DNA of 64,000 nucleotides, from the NCBI RefSeq assembly GCF_037975245.1, contig NC_092561.1, positions 5,318,001 through 5,382,000 of the forward strand, in the 5' to 3' direction. The notes under the pieces are model-generated. The model was not told the origin of the DNA. It did not search any database and saw nothing but the letters and a program-made list of their open reading frames with translations. How positions within the stretch are numbered: position 1 is the first letter of the stretch; each line of letters starts with the position of its first letter. Below are positions 1 through 64,000 of this stretch, one piece after another. The position numbers and the translations under genes are program-made. This DNA comes from Apostichopus japonicus (taxonomy: Eukaryota > Echinodermata > Holothuroidea > Aspidochirotida > Stichopodidae).

Positions 1-539
1 TAATTACATAATCACAAAACTGTCCTATCTATAGCGTGCTATAATTAGAGCCAATAAAGCAGATCTTTAAGGATCAACTGCTTGTTGTAGTTTGTAAATG
101 AGTGATAATTATTTGACTTTTCTAGCATATTTGGTGTCTATACTGATGACCTTTAACCTTGAAATAATCATCTGTGTGGTTGTTAAGCTCTTATTTTATC
201 ATCTCAAAGTTGCGTGTGTCACATGATATCCCACAATGTTTCTGTAATGTATGTTGGTTTTGAAAATTATGCTGAATCTCTTATTGAAGCTATGAACATG
301 ATGGCATGGCAACTTTCAGTGTCAACATTATTAACAATTTACCTTGGAAATCTGAAGTCTTTTTAACTATTGTAGGAGACCGCCCAATTAAGCAGTTTTG
401 AAAGACAATTTTCTTTCTCTTGATTTTGTCAGAATGTGTAAACCAAAGGTAATGACAAATGTTGGTATATTTCTGCGGTACAGTAGGATATAAACATTTT
501 CACAAATAATAATTTTTTTTTTTTTAAAGTTTAAGGTTT
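1..539. other. Non-coding stretch, nothing recognised
   Basis: AT-rich sequence without a convincing open reading frame, splice-bounded exon or repeat. It may be intron or intergenic DNA upstream of the coiled-coil gene. A short T-run lies near its right end. Confidence 0.5.
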
Positions 540-1240
540 ACAGTCTTGTTTGAGGCCAAAGCCCCTAGGGGTCGCACGATTTTACAAAACTTAACTACTA
601 GGAGGTCATTGGTAATTTGTCACACCCACACACCAAAGTGTGCATATATTAAAACAATCCCTCCTGGGGCACAACAGTGCAGCACTTCTGCGTGTCCCTG
701 GGGGGACTTCCCATACAGTAGGGTGCAGCCACAAACCTGTGCAAGCAACTACTGTATAGTTACAAGTAACCCTCACAGGTCCTCATTTATACACCTGGGT
801 GAAGAGAGGCAATGGAGATAAAGGGCCTTGCTTGAGGACCATAGGCATAGGAGCCCAATTTGATTTGGGGGGCTGTAACGACTTGCTCAAAAAATATAAC
901 CAAAATCGCGTTTGACATACTAATGTGCATATAGGCATGTATCGGTTATTACATCGCATGCCAATAACATACAATCATTTGCCGTGTTATTACCCTTCCA
1001 TATTGGTTAGAATTATTGGGGAGGAGTCGTTACAATAATAATGATGATGATAATATCACTTTAACCATTGAAAAACATATTGCAAATTATTTTTGTTTCA
1101 GTAGGTGCCCGAAAAATTCTCATCATATTGCCCGAATTTTGGTTGGGGGGCTGCAGCCCCCCTGCCTCCTACGCCTGTGTTGAGGACACAACATAATGAT
1201 CTGGCCCAGACTACAACCTGCAAACCACTGTAGTAACCCC
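540..1240. repeat. Old dispersed repeat interrupted by a MITE
   Basis: Moderately GC-rich sequence with the look of a dispersed interspersed repeat (phrases such as a cttg..aggacacaac stretch and a gcagcacttctgcgtg stretch). It is split by the element at 840-1179. Removing that element and one copy of its 8-bp target duplication gives one continuous sequence across the junction. The family is not named; the open reading frame at 546-821 lies inside the repeat and is not taken as a gene. Confidence 0.4.
840..1179. mobile_element. hAT-type MITE with perfect 8-bp target duplication
   Basis: A 340-bp non-autonomous element. The left end begins CATAGGCATAGGAG and the right end is CTCCTACGCCTGTG, which are inverted repeats matching at 12 of 14 bases. 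It is flanked on both sides by TTGAGGAC (832-839 and 1180-1187), an 8-bp target site duplication as made by hAT transposases. No transposase reading frame is present. Related elements with the same ends lie at 53640-54116 and 56173-56575, so this is a small family. It sits inside an older repeat. Confidence 0.85.
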
Positions 1241-3508
1241 TTCAATGCAGTGTTCTCAATTAAATGCTAACAGTTATTGAAACATGTATTGCTATAGCAA
1301 GTCATGATCACATGTCAGCATGTCAAAATTATTCCTGCCCAGATTTAACTTATCACCTCAGAGAACATTATGATGCAGCTGTTCATATTAAGTCTCATAC
1401 AAACATGTGAGCACTTAACGGTCATCGTGGATGTTATAAGCTTCCGTTATCAGAACATGTTGAAACACAGCTTAGGGGAGAAGGAGAGATGAGGTGCAGG
1501 TGTAGAAAACACAGACTCTGATATCACATGTCTTGTGTAAACATAACATGACCTCATGTAACATTTACAGTCACATAGTTTCATTCTTGCAATAGTAAGT
1601 CCATGCAGTGTGTGATGCTCCAAGAATGTGTTGAGCTTCCTACTGCGTACAGTAGCTGGAAGGCCTTAACTGAATCTTAGAACCATGCTGGCAGTAAAGG
1701 TTCAACCCGGTAATAAGGAATGAAAAATTACGTTCATTTTGAAGGGCAACAAAGATAGCTGAATGTCAATTTAGGCACACAGCACAATGGCCTATAACTA
1801 AGTGATATTCTCTACAATACTGTGGCATGTGAACTTATAAGCTGTTTTATGACATTGAGCATACATGTTCTGTTTTATATGCTATATGTTATATTCTTGT
1901 CTACATTACATGATTACGCTAACTTTATAACATTTTTTTGGGGGGGGGGGAGGAAGAGGAGGGGGAGATGTTTTACTGAAGAGTTATGTGTACTAACTAT
2001 TCAATATTATCTAGAATTATTATTATCAATATTATCTGATCAATATTATTAATATCATAAGAATCAATATGATCTGAAGACTAGAAGGTTTTTTCTTTTT
2101 TGTTTTGTGAGTTTGTAAGAATGTGTTTTTAATTACTTGTTAAATATTTTCAAAATTTGATATAGTCTAAAGTTTCATTATTTTTTTAGCCATCAATCTG
2201 GTCGAACTGATCCATGATATCGCCCCTATAGTAGTGGGAGCCCCCACAGTATGCATCTCCGTTTTTATCTTTAAGCCAGCTGTTATTATTATGCGCACCC
2301 GCCATATTTTAACTGCTTGTGGCATAAATTAACTTGTTCGGGTCAACATTTGACCTTGCAAAAGTGCAGCTGTATATATATATACTAGAGGGAGAGGCTT
2401 GCATGGTCAAGCTTTGGGATATTTCACTTCTCACTTAGCGACAGTACTGTTAAAATGACAAGTTAATCTTTTCTTCAGCAAATCTATTTGAGTGGTAATA
2501 AACAAACAGATTATATAAATTCCGATGCGTCAATCATGCGCCACACCACAGTGTACATATATACAAACAGCCATGATCTGGTGTGAAATGTGCTGGCAAT
2601 TGGAATGCGCAGGTACATTAAGAACATAGACGGGAAATCTATTTCTGATGCCTAAACTGCTGCGGACGTCATTCACCGAGTAAACTTATAGACATTCCCT
2701 GACAGGAGAATTAATAATCGTTGTGATTCATGGGAACCTTCATTGCCACATGCAGTACAGTACACACAGTATGTCTATGGACAAATGTGTGGATTGTACG
2801 TGTAGGAAACTACTGTTAGGCTGATTATATACTCAGATCTCCGAGTGAACCTGCAACTGACAGGGTTAGACCCTGCGTCTGATGTCGCAAACCCGCCGGC
2901 CTGCACAGTCTACTCAAAATCCTGCATCTGGTCGAAATTTGCATGTGACTTAAGGTCATTAAAAAAGTTCACACACAATGTACGTGTTACTTTACGTATT
3001 ATAAAATTAATCATTGTTTACTGCAATTTATAACATGTATGTGCATGCCACCCTATAGGGGATCTCAAAAGTCCATTTTTTTTAAAAGGCAAGAGGGTGC
3101 CCCCCCCCCCCTCCCTTCTCCTATTCTACCCATTTTGCAGAACACATGTAGGATATGACCAGCATTTGTATCAGGAACAGTTGGGAGCTGTATAATGGAC
3201 ACTATGGCTTCGTGTACTGTACGGTACTACAGTAAATAACTTGAAGCCTCTCCTTCAGATTGGTAAAAAAAGAAGGGTATATGCCATTTTTTTCTAGTTT
3301 GAGATTTATCCCCCAAAAAATAAAAATCCAGATCACTGGATGTAACCCAAATTCGCCATGATGTGTTTGACTACCGGTTATACAGTTGAGTGCATATCAT
3401 CACAATTAAAGCAAGTATTTTTGGTTTGATTTACTGTTGATACCACAACATGGCACAAGCACACATATGAGTATTATAAATATGTTGTACTATACGGGAG
3501 ATAATGTG
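1241..3508. other. Intergenic or intronic DNA, no gene seen
   Basis: No supported gene. It holds a G homopolymer near 1940-1950, short (TA)n near 2372, and a C-run near 3100. The 60-76-codon open frames here are AT-rich, have no recognisable motif and are not bounded by good splice sites. Confidence 0.5.
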
Positions 3509-4090
3509 GAAATTACAATACTACAAAGGACACTATATCACAATACCAATAAATTACAATAATAATAGGGCACTATGTTACAATACCATTTTTAATTTAC
3601 AATAGGATTGTAAATTACAATACTATAAAGGACACTATGTCACAATACCATCTAATTGCAATTCTACAAAGGACACTATGTCACAATACCGTTAAATTAC
3701 GATACTTCAAAAGGACACTATGTCACAAAACCATTCAATTACAATTCTAGAAAGGACACTATGTCACAGTACCATTAAATTACAATACTACAACAGGACA
3801 TTATGTCACAAAACCATTCAATTACAATTCTAGAAAGGTCACTATGTCACAGTACCATTAAATTACAATACTACAAGGGGACACTATGTCACAATACCAT
3901 TTATTTGGAATTCTACAAAGGACACTATCACAATACCGCTAAATTACAATACTACAAAAGGACACTGTCTCAAAACCATTTCTATTATAACACTAGAAAG
4001 GACACTGTCATAATACCATTACATTACAATACTACAAGGGACACTATATCACAATACCGTTAAATTACAATACTACGAAGGACACTACTG
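3509..4090. repeat. Minisatellite, about 42-bp unit, about 14 copies
   Basis: Tandem array with a degenerate unit of roughly 41-42 bp that runs attacaatactac..aaggacactatgtcacaatacc. Some adjacent units alternate between two versions (one with ..acaaaacc.., one with ..acagtacc..), giving a local dimer of about 83 bp near 3720-3880. Open frames across it are by-products of the repeat. Confidence 0.85.
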
Positions 4091-4543
4091 TAAGTCACAA
4101 TCTGACTGAAAAGGAAGTACTTGTTTCAGTTTTATAACTGCACTATGTTTGAATTTCAAAGGATGGTTACTGTACTGTAATTTCAACAAGTTGTAAAATG
4201 TGGTTCAAAGTGTTTATAAAATATGACTTGTGAACAATTTGTTTCTTAACTTATTGAGATGCTCTCCAAATAAAGTACAACTTTCCTAACACCAGAGAAA
4301 ACGTCTTTACATGACGTACAGTATACAAGAGTTGCTAGAATTATCACATTTAGGACCATATGATGCTGATCAATATATTAAAAGGATTGTCTGGTGGCCC
4401 AAAGAAGTTACCTTAAAAAATAGTAAATAATTTTCTAAACATGTTGTCAAAGTATGAGAACGCTAATGTTGCGTTTGACAGAGAAACGATTTTTTAATCG
4501 TTATGGATAGACATTTCAAATATGATTTGAACAGTACAATACG

Positions 4544-4551
4544 TGACGTCA
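4544..4551. promoter_or_regulatory. Perfect CRE palindrome TGACGTCA
   Basis: Consensus cAMP-response element, with a half-site TGCGTCA-like stretch about 20 bases further on. It lies just before the tandem duplication at 4634-5140 in a locally CpG-richer stretch. Whether it is used is unknown. Confidence 0.35.
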
Positions 4552-4633
4552 GCTCTGCCATAGCAGATTGCGTCATAACCCACCCTCCGCACAGTACCTA
4601 TACGGTAATCAACAAAAACAGCGTTTGTATACA

Positions 4634-5140
4634 GATAAATTTCTTCCTTAATTTCCGGTGAAATTTCTTAAAAATTAGATATGTTTTCAAAAACTCCTTA
4701 AGCCGCCATGTACTTGAGCGGTGGTTCCGTGGTCTTTGAGTAACAGAAGGTAAATTTTAACAGCAGACTCTGAGTTGTTCAGGCTATACATCGCGCTATC
4801 CAGCTCCAACGCGAAAAATGTTCGCATGTAGGCTGTACTCAAACGTTGACAATGGGACAGTTCTGCGAAGCCTAAGCTTCTCAGTGCTATATTCTGCTCT
4901 GACAACGATTCGATCAATTTCTTCAATAATTTCCGGTAAAATTTCTTATAAATTAGATATGATTTAAAAAACTCCTTAAGCCGCAATAATTGTAGTAGAT
5001 CGGTGGTTTCGTGGTCTTTGTGTAAGATAAGTTTTAACAGCAGGCTCTTCGTTGTTTATACATCGCGGTATCCAGCTCCAGCGCGAAGAATGTTCGCGTG
5101 TATAGGCTACTCTAACGTTTACAATCGGACAGTTCTGCGA
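4634..5140. repeat. Two-copy tandem duplication, about 278-bp period
   Basis: 4634-4868 is repeated with moderate divergence at 4912-5140. Both start with a gat.aatttctt stretch and end with cagttctgcga, and both keep the phrases ctccttaagccgc and gtatccagctcca. The minus-strand open frames of 99 and 60 codons run through the copies in different frames, so coding is not supported. The CpG content is higher than the surroundings. Confidence 0.75.
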
Positions 5141-6860
5141 TGACATCGATCCCGCCAAGTTTCATCTTTCGGTTTAACGAATACTTTACAAGTTTCCTTT
5201 TACTGTTAATTTGATCCGTGAATTTTATTTCAGCGATTTCGAAGAACAGTTTATGAACTGTGGTTTGAGTGTGAGTGTACTATGTGTAACGCTATACAAG
5301 TACATCAACTGAGCATCGTAGTATATACGTTTGCGAGTATGTACGTTATATATATGAGGCAATCCAATTTGCTTACACGTGAGTTAATTTGCTGCGGAAT
5401 TGGGAGTGCTAACTTCAAGTCGCCTGTTTTGCCTATCTGCAATCATTACGTCAATCACCATATTGAAGCGTTCGAACAAACGGTACTTTTGGTGAGAAAC
5501 TGGTGAATTTGAAAACCAGATTTCTACAAGAAGAAAACGTCGAATGGGGACAATTTTTACATGGTTAGAAAGAGAAAAATAATAACTACAAGGACAATGT
5601 ATCAAAATCTTCCACCAGACAATTCCTTTAAAGGCACTGAAGACTCGCCCCAAACCGCATGCCGCGCTCTGAAAAAGTTAACTTTCTGTTGCTTGCAAGT
5701 GACTTTTGTTTGTGTCGCTACAAAATGCAGACAGTAATGAAACGTGATACCTTGTTATCTTTTAGCTGGACCTGAGATGTCCATCGCTGTATCATTTATA
5801 CAATGTGCTGAGGGTATTGACCGCAGCTGTATGTACTGACTGTACACTAGTGTCTAATTACCGACTGTAGCAAGCTGTGTGTGTATTTTCTGGGATCGAT
5901 GGTGGTGTCTAACACTTCTGTTACACCTCATTCGAAACTAGGTCAGCTTATCGGCATTAGACGTTTCTTTTTGCGTGAGTCTTCACACCCTTTAAATGAT
6001 TTTCTACTAAATTCTGATGGTCATCACTTTGTCGCTATCCAAGAATTTACTTCGCTCCTCGCTTACCTGTCTCCCCACATCCTCAGCACTCTCGTTCTAC
6101 CGTGCCTAAAATGAACTGGTGGAGTTGTGTCTTCAAAAAAATATCCCTGTCACGGCTTTACATATGATGCTACAAGTGATGACAGGACACTGGTACAAGT
6201 GTGTAGGGTTGATAGTGTCCCTACTGTAGTGTTTCCACAGAGCTCCCCGATCTGTTTGAAAAACATGGCCTAAAATGCTTAATGCTCAGAAGATAATGGT
6301 ATATTAAAGTTTGAAGCTCCGGGTGTTAACAACCAATAGTCGTTGTGTCAGCTGATCAGTCAGCTGATCATGCAGTCGGTCAATGTGCGGGTCCGGAACA
6401 GTCATTCAGTGTGCCACAAGATTTATAGGCTATCGAATCATAGCCAGTAGTATATATCTAGCTGATACATGGTTCTGTGTACTGGTCAGTTTTGAACATT
6501 ACTAGACAGATCCATTGGCATGGTACTGTACAGGCTGTACATGATCATTGAAAATGAAACATATATACATTGGTAAGCACTACTAAAATTTGGAAGTTTT
6601 GGCAAGTTTTGTGACACATTACTGATAGTCTGCATTGGGAAACACTGAACCCTCCACAATCTGCACAATAACATTGACGTCTACTAAGAGTGCGACTGGA
6701 GATAATATGTAAAGTTAAAGGTATTTGTCTCTTCATTAAAACTCTTGCAAATCTCAAGATGAGTAAACTCAATGATTCCATTGAACTTACCTATAAACCC
6801 TCATTCCTGTGGTTATAACACTATGGCTTACGATAGTTTTGTGTCTTCTTTTTTCCTCAG
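5141..6860. other. Non-coding stretch before the first recognised exon
   Basis: No gene supported. A stretch near 5630-5660 resembles dispersed promoter-proximal repeats, and a GTCAGCTGATCA motif occurs twice in tandem near 6349-6370. It probably belongs to the intron or 5' part of the coiled-coil gene, whose upstream exons I could not find. Confidence 0.35.
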
Positions 6861-6937
6861 GACGGTTTAACACCGGTAGCGGAAGAAGGCGGAGACGCAC
6901 CCGCAGCAGATACAGGATCCAGTTCAGGAAGAAGGAG
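6861..6937 (+). CDS. Internal exon of a coiled-coil protein gene (exon a)
   Basis: A 77-nt exon with acceptor ttttcctcag before it and donor gtaatt after it. It reads without a stop in one frame as an acidic, Ala/Gly-rich stretch that turns into Ser and Arg (ending ..TGSSSGRR). Two bases remain at the donor and are completed by the first base of the exon at 13746, giving an Arg codon. The matching phase and the change of base composition from the flanks are the evidence. The start codon is in an exon upstream that I did not find. The protein family is not recognised. Confidence 0.6.
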
Positions 6938-7097
6938 GTAATTAGCATTTTAATTTTAATATAGTTATGAAAAAGGAGAACAAAAAGATTCTGAAAAAAT
7001 ATTCTAAAAAATTGTAATATATTTGAGTTTGTACATGTATACTGTACGATTGAAAGGTCACGATGGTTGGAACTTGTAGAAGGAGTGAGTTTGAAGA

Positions 7098-7205
7098 CGG
7101 GGTTGGGGTAGGACAGGACAGGGGTTGGGGTAGGACAGGACAGGGGTGGGGAAGGACAGGGGTGGGGAAGGACAGGGAATAGGTGGGACAGGGCAGGAGT
7201 GGGAA
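7098..7205. repeat. G-rich minisatellite
   Basis: Degenerate tandem repeats of ggggt(t)gggg(t/a)aggacaggaca, dense in G-runs of three to four on the plus strand. It lies in the intron after the first recognised exon. Such spacing allows a G-quadruplex in principle; this is inference. Confidence 0.7.
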
Positions 7206-9056
7206 AAGGGAAAGGAGGTATCTGTATGTGGCAGGGGTGGCTGCACTAAGAATTCTCTTTCGATGCAGTTTTGGTGGAGATCAACAGAGAAGGTTTTTCT
7301 CTGATTGGGGGTGGGTATGCTGCTATTGGGTGGGGGTGCCAGACGTTACTGGACATCAAGAGGGGAACAGCCTTGGTTTGGACTTTGCCTCCAGAAGCTG
7401 TTTAGTGTTCATTTCCAGCTATTTGTTTACCTCACGCTTGTAGAAACTTCAAGCACATGTGGGAAAGAGAAATTTGTTTGGGAAATATCCTCTGTTGTTG
7501 TAACATGTTATTTCTCTCCAATGTGCCTTAAATGTGTTTGTCAGCACAGTACTTAACATCTTAAAAGTTATATGATACACCAGGAGTGTATTACTACAGT
7601 GTGTACGGTACAGCAAGTGACTATAGTACAATCTGACAAGATTTACAAATGGTTTTGTGTACATTTGCACTCTTATGGATCGAGACTTGTAGACTTGCAA
7701 CAAAAGACTTCAATAATTTATGGGTCCTTAGATTTGTGTAAACCCATAAAACACTTCAGCGCCGAATGGGCAAGCACCGTCCAACATTCCAGATGACATT
7801 TGTGCACAAATAGAATTACAGCCCGTAGTAGTGTGTGTACTGTACAAGAAGTAATGGGTGGCCCGACGTGTTGGCCCGATTTGAATTATGCACAGCCATA
7901 TAGTTTATGTATATGAGTTTGTTAATGAGAATAAATTAGTAGTAATTATAAATGTTTAGGGCTAAATTTCTTTTGTTTACAGTTGAAAAGTATTAAGCTA
8001 CAGTTTTACAATGTGAACATGAGATTGACAAATTCAATTCTCAGTTTCTGGTAAGTTTCTGGCGTTAATATGTTTTTGGATTAAATCAATCCGTTAACAG
8101 ATCTCTGACAGTTAATGTGATGTTTAATTTATGCATAAAACTTTGCTTCAAGTCTCTTTTGTCAATATTACATTGAACCTTTAATGCATATCCTGTAATT
8201 TATTGCACATCAATTTTGATGTCAAATCAACATAATTGTAATATTTTTCATGGTACAGTTTGTGCTCTAAATGCTCTGTGACAATTTTATTTCCTAAGAT
8301 TGGCATGGCATGCTTCTAAATTAAATTTTGAAACAAGTTCGAAAAGTATGACAATCAACTCAGTACTGTAACATCAATGAAAAGATGGGTTAATTGCTTA
8401 ATACTCAATCTCATTAATAAACGTGTTTTCATGAAAAGATTTTTAAAAAGTAGGATACTGGGGTTGAAAGTAGATCAAGTTGTTTGGCTTTCTGGCCAGG
8501 CACATGCATTCATTTTATTTGGTGATTTTGCTTAAAAAGTAATAGCAATGGTTGTTAATGGTTGCATTCAAATCTGACAAAGTGATTGACCATGTGCAGA
8601 CACTTTTGTAACAAGTAGTAGCCTTAAGTTATATACCTTTTATTACTGTTATAGGTACTGTGTAAACACAGTAAACTGTATGGAGACCCTTGGAGTGAAA
8701 ACTCACAAACTTACCTTGTTTACTTGAAATGGAACTGCAAGGGGTTATAAATTTATCTGGTAAAGCATGTAGCAAAATGCCTAACATGCAACATGCATTG
8801 CAAGGCAAATTATGCAAAAACATCCTACTTTCTATGCAATTATTTAATGTAAAAACAAACAGGTATCTTTTCTATATTACTGCCATGCATGGCAGTGACA
8901 CAATCAACTTATTTGTTTTAGGGGATGGGATGGGAAATATAGTGTTATATGTGATGTCATGTGGAAGAAATTATGTTAAAAACGGTGTTATGGAGCCTAG
9001 ATGAGAAATGGTACTTAACAGACTTTTGAAATAATGTTGAAGAAATTTTTCATTTC
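7206..9056. other. Intron sequence, nothing further seen
   Basis: Part of the 6.8-kb intron between the exons at 6861 and 13746. No reading frame here has motif or splice support. The copy-like frames at 7183-7796 are AT/GT-rich noise. Confidence 0.4.
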
Positions 9057-9059
9057 AAT

Positions 9060-9234
9060 TGAAATGGTAGTGAGTTGGATATCCAGAACAATGAAAAAAC
9101 TTCCAGCCTCCACCGGGATTCGAACCTGGGCCTCCCGCTTTATATGCGCCCACCCTCACCACCTGGCTATGGGCGTTGATTGTATATCCAGTGTGTTCGA
9201 AACCGATAAGGAAGGTCGTAATTCCACTGTAGGC
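9060..9234 (-). mobile_element. tRNA-derived SINE, minus strand
   Basis: Reverse complement of the SINE at 38138-38310. Both share the 5' leader (..gcctacagtggaattacg..), a tRNA-like head with A box (tagccaggtgg in this copy) and B box GGTTCGAATCC, and a similar AT-rich tail. The tRNA-like part spans about 9106-9177, with acceptor-like ends that pair. Simple (TA)n-like sequence lies beside it at 9239-9266. The anticodon-loop region does not look like a functional tRNA, and the extra conserved flanks point to a SINE. Confidence 0.75.
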
Positions 9235-10589
9235 ATTTGTATATATATATGTTTATATATATATATGGCACATAGTCGGTTCAAAAGACTGCTTTACAAC
9301 CACATTGTACAATAATACAGGCAGGACTAAACCACGTCAGCACACTAAACATTGACAGTGAGTAGTATCCATGTCGTTACATTCCTATCTGTATCATGTG
9401 TACCTCGGTACGATCGACTATCCCATTCCATCAGGAACGTCTTTGACGTGACTCGTTAAAGATTCATTTGGTCAGAGCCTGTGCAGGATCCCCTCAGAGA
9501 TGTAATTGGCTTGTCCACATACTTGTCGTCTCATGGCGATGCTAGTACAGGTCTTCAGAACCCATCACTGAACTGCAGACGGCCTGCGTACGTACGTACG
9601 AGGGTAGTTTTAACGAGGGAAGTTTAACGAGGGAATGACTTACACCTGTGCTGGCGACATCCCTCGGCTTCTAAGGCATCCTACAATATTTCAATTAGGG
9701 TCTTAAGTGGTGGAGGCTGAACTGTTAAAGCAGTATATCATGGTTTCTCTGAATCTGCCTCTAGGCTGTATATATATATTTTGAATTATTGGTCCATAAT
9801 TTAGATCATATACCAGTAGCAATAGTAATTAATAAAAGAAGATGTTATCTGGAAGATGGGTTAGATATTAATCACGTGACTATTTTTTTACAGTTTACAG
9901 AAATAATCCTAACAGTGCAGGCATTAATATGTGCACATTATTTCATTTTTAAGATAAAATGTGCATCAGGTTGTAATTAAACTATCAAAGAATTTTGTGA
10001 GTTGGCAATTATCTGGCTTAATCAATAATCATGTTAAAGTACTGAAGAACCCTTTGTAAATTACCTTTCTAATATATATTCTGTGACCACCATGGTTGGA
10101 TTTCCCTGTAGAGAGATCCAAGAACAGAAAACAACAGAAATTTGTTTGTTACAGTTTATAATGTTTAGAACTTGTAGGGGACATGAAGAATGTTTGGAAA
10201 AACACATAGGGAAATATTACCTTGCATGAGGGTGGCTCAGTGTACAGACGATCTATACACTGTATCATTTGGTATGATGAACAGAAGTAAGGGATGATAC
10301 ATTCATGTTATACATTATCATATTTATAAAGGTATGTATCATTTGTATTAAAGGATCCATGGCTTTAGGCACAAAATATCATTTGGATGTGTTGTGGTCT
10401 AATTATATTACATTGCTATCAGTGCAGAAAAGAGCCTTCAACAAGTGAGGCCCATCAATTGAAGTGGCTGGAAAGTCTAAGATGTGGACCATTGGGTCAG
10501 TTCCTCCAACCATAGTCACTTAAAGCGTGTTAAATTTGACAACAAGATGTGTCATAAACAGCAAATGAGTTGATTGTGATAGTAAAATG

Positions 10590-10995
10590 AATGTCATTAA
10601 TTACACATTAACACCACAAAACATAAAGACTGGCAAATCGCTCGCCATATTTAAGAAAATTTTAAAAACACATCATTTTAGTTCTCAGCGTGATTTTGTC
10701 ACATTTATATACTCATGTTTTTATCTAGACTTTTACTTTTGTACAACTCTATTTTATATGTGCTTATCCTTTGTTTTGTTTTTATAGGTTTTTGTCTGTT
10801 TTATAGTCTTCTCGTGTTTTTAGATTTTTGTGTTCGTATTTTACATACTGTTTAATTTTCGTTTATGTGTTTTCTAGACTTTTTATTCCTTCGATTTCTC
10901 TGCCTTTTTATTTTTAAAAATTTTTTTTTTAGGTTTTGTAAAGCACCTAGAGGCCTTTTTGTATTTGGCGCTATATTATGAACTTATTTATTTAT
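10590..10995 (+). mobile_element. 3' end of a CR1/L2-like LINE
   Basis: The reading frame at 10587-10787 begins like the C-terminal tail of jockey-superfamily reverse transcriptase proteins (..KSLAIFKKILKTHHFS..). It is followed by T-rich sequence and the 3' signature gtaaagcacctagaggcc..ggcgctatattatgaactta seen at the ends of CR1/L2-type elements. It is 5'-truncated, as usual for LINE insertions, and lies in the intron between the exons at 6861 and 13746. Confidence 0.65.
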
Positions 10996-11546
10996 ATATT
11001 ATAAAAAAGCTTTATCTTAAAGGAGAAGGAGGTAATTAAATCATCATCAGTTGACCCACCCCACCACTCCCCTCCCCCCCCCCCCATCGGAAGAGACTTA
11101 GACGCAACATTACATACAAAATGTAGCCTTCCAAAAATGCCTTGAGAAAATTTATATCACAACCCAGTGGTGGTTGTGATGTGCATTTCACATAGAGAGG
11201 ATAGTAGACTTAAATGGCATTGTCTAAAACTTGAATGACATTACACTCAAGGTTAAACATGTGACAAATGTTTCAATAATTTATCATCAATCATGCTATC
11301 CTTTCTTTGTTTTTTTTTCATGGTTGAGACATATTTTCCTAATATTGTTTCTAAAATGAAGCACTAAATCATGTCACCTGACATTGATATTTATAAAATT
11401 TAATATTCACCAAAAAATGTACTTGAAAGGGGCACATAGAACAAATACTAAGAGAATGTTTTACCTCCTGGTGGCTTCACATATTTTTATTATTGAGTCT
11501 GTAGATAAGACTTTTACTGAGCTGCATTTTGTTTTGGGGGAATCAA

Positions 11547-12113
11547 TTTGCTACAGTGTGATAGTGCCATCCACAACCATTGGAGAAGTTTAACATAGGA
11601 AGGTACTATGTTGCTGTAGTCTGTTAGCACCATCCTCTACCATTGGAGGAAATTAAGATATGAAGGTACTATACTGCTACAGTCTGATAGTACCATCCTC
11701 TACCATTGGAGGAAATTAAGATATGAAGGTACTATACTGCTACAGTATGGTAGTACCATCCTCTACCATTGGAGGAAATTCAGATATGAAGGTACTATAC
11801 TGCTACAGTCTGGTAGTACCGTCCTCTACCATTGGAGGAAATTAAGATATGAAGGTACTATACTGCTACAGTCTGATAGTACCATCCTCTACCATTGGAG
11901 GAAATTAAGATATGAAGGTACTATACTGCTACAGTCTGATAGTACCATCCTCTACCATTGGAGGAAATTAAGATATGAAGGTACTATACTGCTACAGTAT
12001 GGTAGTACCATCCTCTACCATTGGAGGAAATTCAGATATGAAGGTACTATACTGCTACAGTATGGTAGTACCATCCTCTACCATTGGAGGAAATTAAGAT
12101 ATCAATGTACTAT
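11547..12113. repeat. Minisatellite, 63-bp unit, about 9 copies
   Basis: Well-preserved tandem array. Each unit runs from ctgctacagt through catcctctaccattggagga to ggtactata, 63 bp in total. The first two copies are diverged and the rest nearly identical. Two variant positions (tctga/tatgg/tctgg near the unit start, aagat/cagat in the middle) are shared among non-adjacent units, which suggests block duplication. The unit length is a multiple of three, but no long open frame crosses the array. Confidence 0.9.
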
Positions 12114-13745
12114 ACTAAATTTCAAATGACATTATGCAATCACCAATTAGTTATATATGTTGTAATGTTGTCAGTTCATGGGAATGCTGTTCATAACATA
12201 GGAGTTGCCTTTGAATTAATTCAGTGGCCTACATCTCCAGTGGGGGATTCAGCCTAAGCTACTGTACCTGATGCGGCGATTAGAGCAAAAGGAAAATTTT
12301 TTGGCGGACAAATACTATAACATTGATATGATGATGGGTCAAAGGAAGGGGGTGTCGGCCTCCCCTTGGGAAATTTTCTACAAGTAAAAATGACAGAGAA
12401 ATGCAAAATGGTGTTATTATTTGACAAGTATGGTACGTTTATACTGTAACTATGGCAGAAATAAATGCACCAAAAGCATGATGCATCCCCTTGGAAACTG
12501 TGTTTACTCATACATATAGGCCTATAGTCTAGGCTTATTGTTGGATGAGCACCAGATTTGGGTGGGGAAACTTGGTGGGGGGGGGGAGCTGCAGGTAAAA
12601 GAAACACGTCCAGATTCTAATGCATTTCATGTTTCTAATACAAACGATAAGCCTAGCTCTAGTTTGGATAAGTAACAGATATGGTTGGGAGGACAACTGG
12701 AGGTGGGAAGGGGAAAATCAGGTGGAATTTCTCCTCCATCCACCCCCCCCCCCCGTAGCACCACCACTCTACATTGATTAGTTTTGATGACACATTAGTG
12801 TAAGAACTGGGCCTCACACATGACTGGTAATGATATATGTTTAAAAGGATGGATTTCACTTGTATAGCGTCATTATGTCCCACAGCTATAAAAAATAGAA
12901 CTGGTGGATACCTTGGAATCTAGCTAGGAGCCAAAGTGGGCTCATCGGTTGGATCAACATTGCATGTCAATGAAAGTGTGGATGTTTAGTGAGATTGCAA
13001 AAACCCTGGACAGAGATTGTTGTGAAGTATTATTTCATATATGTTCATTTATGGATCAATAAATCAATCCTTGTTTTGGATAATGTTATCAATACTGTAT
13101 ATCTAATTTATTTATCATTCAAAGCATTTTTCATATTGTGCACGTGACATGTAATATTCTTGCATATATATACCATATTCTTTTGAGATCAGGTTAGACT
13201 CAAAACAACACTTACCTCATTAGTTGTACTTTCCTTTCCTCTTACTAATTATTTTTTGTGTGTCTAGTTTGTTTTTGTAAAATGCCATAACTTGAGGCGT
13301 GGCATCGATATCTGTATATTTTACAATGTACAAAATTTGCTGAACGTGTCTAAAAGTGCTTGCTAGACAATTTGAGACCCGACTGTGCAAATTTAGTTCT
13401 CAAAACAGCTCAGTGGCGATAAAATCAGTTACATTACTCAAACATGTAAGTAAGGACAGCTAGGTGAAAGGTCTAAGCAGTAAATTATGTTTAATCCTTG
13501 ACCATCAGTGACTATTTTACTTTTATTGGACATGCAGATAGTTCTAAGCACTTTGTAAGTGAGCCATCCCTGAGCTTGATAGCATCTCAGAACCTGAGGA
13601 ACGTTTCACCTTCAGCTGTCTTGCTAGAGATTATTTTGAATATTCAGCTATAGTAATTAAATGATTAGAAGCAATAATTAGAAGCAAATTTGTATATGCA
13701 TTTATCTGTAATATATCTTCTTTCTCTTTCTCTTCTTTCTCATAG
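12114..13745. other. Intron sequence with GC-rich repeat debris
   Basis: 12240-12600 and 12690-12780 carry G- and C-homopolymers and sequence typical of the MITE debris in this genome (a cttggtgggggggg stretch and a ccaccccccc stretch). I could not pair terminal repeats here. The 117-codon minus-strand frame at 12254-12607 falls in this debris and is not called a gene. Confidence 0.35.
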
Positions 13746-13833
13746 GAGACATAGAAAAGAAAGAGGTGAAAAGAGTGAAGGTTCCCATTCAAAACGAGAT
13801 GCAATAATACGAGGGGATAAAATAGAAGAGGAG
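13746..13833 (+). CDS. Internal exon of the coiled-coil protein gene (exon b)
   Basis: An 88-nt exon with a pyrimidine-rich tract and acceptor catag before it and donor gtgaga after it. One base completes the Arg codon from the previous exon. Then 29 codons encode a very basic, Ser-containing linker (RHRKERGEKSEGSHSKRD..) ending in EEE, and the exon ends in phase 0. The basic run could be a nuclear localisation or membrane-binding stretch, which is inference. It links the acidic exon at 6861 to the coiled-coil exon at 22712. Confidence 0.65.
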
Positions 13834-16813
13834 GTGAGAATTTAGCAGAAGACATCTTTTCACTTCACTACTCTCTTAATTGCCCCCTTAACCTATGCAC
13901 ACCTATCTATACCATCCCCTATTCAATGGTAACATTCTTGCACTGCACCCCCCCCCTCATGGGTCCGGGGTCTAAGGTCACTGACCTCTTCCTTCCCAAT
14001 CTACCATCCAAAGATCTTAGGCTTGTTTTCCAATTGGTTTTTCAATTTCACGCTTGGTATTACGTACGTTCTTGTGGTTTTGGCGATGTCAGGAAGAAGT
14101 TCCATTGATTGCAGAAAGTACAACAAAGTCGCTGCTTTTAGTATCGTCATTCATCGTTGCTGCCGTGCAAAAGTTCCAGCGACTTCAAAGGGAAAGATGG
14201 ATGCCAGTATCATCCAGTAAATATCAGTGAGCCAGATGACAACAGTAAACTCTTTAAAAGTCATCAGTATATTGGGCAAAAATTTTAGTATGCTAAAAGT
14301 TGCATAAAGATTTTGGCAAAATATTTTCTTTGAAGTTCTAACTCTCAGATGACCAAAGACATCAAGGTGTGTTCAATTAGAAACTGAAATGCCTCACTCT
14401 GGATAAGTGCGTTGAGGATCGCAGTATTAGCCTGCTTGTTAAAATTTGAGCATGGGTGCCCATAGTTTGACATTCTAGCATATCTTGGAGTAACACTCAT
14501 GACCATTAAGAAAATTTTACTCGTGGAATATCTTTGTTTTACATTTAAATCTGAGGATACCATAATAGCACTGCTTCCCAATAATCCAACATCGCTGTAA
14601 ATCCAATATAGATGAAATCTACTGCATTGGCTTCTAGCAGAGTGGAACGACATGTATGTGAAACGGTATAACCTTCCCCTTCCCCCAACACACCTGTATA
14701 CAAACACACAATTCATTACAGAAGTCAAGCTACCAAAAACATACCATCAATTCTGTAAGTGCACACATTCCACCAATTTCCTGTTATAACATATTGTTCG
14801 ACTCTGAATTGTTGAACCCGCAAATTTTACAAAATTGTTCGCATATTTCCTAAAACAATTTTTGATACCAAATGTGTAACATTTCACAGTCTGCTTTCAT
14901 TTGTGAAGGTTGAAGAAGGTTTGAAGTCGTGTCTAAACATGAGAAACAAATCCATCCAGGCATACCACTAGCCATTATGCACAGTACAGTACATGCCTGA
15001 AGGTGTTAATTCTGACTGTTGGTCTCCTAGGGAATGCAATGTATATTCCCTAAAGAAAAAAACAATGTCTGCTATCTATAAAATCTTGACAAAGTAGAAC
15101 TTTAGAGTATGATTTCAAAAGATCAGATTCGGTACATCTGGTTTTGTGGATCACCGACTGAGCTGTTATACTAGAATAGGAATCAATATTCATTGAATTC
15201 GAAACTTCAACAAACATTTATTTCCACCCTCAAGCATTTGCCATTGCAGAGGCTTTTAAAATTGTCTGAACTATACTTCTAATTAATAAAGTCGCGGAAT
15301 AATTTAGAGACACCTTTCTCAACGTGAATGGCTTCCACAGATGCGTACATGGTATATAAAGGTGGGAGGGAGGACATCGAATGGGATCTGTAAATGGCTA
15401 ACGGTTATCACTGAAACATTGATTCGGTAGAAGCTTAAGGCGCTTGTTAGCATTTTACTGAAAATAGCTGTGAATACAGAACAAGTCTGAAGTTTGCTAT
15501 TTTGCGCAAAGAAATCTGACATATTTCTTGAACCAACCTCCAATCATGACTAGTGCTTCACTTATTGTACACATAGCATTAAGGTGTTTGTAGCCTGTAT
15601 GGTGTGACATCAAATTACATCACAGAGTGAAGCTTCTCATTTGGAAATTTACATACATTTTGCAAACATTTTCAGGTGTGTTAAGTAAGATAATGAATTC
15701 CACCATTAAGGGCACAGATGAGATATGGATGGATTAGTTTTGAAGGCTTGACATAAAGAACCTTTGTTTGACTAACATTATAAGTTCATATTCAAGCATT
15801 TGCACCTTGCACACCGTTCCATGTTGTATCTGAAAACCCTCTTTATATATTACTTTATTTAGCCTACTGTACATTCACAGGGAGTAATTTACTGAACTCA
15901 AACTTGTGTTCGTATTTGAAGGTGTTGCACATTGTCTATTATACAATGATATGATTCCTGTGCCCTTCTTTGTATGTTACTTTATTTAGCCTACATTCAC
16001 AAGGAGTAAATTACTGAACTCAAGCTTGTGTTAATATTTGAAGGTGTTGCACATTGTCTATTAAAAAAAATTATAAGAATCCTATGCAAAAAAACTGCTA
16101 TAAATCTCTGCACTGTATGACAATTTGCTATGATACCAGATAATACACATCAGTTAATGAGCAAAGAGAAAATATAATGTCCACATATTTTTTTGCTCTA
16201 ATAGAGGGTGCTATTTTGGTATTGCTTCATGACATTGCCATTTATCATCTTAAGAGCTGTAAGTGGTTTCAGTTTATTGGTGGAGTCTCAATTCAAGATA
16301 AAATCACCAAACCATCAGCATGTTATGAGCGATGAATGTCTCAGGCGGTTATTACTTTTATTGTTTGTCTCAACTACTGTACTTGCACTCCCAAAGTCAG
16401 AATATCTTCATCATTGTAATGCTCATTAAATTTCTCTCCCCTTAGCAATGACGTAATCTTTAAAGTGGAAGGTAAATTAATGTCGATTTGTTGTGAATTT
16501 TGTGATCAGATGTTGTTGTTTGTTGATATTGTTTTTGCAGTAACTGCATTTCTCACATTCTGGTCTTTGTAGTGCGATATATTTTACTCACTTTGCATTA
16601 CAACTTGCATGCCCATATATTAATTGTATTTGAATACATGCTAATTGTGCAACTAAAGCAGTTCAAAGAGAAACAAACAGATGTATCACCACTATAACCT
16701 AGAGTATATGAATGTTAATATATGTATTTCTCTAACCTCTTTCTCATCTCTTCAGTATGCACACCAATATTTCTAGCCTAGTAAAATTGGTAACATAATT
16801 TACAGTACATTTG
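13834..16813. other. Intron sequence with a small tandem duplication
   Basis: No exon supported. A two-copy tandem duplication of about 120 bp lies at 15841-15964 and 15965-16080 (shared phrases tttatttagcct, ggagtaa.ttactgaactca, gaaggtgttgcacattgtctatt). The other open frames have no motif. Confidence 0.5.
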
Positions 16814-18582
16814 CAGGGTTCTGCCCAGGGTGGATTGAGTGCCGGCAGGACTATCTAAGCGGAGCGCCACCATCGGTTGGCGTGGAGCGTACAAGAAAAT
16901 TTTAGGTTTTGGAAACGGAAACGGCCCTTCCCGAGTATTCTGAGCCACATGTAGACAGCTTTGAAATGAAATCTCATGTCTGGAATGTTTCATAATTAAT
17001 GAAAAAAATTTAGGACAAATATCTGGAGCACCAGAGTACAGACCAGCCGGTGGTGCCTATTAAATAAATCATTCAGGCTGAGATGATAATTTTAGATGGA
17101 CAGTGAGTGAGAGTCCACTCCCAAATAAATATTGTTTCCATGTTCTTGTAGAAAACGTAAACTCCGCAAAATACAATTAGTTGTGATTTTGTAGTTACGT
17201 GAGATCCGTTATAACCGCCGAGGTGGTTAGGCTATTTGCTATACACTTAACTATGGTAGGATATTATTTTTTCGGTATTTTTGGAAATGCTAGAAAATAC
17301 TTTCTTTTCCCCCCGCACTTAACACCAGATGTGGTCTTACGGTATATTCATAAATGGATGTACTAGAGCCTTGTTTACATGACATTAGTTGCATTTAGTA
17401 CGATATGCAAGTTTGGCGTGAATTTTTCGAAAGTGTTTCGCTCGATCTTTCGTAAAATTTGAAAGGTGTAGCCTACCACCTTTCCGTACACAATTGGTAC
17501 ACAATTGATTTTCAGTTTTTTTTCTCTATACAGTCAAGTGAATAAGTTGTACATTGAGTATAAACTCATCGCGAATGCAAAAAACGATGCAGGGATTTCC
17601 AGCAGACAAATGTTTTCTTTGCGGGATTACTGAGTCAGTTGAAGGGAATCCCGCACCTTAGTGGGAACACTGAACTGAAGTCAAATTCATACGAAAGAAA
17701 ACGTTTACTAACCAACATACAATACAAATATAAAAGAACGTGGAATGGCAATATTGTTCAAAACATTTCCCGCGAGGCTGATTTATTACAGCAACCTTCC
17801 CGCGCTGGGCCGTGGGTGTCCGTGTGACACGTATACCCTGAAGCTTGCGCAATTGCCATTGTAAGTGGGTTGGGGGCACATCATTACTCGTTGGTATTGT
17901 GACTAAAATTGCGAGCACGCTCTCTGAACATTTTCCTTTTGTTTCTGAAACTTTTCTTGTGAAATTTTACTTTTCGTTTTTTTTTATAGAAGTACTTATT
18001 TGTCCTTTGTGTTTTTTTTTATTTTTTCGTCCGTTTTTTTTTTCTATTTTTTTTTTGTCTAATTTTTTTTTTCGCCAGCCAGGCTGGATTTCCCGCGAGC
18101 ATCGCGGATTTCCCGCGAACCTGGTTCGGACTGTTCGCAAGGTTTTCCAGCCCTTGTCACTCGTGCCTAATGCAATATGATGTAAATTCACCCGCTACGA
18201 AGGTTAACGGCCGTATGTGTACTAGCTAGCTGCATAGTGCCTGTGTCTCGCGCGATAAAAATAGATAAATGGAACTATCAAAAGTACGATCGGGAGTTGG
18301 AAACGGAAAACAGTCATTGGTCTGGAATGCGGAACTCTGGTATTTTTTACTAAGTATGACACTGTGATGTGTTGGATATTTTGAACAGTTATGAACTGGA
18401 TTTCCCCTAGTCTCAAACAGATTGTTTCTGTACGTTCGACCCTCCGGCTATGGAGCTGTTTTTTGGAGTTCGTATCGAAAATAAGTGCCGGTCGGAAAAG
18501 TCACTCAGGCAGACTGTGGCGGTCGGTAATTCAGCGTGCTGGTCGGGCCCGACCGGTGCCGACCGGCAGCGGCAGAACCCTG
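16814..18582. mobile_element. TIR element with 12-bp perfect ends and 6-bp flanking repeat
   Basis: The left end CAGGGTTCTGCC (16814) is matched by the perfect inverted right end GGCAGAACCCTG (finishing at 18582). The hexamer CATTTG directly flanks both ends (16808-16813 and 18583-18588), the likely target duplication. The 1769-bp inside has no transposase frame that I recognise. It contains T-rich tracts (17970-18070), tandem tcccgcga phrases and, 36 bp inside the left end, a roughly 63-bp module (16850-16912) shared with unrelated-ended elements at 53705, 55962 and 57135. Confidence 0.75.
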
Positions 18583-21500
18583 CATTTGTTTTGGACATAT
18601 GATGAAGAAGTCTTTCTAGGAACTAAAAACACTGATGCTGTTCACTGTAGCAGATATCACTTTTCCTTATTGTTCCAAATACTAGAGTGAAGACTTCATC
18701 AAGTCTAAACATGATGGCACAGAACAACTACATGACAAAATTGAATGTTGTATTTTATGTCTTTTATTTTATATTTTATTATCATTTTTTATATATATAT
18801 TATTTATAATTTATATATTTTTTTTATATATATTATTTTTTGGACATTTCTTTAAGTTGCTAAAATGATTTTAAACGAAAATCAACACTAGTATTGGCAT
18901 TGCTTTCACACTAAATATAAAATGAAAAATAAGGGTCGGGAAACTAAAATTCTTTTTAACTTTGTGGCATTTTAACATATTCAGCACATCAATGGCAAAA
19001 TGATACAGTAGTCCATTTACACGTCGTATTAACCAAAATGTCCAAAGAAAATGATTTCTGATAAATATGTTCCGGAGAGTATTTCATAGCAAAGTATAAT
19101 TATGTAAAATAATGATGTTGGTTGATTTTGCTTCTCTTTTAAGTGATACATACTTGGCACGTGCGTATCTTTACAGACACATGCCGTGGGAAAAGCTACT
19201 AGTATGGAGTCTGCTGTGTGTATGGATGTATGATATCGTTTATATTATTAAGTATACAAAATGTATCTTTAATGTACAGTATGCTACCTTAATTGACTGC
19301 CCACAATCACATAAATACTGATGAAAGTGAAATGCACATTGTAGCCAGTGTGCTGGCTGTACCTCACTGATGTGTTATTGTTAATCAGTTTATTTCACCA
19401 TAGACCATGTTAAACAGGTGAAATTAACAAAGCTGTAAGAGACGTTCTGCATGAAGATCATGATGCCAAAATAAATTTGCAAACCTCTGTCTGCAGCTGT
19501 GACATGAAATTATCTGATTCCAATCAACACAGTACTTATGTCATCTGAAAAGACATAACTAATAGAAATCTCCCTTCATTTTACATAAGTTCTGATTCCA
19601 CTTAAAGCTGATTTACATGTCAGTTGGTTAAGTTATTATTTCAACTGTAAAATTTGTATACAGTATGGCTGGTATTGTTGGTTTTATTCTTGGTGTTAAT
19701 ATGTTTATTTGTATGTTGTTAAATGTCTGATGTACTAGTTGTGTATATGTACTACAAGCAAAAGTATTTTCTAGTCATCTACACATATAAAAGATATGAT
19801 GCTGTAGGTGAGAAATCAACTGCAGCTTATTGTATGATACAAGGATGTTAAAGCCTAACATTGTGGGGGTTTTGTAAGCCATTGTTTATCTTTGATGAAA
19901 AGTCTCACTTTCCACTGGTTAACTTTCCTCTTGATATTAATGTATTATTAATGTTGTTATTATTGTTAATGTTATTATTATTAATATTAATGAATAACCT
20001 ATCAGTGGAGGTTGACAAACTGAACAAGATATCTTCAGTGTTTCTGTAATATCAGTTCTTACAGTGCAGTAGACATGGCTCTGGGTTCTAATGTGTGTGA
20101 TCTATCCTGTTAACAGATCTCCGGAGATTTTGTATAGCAAGTGCGTTAACAAATGTCAATCTATGTGCTGGCTGTGAAAATATGTTTAGAAAGATCTCAT
20201 CTTCAGTAATTACAAAGAATCACAGGTCCAGTATATTCCAAATTAAGCCTAGTATATTCCTTTCTAGAGATCTTGAATCCAATTTTTTCTCACGCTCAAG
20301 CTTAAACTGAGTTTAGTTGATGATCTTGGAAATAACGTCAGAGAAGCTTTCTGATTGCTTGACAAGCAAATGGTTGTTATATTGCCAAACGAACTGTGGG
20401 CAACATTTCATTAGTTAAAATGTGATAGTTTTGAGTGGAAAAAAACTGTATGTTAGTTTGAATGTGTCACATTACTGTATGTGCGAATTAGGGAATGTGT
20501 AGGTGCATTAGTTTGCCCAGAAGTGTCTGTCAGGGCTTCCTCAAATTAATTTTCAGTGATTTCAGAGACTACAGCTCATAAATTTTTGCAGAACTGGATA
20601 TGATCCGATATGACAGCGTCGCGTATTATTTTAGGGCATGGCTGGAGGTCCTCATTAGTTTAATTGTCTTACAAGTTTCCATATTTTGATGTGAATTAAG
20701 TATGTTTCACCCCACCCATTGTTTTAGCAATAAGGATCATTTGGGCCTTTCCTGTTGGTAATATTAACTAAAAGCTGAAATCTACTGAAGATGTAGAATG
20801 TGCTAAAAACTTTGCCCATTTCTCAACGGTTGAGGTTTGACAGTCATGGAACTAGCAAATGTCTCCAGTTGCTGTGCTAAAATTTCACAAATATTAAAGT
20901 AGGTACAATTGTGTTTGAATATTGTGCTTGTAATATTGAAGAAATATACCTTTAAAACTTCTAAAACTGTATATTATTGGAATTTTACCAGGAAGGAAAT
21001 ATTATGTATGGAAACATCAAACTTGTTTCATGTTACAAGATCTGTTGTGAAGTGTTTCAGATTGCAATCTGCCCCACATCATTGTAATGTTATAATACTT
21101 TTGTGTGAAAGACCATGTTTCTCCATCCATACAGATTACAGTAGGTGTAACATAGGCCAATATCCAAAGACTTAGTTTCAATCAATAAAAAGCATCAGCT
21201 ACTTCTATGAAAGTGACAATAAAGTATCTGTGACATTCCAATCCCAACAGGAATATACTTTTCATGTAAAGCTTAAAGTAACCAGCTCACAGAAGCATTT
21301 TGAATCCATTTTAATCAATTTCTCCATATGCTATTTGATATTTAAGTCCCATAGCAATGTAATTATTGGCTGGGCTTGATCAGGTTTTCAAGTTTGGTTT
21401 AAGCATGTGACTTTAAAGTACATGTCTGTGTGACACAATGTTGAGAATTACAGTATATCTAGATGAGTTAATATAAGTTTATTTTAAGCTACACTTGATG

Positions 21501-22711
21501 AAAAAGCTGTCAGGGCAGTTTTGGCAGTTTTAATCTGATCAATTGAAAATTTACTCCAAGTTTAACTCAGTGGGATTACTGTAGTTACAAACATTGTTGA
21601 CCAAATACAAAAAAGATGTTTTAAATTAACAGATATGACAGAAGATTTACCTCAGTGCTTTAAGTAAATGGAATGTATTCAGACTTCTGTATATATAGGC
21701 CAAGAGGTACTGTAGTCTGTAACTCTTCCAGCTTTCCAAATGAATTAAAGGGATACACACATACAATATGTATCAGAGATATGGCTGTCTCTAATTAAGT
21801 CGCATTTTCAGATTTATTAATAACATATCTGTACAGTCAGAATTTACAGTAAACCACAACTTGAAGAAGATAATTGTTTCATTTCTTTAGACTGTCATTT
21901 TAAATTGATAGTTTTTGGAGTGGAGTATTTTAGTACTGTTCTATTCTGAACAATTCACAGTTCACTCTAGGAACAATGTTGTACTTTACAAAGTGTACAT
22001 ATGTATACAAGTTCCACAACCAAAGTTGTGTTGAACGGACAGGATGTACCTAGACAAGCTTTAAAGTTTTTTATTAATTATTGAAGAATAAGGCAGATGT
22101 TTCTATCATTTATAGATCTTACAACAAAGTTAATACCACAACTATCTTCTTGTTTTGTATTTATTATTAAAACATAACGTGCATAAAAATTATTTTCTAC
22201 AGAGTCTCGTTGGAATAGTTTATTGTTCATATAGGCAATAATTTGCCTATCATAGTTCTTATGTGTATTCTTCAGATCAAGAAATTCTAATTTACATACC
22301 AATAGAGAATAATACCTCATATTTGTTACTACATCTTCTTAAAGCAGACTTTTTAGTTAATCTTGTTACATACTCAACTATTGCCATTTGTTGAAAACTG
22401 TAAATAAGCTAGTTGAGACCGTTTTGTACTTCGATCAACAGTAATCTCTGTTTTGAGTAATTGTTTGGTACAGGTTTGTTAAATGTGCAACACCTCAACC
22501 CAACAATGGCTGCTTTAAATTCTTTCAAACATGTGTAAAGTATTACTTCGTCAGCCTAAGAGCCAATAACCTTTCGCATAGTTCTGAGGACTATCCAATA
22601 ACATTTCAGTCTCGCATTTTGTTCATATCTAACTTTATCCGTGATTGCACCAACTGCTGTCTTCACGTTGTTTATGCATGAACGATCTTTATTTTCTTTC
22701 CCTGCATGCAG
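18583..22711. other. Intron sequence, nothing further seen
   Basis: AT-rich intron DNA of the coiled-coil gene. It includes an A+T-only stretch near 18760-18840 and an (ATT)n-like tract near 19945-19990. No exon, RNA gene or transposon end could be supported. Confidence 0.45.
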
Positions 22712-22816
22712 TTTGACGACTTTGAAAATCAGGAAACGTTCCGATTGAAACTGAAGCTGGCCGAGGCCAACAATCGTATATCGTATCTTGAGGCACAGCT
22801 GATGTTACTAAGACAA
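22712..22816 (+). CDS. Internal exon encoding a coiled-coil segment (exon c)
   Basis: A 105-nt exon, phase 0 at both ends, with acceptor cctgcatgcag and donor gtacta. It encodes 35 residues starting FDDFENQE and continuing as a heptad-like helix with Leu/Ile at regular spacing (..RLKLKLAEANNRISYLEAQL..). The context is a C-terminal coiled coil that continues in the next exon. Such tails serve for dimerisation; the ending slightly resembles the leucine-zipper tails of myosin phosphatase targeting subunits, but the match is too weak to assign. The exon stands out from the AT-rich flanks by codon-like composition. Confidence 0.75.
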
Positions 22817-24489
22817 GTACTAACAAGTCTTCTTTTATTATTTAACCTTTGATATTGTCTTTGTTGTTGTTGTTATTGAGCACGGTCATTACTAATTATC
22901 ATTACAGATAATATTTCACTTAATGTGATATGATGCTTGTGCCACATGCAAGCTGTTTTGAATCTTGTGATCTTGACTGGTTTAAACATTTTCCTATATG
23001 TCATCTAAATCGTTGTCCTGTTTCATAAATATTTCTTGCTGTGAACTGTATATTTTTTCTCTCGATGTCACGTCCATTTAAAACCAGAGGTTTTTCATAA
23101 AAGAGGGGTGAACAAATCTCTTTCACTTTTAAATTGTTATTTGTTGTGATGGAAATAATTAATGAATGACAGATGAAGTTAATGATATTATATTAAATAA
23201 GACAAGAATTATTCTAACGCTTTGGGAATGTTAAACAATTAAGCATTGCACCCTCAATGTGGGCTGACTGCAATCTGAGTCTCGAATATAAGGTCCCTCT
23301 TGTACCAGGTACGATAATATTGCAAATCAAGAAAGTTTATTTCAGAACACTTTGATTTTGTGGTAATACATCCTTGTTGGTTTTGGCATTCGCAAGACAA
23401 GCAGGTTTGTTCACAATAACTGTGATAGCAATTTACAGTTAAGTTATGTTATGAGCTGTATGCTTTTAAGGGAAATTCATTATACAAGTTTAAGCATTGT
23501 CTTATAAACGAAGGTTTCGAAGAATAAAAGATTTAACTGTTATCCAATTTAGACAGCATTGTCTTGATATTTCATCCATTATGAAAAGAGCATATTGGAA
23601 TGGAGACATGTTAATTTGGAAATTAAAGAAAAACTGTCAGATTGTCAAGTATTCATGTTGTTTTTAAAAATAAATGCACTACATATCTCTCACTTCGTAA
23701 TCAACAAGCATAACTGATTAAATATAAATAAATTACATTCCTTAGTAATAGCAATTTTATACAACTTGATTGCAGTTGATGATGCTTTGAACCGAAGCTT
23801 TCAAAACGATTTTGATAGAAAGGAATGATGTCATTGATTTCAAACATTGATAAACCAATCACCATCTCAAGAGTGGGATCAGGACAAAAAACAGACACAG
23901 CATCAAGATGACGTCAATTTTTCTATTCCCTTGAAGATCAAATAAAGGTCTTATAATGAATGTCAAGCAAAGATCGAAACCAGTGATTTACCCTCCCATT
24001 TATCTCAAAGCCATGCTGGCTGAAGTAGGTCTGTGTTAATGTGAGATGCATAACATCACTGGCATGTCAAATCGATATGCGAGGGAAAAGAGTAAAATGA
24101 AATAACATCTCGTTGAAGGCCAGGAAGTTTCTCCTCTATCAAGTGTTGACTTTGATAAGAATTTCAAGAGGCATTATCTCAATTACATTCTACATGAAAG
24201 CAGTACTCACTCTGTCAATTAAAAGAGATTAACAGAAGGTCAATTGAAATTAGAAAATAAGCTGAAGAAAGTTCTTAGGTCTTGACATAACTAACTGGTT
24301 TAGGAGTTGGTGTTTGACATTGACCAGGGAGCATCCATTCAAAAACAGCTTTTTCCTCATCTAGTGGTATTTATTAAAGTTAACCAACTTTAGTTGGCCA
24401 CCATTTAATTGGGTTAAAATATCATAGAAAAGATGGTATGGACATCTGCAACCCCAATTCTCTCTATATGTTTGATTTAAGATGATGAA
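22817..24489. other. Intron sequence, nothing recognised
   Basis: AT-rich intron between the two coiled-coil exons. No reading frame or transposon end supported. Confidence 0.45.
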
Positions 24490-25700
24490 TCATTACAAAC
24501 AAATAATACACAAAGGGGACTTAAGATTATAACATAGTCTAATGAATAATAATATCATCTTACATATATGGGAAGAAATATATATTCTGATTCCACATAA
24601 AAAATTCTCAGGTAGAAAAATCATAGTGTGATTTGATGTTATTAGCTGCCAGGAGAAATGTCAATGTCAGAGTTAACATCATCAACTGTTAGAAAAATAT
24701 ATCATAGTCTAATTTAATACCAATTCTCAGGGAGAAATATCATCTGATTTAACATTAGCAACCGTTAAGAACAAATATCGTCAGACCCACTTTTACACAT
24801 TATCTTACACAGGCTCTTTAGTGGATAAGCAGTTTGCTAAAACAGTTTTTGTTATATTTCATTAACTAGAAATATCCTATCATGATTAAACATTCTCAAC
24901 TGTTATAAAGAAATAGCTTAGACTACAGTAGTGTTATTTAATTTTATCAACAGAGTTGAACTGTTAAGATGACAAATCATAGCCGGATTTAACATTCTCA
25001 ACAGAAAGAATGAAAAATAAAACAGTCTGATTTCTGATTTATCACCAACTCTCAAGAAGAAATATTGTCAGATTAATATGAGCTGCTCAGTAGCAAAATC
25101 ATTGGTTTAACATTATTAACCATGAGGTAGGAAAGCATTGTCTGATAAAGCATTTTCAAATGTTAGAAAAGAAATGCCATAGTCTAGTTGAATATTATCA
25201 ACTGTTTAAAAGAAATATCATTGTGTGATTATTATATTAATAACTGATAGAATTAAAAGAAATATAGTCAGGTTTAACCAACAACAAAAAATCGTCAGAA
25301 AGAAATGTCAGTCTTATTTCACATTATAATATATAATATATGTAAGGCATTTATATAGCGACATAACTAAAACGATATTCTATGGCGCTTTTTTAAGGAA
25401 AAATAAAACAAACAAATGAACAAGACAGAAAAAGAGGATTACTTAAAGGCTTCATTACAGAGAATTGTCTTCAGAGCTTTGTTGAAAGAGAGAAATGTGG
25501 ATTGATTAGCAACCGAAGACGGCAAATCGTTCCACAGCCTGGCCCCAGTTACAGAAAATACATGGTTGCCAAACTGTCTTGTGCGGGTGGCGGGAAAGTT
25601 TAAAGTGGTAGCAGATATGCATCTTATGCGGTATATTATCAATGTTAAGAAGAAATTTCATAACATCAACTGTTAGAATGAATATGATATATACTATATC
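24490..25700. repeat. Degenerate minisatellite interrupted by a LINE tail
   Basis: Repeated phrases of the type agaaatatcatagtctgattt and aacattatcaactgttag recur every 40-70 bp from about 24490 to 25330 and reappear at about 25650-25690. The gap is filled by the LINE fragment at 25326-25650. Copies are strongly diverged, so unit borders are approximate. Confidence 0.6.
25326..25650 (-). mobile_element. 3' end of a CR1/L2-like LINE, minus strand
   Basis: The minus-strand frame 25642-25439 ends as many LINE reverse transcriptase proteins do: a basic tract with Arg/Thr, then FGNHVFSVTGARLWNDLP, then a Phe-Lys-Ala-Leu-Lys stretch before the stop. Beyond the stop is a short 3' UTR with gcgccatagaat and gctatataaatgcc and an AT-rich end near 25330. 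It is 5'-truncated and was inserted into the degenerate minisatellite. Confidence 0.75.
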
Positions 25701-25743
25701 TTGCATTTAACATTGTACTTCTTTTTATCGTTCTTGCTCCCAG

Positions 25744-25833
25744 GATAGTAGGGAACAGAAGGAGAGACTGGATCGTGTCGAAGAGGAAAAGAGAGCCTTA
25801 GTTAAAGCCATGGGCCAACTACAGGCGACCTGA
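25744..25833 (+). CDS. Last coding exon of the coiled-coil protein gene (exon d)
   Basis: Acceptor cttgctcccag, phase 0, then 29 codons and TGA at 25831-25833. The peptide continues the coiled coil of the preceding exon (DSREQKERLDRVEEEKRALV..) and ends LQAT. Charged residues alternate with Leu/Val/Met at heptad positions. The four recognised exons join without frame conflict into at least 119 residues. I do not recognise the orthologue: a homology search of the joined C-terminus is needed. A 3' UTR with a polyadenylation signal follows. Confidence 0.75.
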   Translation, partial: DSREQKERLDRVEEEKRALVKAMGQLQAT

Positions 25834-26085
25834 AGATGTCAACCATGTGCCAACAGAGTGCCCTCTTTATTTTCATTTTTTTTATCTATCTTCCCTAAAT
25901 TATTTTGGTTGTTCTTCCTTGTGTTCTGTACATATTATGGGATCTTATAACACAAGTTTTAGACAGTGCTCCTGAAGGCACAGACCTTTTGATGATGTAA
26001 GGTACCCTGGAAATTTTGTATTTCTTCTTAATCTGAAGAAGTCTTACAGTGGTTATGACAAAATAAACTTGTTTCTACTACCTTT
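25834..26085 (+). other. Probable 3' UTR of the coiled-coil gene
   Basis: It follows the stop codon at 25833. An AATAAA polyadenylation signal stands at 26062-26067; a second AATAAA lies further down near 26470. Confidence 0.5.
26062..26067 (+). terminator. Polyadenylation signal AATAAA
   Basis: Canonical hexamer about 230 bases after the stop codon of the last coiled-coil exon. Downstream T-rich sequence fits a cleavage site within the next 30 bases. AT-rich DNA makes chance hexamers common. Confidence 0.4.
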
Positions 26086-29000
26086 CTTTTTTTGAAAGTC
26101 ATTTGCAGATAAACAAATATAAGAGTGGAATTGAAATCAAATTGAAGTTGAAGGTTAATTTTCTTCTTCTGAATTCTGATGTGCATAGAATGTGTAGGCT
26201 ACCTGCCAGCAGTACAGGTATGTTGAGATTAAAACCCATGAGAAAGTTGTTGTCTGTAAATTTGACCTTTCTTTGATATGCAGTGCTTAATTAGATATCG
26301 GATACCTCATAGACAGTTTTGCTTTCACAAACTCCATGAAAACGGTTGAATTCCAAGGATGAAATGTTAGCAGGTTTAGTGATTGTACATAAACTTCTCA
26401 AAGTATCTTTCACTAGTTTTTTTTCTTTATTCAATTTCCCCCTGTATTATTCTAGCTTACCTATGAATGAATAAAGTGGAAAGAGTAATTGCTTTAATAT
26501 TTTGGAATTAAAAAAAAAACCATCACATGAAGAAAGCAAAAGTTGTAATTGTCTCTAACTTTGGTTTATTTGTTATACAATGTTTAATGGCTGTTTTGTT
26601 TTTACTATCATAACACATAATCAATTCTACAACTCATCTTAACTGATACAAAAATGTCAAATGTCCAGTCCAAAATGGTGTACTTGGTAAATTTGGCATG
26701 TCCAAGTACCTATTTACCATTGAATTTAAGTTGCTAACTTTTGACACTTTGTAAAATGAATAACTAACACAAGCAGATTAATAAATACTGGCTGTGTATA
26801 TGCCATAACGTTTGAGACACTTAAGCCATTCAAAATGCAGTATACATGTGATTTTTGACTAATTACCAAAACAGAGAACTATATTAGAGCCTTAAATCAT
26901 CATGACCATCACAATTTCAGAAAAGTATCGCTTAAAATTGCCTTTGGTTTTTTTGGTAAATTTAAGGTAACACATCAGTCTTGTATTTAGACAGTTTAAA
27001 TTCCCAGTTAAACATGGCTGTAGAGTGTACACAAGAGTATACACGAAAATAAGTAACCTTAGACAAGTAGTCACATGGAATAACCAGTAATAGATGGACC
27101 TTCACTAGAGCTGATAGTTTTGCTCTCTTAACATTCAGATGTCTTCTTTTATAAAGCTTCTTTATAAAATGGAAGAAAATGAGACATGTCCTACAAAGAT
27201 TTTCCAGTTTTGGTGAGTGAAGTGGAAGAGTTGTGATGTTGTTACAGTACTTGTTCCTACTGTACACGATATGCCAAATACTTTTATCTCTTGTGATAGA
27301 AGTAATATTTTACCACTTAAGAAAGTCAAAATTAGCAAGGATCAAAATTATTAACATTAGCAATAAAAATGTTTCATCTATGCAATCATTCAAAAACAGT
27401 GGTGTCTGTCTTTCTAAGCTTGTCATAGCTGAAGAGCAGTAACAACCAATGAAACTATTATTTAAAACCTCCATGTTTTGGGTACCTGTCAATAAAACTA
27501 TGTCAGGCAGCTCATCTTTCTTTATTTCTTTATGCACTTAAATGACACCAATAGAGATAGCTCATATATTAACACCCAATCAATTCTGATAGAATTGATA
27601 AGGCAGTCTCTCCAACTTGTCAAACAATATAGGTTTATCGAAGACTAGACTTAATTAGACAGAGGAATGCTGTTACTGTATTGTACATCTGTCAGTCCTG
27701 ATACTGTCATTGAAAGAAGAATCTTCAAATAAAGATTGATGCAAGTTACAACAACATCATCATACCTGAGTCAAAGGTTTCAAGAGTGGACATCACAACA
27801 TAAATTTGAATTCTTTAGATTGCATTTTCTATCAATTCATTTGATTCTGCATGTGTGGTCACTGGTCTTCAAAAATGCTGAGAAAATTAAGCAAGAAAGC
27901 CACTCGAACAAGATTAACAATGGTCAATATAAATTTCAATTGTTTGTTGGATGAGCATTCAAACTATATTTTGGCAGAAGTTGGAGTTGATGTGGGGTTT
28001 GAAGAGACTACTATCCATCTGTCCACAAATGAAATGTTTTCCTTTAAAAAGTAAGTGCAAAGTAAAGAACCTTGTTTGGTTTCTATGAACAGTAAAATTT
28101 CAAATTCTGTTTAAATGTACTGCTCCAAAACTAGACAGCAGTAACTAAAATAAAGAGCGAAACAAAATAAATAAAATAGTGTATTGGAAAAGATGAATTT
28201 CAAAGTACAGTAATTGATATTATACATTGCTATTGTCTGAGACGAAATGATCTTTGAAAGTTTAATCACCTAAACCATTTCTTCATGCTGGAAGATTTTG
28301 GCATTGTTTCATTAAATGCCACATTTCAAAATATGTTTGTTTTCTTGGTACTCGCATGTATTGTTTCATGATTTTCAAGAATGTTGATTCATGGTCAGTA
28401 TATTAAACTAACAATGGTCTGTGGTACAATTAATGTAATAGGCTGTAGTAGATAATTTTGAAACACAAATGGGGAATATGTGGTCTCAAATTAAGACCAA
28501 AGAAATTGCCAAACCATGCTTTTTATTTCATTTTTATATGTCAATAATTCGCCAAACAATAACCAAAAAAAAGTATTAATTGATCCTTCTGGACTTGCCA
28601 CTCTAGTATAGCTTAATAGCTAGTTCGTAATTATTTCATTGAATCTGCCATTTTGCACCTAGTCATTTTTCATACAAGTGATTCCCATGCAGGTAAAAAG
28701 AAAGTATGATTAAAATATGAACAACTTAACTTTGTGAGGAATGATCGACTAAAGACATTTTAACAGTGTAAGCTGGAGATGTGTATGTAATAAGATTAGA
28801 TATTAAAAATGCTTGATTCATAGTAAATGCTACTCAAAAACTATCCTATGTTTAATCATGCTTACATTGACTCTTTAACCACATAAATGAAAAAACCTAC
28901 AGCATGTTATAAATTTGGAAAATGGATTTAACAGTTTCATAATTTTCCCATCCTGGTCAAATGTTATACAGTCAACTTGCAAATGTAAACTGTCACTTAA

Positions 29001-32000
29001 AGCTGCCCAATTTTTGTTTGCTTGGACACTGACCCCAAATGCTTATTCAAAGTAACATACTAAAGCCTAAACTACATTTACTTCATCTCACATTGACCCT
29101 TCTCCACATTGATTTAGAAAGTGAACCCTCTCTTGCATTATGCCTCTGGAAAAGGATGTAAAATGTTCTCTCATTTGAAATTTCTCAACCAATATTTGTA
29201 CCTTCTCACAGTTAGAAATTGCAATTTTCAAATGTTACCTTGAGAAAATCAGTCCAGACCATCTGACTGAGGCACCTGATGAACCTGGAAATGGATGTAA
29301 ATTGTCTCATAATTAGATGATCCTAATCAAGTTTTGTACCTTTCATAATGAGAACATGTAAATTTAATGAATTATTAACATCTAAAATTTGAGAAGTATC
29401 AGCTCAAAAACATTTAGTGAGTCACACCACCTTTACGGATAATACTTTCTATTATTATGAACTGTTTCTTAAAACCTATCCTATTTTGATGACTCTTGTC
29501 ATGACGTTTACCGCATAAGTTAAGACAATGAGACTGAAGAACACCTAAGAAACCTTGAAGTGGATGTAAATGTTGTCTCATTTTAAGCATCCTTAACCAG
29601 GTGTTGAACCGTTCCTATAGTTAAAACTTGTAAATTTAGTGAATTATTAGCAGAGTTAATGTTTGAAAAGTGTCAGTCAAACAATTTTTACTGAGTCACA
29701 CCACATAATATTTATAAATTTCTATTATTGACCAGAAATCTCTTTCATTTTCATATCTCTTTTGTTCTACTGTGCAACTAACCTTTTTTTATTATCTTCT
29801 TTCAATTGTGCAAAAGATTTGTCACCAAAGAGTACTATTCAAATTATTTACTGTGGTTGGCAATTCTGTCGTTATGTCTAGTATTCAATGCAAAAGCAAG
29901 AACATAAAATAAGTAGAATAAAAATCACATCAATCTCTTGTTTTCAAACAAAAGATTTGTACTTATTATTGGAAAAATATTAATAATATCTGTATCTCAG
30001 AATTTCCTTAACAAGATAAACTAAAAAAATTATACCTCTCACATTCTTTTATTGCTCACCAATGGAACTTCATCAGCAAAGATTTAATTAAATGGGAGAT
30101 AAATGCAAAGAGGATCTGTTCATATTTCTCAAATATACCGGTCGTTTATAAACTCTGTTAACCGATATTTTGTTCAGTATTTTAATTATTGACATCTTGA
30201 AAGAAAATAAATATGTGACAAGGTATGGCCTGTTTAAAATGATATCCTAATGCGTATTCATCATTGGGATTAAAGATGTCATCTTGTTGGCATTATTCAG
30301 GTGGATAATTTGTATTTTATCATCGCAATATTTTCTTTTCAAAAGGTCTTACTTTCTTTGCACATGGTTGTGATTCGTTCCGATGAAGGGAGATTCTGTG
30401 AGATAGTCAAGTGAAGGTATCCTTGAAGTCTTGTATAAACCAATTTCTTTTCTTTGTGTATAAAACTAGATTTAATTTGATAGTTTTATTATGAAATCGG
30501 GTGTAGCGATGAAGCTTTGTAGTGCAAACCAGGTTGTGTTTTGAGGTACCCAAAAATGTATTGTATTTAACAAATTGTATTGTTTCAACAAGATGGTGTT
30601 AGAATATCCCCAGCTAGGAAAATGTATGCAATTTTTTTATTTTTTTTTTATTTTTACTATTTGTTGTGCTAAAAAAAAAGGTATTTAAATTACTTTTACT
30701 CCTAACCGGCTGCAAAAAGCAGTAATTTAAATTTCTTAATTATAATTTGTTGTCTCCTGAAGATGTTGCCATATAACCCAATACTTGCACACACATGTAG
30801 AGTAGTACATTATATAAAAGTATTCATCAAATCCTGGACTGATAATGCCGGGAACATATCAGTGAAGGAAGGGGGGGGGGGGGGGTTAAAGCTCTTACTC
30901 TCCTTACATAGAGCCAGAGAATGGAAAAAAAATCAGAGTAATTTCTCTATTTGATATGTATTTTTATGCATCAAATTTGCTTCAACAAAACAGCTTCTGT
31001 GGGCTTTACCCTGGTCTTCGATCAGTGGCTCAAGTCCTGTTATGACTCATGCCCTTTCTCAGTTAACAGTTTACCCCCCCCCCCCCCAACAGTAATAACT
31101 TCATATATCACTGAAATGTCAGACTATTCTGATATCTTTTGCATATTCTCTGGTTTCATCATTTCAGTGGTGCTATTAGAAATGGAAAAATAAATAGGAA
31201 GGTAAACTACAGTTTCAACCAGTTCTTGAAGTCAGCATATTTTTAATGAAAACTGCTATTTCCAAAAAAAAGCTACATATTTGCTCTCCTGTGCAAATTT
31301 TCCAGCACTTTTTGATGTTGAATATTTACAAAATTTTGACAATTTGTTGTTGTACAGTTTTTCACCATGCTTCATTATTCCTCCCCCCCCCCTCTCCCTT
31401 TTCTTTTTACTGAATAGAGAGAAAATATGTTCATTGGTTGATTGATAATAGTTTTAAATAAACTCATATACATTATTGATATTTCATCAAACCAAAGGGA
31501 AAATCAGCAGTACTTAAAGTTATAAAACTTGTTGCTTTTTTTTCCAGACGTTTTGTTTCTGAAATTTTGTAATTTGATGAGTAAACCTAGCCAGAAATCA
31601 TCTGATGATGGAATGGCATCCCCTATCATCCTCGAACACTTTAGTCAGTCGGTAGTGTTTATTTAGAGATTGAGACATATCCGTCATTCGTCATTGAGAA
31701 AACGGATGCAGACAATTATCCGGTTACCCCTACTGTATTTTGTTAACTTTACGTGGAGTTATTCAATATATTTGCATTTTGCAGTGTATCTCTACACCTT
31801 ACCCATGAATCATCCGTAGAGGAGAGCTTTATTTACATATGTACCCCCTGATTGTTTTATTGTAAGTGTGTACACATAATGTGTGACGTGGAAATAAAAT
31901 ATGTTATTAATCAAATCATTATCTCTTTGCATCCAGCTGGCTTGGTATATTTTCTCCATTGACATTTTTTTTTTGTCACTGGCAGATATTTGTTACAATG

Positions 32001-33760
32001 TAACATTTCAAGCTTCCGAGTGGTTGCATTTGTTTGACAAGAGAGACATAATGTGAGATAAAAAGAGTACATTTGAGGCAACATCAAAGGCTCATTTGTA
32101 ACAAGCATCTTTATTTTAAGGTCAATTTTACCCCGTTACCCAGTGAATTTCATGACTCCGAGTCGTGCTGTTGACTTGAGTCAGTGTATTATCTGTAGGG
32201 TCGGGAAACATGTTCAAGTCACTTGACTATGAAATATATATAGCCTACTAATCGACTTGGGCCAACACTGGGAAATGAACATGTGGCATTATTTTATTGT
32301 GCTCATGTCATTGTTATTAATAATGTTTCCTGTTCAATGCAAACAACATGAAATTTAATAGCACTTAATGTTTGCATTTTTTTATGTGCGGCTGACTGCA
32401 TATGAAGGACAATGACAGAGGTTACACCTATAATGTTACTATATCTATCATACACTATTCTGTAACATAACATAAACTTAACTATTGATAGACATTTGCT
32501 AGTTTTTCTAATATTTAATAATTGTTTCCACATTAATTCATTAGTTTACCTACTCAACATTCACAAAACTTTTATGTCTGCTATGACAAAGCAAACCATA
32601 CTCACATGATAGAAAGATTCGAATATACAAAAAGATGTTACTATAGTGCCTTTGTACCTGATAGAAAAATTTGCACTTGGAACAGTCAAGTTTGTTACTG
32701 ACCTGTCAACTTTTCACACCTCTCTAGCAACCAAGCCATGTACTAGTTCCACGACAACTTTAGTTACAATTGGCCTACTGCAGGTTCGCAAGTCATTGAG
32801 CCTCTGAGGAAGATCGTGCTAGGGTCGACACATTCTTTTACACATGCTCTTAAGTGGATAAGCAGTTTGCTTACAGTTTTGTGTTTTATTTATTTCAATT
32901 AAAATATCGGCAGATAAACTAATTTAGTTTAGTCAGCCTTTTCAAGTTCATGAATCAATCGGAAGATGGTGTCTTACTTGCTGCTCCCTCGTCGTGATGT
33001 ACAGTGGAATTACGATGGATGAAGCTAGGCAATATTGAAAACGCCGGTTGTTTATATGAGATATGGTAGCCTATACACCATGGACAGAGATAATCGACAT
33101 TTGTGTTAGACTCGTGTTTTATCCGCTATCATATCATTAATAAAGTAAATCGAGCTAATCAGCTCTAAAATCTATTGGATAATGGTAGTAGTGGCAATAT
33201 TAAAGTATCAATATTTTGCCTTGTTTTTAAACTTTGAAATTTCAATGTTTCTCTTTTTTGCTCTGCCTCGTATGAAAATTGGATGAAACTGTAGGTTACT
33301 TCATACTAACACGTGATGAAATAAAAATGATATAGATTTACCGGACAGCTTACAATTTCTTTCAAATGCCAAAAAAGCACCCCCCCATTTTTTTTTATAT
33401 ATATAAATAATAATAAAAACATGACAAAGGCTTACATAAACTGGCATATCCCTCAAATTATAACAGTACCAGTGCACCTAATTTTAGGCTACGTACAGTA
33501 ACTCGCTTTCTGTTTTTGCTAACCTTTGCGTATATGTTTTAGTGCATGCATGACCTTATTACTAGCCTGTACTCTAGCCATATTTATATTTTGGTGCCGT
33601 CTTGTTGTTGTGAATAATTGAAGGAAACAATTTCTGGTCATAATTTATTAGTCATTTTTTTGTCTTTTCAGTTAAGAAACACACATAACACAAATACGGT
33701 TCAATATTTGTTAAATATTTTGAGATTTGCAACTTGAAAATGTAGTGCGTGCTTTGTAAA
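26086..33760. other. Long AT-rich stretch without a recognised gene
   Basis: Nearly 8 kb with no supported exon. 29140-29740 contains degenerate repeats: phrases such as ctggaaa.ggatgtaaa..tgtctcat (29142, 29281, 29549) and gtgagtcacaccac recur with spacings of about 139 and 268 bp. Homopolymers occur at 30870-30885 (G), 31074-31087 (C) and 31382-31391 (C). None of the 60-100-codon frames has motif or splice support. Confidence 0.45.
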
Positions 33761-34792
33761 ATGAATTCGAAAAATAAAAAGGTGAGATACTTTCTACATT
33801 TCTTGTCAATTTTTCCTCCTATATTATTTACGACGTAGGCCTATTTGAATCGTACTATAACACCAGCATGGAAAACGGATCGCTATTTGTCACTGTTGTC
33901 CTGTAATTATAAGCATCTTAATGGATCGCAATTGCGCCTGAAACGTTTAGTTCACATTGAAGGCTTAATGAATTGTGATATCCTTTTTTTCTTTGAATAT
34001 GTCTCCGTTAACCAAGGAGTTCAGGAAATTTATACCGATCTGAAGAATATTGGAATGGTTTTTCTGCTTTACTGGACATGACCAAATTAAACCACGTAAT
34101 ATTTTGCAAGTGGCGGAGGCAGGTATACTGAACATATCAGCATCTTCAGCTGTGAAGGACAATTTAACGGCCACAGTACAAGGATTTCAAAACCATAATA
34201 ACTTTAAGCGCACTAATATTTGTGTCAAGAAAAAGTCCCTTTGTCAAGATTGAGAACTTTTATATCGGGCGATTTATGATTTAAGGCATCAGTTGAACAA
34301 TTTTCCACCTTCAAATTCGAAAATAATGACATGGCACATCCCCATGGCAAACTAAGAGTAATGTTATAGCGTATTACCGTAGTTCAATCAAGAAAGTAGG
34401 ACCCTAAATATTTGAGAAAAGGCATTGAATGTTACATTAAAATGCCTGTTGCTTCGGTTGTAGTTAACAAAACTGAGATGATAAGTAGAGGGCGGGCAAC
34501 GGGGGAACGGCGAAGTTAATTATTGGAGGAGACTGAATGTTGAAAGAATTACGGTGCGAACGACATTGAAGTACATAAGTGATAATGCCGAAATGGTTAT
34601 GTACCCTGTCTGCAATTTTGTCCTAAAAATGAGGGCTATACGGCGATAAAAAAGAAATGTATAAAAGTGATGGCAGTAATCACATATTGTTTTCAGGGCC
34701 GATCATTGAAGGAAAAAAATCCGGAGGGTGCAACCAAACATCGAGTTCACAAAACCAGTGAACCGTCCAAAGAAAACACCGGTTTAAATTAA
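33761..34792 (+). CDS. Weak candidate two-exon short gene
   Basis: ATG at 33761 opens seven codons (MNSKNKK) directly followed by donor gtgaga at 33782. A good acceptor, attgttttcag, ends at 34696, and in the matching phase there follow 31 codons to TAA at 34790-34792. The joined peptide would be 38 residues, Lys/Ser/Thr-rich, with no recognised domain. It could be chance, or fragments of a longer transcript. The only support is two consistent splice sites and a start and stop in phase. Confidence 0.15.
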
Positions 34793-37700
34793 CCCCCCCC
34801 CCCCCACACGGTTTTATATTAGACTATACAAGCCAGTCACTTTAATTGAGGAATTTCAGCTGATTAAAGAGTCATTTCCAAAAGTGAACTGATAGCTTTG
34901 TTTAGCGGATTACAACGTATCAAAATTAATACTGATCCTTTACTTTAACCACCTGTAATATTAATTGATAGATACAAGTTGCTGAGAGATAAGTTGCTGT
35001 AGCATCTCAACACTAATGAAGACGGTAACGATGTTTGTATAGATATGAACGTAACGTTATTCTAGTGGGTCTTAATGTTCTTCTCATGCGGATGACTTCA
35101 TTCAGGGCGATTTTTTGATATATTTAGTGATAATGGGCTTCACCGTATAACTATAAACAGCAACGCATTTCAAGTACATTCAATCGCACATTCAATAAAA
35201 AAATCTATTGCATAGGTTCTGGTAAAATTTCTAAACCAGTTTGTTCCTATGAATCAAAGATATTTTCCTCATAAAGCTGTGCTGACCCTTAGACAAAGGT
35301 AACGATTTTACGAAGTATTAGAGTTACTTCATCTAGTACCACTGTACCTACTTCGTAGCATCATGGCTTTGGTATGCATTGGGGTTCCTTTATACTGAGG
35401 AACTCTAGTATGCATTATGTTAGAAAGCCCTCTAAACTTAAGGGGACACAAATACAACAGTCATTTCTTGTCTTATATGACAGAGTTCTTTATGATGAAT
35501 AGCACCCAAAACAGCTAAAGAAACCCTCGCTTTGTTTGGAAGATATCCTACTTGAAGAGGTGTGACGATTGCATGAGAGTGACACTAACGCCATCATTAT
35601 GATATTTCCTAAAACCCTGCCCAATTCGCTGTTTATTTGGTGACTATAGGGCCATGACTTATTACAAACCTGACTTTTGTTTAGACGCAGCCTAACAACA
35701 TGGTGTTGTAACTTTAACCCATTGTGACTTACATTATTCGAATATATTTTCTTTGCCTGTAAAGCAGCAATATGAAGAATTGTGTTTCTAACCACATATT
35801 AAATCAAACAAAATATTGCAGAGTACCTTATTGTGAATAATAATTGGTAGAGTTTGTAACAGCAACAACAAATATACGATAATTTGCTTTATCATAGGCC
35901 TACCTCATGGTAGGGTCCAGTATTATATTTGAAAAGGTATGTGTGGCAGTTGGGTCGCTGCATCTTAATAATAGTTCGTGCTAAAGTAATTCGACTACAG
36001 TTTAGTTTTGCTTAATTATTTACTTTAAATGCAAAATATTCCTAGAATAGTATATTTATTGGTTTAATGACATTCGCTATTTCGCTTATCATGAGGCCAC
36101 CGCGTGATTAATACCACGTTTTTAGAAAAACGTGCATCTGTGTAAAAAAAAAACTTCACGTATATCAAATACATTTGAGTCGTTAAGAGAGATCTTGCAA
36201 CGTGACCTGGACTTAAAACAACATGACTCGTTCCGTGACTTACGTGAACTTTTTTTGTCAAGTCAAGTAATATTGGGAAAAAAAATCAACCACAACTTTT
36301 GATTCAACAATGGGATGGCTATATTAGAGCCAATGAATTTATTATATATAGCTGAGTCATACAATTTTTGTAACGTCTTCAAAACTGTATATAGTTACCT
36401 ATATGCGAACTACATGGGTGCGACGAGTGTTACGAATGAAATGCATCTGAAGTGTAGTATTCCAAAATATTCCTTCTCTGTAACAGTTTCTGAGCAAAAG
36501 AGGACGTAAAATATGTTCAAACAAAATGGGAAAAACTAAACCTTGCGTTTACACTTGGAACACAGGCTACATATGAATTGGGCACAACAGAAGGATGGAA
36601 AGGCATCCGACAGTTGCCCAAAGTAAGTAAAATGTTTTGCGGTTTCTAGATTGGCTACTTTGAAAATGTTTCTAAAGAAGGGAAAACTAGCCTATTTTCA
36701 ATGTGCAAATTATGGTTTTAATAATGATTAATTGTTTAGACCTTATCGATATCATTCAAAGTATACCTGTTATCTATTTACAGTTTCTAGAACTTACAAA
36801 ACTATAAACACAACACTTAGTAGTTACACTTGCATTGTTCAAATAATAGAAGTTCGAAAGGTGATACCGTATGTGTCATATTTAAAAAAAAAATCCTTAC
36901 ACCTTCATTTATTAGTTGTTCCCCTGAAGTGTTTAATACCGAATTATAAAAACTCGAAAATATGAATGTCACGGTGTTATAATTACCTGTAAGTTACTTT
37001 GTTTTGTTAGCTTCAATATCAATAAGAATGTTGAAATTGATAGGAGTGTCTTCTTTTTTTTCATTTTGCAATTAATTGATACTTTCGATTTTGATGAGAA
37101 ATTCTGCTAATACTTCATATAAGCCTGTTGTCTTTTGTTTACATAGTACACACACACCCTAATTACATTAACATGTCATACTGATTACTCTTTGATATAG
37201 AGATGTGGGAATAGTCACGTTTCCCCGCTTACAGCTCATAGTTAGCTAATGTAATTTACAACACGCTAAGACATAACTAATATAAGTTCTTTGGAAATGT
37301 GAGCATATGCTATACAAAGAATTAGATGGTGAAAAAAAACTAACACATGTTTCTATTTAGACATATTTGAAAGAATCGTAATGTGTTAAAATTGACGAAA
37401 AACAATTATTCTGAGTTTTTTTCAATGTGACTTTCAGTTTTTAATTATGAAAATGGAAATGGATATTTGTTTTGCACGTCGAACTAATCTGGGCGTTTCC
37501 AAATAATAATTCAAACTATCCGTTGGGTTGTGCGGTGACAATATTGGTTTTGCGTGGATATCCCCGAAAATAAATAAACTAGTTCAAATATAGAATACAG
37601 TGAAATTTGATGTCCGTTATCATCGCCGCCCATCCGTAGGTCTGATAAATGGCATATTGTGTAATATTGTAGAATTAACAGAATGCTGTTTCGCAGAGTG

Positions 37701-38137
37701 GGATGGAATGCAACAATTTATGTTAAAGCTTGCATTGTAGGCTATTTTTGCTTGGCTCGGCTTGATTTTACCCAATTCATATTTTAGTCAATTGTTATTG
37801 ACGTCAATGGATACTATATAGTCAGCATAAATACGTATTTCAGTGTGTGTAAGGTCGGTTCTAGAATCGCCTGAGTAAGGTTTTCATCAGTATAGGTACA
37901 TGCAATGAAAACGAAAATGTTTAAAAAATCATGTTAGATTCTTATGGATTGAGTATGGAAATCTGGATGAACTAGCAAGGACTTTTCTCGATTGTGGGCA
38001 CCATTTTATCTCCACGAACACAGACAAAAACGGAGCCGTCTACTGTAATACCTATCAAACGTGTTTGTATATTTATATGTACATATGTATGTATGTCACC
38101 AAAAACAGAACTAGTATTGTTCGATACAGGTGACAAA
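34793..38137. other. AT-rich stretch without a recognised gene
   Basis: A C-run follows at 34793-34805. No exon, RNA gene or transposon end is supported. It could contain the unfound leader exon of the LRR gene at 40724. Confidence 0.4.
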
Positions 38138-38310
38138 CGCCTACAGTGGAATTACGACCTTCCTTACCGGTTTCGAACCTCTGGACATACAATCAGCGTC
38201 CATAGCCTAGTGGTTAGGGTGTCCGCGTACAGAGCGGAAGGCCCGTGGTTCGAATCCCGGTGGAGGCTGAAAGTTTTTTCACTGTTCTTGATTTTCCAAC
38301 TCATTACGAT
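38138..38310 (+). mobile_element. tRNA-derived SINE
   Basis: It has a leader shared with the minus-strand copy at 9060-9234 (gcctacagtggaattacg), then a tRNA-like head at about 38195-38268 with A box TAGCCTAGTGG (38203-38213) and B box GGTTCGAATCC (38247-38257), then a tail starting gctgaaagttttttcactg. The ends of the head pair as an acceptor stem with one mismatch. The loop would give an ACA anticodon, not used by normal cysteine tRNAs, so a SINE is favoured over a tRNA gene. It sits just upstream of a (TA)n tract and an LRR pseudogene. Confidence 0.8.
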
Positions 38311-38363
38311 TTTCATTTATATATATTCATTTGCCTTTGTCGTTTACCTCCATTGCATTAACA

Positions 38364-38368
<5 letters not shown>

Positions 38369-38456
<88 letters not shown>
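38369..38456. repeat. (TA)n microsatellite
   Basis: About 44 uninterrupted TA dinucleotides. It separates the SINE from the 5' broken end of the LRR pseudogene. The 170-codon frame at 37994-38506 is an artefact of reading through SINE, TA repeat and pseudogene. Confidence 0.95.
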
Positions 38457-38458
<2 letters not shown>

Positions 38459-38476
38459 ATTACCGAATTGGTTCCG

Positions 38477-39374
38477 CACGCTCACAGACCTGAAACTGAC
38501 CTGTGAAGAGATATGTGATTACGATGATTGGTTTGATCGGTCAAGATGCGACAATAAAGAGTACTAGAATTACAGGACAATAATATTTCAGCAGCTCAAC
38601 CGTAACAGCACGCAAGGATACAGCAACGTTCAAACTTTAGATCTCGCCCATAACAGTGTATCGGTCGTTGAAGTTGGTACGTTTGATAACACACCGGATC
38701 TTCGATTCCTTCTGCTTTCACACAACAACTTGAAAGAAATACAAGTGGGTTCTTTTACAGAAATGAAATTCGTAGAAAGACTAAATAAGCCATCCGTAGA
38801 CATGTTCTCAGTAACCTAACAAAAGCAATGACCATTTATTTTGATGATAATCAAATTCACTTTCTTGAGAAATGTAGCTTTATTAGACCCTTGCGAGTAC
38901 GAAGGCTTTGTTTGAGCAATAACAAAATGTCTGACTACTCGACAAAGAAATATTCAGAAATGTGTCCAGTTAGATCCCCATCAAAATCAAATGATTACTA
39001 TTACTCTGTTTAAGGTCTGTATTTTCGGATAACAGAATAACAACCAACTCGTTACCAATTCATCTGGGAGTCATTTTTCCTTTAGACTTGATTGATGTAC
39101 ATAACACTACTATTACGCAATCAGAAAGTACCGTGCCGTATATTCATTTTACTAAAAGTTTTCTGTGTGGTGGGAATCCCTATATATTTGTGACTGGGCG
39201 TTCATTAAACTACAATCACTGTTTAAGAATATATTTCATCTCAGAATCACGATTTCTATTCACATTCAAGTCAAATATCTTGCATATGCAAGGCAAGATG
39301 TGATCTTTGAAGTGGATCAACCGTTGCCATCTTCTTGAACTGAAGATGGTGAAATGATATAAATGACGTCACAA
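38477..39374 (+). pseudogene. Decayed LRR receptor-like gene copy
   Basis: Closely related at DNA level to 40857-41837 of the intact LRR gene. It keeps the LRRNT start (..LKLTCEEICDYDDWFDRSRC..), several LRR segments and traces of the LRRCT. It is broken by a deletion of about 45-50 nt after the LRRNT region (after 38560), a deletion and stop around 38780-38810, further indels near 38930-39010, and loss of the LRRCT cysteines. The signal peptide and transmembrane parts are absent or unrecognisable. Similarity to the intact gene fades after the gatataaatgacgtcac stretch. It is in the same orientation as the other LRR copies. Confidence 0.85.
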
Positions 39375-39731
39375 GAATAACAATATCAAATGTATTTATA
39401 CACGTGCATGTGCCACAGGAACTATCACAAGGTTACCGTCGAGGTTCCAGTTAAACCACGCACTGACTACTATAGCATTGATAGAAGTAAGGATACAAAG
39501 AGGGTGACTATACAATATTTGCGATAAAACACGAGCTCCAGCTCACATTGGTCTATTTGACGAAGTAGCCAAAGTTTAATTTCGTGACTATTTTCAATAA
39601 TTAAAGGAAAAAGAATTTCACAGTGGTAAGCTATACTCAAAGGCATGTATACACGTAGGCCTATATAGTGAGAGCGCGAAATCGAACAGCATGATCCATG
39701 AGCATAAGCTGTGTTTTAAGATTTCGTTTGG

Positions 39732-39950
39732 TATGGAACGCGAAAAGGGAAAACTTATTTCGTTGTCTAAACTAAGTTTGTTGTTGTCTAAACTAAACTT
39801 GTTGCTGCTGGTTTACCGAACTGTTGCTCAAACTTACGATGATGTCTAAAATTCCGTTATCTAAACATACGTCGTTGTCTAAGTTTGTCTAAAGCTTAAC
39901 GTCGTAAGTTTGTAGTCGTTGTCTAAAGTTTGCACTCTTCGCGTTCCATA
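39732..39950. mobile_element. Small TIR element (219 bp)
   Basis: The left end TATGGAACGCGAA and right end TTCGCGTTCCATA are perfect inverted repeats of 13 bp, with further imperfect pairing inside. GTTTGG flanks both ends directly (39726-39731 and 39951-39956), a likely 6-bp target duplication. The interior is made of repeated ttgtctaaact-like phrases and has no coding capacity. An alternative reading is a TA-flanked element with ends TGGAACGCGAA. Confidence 0.65.
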
Positions 39951-40723
39951 GTTTGGTGATCAAGCCATATGAATTTCAAACATAGTTGGAGAACCCTTCA
40001 CTTCAACTTTGGTGTTTAAGTTGTCTTTTTTCCACGTGGTTTAAGCTATTGGATTGGTGCTTACATAAAATTATTATTTAATTGAAAACATTGATCCTAT
40101 CCATTTTTTTAATATTTTTTATATATCCTGCTGTTTCATTCGTAAACTGTATATGACCGATTATCTAAGACAGTCTTGATGGGGATAAGCGGAATAGATG
40201 AACATATTATATATTCAGATACCTGCAGGCCTTTTCTTAAAAAATCAAAATTTACTTGGTGTATATAGATTGTATAAAACTCAGTACACAAATTAGCTTT
40301 GGTATTTCTCTGTAACATGGCGGCTACTACGTATATGATAAGTATATTATACGGTTGATTTCCGTATAAAAATAATCTGCGTCAATGTTTAACCTAGAGA
40401 GAGATTCGGGGAAATAATGTTGATGCTTTTTACGTCCTATGTCGTTTCCATCCTGGTAGAAGAATCTAGAATCAAATTTGTCTAAAGAAGTACAAAACGT
40501 TTGATCTCACAGCATTCTCTGGCGCAACTTAGGAATTCACCATTCATCATTAAATTATTAATACTAGATGAAAACCTTCTTTGGGTGCATTGTAACTTAA
40601 ATGCACCTTTACATGGGTTAAAGGATTTTCATAATGTAGGCCTAATATCACGTTAATGTATAAATCAATTTCACTGATTTTTTTTTGTACATTTTCAGCG
40701 GCAAAGAACTATTCAAGGGTAAA

Positions 40724-42166
40724 ATGGCAACTGTTTCCATATGGAGAAGCAAATGGTTCACTATTTGTTGCATCGTCAGCGGTAAGTTACTGGCAACGTC
40801 TTCTGCTCCGAGTCCATCGACTATCGATTTGGCTCAGCCTGCTGAGCATTTTAACAACACGCTCACGGACCTGAAACTGACCTGTGGAGAGATATGTGGT
40901 TATGATGATTATCTTGATCGGGCACGATGCGACGATAAAGGCCTACTCCGTGTCCCAAACGCCAATGGATGTGAAAATGCAAGAGTGCTGGAATTACAGG
41001 ACAATAATATTCAACAACTCAACGGTAACAGCACGCAAGGATACAGCAAAGTTCAAACTTTATATCTCGGCCACAACAGTGTATCGGTCGTTGAAGTTGG
41101 AACGTTTGATAACACACCGCATCTTCGAAACCTTCTGCTTTCACACAACAACTTGAAAGAAATACAAGTGGGTTCTTTTACAGAAACGAAATTTATAGAA
41201 AGTCTTTATCTAGAACATAACAAATTAGAAGCGATCCGTGAACATGTTTTCAGTAACCTAACAAAAGCAATTACCATTTATTTTGATAATAATCAAATTC
41301 GCTTTCTGGAGAAATGTAGCTTTAATGGACTGTTGCGACTACGAAGGCTTTGTTTGAGCAATAACAAAATTTCTGAACTCGACGAAGAAATATTCAGAAA
41401 TGTGTCTAGTCTGGTTACATTAGATCTCCATCAAAATCAACTGATTTCTCTTCCTCGTGGTCTGTTTGAGGGTTTGCATTTTCTGAGACGAGTAATTCTG
41501 TCCGATAACAGAATAACAACCATCCCGTTACCAATTCATCTGGGAATCACTTCTCCTTTAGAGTTGATGGATGCGCGTAACAATGATATTTTGCAATTAG
41601 AAAGTATCCTGCCGTATATTCATGTGACTGAAAGGTTTCTGTTCGGTGGGAATCCCTATATTTGTGACTGTACGTTCATTACACTACAATCACTGTTCAA
41701 GAATAATTTATTCCTAGAACAAGTAATGTATATACGTTCAAGTCCTGTAACTTGCATGTGGCAATATGCCAACTTTGAAGTAGATGAGCCGTTGCCATTT
41801 GATTGCCCTGAAGATGGTACATTGATAAATGACGTCACCACAGCAACACCACAAGACTTAACGGGTCCTTCACAGAGAACTGAGTCGCATTTTACTGGAG
41901 AAATATCAGCTGAGAGCAAAACAATTGCTTACGTTGGTAATACAGTTAAAACTGATCAGATGGAGCCGACGGATCCTAGAGTTAGACCTCCGATATGTGA
42001 CTGGTTAATCATATACTGTTCAGTCCTAATAACACTTATTCTTGCGTCTCTAATCTACTTCGTCAAGAGTTTACGTTGCCAATCAATACCAATGACCCGC
42101 GTTTCAGGACTAGAACACTCCCTTTTGGACTCAAAATATACCGGTGCTGTGGCTGAGTGGATATAA
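40724..42166 (+). CDS. LRR single-pass membrane protein (intact exon)
   Basis: A 480-residue frame from the ATG at 40724. It lies in an exon whose acceptor tttcag ends at 40699; an upstream leader exon could extend the N-terminus in frame. Residues 1-28 look like a signal peptide; an LRRNT-type cap has Cys 54, 58, 69 and 83; about eight LRRs (LxxLxLxxN pattern) span 86-290; an LRRCT has Cys 314, 316, 344 and 361 (NPYICDC start). A Thr/Ser-rich stalk follows, then a transmembrane helix at about 427-447 and a short cytoplasmic tail without TIR or kinase domain. The architecture suggests a cell-surface recognition or adhesion protein; the ligand is unknown. The last 20 residues arise by read-through into tRNA-like SINE sequence. 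An AATAAA lies at 42882-42887. Confidence 0.85.
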   Translation: MATVSIWRSKWFTICCIVSGKLLATSSAPSPSTIDLAQPAEHFNNTLTDLKLTCGEICGYDDYLDRARCDDKGLLRVPNANGCENARVLELQDNNIQQLNGNSTQGYSKVQTLYLGHNSVSVVEVGTFDNTPHLRNLLLSHNNLKEIQVGSFTETKFIESLYLEHNKLEAIREHVFSNLTKAITIYFDNNQIRFLEKCSFNGLLRLRRLCLSNNKISELDEEIFRNVSSLVTLDLHQNQLISLPRGLFEGLHFLRRVILSDNRITTIPLPIHLGITSPLELMDARNNDILQLESILPYIHVTERFLFGGNPYICDCTFITLQSLFKNNLFLEQVMYIRSSPVTCMWQYANFEVDEPLPFDCPEDGTLINDVTTATPQDLTGPSQRTESHFTGEISAESKTIAYVGNTVKTDQMEPTDPRVRPPICDWLIIYCSVLITLILASLIYFVKSLRCQSIPMTRVSGLEHSLLDSKYTGAVAEWI

Positions 42167-42300
42167 AGGCGGTGGCATTTGAAGCAATGAGGCTTAGCAG
42201 ACGGGAGGTTTATTCCGGGTTTGATACCCGGCAGTGTCATGGTAAGGTGGGTTTTTCATCCAAGAGCAATCTACGGTTTTCCCATCTGAAATGACTTTCT
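42131..42300 (+). mobile_element. tRNA-Ser/Leu-like SINE overlapping the LRR stop codon
   Basis: A tRNA-like head with A box TGGCTGAGTGG (42150-42160) and degraded B box GGTTTGATACC (42218-42228). It is followed by a gtgggtttttcatcc..cggttttcccat stretch similar to the conserved core of some invertebrate SINEs. The copy at 57932-58100 lies in the duplicated block and is better preserved. The head overlaps the C-terminal codons of the LRR gene and provides its TAA. Confidence 0.65.
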
Positions 42301-45167
42301 AAGTTGAAAACATTCCAAATTTTAGTTTAAAATGTTGAATTGGAAGCCACATGACGTGTAAGTTGTAATCCATACGCCCTTGAATGTTTCTTCCACATTT
42401 GTGGTCGCTATAAGCGTCGTAAAAATAACTGCTGGTTAATATCATATTGTTATTAGTATTAGCATTATCAAATTCGAGTCTAATTTTCAATGGATTAGCT
42501 CTGACCTGCACTCTCTTCCATGTAGTTTATCAAGGCCACATAGTTATCTTGATGCAGCATTGTGAGTTGATTTGTAACTTTTCGGCACTTTAACGGCGCA
42601 ATTTATATATATTCACACATAACTGATTCATTCTAACTAAGAGTGTTGTTCGGTATACAAAAGCTTTATAAAAACCAAAATTAACTAGTTAGTTCCCTTT
42701 TAATCCTGGACAGAAACCGGACAAAACTATGTGCTCCAGAAATTTGATGTCATACGCAGACGTTTAAATATGTTCATTTGTTTTAAATACAATAACTGTC
42801 TTTAGATTGCTGAATATCGGACGGATGTTCATCAGAATTCGATCCCTATATCATGCGCAAGTATTAACAGTGAAATAATGTAATAAAATAATCAAAGATG
42901 AAAATATTGTAAAACGGTTTCATTTAATACATGGGACGCGGAGCAATACCTCTCATCACAATACGGCAGGTTTTTTTTTTCAAGGACAACAGTGAATATT
43001 TCAAAATGGGTGTGTTATCTGGACTGATGCAGCAGACAGGCAAAATGTAGCCTTGCCCTCTCAGGTGACTCAGATATAGTGAACAATATATGTTAATGAA
43101 AGAAACTGCAATCGTATATGTACATGCATCCAATGACCATGTAGATGAACCAGGGAAGCGGTGAAGCCAACTACAATGACATATCAGTACTTGGATAGGT
43201 GCCATTCAGATGTCACTGTATATATGATCATTGCAGACATGTCAATATTTCCCTTTTGTCACAAAAGTTCCTCCCACGAGTAGTCTTTATCGTTCTTTTT
43301 AAGAGTTTATTACCTTGCTGCTCACGACATGTTTACACTCGTGAATTATTATTTTTTTTTGGTTTATTCTATAAAACTCGATATAACCCCGTTGTGGATG
43401 GTGTTTAAGTATAATCTTTCATGCATTTGTAATAAGTAACATATATACCTTCGCATGAAATTACAACAAGGAAGTTGCAGAAAAGAGATGTTGAGTCAAA
43501 ATACGTTTTTATCTCTTATTTTATACAGTGGTGTTTCCAATTTATATTTGAGTTGTGGTATAAAATTTGTGTGACATTAAATAGACCACTATCGACTACG
43601 TCTCAACGTAAGTCAGAGATGTTGACACAAAATAAGCAGTTGCTCTTTATTAACGAGTTCTTGACAATTCAATCCATCATAATATTTTTTCATTTAATAT
43701 TTTCCATGGTTCGATGTGGCAAACCAAGTTGGAAGATTTTGCGAACTGTTATGTTTTCCTGTTGTGATTTTGCTGAACAAATGAGCACACATTAGGTGTA
43801 TTTTCCTTCGTATAACAGTAAAGTGTGCTACAAACCGACATGCAGGTTAAAATAACAAACTGGCTAATAGACCCCATCCCTACACGCTACTGCTATCAGA
43901 TAGGATTGCCTGTAATGAAAAAGTGCTTTCGTATATTCTCAACTGTGTACAATCAACTGAACAACTTGCAGATCTTTTGCCCCCTTCGGCCATCCGTTCT
44001 TTGACTTGCCCCATTTTATAAAGGTGTGGGTATATTGTAAAAGGTGTGGTATATACTGTAGCAACAATTAATGCCCACCTATGTGGTTTATTATATCAAG
44101 GAGCACAGTAGTGCCTCTCCTTATCATTCACGATGCACCATCATCATTTACGTACGTGATTATGATACGAATAAAAAACTGACTTAAGCAAACTAAAATA
44201 ATGTGATTCTCTTTTGGGAAATACCACTGTTTGTGTGATTCCTTTTGTAGTCAGTGTAGAACGAAGACTTGCACAAGGCAATAATGGCATCACAGAGATA
44301 CTGTACGTGAAGTGCTTGCCATTAATTGTTAAATTATTCCCGCCGTCATTATCCTCATTTGTTAATTGCTTCTTCTTTCGTTTGACGTTTGAATGAATGT
44401 TGCAGCAATCGCACAATACAAGGAAGTTGTACGTATGTACATCATACTTACATTGATATAGGCATGCATCTATTGCGAAACTTCAAACTGCTAATTCTCT
44501 TAACATGAAACTATGCAAATAAAAGGGAAGCGATAGTGCGAGATTGAGAGAGCTCTCATGTCTAGAGTGATATATTGCACATTGACAAAAACATAAGCAC
44601 TATAAGATAAGGTGTGAACACTGATATCTTCCAAATGACAAGATTTCTCCTAGCTGTTGGTAGCATTGTTTATCATTAGTCATCCTTTTATATATGAATC
44701 TTACGACTTCAAAACACATGCCTATTACTTTTAATACAAATCCAGACAATTGATTTTTGATAGTTCTCATTTAGCTAATCATATTAATGTGAGTTTGGCC
44801 TTCCGTGAAACTACTCAGTTGTCATCAGGCTGCGGACCATCACACTCTCACTCTGACGTAGCAGTTTAGCACACCTATTACGTAATATTTCTTTCTGTGT
44901 TGGTTAAATACATTTGTTTCAGTACCGACCACAATCCACCAGTGGTGTACTAGAGTAGGCTCCTCCTTTTAAACGAGTAGCAAGTGTTTCGGACTAATGA
45001 GGAATTAATGTCAAGTTACTGCTTTTTGGTGACCGAGAATAGCCTACCAAGTATATTACCGGTGTGTAACACGGTAATTGCTGACGTGTTGCAATGAGTT
45101 TCACAATGAAACATGTGACGTTTGCAATGTGGGTATCCAATGTGAAATCGCCTACGCTTCCGCACCA

Positions 45168-45204
45168 TATATAGGCCGATGACACTAGAACTTGATTCAG
45201 TTTC
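45168..45204 (+). promoter_or_regulatory. Candidate core promoter, copy A (TATA and initiator)
   Basis: TATATA at 45168-45173 is followed 31 bp later by an initiator-like TTCAGTTT with its A at 45199, the canonical spacing. It lies in the 277-bp block that is identical to copy B. A short leader with ATG and splice donor follows. Inferred from sequence layout only. Confidence 0.5.
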
Positions 45205-45259
45205 TTGAAAGACACTACATATTTCACTCCTTCAACACTAGCCTCCGCTGGAACACAAC

Positions 45260-45294
45260 ATGGGCTGTCACAACAATTATCAAGACACGTACAC
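45260..45294 (+). CDS. Candidate leader exon of an LRR gene, copy A
   Basis: ATG at 45260 has A at -3 and G at +4. Eleven codons (MGCHNNYQDTY) plus two bases precede the donor GTAAGC at 45295. The exon would begin at about 45199. Its leftover phase is exactly that needed by the acceptor before 51552, giving an in-frame N-terminus ahead of the signal-peptide-like segment of the LRR paralogue. The acceptor before 40700 in the intact gene has the same phase. The intron would be 6.3 kb and contain the MITE, LINE and other insertions. The antisense strand also carries an open frame (44994-45302), which I treat as a shadow. No transcript evidence. Confidence 0.45.
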
Positions 45295-46004
45295 GTAAGC
45301 ATAAAAAATGATTAAAAGTAGGCCTAGCCTAGTATTTGAGGTACTGGTCAGTAATTATATGTCCGTGAGGTTCACGTATATGTTACCATTATAAATATAC
45401 TTCGGGGGTTCTACTGGCAGTTGCAATTAAAGAATATCTTATTCTCGGCACCGGAGACTTACATTTCCGCGGTGAAGTTACATGACAGTTCTATGTGGTG
45501 ACTATAACGAAATATGTACTCAAGAAATACGTTTCAAGCGCAGACTATCAGCGTTTGGCAGACTGTCAGCAGACCACTGGAGGGGCAAGAAAGAACGAGA
45601 AAAAGGGATATGAGTCGAAGTGATTTAAATCTGACTCATTGGAAGTACTTCTTAATTACTTCAGTATAGCCATTGGGGTTGTTAAACACGTGCATCGGAT
45701 TGGCGCGCTATGTGTATAGGCCGTATAATCGTAAATTGAGTAGCCCTTCATCAAGCATAACACTGTCACAACTGAATTTAAGCCAAGCCCTAAGCCTAAC
45801 GAGTAATGTCAGTACTATTCGGTAGCTTTCGTGAAGTTCGTAAGTTACAACGGGAACAATAAGTCAGGGGTAAGAAAACCCCAAAGAGGTGCTCTAAAAC
45901 AATCGAATTCCAAGTTGGAGATTATCAATATACTTCGTTATACTAAGAACTGTAAACTACCATTAACTTGTTGCCAGACCTTAGGCTTAATATTGCAGTG
46001 TCTA

Positions 46005-46494
46005 CAGGGGCGTAGCGAGCGGGGGGGTGTGGGGGATGTCACCCCCCCCCAATAATTTTGTCGCTGTCGGCAAATTTTGGGTCTGTCGGCAAAAGGAGAA
46101 AAGGTGAAGAGAGCGGAAGGGGAAGAAAGAAGGAAAGCTGAATAGAAAAAGGAGAACGGGAGCTTCTTCCGTGCCAAATTTGACTTAAAATATGCACCAG
46201 ATTGCATCTAAGGACGTTCAAACTAATTTTTCCAAAGGGGAGGGGTAGACCCCCTACCCTTAGACCCCTTCCCCCATTTCAGTCACAACTTCCAGATCCG
46301 TCGGCAAATCAAATTTGACTTAAAATATACACCAGATTGCATCTAAGGACGTTTCAAAACTAAAAATTTTCCAAAGGGGAGGGGGACACCCCCTCCCCTT
46401 AGACCCCTCCCCCATTTCAGTCATCACTTCCAGATCCGTCGGCAAATCAAATTCTCCACACACCCTCAACAAAAACCCCTTCGCTACGCCCCTG
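46005..46494. mobile_element. hAT-type MITE with perfect 8-bp target duplication
   Basis: The left end CAGGGGCGTAGCGA and right end TCGCTACGCCCCTG form inverted repeats (with an extra base in some alignments). AGTGTCTA flanks both sides (45997-46004 and 46495-46502). Inside, a block of about 138 bp is tandemly duplicated (about 46175-46312 and 46313-46450; shared gcatctaaggacgtt, ccaaaggggaggg and cttccagatccgtcggcaaatc). No transposase frame. It shares phrases with the element at 57286-57651. Confidence 0.85.
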
Positions 46495-46502
46495 AGTGTC
46501 TA

Positions 46503-47200
46503 TCATGAAAATAGACTCCTGTATGGTGACTCCACACTCATGCCTAAATAAGACATGTAGGCTACGTATATTGTTATAGTATATCAATAATTTAAAAGTG
46601 TGGTCGTGGAACATTGAGTTGGTGACTTGGCAATGCATGAGCTTAGTGAGTTCACTTAGTCCTTCACTTGTTATAACACATTTACGGGGCTTCCTAAATT
46701 GTGCTTTTGTGGCCTATTTTTTTTTATCATTCAGCTTGGATACAATGATATTTAGCAAAAAGAATGCCAGACAATCAAATTATCATTTGTTACCATCATA
46801 TATATCTTGGAGAAGGCACAAAAACTATTGGATAATACATATATGAAATTGCTTAACTAATGGGAAAATTACGCCATTTGTTCACTTTTGTTTACAAGAA
46901 GGTGTCACACACGCAAACACATATACATACATCATCACTATTGCATAGATTCCTTTTGTATCCGGCAAGGAATAAGAAAAAATTGTTCTTGCCTGACTAT
47001 GTTAGAATGAAATCTTACAGTTTTCGTTTGCTTTGCTTTTCCCTACATATAAGGAAAGTACAATCAATGGCAGTAGTGTAAGGTAATTGTACAGATGAAT
47101 TATTTCAACAAAACATATACATTTATTGCATCTACACAAACTAGAACAAGAGGCCAAACCACGGAGTTGCTTATCTCATCGGCAGGAAAACTACACTAAC
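46503..47200. other. Intergenic or intronic DNA, nothing seen
   Basis: AT-rich stretch between the MITE and the tandem repeat at 47205. The 60-80-codon frames have no motif. Confidence 0.4.
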
Positions 47201-47204
47201 AAAT

Positions 47205-47469
47205 ATACATTAGACCTTAGATCACGTGACCTTTGACCTCGGCTCCCATGGCAAGCACATAATCTGACAATACTTGACATTTACATTACGCCTGTAAAGG
47301 GTCCATGTCAATTCAATGTGTTTACTATTGGGTTATAGCAAAATAAAAGTAGTTTAGGAGGAGTTTTCGACAAACAATTGTGCTAAAATATACATTTGAC
47401 CTTTAACCACGTGACCTTTGACCTCGGTTCCCACAGCAACCACATATTTGATATTACTTGACATTTCCA
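47205..47469. repeat. Two-copy repeat with E-box and DR1-like sites
   Basis: The phrase (a/c)cacgtgacctttgacctcgg..ccca, followed by catttacatta..cctgt, occurs at about 47220 and about 47408 with a period near 186 bp. Each copy has CACGTG (47223-47228, 47408-47413) overlapping TGACCTTTGACCT (47227-47239, 47412-47424). The latter is a direct repeat of nuclear-receptor half-sites with one-base spacing. Likely part of a dispersed repeat. Confidence 0.6.
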
Positions 47470-50345
47470 TTATACCTGTGGAGGTTCCATCACACCTATT
47501 CCAGCCTCCTCCTCCACTTCTTCCGATCCTTTGCCTCTCTCAAACAAAACATCACACCTTTCCCAGTCCAACGTCTTTCAGCCGTGAGGCCTTAGGCCGA
47601 CCTCTACCCCTGGTTCCTTCAACCGTTCCGTGCATAACCGTATGAGCCAACGTCCCCGATCTCTACCCCTGGTTCCTTCAACCGTTCCGTGCATAACCGT
47701 ATGAGCCAACGTCCCCGATCTCCTGGGTATGTGCCCAAACCATTGTATTTTTCTTCTGCGCGCGACTTCTAATAATATTCGTCGATAAGTCTTTTTATTT
47801 TCTGCTTCCACGTGATTCCGAGGATTCTTATAAAACAATGGAGTTCGAATGCCATTAATCTCTTTTCCATCCTCTTATTGTTTGTCCATGTCTCACATCC
47901 GTACAGAGCAATGGAAACGATTAGTGTTTAAGGGGTTTTACCTTTGTTGAAGTGGATCTCCTTTTGGAGTTCCACAGCTCATTTTATTTTCGTAAATTGA
48001 CTCGTTGCTATGGCAAGTCTTTTCTTTATCTCGGAATTTGATGTGACATCTTCGTTCAATGTTGAGCCAAGGAACAGAAAGGTCTTCCCTTCTTGTAGTG
48101 TTTTTCCATCCACTTTTATCGATGCATCATTGGTATCAATCAAACTTGAGGTGACCACCATGTGAAGTATCTGTTCCCTTTCGAGGTGAATGTTGGCTCT
48201 TCCTGGGTGACTTTTCTTAAAAAGTACCATTATTTTACTCTCGTCTACACTTATCCCCATACCATAACTACTAGCCGTCGTCTCCAGCCTATTGGTGAGA
48301 ATTTCTAATTCTTTCCTCGAGCCTGCAATGTGATCAATAAAAATCATCAGCAAATTTTAGATTTGATATCCGTCGACCACCAACTTTAACAGTCCCTGCG
48401 AAGTCTTCAAATACATCTGACATAATCTGTTCCAAACAGATGTATACGTACATGGGCACAAGATGCAACCTTGGCGGACTCCAACCGTCGTTTGGAACCA
48501 ATCTAAAGTGATGCTGTTAGTAGTTAACACCACATTAATATTGTTGTTGTATTGTGCTTCAATCACTTTGATTAGCCCAGAGCCCATATTGCACTTCTCC
48601 AAACTCTGTCAAATACCTTCTTAAAGTCAATTAAGTCGTGGTTTAGTTCCATTTTGATGGTTTCTGTATTTCTCTCCCAAATTCTCACATTTGCTATCTG
48701 TTCTACAGTTCTCCGATCACATCTAAATCCAGCTTGTTCTTCTGATAAAATACTTTCAGCCTTTAATTTTATTCTGTTACTGATAAATCTTAGCAAGACC
48801 TTGCTAGGGTGACCGATGAGACTTATGGTTCTATAGTTGTTACAATTCTTCAAGTCTCCTTTCTTTTGGGAGTGGCACAGCCGCAGTGATGTTCACCATT
48901 GTGACGGCCATTCTCCCTTACTCCATACAGAGTTGCAGTTCTTGTGCAAAACTTCAATGGTACTGTGTCCCCCACTTTTGATAAGTTCCGATGGTATGTT
49001 ATCAAAACCTGCCGCTATTCCATTCTTTTTACCACACTCTTCATCGTAGTACTTTGTGACTTTCAACTCTCTTCTTTTATCACTTTTCTTCCATATTTGT
49101 GCGGTCATCCATTGTTGTTTTATTTTCCTTTCTTCTCCTAGCCTTTCCAAATCCAATGTTACAAACCTTCCGTCAACTTGTATTCTGAAGGTTTTATAAA
49201 TGCAGTCCTGAGTCTATCAGTTCTCAATATTGAATTTTCACCCGGGTTGTTGGAAACTTCCGGGTTTTCTTCAGCTTCATGCTCAGTGTTACCATAACAA
49301 GGTTATGGTCGCTACCAATATATGCTCCTGGGCAGGATCTTGTCTTGTGACCATTTATGCCACTGGTACCTACACTTCTCATCTACCAGGATGAAATATA
49401 TATATAATTCCTTGTTGTGCCGTCTGTGACTCTTCTCGGTATCATGTGTTTGTTCCGCGTAGTTGCCAATTACCATGTTGTGCAGTCTTGCAAATTCCAT
49501 TAATCGAAGTCCTTTTTCATTTTTTTCATTTGTAGATCCCAGAACATATTTACCAGCTGTTCCCGCCCAATCCTCATGAGCAACCGTCCCAATCTTTGAC
49601 TTCTAGTCACCTTGGATAACAAGGATATCTTTATTTGCGATGTTTTTCATGATTGTTTCTAATTCACTGTAAAATAAATCTATTTCATCGTCATTTGAAT
49701 CCGAAGTTGGATCATAAACCTGTATGAAAGATAGATTCCTTGGTGATACGTTTATTTTGATTCTTAGAATTCTGCTTGAGACCGGTTCACATTCCATCAC
49801 TGATTTTACATAGTCCTTGTGCACCATGAACTCTTCTCCTCCTTTTTATGTCTCTTTTCATTTTCACTCCACCAAACTTTATGTCCTTCATCTACTACCA
49901 CTTCTCCAGTATTCAACCATCTCATTTCAGCAATGCCCAATATGTTCCTTTATACTTTTGCATCTCATGTTCTAGTTCGTTCAGTTAACCATCAGCAGAC
50001 AGAGTTCTTACGTTCCACGTCCCGATGGCAACGTCTTGTTTGCAAATTTCAGTTTCATTTTTGGTTTCTCTCCAGTAGTCCATTGTTCGAAGCTCCCATC
50101 CTGTTGAGTGCCAATGGAAGACGTGGTCGTTGGTGACCCGGGCCTCGACCGATCCGGTATGGTGTAGGTTTTGTGTGTACTCATCATTGTGTTTCAATAG
50201 GCAAGAAATCCTCTCCAGATATGGATGGCCGTTGGCTCCTGGTGGAGCTCATCCGCCCTTTGTCAGTCTTATTTTTAATCCTGCTGGGTGTCCACACACC
50301 CTCCTCACAGCAGTCCGGGGACTGAAGTGGGGGAGGCGGTTTAGT
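47470..50345 (-). mobile_element. Degenerate RTE-like LINE, minus strand, nearly full length
   Basis: Reading 5' to 3' on the minus strand: a GC-rich 5' leader (about 50340-50200); an endonuclease start (..IGTWNVRTL.., about 50000); endonuclease middle pieces (49827-49603, 49500-49312); reverse transcriptase with SEEQAGFR and LIDFKKVFDRVW (48853-48572), VRQGCIL (48602-48357) and an FADD box near 48350; then the connector (48353-47979) and the C-terminal GHIPRRSG..HGTVEGTRGR region (47838-47578). It is broken by several stops and frameshifts, so it is inactive. A 59-bp segment near the 3' end is tandemly duplicated (47602-47660, 47661-47719). Most similar in style to the HmRTE/CFDP2-like group. 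Confidence 0.85.
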
Positions 50346-50551
50346 CGCCGAAAAATCGACCATGAACAGGTAGTATTGGATACATGTTACCAATAGCAGC
50401 TGGGGCTGACCTGACTACAAACCACAATGGTTAGGTAAATGGATATTAACTGGAAATAGTTCTTAAAAGTATCTTACAAATAACAAATATTTTGTTGGTG
50501 TTTAATTAACCTCAACAGGGAACTTCATCAGTAAAACGAGGAAAGATCCGA
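50346..50551. other. Short non-coding stretch
   Basis: Sequence between the LINE 5' end and the CobW-like fragment. Nothing recognised. Confidence 0.4.
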
Positions 50552-50716
50552 GCCAAATTCATTTAATATTTCTGCTAAATTCTTGTTTGGATGTTCAGTC
50601 AATATGTACTTTAACAAAGTTGTTTTACCAGCACCTAAATATCCAGTAATGATTGTGATTGGAATTTTGCGAGCAGTTGTTGTATCTGGTGAGACTAAAT
50701 CGGGGCAATCTTCATC
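50552..50716 (-). pseudogene. CobW/ZNG1 GTPase N-terminal fragment
   Basis: The minus strand encodes 55 residues (DEDCPDLV.. to ..ILNEFG) matching the N-terminus of eukaryotic CobW-domain proteins (ZNG1/CBWD, zinc chaperone GTPases). It has the acidic DCP motif (the ZNG1 motif that docks on methionine aminopeptidase), the [11 protein letters not shown] Walker A loop and the ILNEFG strand. It ends there without a clear donor, followed by a stop a few codons on, and a stop lies three codons before it. No other ZNG1 exon was found nearby. It could be a relict exon or a truncated retrocopy; a live exon is possible but less likely. Confidence 0.7.
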
Positions 50717-51050
50717 AGAGCTTCAGCATAGCTGTAAATGGCCCATCTGACAAAGGAACTGCAATATCTCATCCTCGCTATTTGAGCGATGAGATGAAGA
50801 AAAAATGTTTCTTATCATTTTACTAATTGCAGAAGTTTTGGGTTATTTTTCAGCTGACATTGACATCAGGAAATTCTCTTCCATTTTGAGACTTAATGAA
50901 AGATACAGGCGTATACTCAACATTGCAAAACCCGTTGGTATAGGTCTAATATCAACACGGGCAGCGTTAGTAGGTACATTTTGTGTTGAGATATATACTT
51001 AACTGTGTGTCGCATATACACTGTTCAAGTCCAAATTTCTCTAACGATAA

Positions 51051-51054
<4 letters not shown>
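50717..51054. other. Non-coding stretch upstream of the inverted repeat
   Basis: No gene supported; the 65-codon frame at 50805-51002 is not recognised. Confidence 0.35.

Positions 51055-51106
<52 letters not shown>
51055..51106. repeat. (TA)n microsatellite
   Basis: About 26 TA dinucleotides immediately left of the left arm of the inverted repeat. Confidence 0.9.
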
Positions 51107-51108
<2 letters not shown>

Positions 51109-51171
51109 CTATGTGCCACCACTCTCGTCCTGCGCACAACACAATACAACGGCAATAGAATAAAGTACACC

Positions 51172-51259
<88 letters not shown>

Positions 51260-51307
51260 GCGTTGTATTGTGTTGTGCGCAGGACGAGAGTGGTGGCACA
51301 TAGTTAT
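51105..51307. repeat. 47-bp perfect inverted repeat around (TA)n
   Basis: Left arm 51105-51151 and right arm 51261-51307 are perfect reverse complements over 47 bp (right arm starts CGTTGTATTGTGTTGTGCGC). The arms are separated by a 109-bp loop that is mostly TA repeat (51173-51257). A second TA tract abuts the left arm outside. It lies 245 bp upstream of the LRR paralogue's second exon. Confidence 0.9.
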
Positions 51308-51551
51308 TCTGGAAGTCTTTTGCTGGCTTGGCGATAGATAAATTGGCTAGGTGTCAGTAGTATTGTAAGCCCCTAGCCTATCAATTTGGTCTAAACATAA
51401 AATTGTTCTAATAAATCATTTTATTGTTTGGGTTATACAAAATCCCCTTCTTGTAGCGGCGAATGAGTAAATGCCAAATTCTCATCATCGTCAAAGAAGG
51501 ACTGATTTCGCAGAAGAGAGTCAAATCAACAAACCCATGTCATCTTTACAG

Positions 51552-52903
51552 GCGAAAATATGACTGTTTCGGGAGAGCGGGGTTCGATAGAGGATGGTTG
51601 ATACTGGGATGGATGGCCATGATTGCTGCAGTTGTGGCAGCCCATCCCTCCTCTGCTCCTCCAGCGGAGCCTCCAAGATTGACATGTGGAAATGCTTGCG
51701 GCTACGATGACTGGTTTGATCGTGCTCATTGTAATAACCGGAATCTTTCCGTGGTTCCAATAGTGGATGGCTGCGATGCTGTGCAAGTTCTGGAAGTTCA
51801 GGGGAACCACATTAGTCGAATCTCTAGTGACTGTTTGGAAGGTTACAGATATGTGACCAGCCTTGACGCATCAGAAAATGTCATTGCTGTGATAGAGCCA
51901 GGAGCATTCGCAGGGTTACCTGAAATGGAACACTTGTTGCTTTTCCAAAACGAAATAACCGTACTTCAAAATGACACTTTTATGGGTACAATAATGTTAT
52001 CTTCAATCAATTTGAATCAAAACAAGATCGTAGAAAACTAAATTAACATCGATTTCCTTCAGCAATAATCGTATATCGCACTTGGCACGGAATATATTTC
52101 AAGGATTGTTTAAATTAAAAGATCTGTCAGTTAGTAATAATGAATTGGTTGAAATTGAAGAAGACCTCTTCAAAGGTCTTCTTAGAGTAAGTAGCATAAA
52201 TCTTAATGGTAATAGACTCGTAAATATACCTTCGGGTCTCTTTAATGGCCTTACGGCATTACAGAGTGTTTACCTATCTAATAATAGGTTAGTATCGATT
52301 CCTGCCCCAACTCAGCTAGGGCTCACCTCTGGCTTAATGGTGATAGTCTTACAAGACAACAGCATTACCGAAGCCTCGGATATCATTCCATATATGGATT
52401 TATCAGAAAGTTTCTTCTTTGGCGGCAATAAGTTTCGGTGTGATTGTGATTTTGCCACAGTTCAAGAGTTATATTTCAACAACTCTTTTCACGAACAACC
52501 GGGTTATAATCAAGCAATCCAAGTAACATGCATTTCGGGAGAAAGATCTTTCCCGATTGATCAACCACTACCGGTGGAGTTTTGCCCAGAGAATGGAGAA
52601 ATGAACGATGAAGTTCCAATTACATCAACAATTATTGTACCAGAGTCGCGTGGAATATCCGTGCAGACAAGCTCTGAGTCTTACGTCAACGTGACGTCAG
52701 ATAACGACCTGCTTCAGAATTCTGCAGATCCTTGTATTTGTAAATGTCCATGTGACACCTCTGATGTACAGGTATCTATCACTTTCTCTGATTGGTTATT
52801 TATATACATTGCTAGTATAGTAACACTTCACGTCATATGGCAATTATGGAAGAAAGTTAGTGGTTTATACAATTCTTCTAAGGAGTATGCTATCGACATT
52901 TAA
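51552..52903 (+). pseudogene. LRR membrane protein paralogue with frameshifting deletion
   Basis: The exon starts after acceptor ctttacag (51551). Phase joins it to the candidate leader exon at 45260-45294; alternatively the ATG at 51613 starts translation. Then come a hydrophobic signal-like segment (..WLILGWMAMIAAVVAA), an LRRNT with C-x3-C and the GYDDWFDRAHC motif, and LRRs. The frame stops at 52039-52041 and resumes in another frame (52046 on) in the middle of an LRR. About 10 residues and the frame are lost compared with the repeat period and with the gene at 40724. The second part has more LRRs, an LRRCT (RCDCDF..), a stalk with the cysteine-dense CICKCPC motif, a transmembrane helix near 52790-52850 and a short tail. 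AATAAA hexamers lie at 53132 and 53189. An assembly error is possible. Confidence 0.8.
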
Positions 52904-53639
52904 CTATTCCAAGTTAACAAGTCACTCTCCTATTAGGCTTACTTCTTTAATTGTGAGTTTTGACAATAGGTGAGTAGGCCTACGTATCTGGCTGTAGCCA
53001 ACTCAATTAACGCTAGTCATGATAAGCCAATGGGGAAACTTTGTAGGTTTTCTTCCCTACACAACGTAAGAGTTGTTATGATGTGCGTTATTGTTAAAAG
53101 TGCTTTTATATTTCGAATTTTTCGAAAGAGAAATAAATGTAAATACTTTACTCATGAATTATAGTAATATATACGTCATTCAACTTGAAATAAAGGACAT
53201 GTTAATAGTTACACTATGTACGAAATCCAAACCTTCACTCTCCAATTCATTTGAAATTGATTTTTTCTTTAGGTTTCTTTATTGACTATTCCAGCGTTTG
53301 CAGTCGTGTAGTTTACATTATTGACGCATCTTACCCCCCCCCCCCCGCATTCTTGATGTAATTATCAATTCTTCTCGCAAATCCAGTATAAATTATAACT
53401 GAATTACATTTTTGTCTCAGGGATATAATCGCATCGTTTAATCGAAAAATACATTGATTTACTGTTGTATATATTAAATGATAACAACGCAAACTTATAA
53501 CTGCAGATAATAAAAAAAAAAAATGTGATTGTTAAATTTCCTTCAATTTTGTGTTACAATGATGAACGCCATACTAGTTGGTGTTACGTAGTTACATCCA
53601 ACCACGGCAATGGTATGAGCCCGTGGTATCTCATGTTGT
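52904..53639. other. 3' region of the LRR paralogue
   Basis: Probable 3' UTR to about 53200 (AATAAA at 53132-53137 and 53189-53194), then AT-rich DNA with a C-run near 53334-53346. No further gene. Confidence 0.4.
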
Positions 53640-54116
53640 CATAGGCGTACGGGACCAAATCAGTTTGGGGTGCAGAAACTTTTATGCCCGAAAGTTCCCG
53701 TGACACTATCTAAGCGGAGCGCCACCATCGGTTGGTGCGTAGCGTACAAGAAATTTTTTTGGCAAAAAATGCCTCTCAGATTGCCGGAAATGGCACTTCT
53801 GAGGCCTTGCAAGTTGCATCTAAACATTCTTTATTTCATAATCTCACGTTTTAGAAATTTACACTTCCCAAAAAATTTGGTAAATTAGAAGACGAAAAAA
53901 TGGTAACATCAGTTTGAAGGGGAAAGACAAAACGCTCTCCACGGAATTTTCGGGCAAAAATTTAAAAAGGATTCGGGCAAGCTACTGCATATTTATTAAT
54001 TTTTTTCTCCTCTTAGGTTGCCCGAATTTTTCAGGACTTTTGCCCGAATTTCTTGTCCTCTGGAAATTTGGGGGCAGTCTGCCCCCTGCCCCCCCCCCCC
54101 GCCTCGTACGCCTATG
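53640..54116. mobile_element. hAT-type MITE, 8-bp target duplication
   Basis: The left end is CATAGGCGTACG and the right end is CGTACGCCTATG, a perfect 12-bp inverted repeat. It is flanked by CATGTTGT (53632-53639) and CATGTTGC (54117-54124), matching at 7 of 8. Same terminal family as 840-1179 and 56173-56575. It carries the shared internal module at 53705-53766, near its left end. No transposase. Confidence 0.85.
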
Positions 54117-54344
54117 CATGTTGCTACTGTCTGTGATCAAGTGAACTTAACTCCTGAAGCCCAAGAAATCTAAAGAGATCATTTGAAAATTCCAATATTA
54201 AACATGAAGGCCTACTCACCACCAAAGCGAGGAAAAACTTCGATACAGGGTTTCCGAAGTTGACCGTACTGATCAGCCCGTGTGCTTAAGGGTGTGTATA
54301 GACAATACGCTAATTTTAACAGGGTTTAAACAGGGTTTATTATA

Positions 54345-54780
54345 CCATTTCTACTTTATCTTTTATTGTGCCATATTTTAAGATAGACGAAAGAATGAAA
54401 GTTTTTAATACCTATATTTTACCTCATATTGCTGTTCCTGCCTGGTACCATTTTAACTCGTAAAGGATCAGAAAAGGATTAGATCCTCCTTGCGTTACTG
54501 TGCCAAAATGTTTAGCCTAGATTTTAACATCCTTATTAACCAAGTTAACAATGTAGCCATGAGACTAATTTAAAAGAATTTCTCATAAAATTCATAGAGA
54601 CGAGAAACACCCAGTCCATAAAGAGCTGAAGTCAATTCTTCAACAGAGTAGTTACAATTTGAGAAATAGGACTATCACGCCAAAATTTCGAACTGTCCGT
54701 TTCAAAACTTCTTTCGATTTTACGGCTGCCATATTTATTCAGGGTGTTGTTCTACAAAACTTACTTTAATTCTTTTATTA
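54345..54780 (+). mobile_element. Degenerate LINE reverse transcriptase C-terminus
   Basis: Frames with interruptions read ..ERMKVFNTYILPHIAVPAWY.., then ..NLRNRTITPKFRTVRFKTSF.., both typical of the C-terminal part of jockey/CR1/L2-type LINE proteins. At least two stops or frameshifts occur. The 3' part runs into AT-rich sequence near 54860. Confidence 0.65.
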
Positions 54781-55363
54781 ATTTTTGATCTATTATTTTC
54801 ACACACATTCCATGCTTTTATAATCTTTATAATTCTTAACTGCTTTTATATCCCATTTATATATATATTTTAATGTGTTTTCACTGCAAGGTTTTTAATC
54901 AACTTAATACTCATGCATTATACACTGTTCAACCTGGTTTTACTCTTCAGCTCTTAACAACTCAAGACCTGTGATGAACTTCATGTTTCTTACCAGTGTT
55001 CCTTTCGTTCCTTCAGGAAGTCTGGCATAGGCTGAGAGGGGGGAGGGGGGGGGGGGCTTGTTTCAATGTTAGCTTGAATAGTTTGGATTTAATGAAAATA
55101 GTGACACATAAGTGGCAACGTTTAAAAATATGCCATTTTGTGTTTATAGCGTATCACGAATGATAATACGAAAAGGTTTTGCAGTGGCGGGGAAATCTTG
55201 AGAACCGAATGGAATCATTAATGACCCGCTCATTAACCTGTTTCATTTAATCGTTAAATCCGTAATGGTTTCTCATATAAGAATTGGCACACTGCTATAA
55301 ACAAACGTATAAGCTCCTTTGAAGGCTTTGGCTAGTTGCAGATTAAATGTTATATAACTATAT
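54781..55363. other. Non-coding stretch
   Basis: AT-rich DNA with a G-run near 55038-55056. Nothing else seen. Confidence 0.4.
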
Positions 55364-55408
55364 CAGGTGCGTATCCAGGGGGGGCGTTGGGGGCGCGCGC
55401 CCCCCGGG

Positions 55409-55545
55409 TAAGAAAAAGAGGAGAGGAAAAAAGAGAAGAGAAAAGGAAAAAAGAGGGGGAAAAGAGGAGGAGGAAGGAAGGGAAAAGAAAAAGAAGAAGG
55501 AGAGAAAAAAGAGGAGGGAGTAGAAGAAATACGCCAAGACACCGG
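55409..55545. repeat. Homopurine tract
   Basis: About 135 bases almost only A and G on the plus strand, with mirror-like runs (gaaaaaagagaagagaaaagg). Long open frames on both strands here are low-complexity artefacts. Confidence 0.85.
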
Positions 55546-56172
55546 GAAGAGAAAGACGAACAGTGACATCATTACAGCGCTGCTCCCTATTATATACACA
55601 GGGTAGCCAGTGACGGATCGAGGATGTCGGAAGGGGCGGGCGCATCACCCTACCCCTTTCACCGACAACTCCATTTTTGACGTTTCCATTTTTCCTCTCT
55701 CACTAATGTATCTATATATATATACTATATATGGTCTACCATAACGCGTGTGTGTGTGTATGGACGCCTTAAACCATTGTGCTATGAAACCAACTGTGGC
55801 TGGTCGGAGTCGTCGGAGAACATGACGCATTTCGGGAAGGGGGCGACCGCCCCCCGAGCATATTTTTTTATGATATCGCTAGTAAATTCAAAATAGAAAA
55901 TGCTTAGATGCAACTTACAAGGCAGTGGAAGTGTCATATCCAGCGATCTGGGAGGCATTTTCGGCCAAAATTTTCTTGTACGCTTCGCGCCAACCCATGG
56001 TGGAGCTACGCTTAGATAGTTTGCCTACAGGCTTCGCCCCTTCCTTGTCAAAGTATTCGCTACGCGCCTGTTCGAATTTGTAAACCACACAGCAGATATC
56101 ACATCATATATCAGTGAGCATGAAAATCGAGGTTCCAGGATGAACAGCCTCAAAACTGTCGATGTGTGTAGT

Positions 56173-56575
56173 CATAGTAACCCATTTGATTTTGGGGACT
56201 GTAATGACTTTACCCGAAAAATATAACCTAAATTTTTCGCGCGCTCCCCGCGCGTTTAACACGTTAATATCAATATCATATAAGTAAGCATCGGTTATTA
56301 CCTCGCATGTCATTGTGTACCGTACGGTTCGTGGAAATTGCGCAGTATACCGCGGGATGCTGTAAACAACGAAATGTCTTATGTAGATGGAGAAAAAGCA
56401 TGGAGGTCCAATTATGTCAAATTCTCTTTTACATTAGTAATGTCGAATTAGTCGGCCAAGCTTACAACTTTATTTTAATTATCAAGGAGATACTTTTTAA
56501 ACTATTCATTTCCTTTAGCTACATCTTTGATATTTATTTTTCTTTCAGTAGGAGCCCCTGCCTCCTACGCCTATG
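56173..56575. mobile_element. hAT-type MITE with perfect 8-bp target duplication
   Basis: It begins CATAGTAACCC and ends CTCCTACGCCTATG, with TGTGTAGT directly on both sides (56165-56172 and 56576-56583). Its left part is clearly related to the element at 840-1179 (shared ctgtaa.gactt..c, aaaatataacc and atcggttatta phrases). Non-coding; nested in the composite at 55364-57240. Confidence 0.8.
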
Positions 56576-57285
56576 TGTGTAGTGTTCGGTTGAAGGAAAT
56601 ATCTGCTATTTTGTCATTTCCTTCAACCAAGTTTTATAATAGCCATTATAAGAGGTTTTAATATTTCTACACCAATAAATTAACTCTGTCTGAATTTTCG
56701 ACAATTTCCTGACCAACATTCATCATCATACTTCCCTCTACTCGTGTAATTTTGACCGGTCTGTTAGGGGTTCAAGGAGGTTTTTCTATATTGGTTGTCC
56801 ATAGATGACATTTTTTTGCAACATTATGGGTATGTTTTGAAGTGAGTTTATTCACGAGAAATGTAAATTTTCAAATTCTGAACAAATAATGGGCTGAAAA
56901 CCTTGAAAAGTGGGGCTGTCGGGTATTGTGGACCGCGACGTAGAATCACCTACAAAAGCAATGATCCACAGGAGATGCGATGAGGTCGAACATGATGTGT
57001 GACTGGTGAAATTCTTCAAAAAGGTTATGGATGGAAAGAAAACTATTGGGAAATACTTGCTTCTCAGGTAAAAGTGTACATCTGGTTGGTCATTTTCAAG
57101 CCCGAGAAGTGCCATTTCCGGTGATCTGGGGGGTATCAAAACCAGAAATTTTCTTGTACGCTGCGCGCCAACCGATGGTGGCGCTCCGCTTAGATAGTAA
57201 TTCGCGCCCCCCGGGTTAGAAAATCCTGGATACGCGCCTGTATATTTCTGTTGTATTATGAAGCTAAATATTTTACACTGTTACA

Positions 57286-57651
57286 CAAGGGCGTAGGAAC
57301 CGGGGGGCTGGGGGGGCGCCAGCCCCCCAGTGAAAAATGTGGAGGGGCGGAAGTACCATTCCGCCCCCCCGGTTCGCAAGTCAGAAAACCCCTTTTTCAT
57401 TTCCAAATGAGAAAAAAAATCTCATTTGGAGCACCAAATTGCATCTAAGGCCAGGTGAAAATACAAAATTAAGTTTACAAAATGGAGTGGCTGTTGAAGT
57501 GTGTTATATTGCACCAAATTGCATCTGAGGCCACCTGGAAATGCAAAAACTTCCAAAGGGGAGGGGGACACCCCCTCCCCTTAGACCCCTCCCCCAGGCT
57601 GGCCATCAGTCTTCAGCCCCCCCCCCCACTCAAAAGTACCTTCCTACGCCA
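57286..57651. mobile_element. MITE at the duplication breakpoint
   Basis: The left end CAAGGGCGTAGGAA and right end TTCCTACGCCA are inverted repeats. Flanks CTGTTACA (57278-57285) and CTGTTATC (57652-57659) match at 6 of 8. It contains C/G runs and the phrases ttgcatct.aggcca and ccaaaggggagggggac also found in the element at 46005-46494. Its right edge abuts the LRR gene fragment that starts the duplicated block. Confidence 0.6.
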
Positions 57652-57655
57652 CTGT

Positions 57656-57915
57656 TATCACCAAACTTAACGGATCCTTCAAAGAGAACTGAGTCGCAAT
57701 TTACTGGAGAGGTATCAACTGAGAGCAAAACAATTGCGTACGTTGGTAATACAGTTAAAACTGATCAGATGGAGCCGACGGATCCTGGAGTTAGACCTCC
57801 GATATATGACTGGTTGATCGTATACTGTTCAGTCATAATAACACTTGTTCTTGCGTCTTTAATCTACTTCGTCAAGAGTTTATGTTGCCAATTAATACCA
57901 ATTACTCGCGTTTAA
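57656..57915 (+). pseudogene. LRR gene stalk/transmembrane fragment
   Basis: An open frame closely matching residues 378-460 of the LRR protein at 40724: Thr/Ser stalk (..SKRTESQFTGEVSTESK..), transmembrane helix (YDWLIVYCSVIITLVLASLIYFVK) and tail ending ITRV then TAA at 57913-57915. The signal peptide and all LRRs are missing; the MITE lies immediately upstream. It has no substitution that breaks the frame, so duplication is recent or the frame is under some constraint. It shows the ancestral stop that the intact gene has lost. Confidence 0.85.
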
Positions 57916-57931
57916 GGACCTGTATGGACTC

Positions 57932-58100
57932 AAAATATACCGATGCTGTGGCCGAGTGGATGAAGGCGGTGGCATTTGAAGCAATGAGGCTTAGCAATCG
58001 GGAGGTTCCAGGTTCGAAATCCGGCCGTGTCATAGTAAGGTGGGTTTTTCATCCAAGAGCAATCTACGGTTTTCCCATCTGAAATGACTTTCTAAGTTGA
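57932..58100 (+). mobile_element. tRNA-Ser/Leu-like SINE, copy in duplication B
   Basis: A box TGGCCGAGTGG (57949-57959) and B box GGTTCGAAATCC (58011-58022), followed by the same gtgggtttttcatcc core as at 42131-42300. The anticodon arm pairs poorly, so it is not a functional tRNA gene. Confidence 0.65.
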
Positions 58101-61013
58101 AAACATTCCAAATTTGAGTTTAAAATGTTGAATTAGAAGCCACCCGACGTGTTAGTTGTAATCCATAAGCCCTTGAATGTTTCTTTCACATTTGTGGTCG
58201 CTTAAGCGTCGCAAAAATAACTGCTGGTTATTATCATATTATTATTAGTTTGAGTATTATCAAATTGAGTCTAATTTTCAATGGACTAGCTCTGACCTGC
58301 ACTCTCCTTCAGGTAGTTTATCAAGGCCACATACCGTAGTTATCTTGATGCAGCATTGTGAGTTGATTTGTAACTTTTCGTCAGTTTAAAGGCGCAATTT
58401 ATATATATTCACACATAACTGATTCATTCTAACTAAGAGTATTGTTCGTTACAAAAGCTTTATAAAATCATAGTTGAGTAGTTAGTTCCCTTTTAATCCT
58501 GGACAGAAACCGGACAAAACTATATGTGCTCCAGAAATTTGATGCCATACGCAGACGTTTTATTACAATACCATATATTCATATGCTTTAAAATTATACA
58601 ACAAATGTCTTTACATTGCTGAATATCGGACGGATTTTCATCAGAATTCGATCCCTATATCATGCGCAAGTTTTAACAGTGAAATAATGTAATAAAATAA
58701 TAAAAGATGAACTATTGTAAAACGGTTTCATTTAATACATGGGACGCGGAGCAACACCTCTCATCACAATACGGCAGTTTTTTTTGTCAACGACAACAGT
58801 GAATATTTCAAAATAGGTGTGTTGTCTGGACTGGTGCAGCAGACAGGCAAAGGGTAGCCCTGCCCTCTCAGGTGACTCAGATAGAGTGAACAATATATAT
58901 GTTAATGAAAGAAACTGCAATCGTATATGTACATGCATGCAATGACCATGCAGATGAACCAACCTAGGGAAGCGGTGAAGCCAGCTACAATGACATATCA
59001 GTACTTGGATATAGGTACCATTCAGATGTCACTGTATATGATCATTACAGACATGTCAATATTCCCTTTTATCACAAAAGTTCCTCCCACGAGTAATCTT
59101 TATCGTTCTTTTTAAGAGTTTATTACCTTGCTGCTCACGACTACATGTTTGCACTCGTGAATTCAAATGTTCTTATTCTATGTTACTCGATATAAGTATA
59201 ATCTTTCATTCATTTGTAATAAGTAACATACCTTCGCATAAAATTACAACAAGGAAGTTGCAGAACAGAGATGTTGAGTCAAAATACGTTTTTAACTCTT
59301 GTTTTATACAGTGATGTTTCCAATTTATATTTGAGTTGTGGTATAATTTTTTTTTATGTTATTCAATAGAACATAATCGACTACGTCGCAACGTAAGTCA
59401 GAAATGTTGACACAAAAAAAGCAGTTGCTTTTTATTATCGAGTTCTTGACAATTCAATCCATCATGATATTTTGCTCATTTAATATTTTCCATGGTTCGA
59501 TGTGGCGAACCAAGTTCGAAGATTTTGCGAACTGTTATATTTACCTGTTGTGATTTTGATGAACAAATGAGCACACATTAGGTGTATGTTCCTTCGCATA
59601 ACAGTAAGGTGTGCTACAACCCGACATGCATGTTTAAATGACAAACTGGCTAATAGACCCCATCCCTACACACTACTGCTATCAGATACGATTACCTGCA
59701 AAGAAAAAGTGCTTTTGTATTTTCAACTGTGTACAATAAAATGAACCGCATGCAGACCTTTTTGCCCCTTTCGGTCATCCGTACTTTAATTGCCCCCATT
59801 TTAAAAGGACTAAAACAACTAAAATAACTTGATTCTCTTTGGGAAATACCACTGTTTGTGTGATTCCTATTGAAGTCATTGTAGAACGAAGACTTACACA
59901 AAGTAATAATGGCATCACAGAGGCACTGCGCGTTAAATTATTCCCACCGTCATTTTCCTCATTTGTAAATGGCTTCTTCTTTTGTTTGGCGTTTGAATAT
60001 ATGTGGCTGCAATCGCAAAATACAAGGAAGTTGGACGTATGTACATCATACTTACATTGATGTAGGCATGCATCTATTGCGAAATGATATGTTACAAACT
60101 GATAATGCTGTTAACATGAAAATATGAAGAAAAAAAGGGAAGCGATAGTGCGAGATTGAGGTCTCTCTCATGTCTAGAGTTATATATTGCTCATTGACAA
60201 AAACATAAGCACACTTCAAGATAGGGTGCGAACCATGATATCTTCCAAATAACAAGATTTCTCCTAGCTGTTGGTGGTATTGTTTATCATAAATTATCCT
60301 GTCAAATATGAATGTTACGACTTCACAACACATACCTATTACATTAATACAAATCCAGACAATTGATTATTTGATGGTTCTCATTTAGCTGTCATATTAA
60401 TGTGAGTTTGGCCTTCCGTGAAACTACTCTGTTGTCATATGACTGTGGACCAGCACACTCTCACTCTGACGTAGTAGTTTAGCACACCTATTACGTAATA
60501 TTTCTTTTCTGTGTTGGTTAGTGTTGACTGTGAAATACATTTGTTTCAATACCGACCACAATCTACCAGTGGTGTACTAGAGTATAGGCTCCTCCTTTTA
60601 TACGAGTAGCAAGTGTTTCCGATAATGAGGAACTAATGCCCAGTTACTGCTTTTTGGTGACCGAGAATAGCCTACCAAGTATATACCGGTATCTGAGTAC
60701 ATCACTTTGGAAACCATAGCCTATATTGGAATCTATATATATATTGCAAAATGTCCAAAATATGAAAAATTCAACTATCGTGGACGAGATTTTGCCGGGA
60801 AACACGAAAATAGTAAAACTCTGAAAAATGTTAATTAAGTTGCGTACTTGGTTCATTGAACTAATGTACAAAACGGGGATTTTCAAATTTTTGAGGCGAA
60901 ATGCTAAGTGTGTAAAACGGTAATTGCTGACTTGTTGCAATGAGTTTCGCTATGACACATGTGACGTTTGCAATGTGGGTATCCAATGTGAAATCGCCTA
61001 CGCTTCCGCACCA

Positions 61014-61050
61014 TATATAGGCCGATGACACTAGAACTTGATTCAGTTTC
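61014..61050 (+). promoter_or_regulatory. Candidate core promoter, copy B
   Basis: TATATA at 61014-61019 and initiator-like TTCAGTTT with its A at 61045, the same 31-bp spacing as copy A. It lies inside the 277-bp identical block (60957-61233). Confidence 0.5.
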
Positions 61051-61105
61051 TTGAAAGACACTACATATTTCACTCCTTCAACACTAGCCTCCGCTGGAAC
61101 ACAAC

Positions 61106-61140
61106 ATGGGCTGTCACAACAATTATCAAGACACGTACAC
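61106..61140 (+). CDS. Candidate leader exon of an LRR gene, copy B
   Basis: Same as 45260-45294: ATG at 61106, eleven codons plus two bases, donor GTAAGC at 61141. The second exon would lie beyond the right end of the window, which cannot be checked here. Confidence 0.4.
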
Positions 61141-61439
61141 GTAAGCATAAAAAATGATTAAAAGTAGGCCTAGCCTAGTATTTGAGGTACTGGTCAGTAA
61201 TTATATGTCCGTGAGGTTCACGTATATGTTACCGCTATAAAAATACTTCGGGGGTTCTATTGGCAGTTGCAATTACAGAATATCTCATTCTTGGGACCGC
61301 AGATTTACATTTCCGTGGTGAATTTTACGTGACAGTTCTATGTGGTGAGTATAAGAGAAAAGGGGATATGAGTCGAAGTGATTTAAATCTGACTCAATTA
61401 AAGCTAGCTGGTAAACGCAACCTTATCTATTGTACTTCG

Positions 61440-62655
61440 TAATTTACTTCAGTATAGCCAAGTGGTTTGTTAAACACGTGCATCGGATTGCTGCACTATG
61501 TCACATAGTATATGTATAGGCCCTATAATGGTAAACTTTAGTAGGACGTTATACATTAAAGAAATAGGTTAGGTGTCACAAATGTTTATCTTATATGAAA
61601 GAGGACAATAAAAGAAACCCAATAGTGAATAAATTATTCAAATATCTTTTTCCGTTTAGGAGATATTCAAGTTTAAATATCTATCTGTTTGTGTAGAAAC
61701 TGCTGAAATCAGACTAGCTGTGACGTCATATACTCACATTCCTGAAAAGTCTTTGTTATTTTATTAAAATATTTTGTAAGATTTTATGACTTACAACCAA
61801 AATATACGTCAGGAGATCTCTTATGTGTCAAGGGAAGTATTTGAGATTTAACATCTGAAGAATGTTTGATTATATATTTTTTTAGATTTGCGAAAAAATG
61901 TAATTATTTTTTAATGAAATATATTGACACATGTTAAGGAAGTGAAGATGTGACATCACACCCTCACAGTTAGTCTTTCTACACCAGTCATTGGCAAAGA
62001 AATTTTGAAATCTTCAAAGTGTGATATCTCCTTAACAGAGCATGCTATCATGGTAGTTTCTTCACTGTTCTGTTTGTCTTATTAAGCTCTTTCATACAAG
62101 ATAGACATGTCAGACACCTGAACCAATCCTTTAAGAACTTCATCTAGCATCGCGCTGTCACAACTGTATTTAAACCACGTGCACATAAGCCTGATGAGTG
62201 ACATCAGTACTATTCAGTAGTTTTCGTGAAGTTTGCATGTTACAACGGGAATAATAAGTCAGGGGTTCTAGAAACAATATATGTAGCCTATCATATTCCC
62301 AATCGCCGCTTAGTAAGCCTAGCTTCCGCATAAAGAATCATGGACGTTAAATATTGACATTGACATCACTAATTTCTATCATCAATTAAATACAAACATG
62401 TTGAACGTAACATTTTTAAGCTCACGGATAGCACAATTCATTATAGAGACAAAATTCGTTGAATGGGTATATACTTAGATAAATCAAGATTCAATGGAAA
62501 TGGAGAAAAAAGAAGCAAAATGCTTATAAATACTTCCCCAGTTATATATCTGTCTATACATGTATTACAGTGAAGGTAAATTGGTGATGGCAACATTAAT
62601 TGTAAAATAAACAGAAAACACTAAAAAAAAACACAGATATTGTGGCTTAGAGAGA
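61440..62655. other. End of duplication and AT-rich spacer
   Basis: About 600 bp (61540-62150) absent from copy A, then the end of the duplicated block near 62265 and AT-rich spacer to the LINE. No gene seen. Confidence 0.45.
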
Positions 62656-62659
62656 ATGA

Positions 62660-64000
62660 GACGGTGTATAACTTAGTTTGAACAATCATCAGCATAGGCT
62701 GTCAGGAAATTCTTTTTAAGTCTTTCATTAAACAAACTTAATGTAACAGCAGATTTAATAGTGTTATCCAATGAATTCCAAATTTCAACACCAGAGAAGG
62801 AAATAGAATTTGTTTTTTCTTTGTTCTTGCATAATTAAAATAAAAATTGTCATAAAATCTCTTGTTGTTACTAAGAACAAAATAGTTTTGCAAAGTTGAT
62901 GGCAGACTATTATGAAAAGCTTTATATATACATGAAAATACTTGTATTGAAATCAATAATATCAAAAAATTTAAGTGGTCGTAACTTATGAAATAGTAGG
63001 GAAGTATGGTCCAAATATTTAGCATGACAGACAATATGAATAGCCTTTTTCTTTTTAAAAATAATGGATGCACATTGGTTTTGTAAGTGTTACCCCATGC
63101 TTTCATACAATAATTCAAATAAGGAAGGGAAAAAGCACAATATAAAGAACACAGAGCATGGGTGTTAAGAACATTGCTAACTTTGTAAATAGCACCGATA
63201 CTTTTGGAAAGTTTACTTGAAATATGGGAAATGTGATCTTTCCAGGAAAGTTTACAATTAAGGAACACACCGAGAAACTTGACACAATTAACTTGGTCAA
63301 TTTCTAAACCATCTATGGTAATGTTGACCTTGTTACATGTGGTATGGTTGGAGAAAATCATTTAATTCGTTTTGTTTACATTCAATGATAATTTATTAAG
63401 GGCAAACCATTTTGCTTAACTCCTGATATTCGGTACTGACCAAATTACATAATGATTTGATATCACTATGACTGCAAAATATATTTGTGTCATCTGCGAA
63501 CAAAATAAAATTCAATATATTGGTAACATTGCAAATATCATTCAAGTACAAAATGAGTAGTTTAGGTCTAAGGATTGATCCTTGCGGAACCCACACAATA
63601 CATTAAATAAACCAGACTTTTTATTGTTAACTTGAACATATTCCGGCTTGATAAAAAGCTTGAGAGCCAATTATGGATAATACCACGACAACCATAATGA
63701 TTTAATTTTTTAAGTAAGATATTATGATCAATTGTATCGAAAGCTTTTTTCAAATCTATAAATACCCCAACCGCTGCTTGGTCTAAAGAAGATGTAATTT
63801 TATCAACAAGTTCAAGTATTGCCATATTAGCGGACCTACCGGACCGGAAATCATATTGGTTCTCAGAAAGAATATTATGCTTGCCAATGAAATCATGTAA
63901 CCGTACAACAAGAATTTTTGAAAACTGTGGAAGCAATGAAATACTTCTATAATTATTGAATGTTTTCCTATCTCCAGTTTTATAGATAGGAATGACTTTA
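62660..64000 (-). mobile_element. Degenerate jockey/CR1-like LINE, minus strand, cut by window edge
   Basis: Minus-strand frames give, in order, reverse transcriptase palm pieces: ..LSENQYDFRSGRS.. and VFIDLKKAFDTIDHNILL (63936-63568), VPQGSILRP and FILFADDTNIF (63596-63396), then the thumb/connector (..VKFLGVFLNCKLSWKDHI.., 63361-62738), and in another frame ..EIWNSLDNTIKSAVTLSLFNERLKK.. to a stop near 62675. FADD is intact. At least three frame changes make it inactive. The 5' part lies beyond the window. Confidence 0.85.

Follow-up and report, generated by a model that had tools for sequence, protein, structure and literature searches.

The window, by which we mean the whole stretch of 64,000 nucleotides of Apostichopus japonicus DNA that was analysed, has a G+C content of 36% and contains LRR genes on the plus strand. 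These are:

40699..42166, plus strand: LRR exon 2 of gene 1, an open frame with a C-terminal hydrophobic (TM) helix (tblastn, Pfam)
51552..52903, plus strand: LRR exon 2 of gene 2, with a C-terminal hydrophobic helix and a frame broken near 52030-52040 (Pfam, tblastn)
38477..39372, plus strand: gene-1-like LRR pseudogene (tblastn, repeat comparison)

Gene 2 is a diverged relative of gene 1, and at the break in its frame, near 52030-52040, about 26 nt are missing by comparison with gene 1 (tblastn coordinates). The LRR exons have Pfam LRR_8 matches; by eye, the LRRs have a cysteine-rich cap at either end, and Pfam cap models were not matched. In gene 1 the frame goes on for only 33 residues past the hydrophobic helix. 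Unlike in a Toll-like receptor, the Pfam matches of gene 1 and of two pieces of gene 2 include no TIR domain. A PDB sequence search with the LRR part gave 306 matches at E 0.001 or better, and among the best 60 of these are the acid-labile subunit, LGR4, chondroadherin and VLR, which have the LRR solenoid in common with the genes described here. The best matched stretches of these extracellular LRR proteins lie within the LRR part, and the resemblance is not taken as an assignment of orthology. In viral_contigs, where records from the own genome may be left out, there were no exact matches to the leader DNA described below, and of four stretches fitting the peptide pattern of gene 1 relatives none was confirmed by tblastn. 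A tRNA-like stretch, recognised by eye at 42140-42240 and at 57930-58040, runs across the end of gene 1, and the last residues of that frame may be of SINE origin. About 245 bp ahead of exon 2 of gene 2 there is an inverted repeat (51105-51307), hairpin- or MITE-like, with 44-base identical arms around a (TA)n tract.

Several other elements are found in the window. LINE-like remnants lie on the minus strand at 62741-63999 and 47581-49845, with RVT_1 matches at 63571-63999 and 48575-48892; the remaining open pieces scanned in these two regions gave no reverse-transcriptase match. At 11486-12178 there is a tandem array with a 63-bp unit, which includes an open plus-strand frame (11620-12126) with a repeated 21-residue motif. 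The Rfam and tRNA scans of the window found only one element, at 38195-38269, which is tRNA-like (tRNA-Cys in ARAGORN, anticodon printed as aca; 50 bits with the Rfam tRNA model) and is possibly the head of a SINE. A diverged inverted copy of this region is present at 9062-9240.

The 3' end of gene 1 belongs to a tandem segmental duplication, and near the right end of each copy lies the block that is the subject of this analysis:

41852..45510, plus strand: duplication copy A, spanning the stretch between the gene 1 3' end and the block, both included (alignment to copy B)
57662..61357, plus strand: duplication copy B, opening with what is left of a gene-1-like LRR gene, its truncated 3' end
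45111..45387, plus strand: identical block, copy A, predicted to hold a proximal promoter, a leader exon and the first 93 bp of an intron (0/277 against copy B; run significance)
60957..61233, plus strand: identical block, copy B (base-for-base match to copy A)

An earlier note on this DNA had claimed that 45111-45387 and 60957-61233 are identical over 277 bp while the sequence just outside differs every few bases. The identity is exact, with 0 of 277 differences in a direct base comparison. The immediate flanks differ at 5 of 49 bases on the left side (45062-45110, the closest being 45110, 45105 and 45103) and at 10 of 82 on the right side (45388-45469, the closest being 45388, 45389 and 45396). 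Over their full length, with 259 mismatches among 3413 aligned bases, the duplicates agree at about 92% of aligned bases, so that the contrast is one of 100% against about 92%. Mismatches crowd the edges of the block: the nearest 8 bp on the left and the nearest 9 bp on the right have three each. The block is also the longest run of identity in the alignment, and the runner-up is 81 bp. When each gap is counted as one event, the duplicates differ by 301 events over 3455 positions; the longest run in 20,000 permutations was 163, and under an overdispersed local-rate null it was 198 in 20,000 simulations, so 277 was never reached in either case, and the analytic expectation for such a run is about 3e-9. 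The identity over 277 bp is beyond chance. Outside the block 33 of 104 CpG positions are changed, and of the 10 CpG within it none is. CpG density as such is uninformative (252 of 1275 stretches of 277 bp have at least as many). No third close copy of the block was found in the 64 kb, including upstream of gene 1. Close to the left edge of the block, copy B of the duplication has an insertion of 218 bp (60690-60907).

In tblastn at E 1e-3 or better, copy A of the block is followed downstream by the LRR exon of gene 2 and a 3' gene fragment at 57664-57918, and downstream of copy B no LRR exon was found up to the end of the window. Of the gene-1-like gene at the start of duplication copy B, tblastn found only the 3' end at that place, and the frame of this gene stops sooner than that of gene 1, at the codon corresponding to 42104. 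The tail that it shares with gene 1 (85 codons, with one stop pair dropped) shows 15 changes in 193.5 nonsynonymous sites and 5 in 58.5 synonymous sites, which gives pN 0.078 and pS 0.085. On these few changes the drift of the tail is near-neutral, and the roughly 8% divergence of the duplicates is therefore a fair neutral yardstick.

Within the block, motifs of a promoter and a short first exon follow each other in order:

45168..45173, plus strand: TATA box TATATA, 31 bp ahead of the initiator A (motif scan)
45197..45203, plus strand: initiator TCAGTTT, with A(+1) at 45199 (motif scan)
45199..45294, plus strand: predicted leader exon of copy A, with a 5' UTR of 61 nt and 35 coding nt (motif order, prediction)
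61045..61140, plus strand: predicted leader exon of copy B, with its ATG at 61106 and donor at 61141 (motif order, prediction)

The TATATA at 45168 and the TCAGTTT around 45199 fit the consensuses of a TATA box and an initiator. The ATG at 45260 has A at -3 and G at +4, and in copy A the donor AC|GTAAGC is at 45295. A core promoter followed by an ATG in good context, an open frame and a donor, in this sequence, occurs only in the two block copies when both strands of the window are scanned; in 300 shuffles of 64 kb, one strand each, the same arrangement occurred 9 times. The TATA-initiator pair alone has 3 sites on the plus strand and 2 on the minus strand, against 1.11 per strand in shuffles, and the spacing that marks a promoter is thus present but is weak evidence when taken alone. 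A looser scan that did without the initiator gave five plus-strand matches, two of which are the block copies, and none on the minus strand (background 0.275 matches per one-strand shuffle, 40 shuffles); among the three matches outside the block, two have their ATG and donor in common. The anatomy supports the reading of the block as a putative promoter with a short first exon.

Further downstream, each block copy is followed by what appears to be an older and decayed version of the same sequence:

45746..45871, plus strand: relic A, a decayed older copy of the leader exon and intron start, downstream of block copy A (profile, pairwise comparison)
62138..62266, plus strand: relic B, likewise, downstream of block copy B (profile, pairwise comparison)

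With a profile made from the two relics, the blocks score 22.1 and 18.9 bits, and 20 shuffled windows reach 5.3 at most. When the search is turned round and starts from the block alone, relic B reaches 16.3 bits (best shuffled 7.2) and relic A is not among the matches listed. In a pairwise shuffle test none of 300 shuffles was as good as relic B against the block, and 33 of 300 were as good as relic A, which is not significant. Both relics lack the ATG and the donor GT at the corresponding places, and to judge by their sequence they are a picture of a leader that is free to drift.

The leader has 35 coding bases and ends in phase 2, which matches the exon 2 acceptors of both gene 1 and gene 2, and its reading frame runs on into exon 2 of both. 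Two such matches would be expected by chance about once in 9 cases. Joined to the leader, gene 2 would have a hydrophobic, signal-peptide-like stretch at residues 26-44, so that a start from the leader lies 25 residues ahead of this segment. Gene 1 has an ATG of its own at 40724. Gene 2 without the leader has one at 51463, which is in frame and lies in an open stretch that reaches back to 51457, and therefore the leader is not strictly needed by either gene. Its use by the LRR genes is plausible on these grounds, and not compulsory. The earlier note had named TATATA, an A 31 bp later, an ATG and a GTAAGC donor, all of which are where it placed them, and it had described the phase correctly as fitting the LRR second exons. 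Its reading of the block as promoter and first exon agrees with the order of the motifs, but no block can be recognised ahead of gene 1, the gene with the open frame, within the window, and the frame of gene 2, the presumed target of copy A, is broken.

Interlocus gene conversion between tandem duplicates leaves a short perfect tract in diverged surroundings, with differences that restart at once. The block resembles this closely in its short perfect tract and its abrupt edges; here there are two copies only, and phylogeny can therefore neither separate conversion from selection nor name the donor or the direction. We consider the likeliest cause of the identity to be a recent conversion of this kind, in which one copy replaced the other, with a probability of roughly 0.58, a figure that applies to the explanation as a whole, the promoter-leader nature of the block as well as the conversion. 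The block would hold the proximal promoter, the leader exon and the 5' end of intron 1 in a tandem family of two-exon transmembrane LRR genes, with copy A feeding gene 2 (exon 2 at 51552, an intron of about 6.3 kb) and copy B feeding one that lies outside the window. Divergence of the two copies by about 8%, like that of the remainder of the duplicated unit, would have come first, and a short conversion would then have overwritten one of them over a tract of at least 277 bp, bounded by the mismatches at 45110 and 45388. Within diverged duplicates, an identity run that exceeds chance (277 against 163 in permutations) points to conversion, as do the edges of the tract, which do not follow functional boundaries and lie 57 bp upstream of the TATA box and 93 bp into the predicted intron.

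The earlier note had left open whether selection or gene conversion keeps the block identical, and the evidence leans to the latter, with a uniform zero throughout and abrupt edges. Purifying selection alone, acting on the promoter, leader and early intron of two genes that need the same regulation, is unlikely. In its favour, the block falls on what may plausibly be a core promoter and exon, and beyond it the decayed older leader copies no longer have an ATG or a donor. Against a background of 8.7% difference events, however, 0 of 277 demands constraint on almost every base, and all parts of the block are equally unchanged (upstream 0/57, TATA region 0/31, 5' UTR 0/61, leader coding sequence 0/35, intron 0/93), the 93 intronic bases included. 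Differences restart directly at both edges. Conversion is also favoured because the frame of gene 2, the one gene seen downstream of a block copy, is broken, so that selection on the promoter of this gene would be weaker, and because the gene tail is near-neutral. The unchanged CpG positions of the block, set against those changed outside it, likewise speak for conversion.

It is less probable still that the assembly placed one consensus of a near-identical repeat at both positions; the block is short and lies within a duplicated region, as such an artefact would, but the window is without any N and both flanks are resolved as distinct. Just as improbable is that the block is kept for a coding exon on the minus strand or for some other element that is not a promoter, the promoter-like order being due to chance. 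A minus-strand frame is indeed open through the block, with 105 aa in copy A and 98 aa in copy B. Such a frame is unremarkable, since the six frames of the window contain 92 stop-to-stop frames of at least 80 aa, and beyond the block the translations of the two copies show several residue differences before they cease to match altogether, near the insertion in copy B. As for other elements, Rfam at gathering scores reports only a tRNA, which lies elsewhere.

Among known systems, the Sp185/333 (SpTransformer) genes of the purple sea urchin are similar in that, as described in parts of PMC3091723, they have two exons of which the first is a leader, and they too show tandem segmental duplication, with conserved proximal flanks and abrupt loss of similarity outside. 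Gene conversion is discussed by those authors (PMC3091723), and boundaries formed by microsatellites are a feature of that family. In contrast to Sp185/333, the second exon here encodes LRRs and a hydrophobic helix and not the Sp185/333 element mosaic, to which it is unrelated, the predicted intron has a length of some 6 kb, and the identical tract comprises only the promoter, leader and early intron. Among the papers listed in literature searches, going by the openings of their abstracts, none describes LRR families with converted promoter-leader blocks, and such a case may still have been published.

Conversion is common in tandem gene families, and in this respect the case is one of ordinary gene-family evolution. 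It is a compact one, in which a predicted promoter and first exon are identical and the rest of the duplicate drifts. A broader idea, which we regard as improbable, is that conversion repeatedly homogenises a promoter-leader cassette among the members of a tandem LRR receptor array, and that the LRR exons behind the cassette diversify meanwhile. If that were true, the cassette would keep co-regulation and secretion constant under a changing repertoire of ectodomains, and if more members of the array share it, this would amount to a testable case of regulatory homogenisation coupled to receptor diversification.
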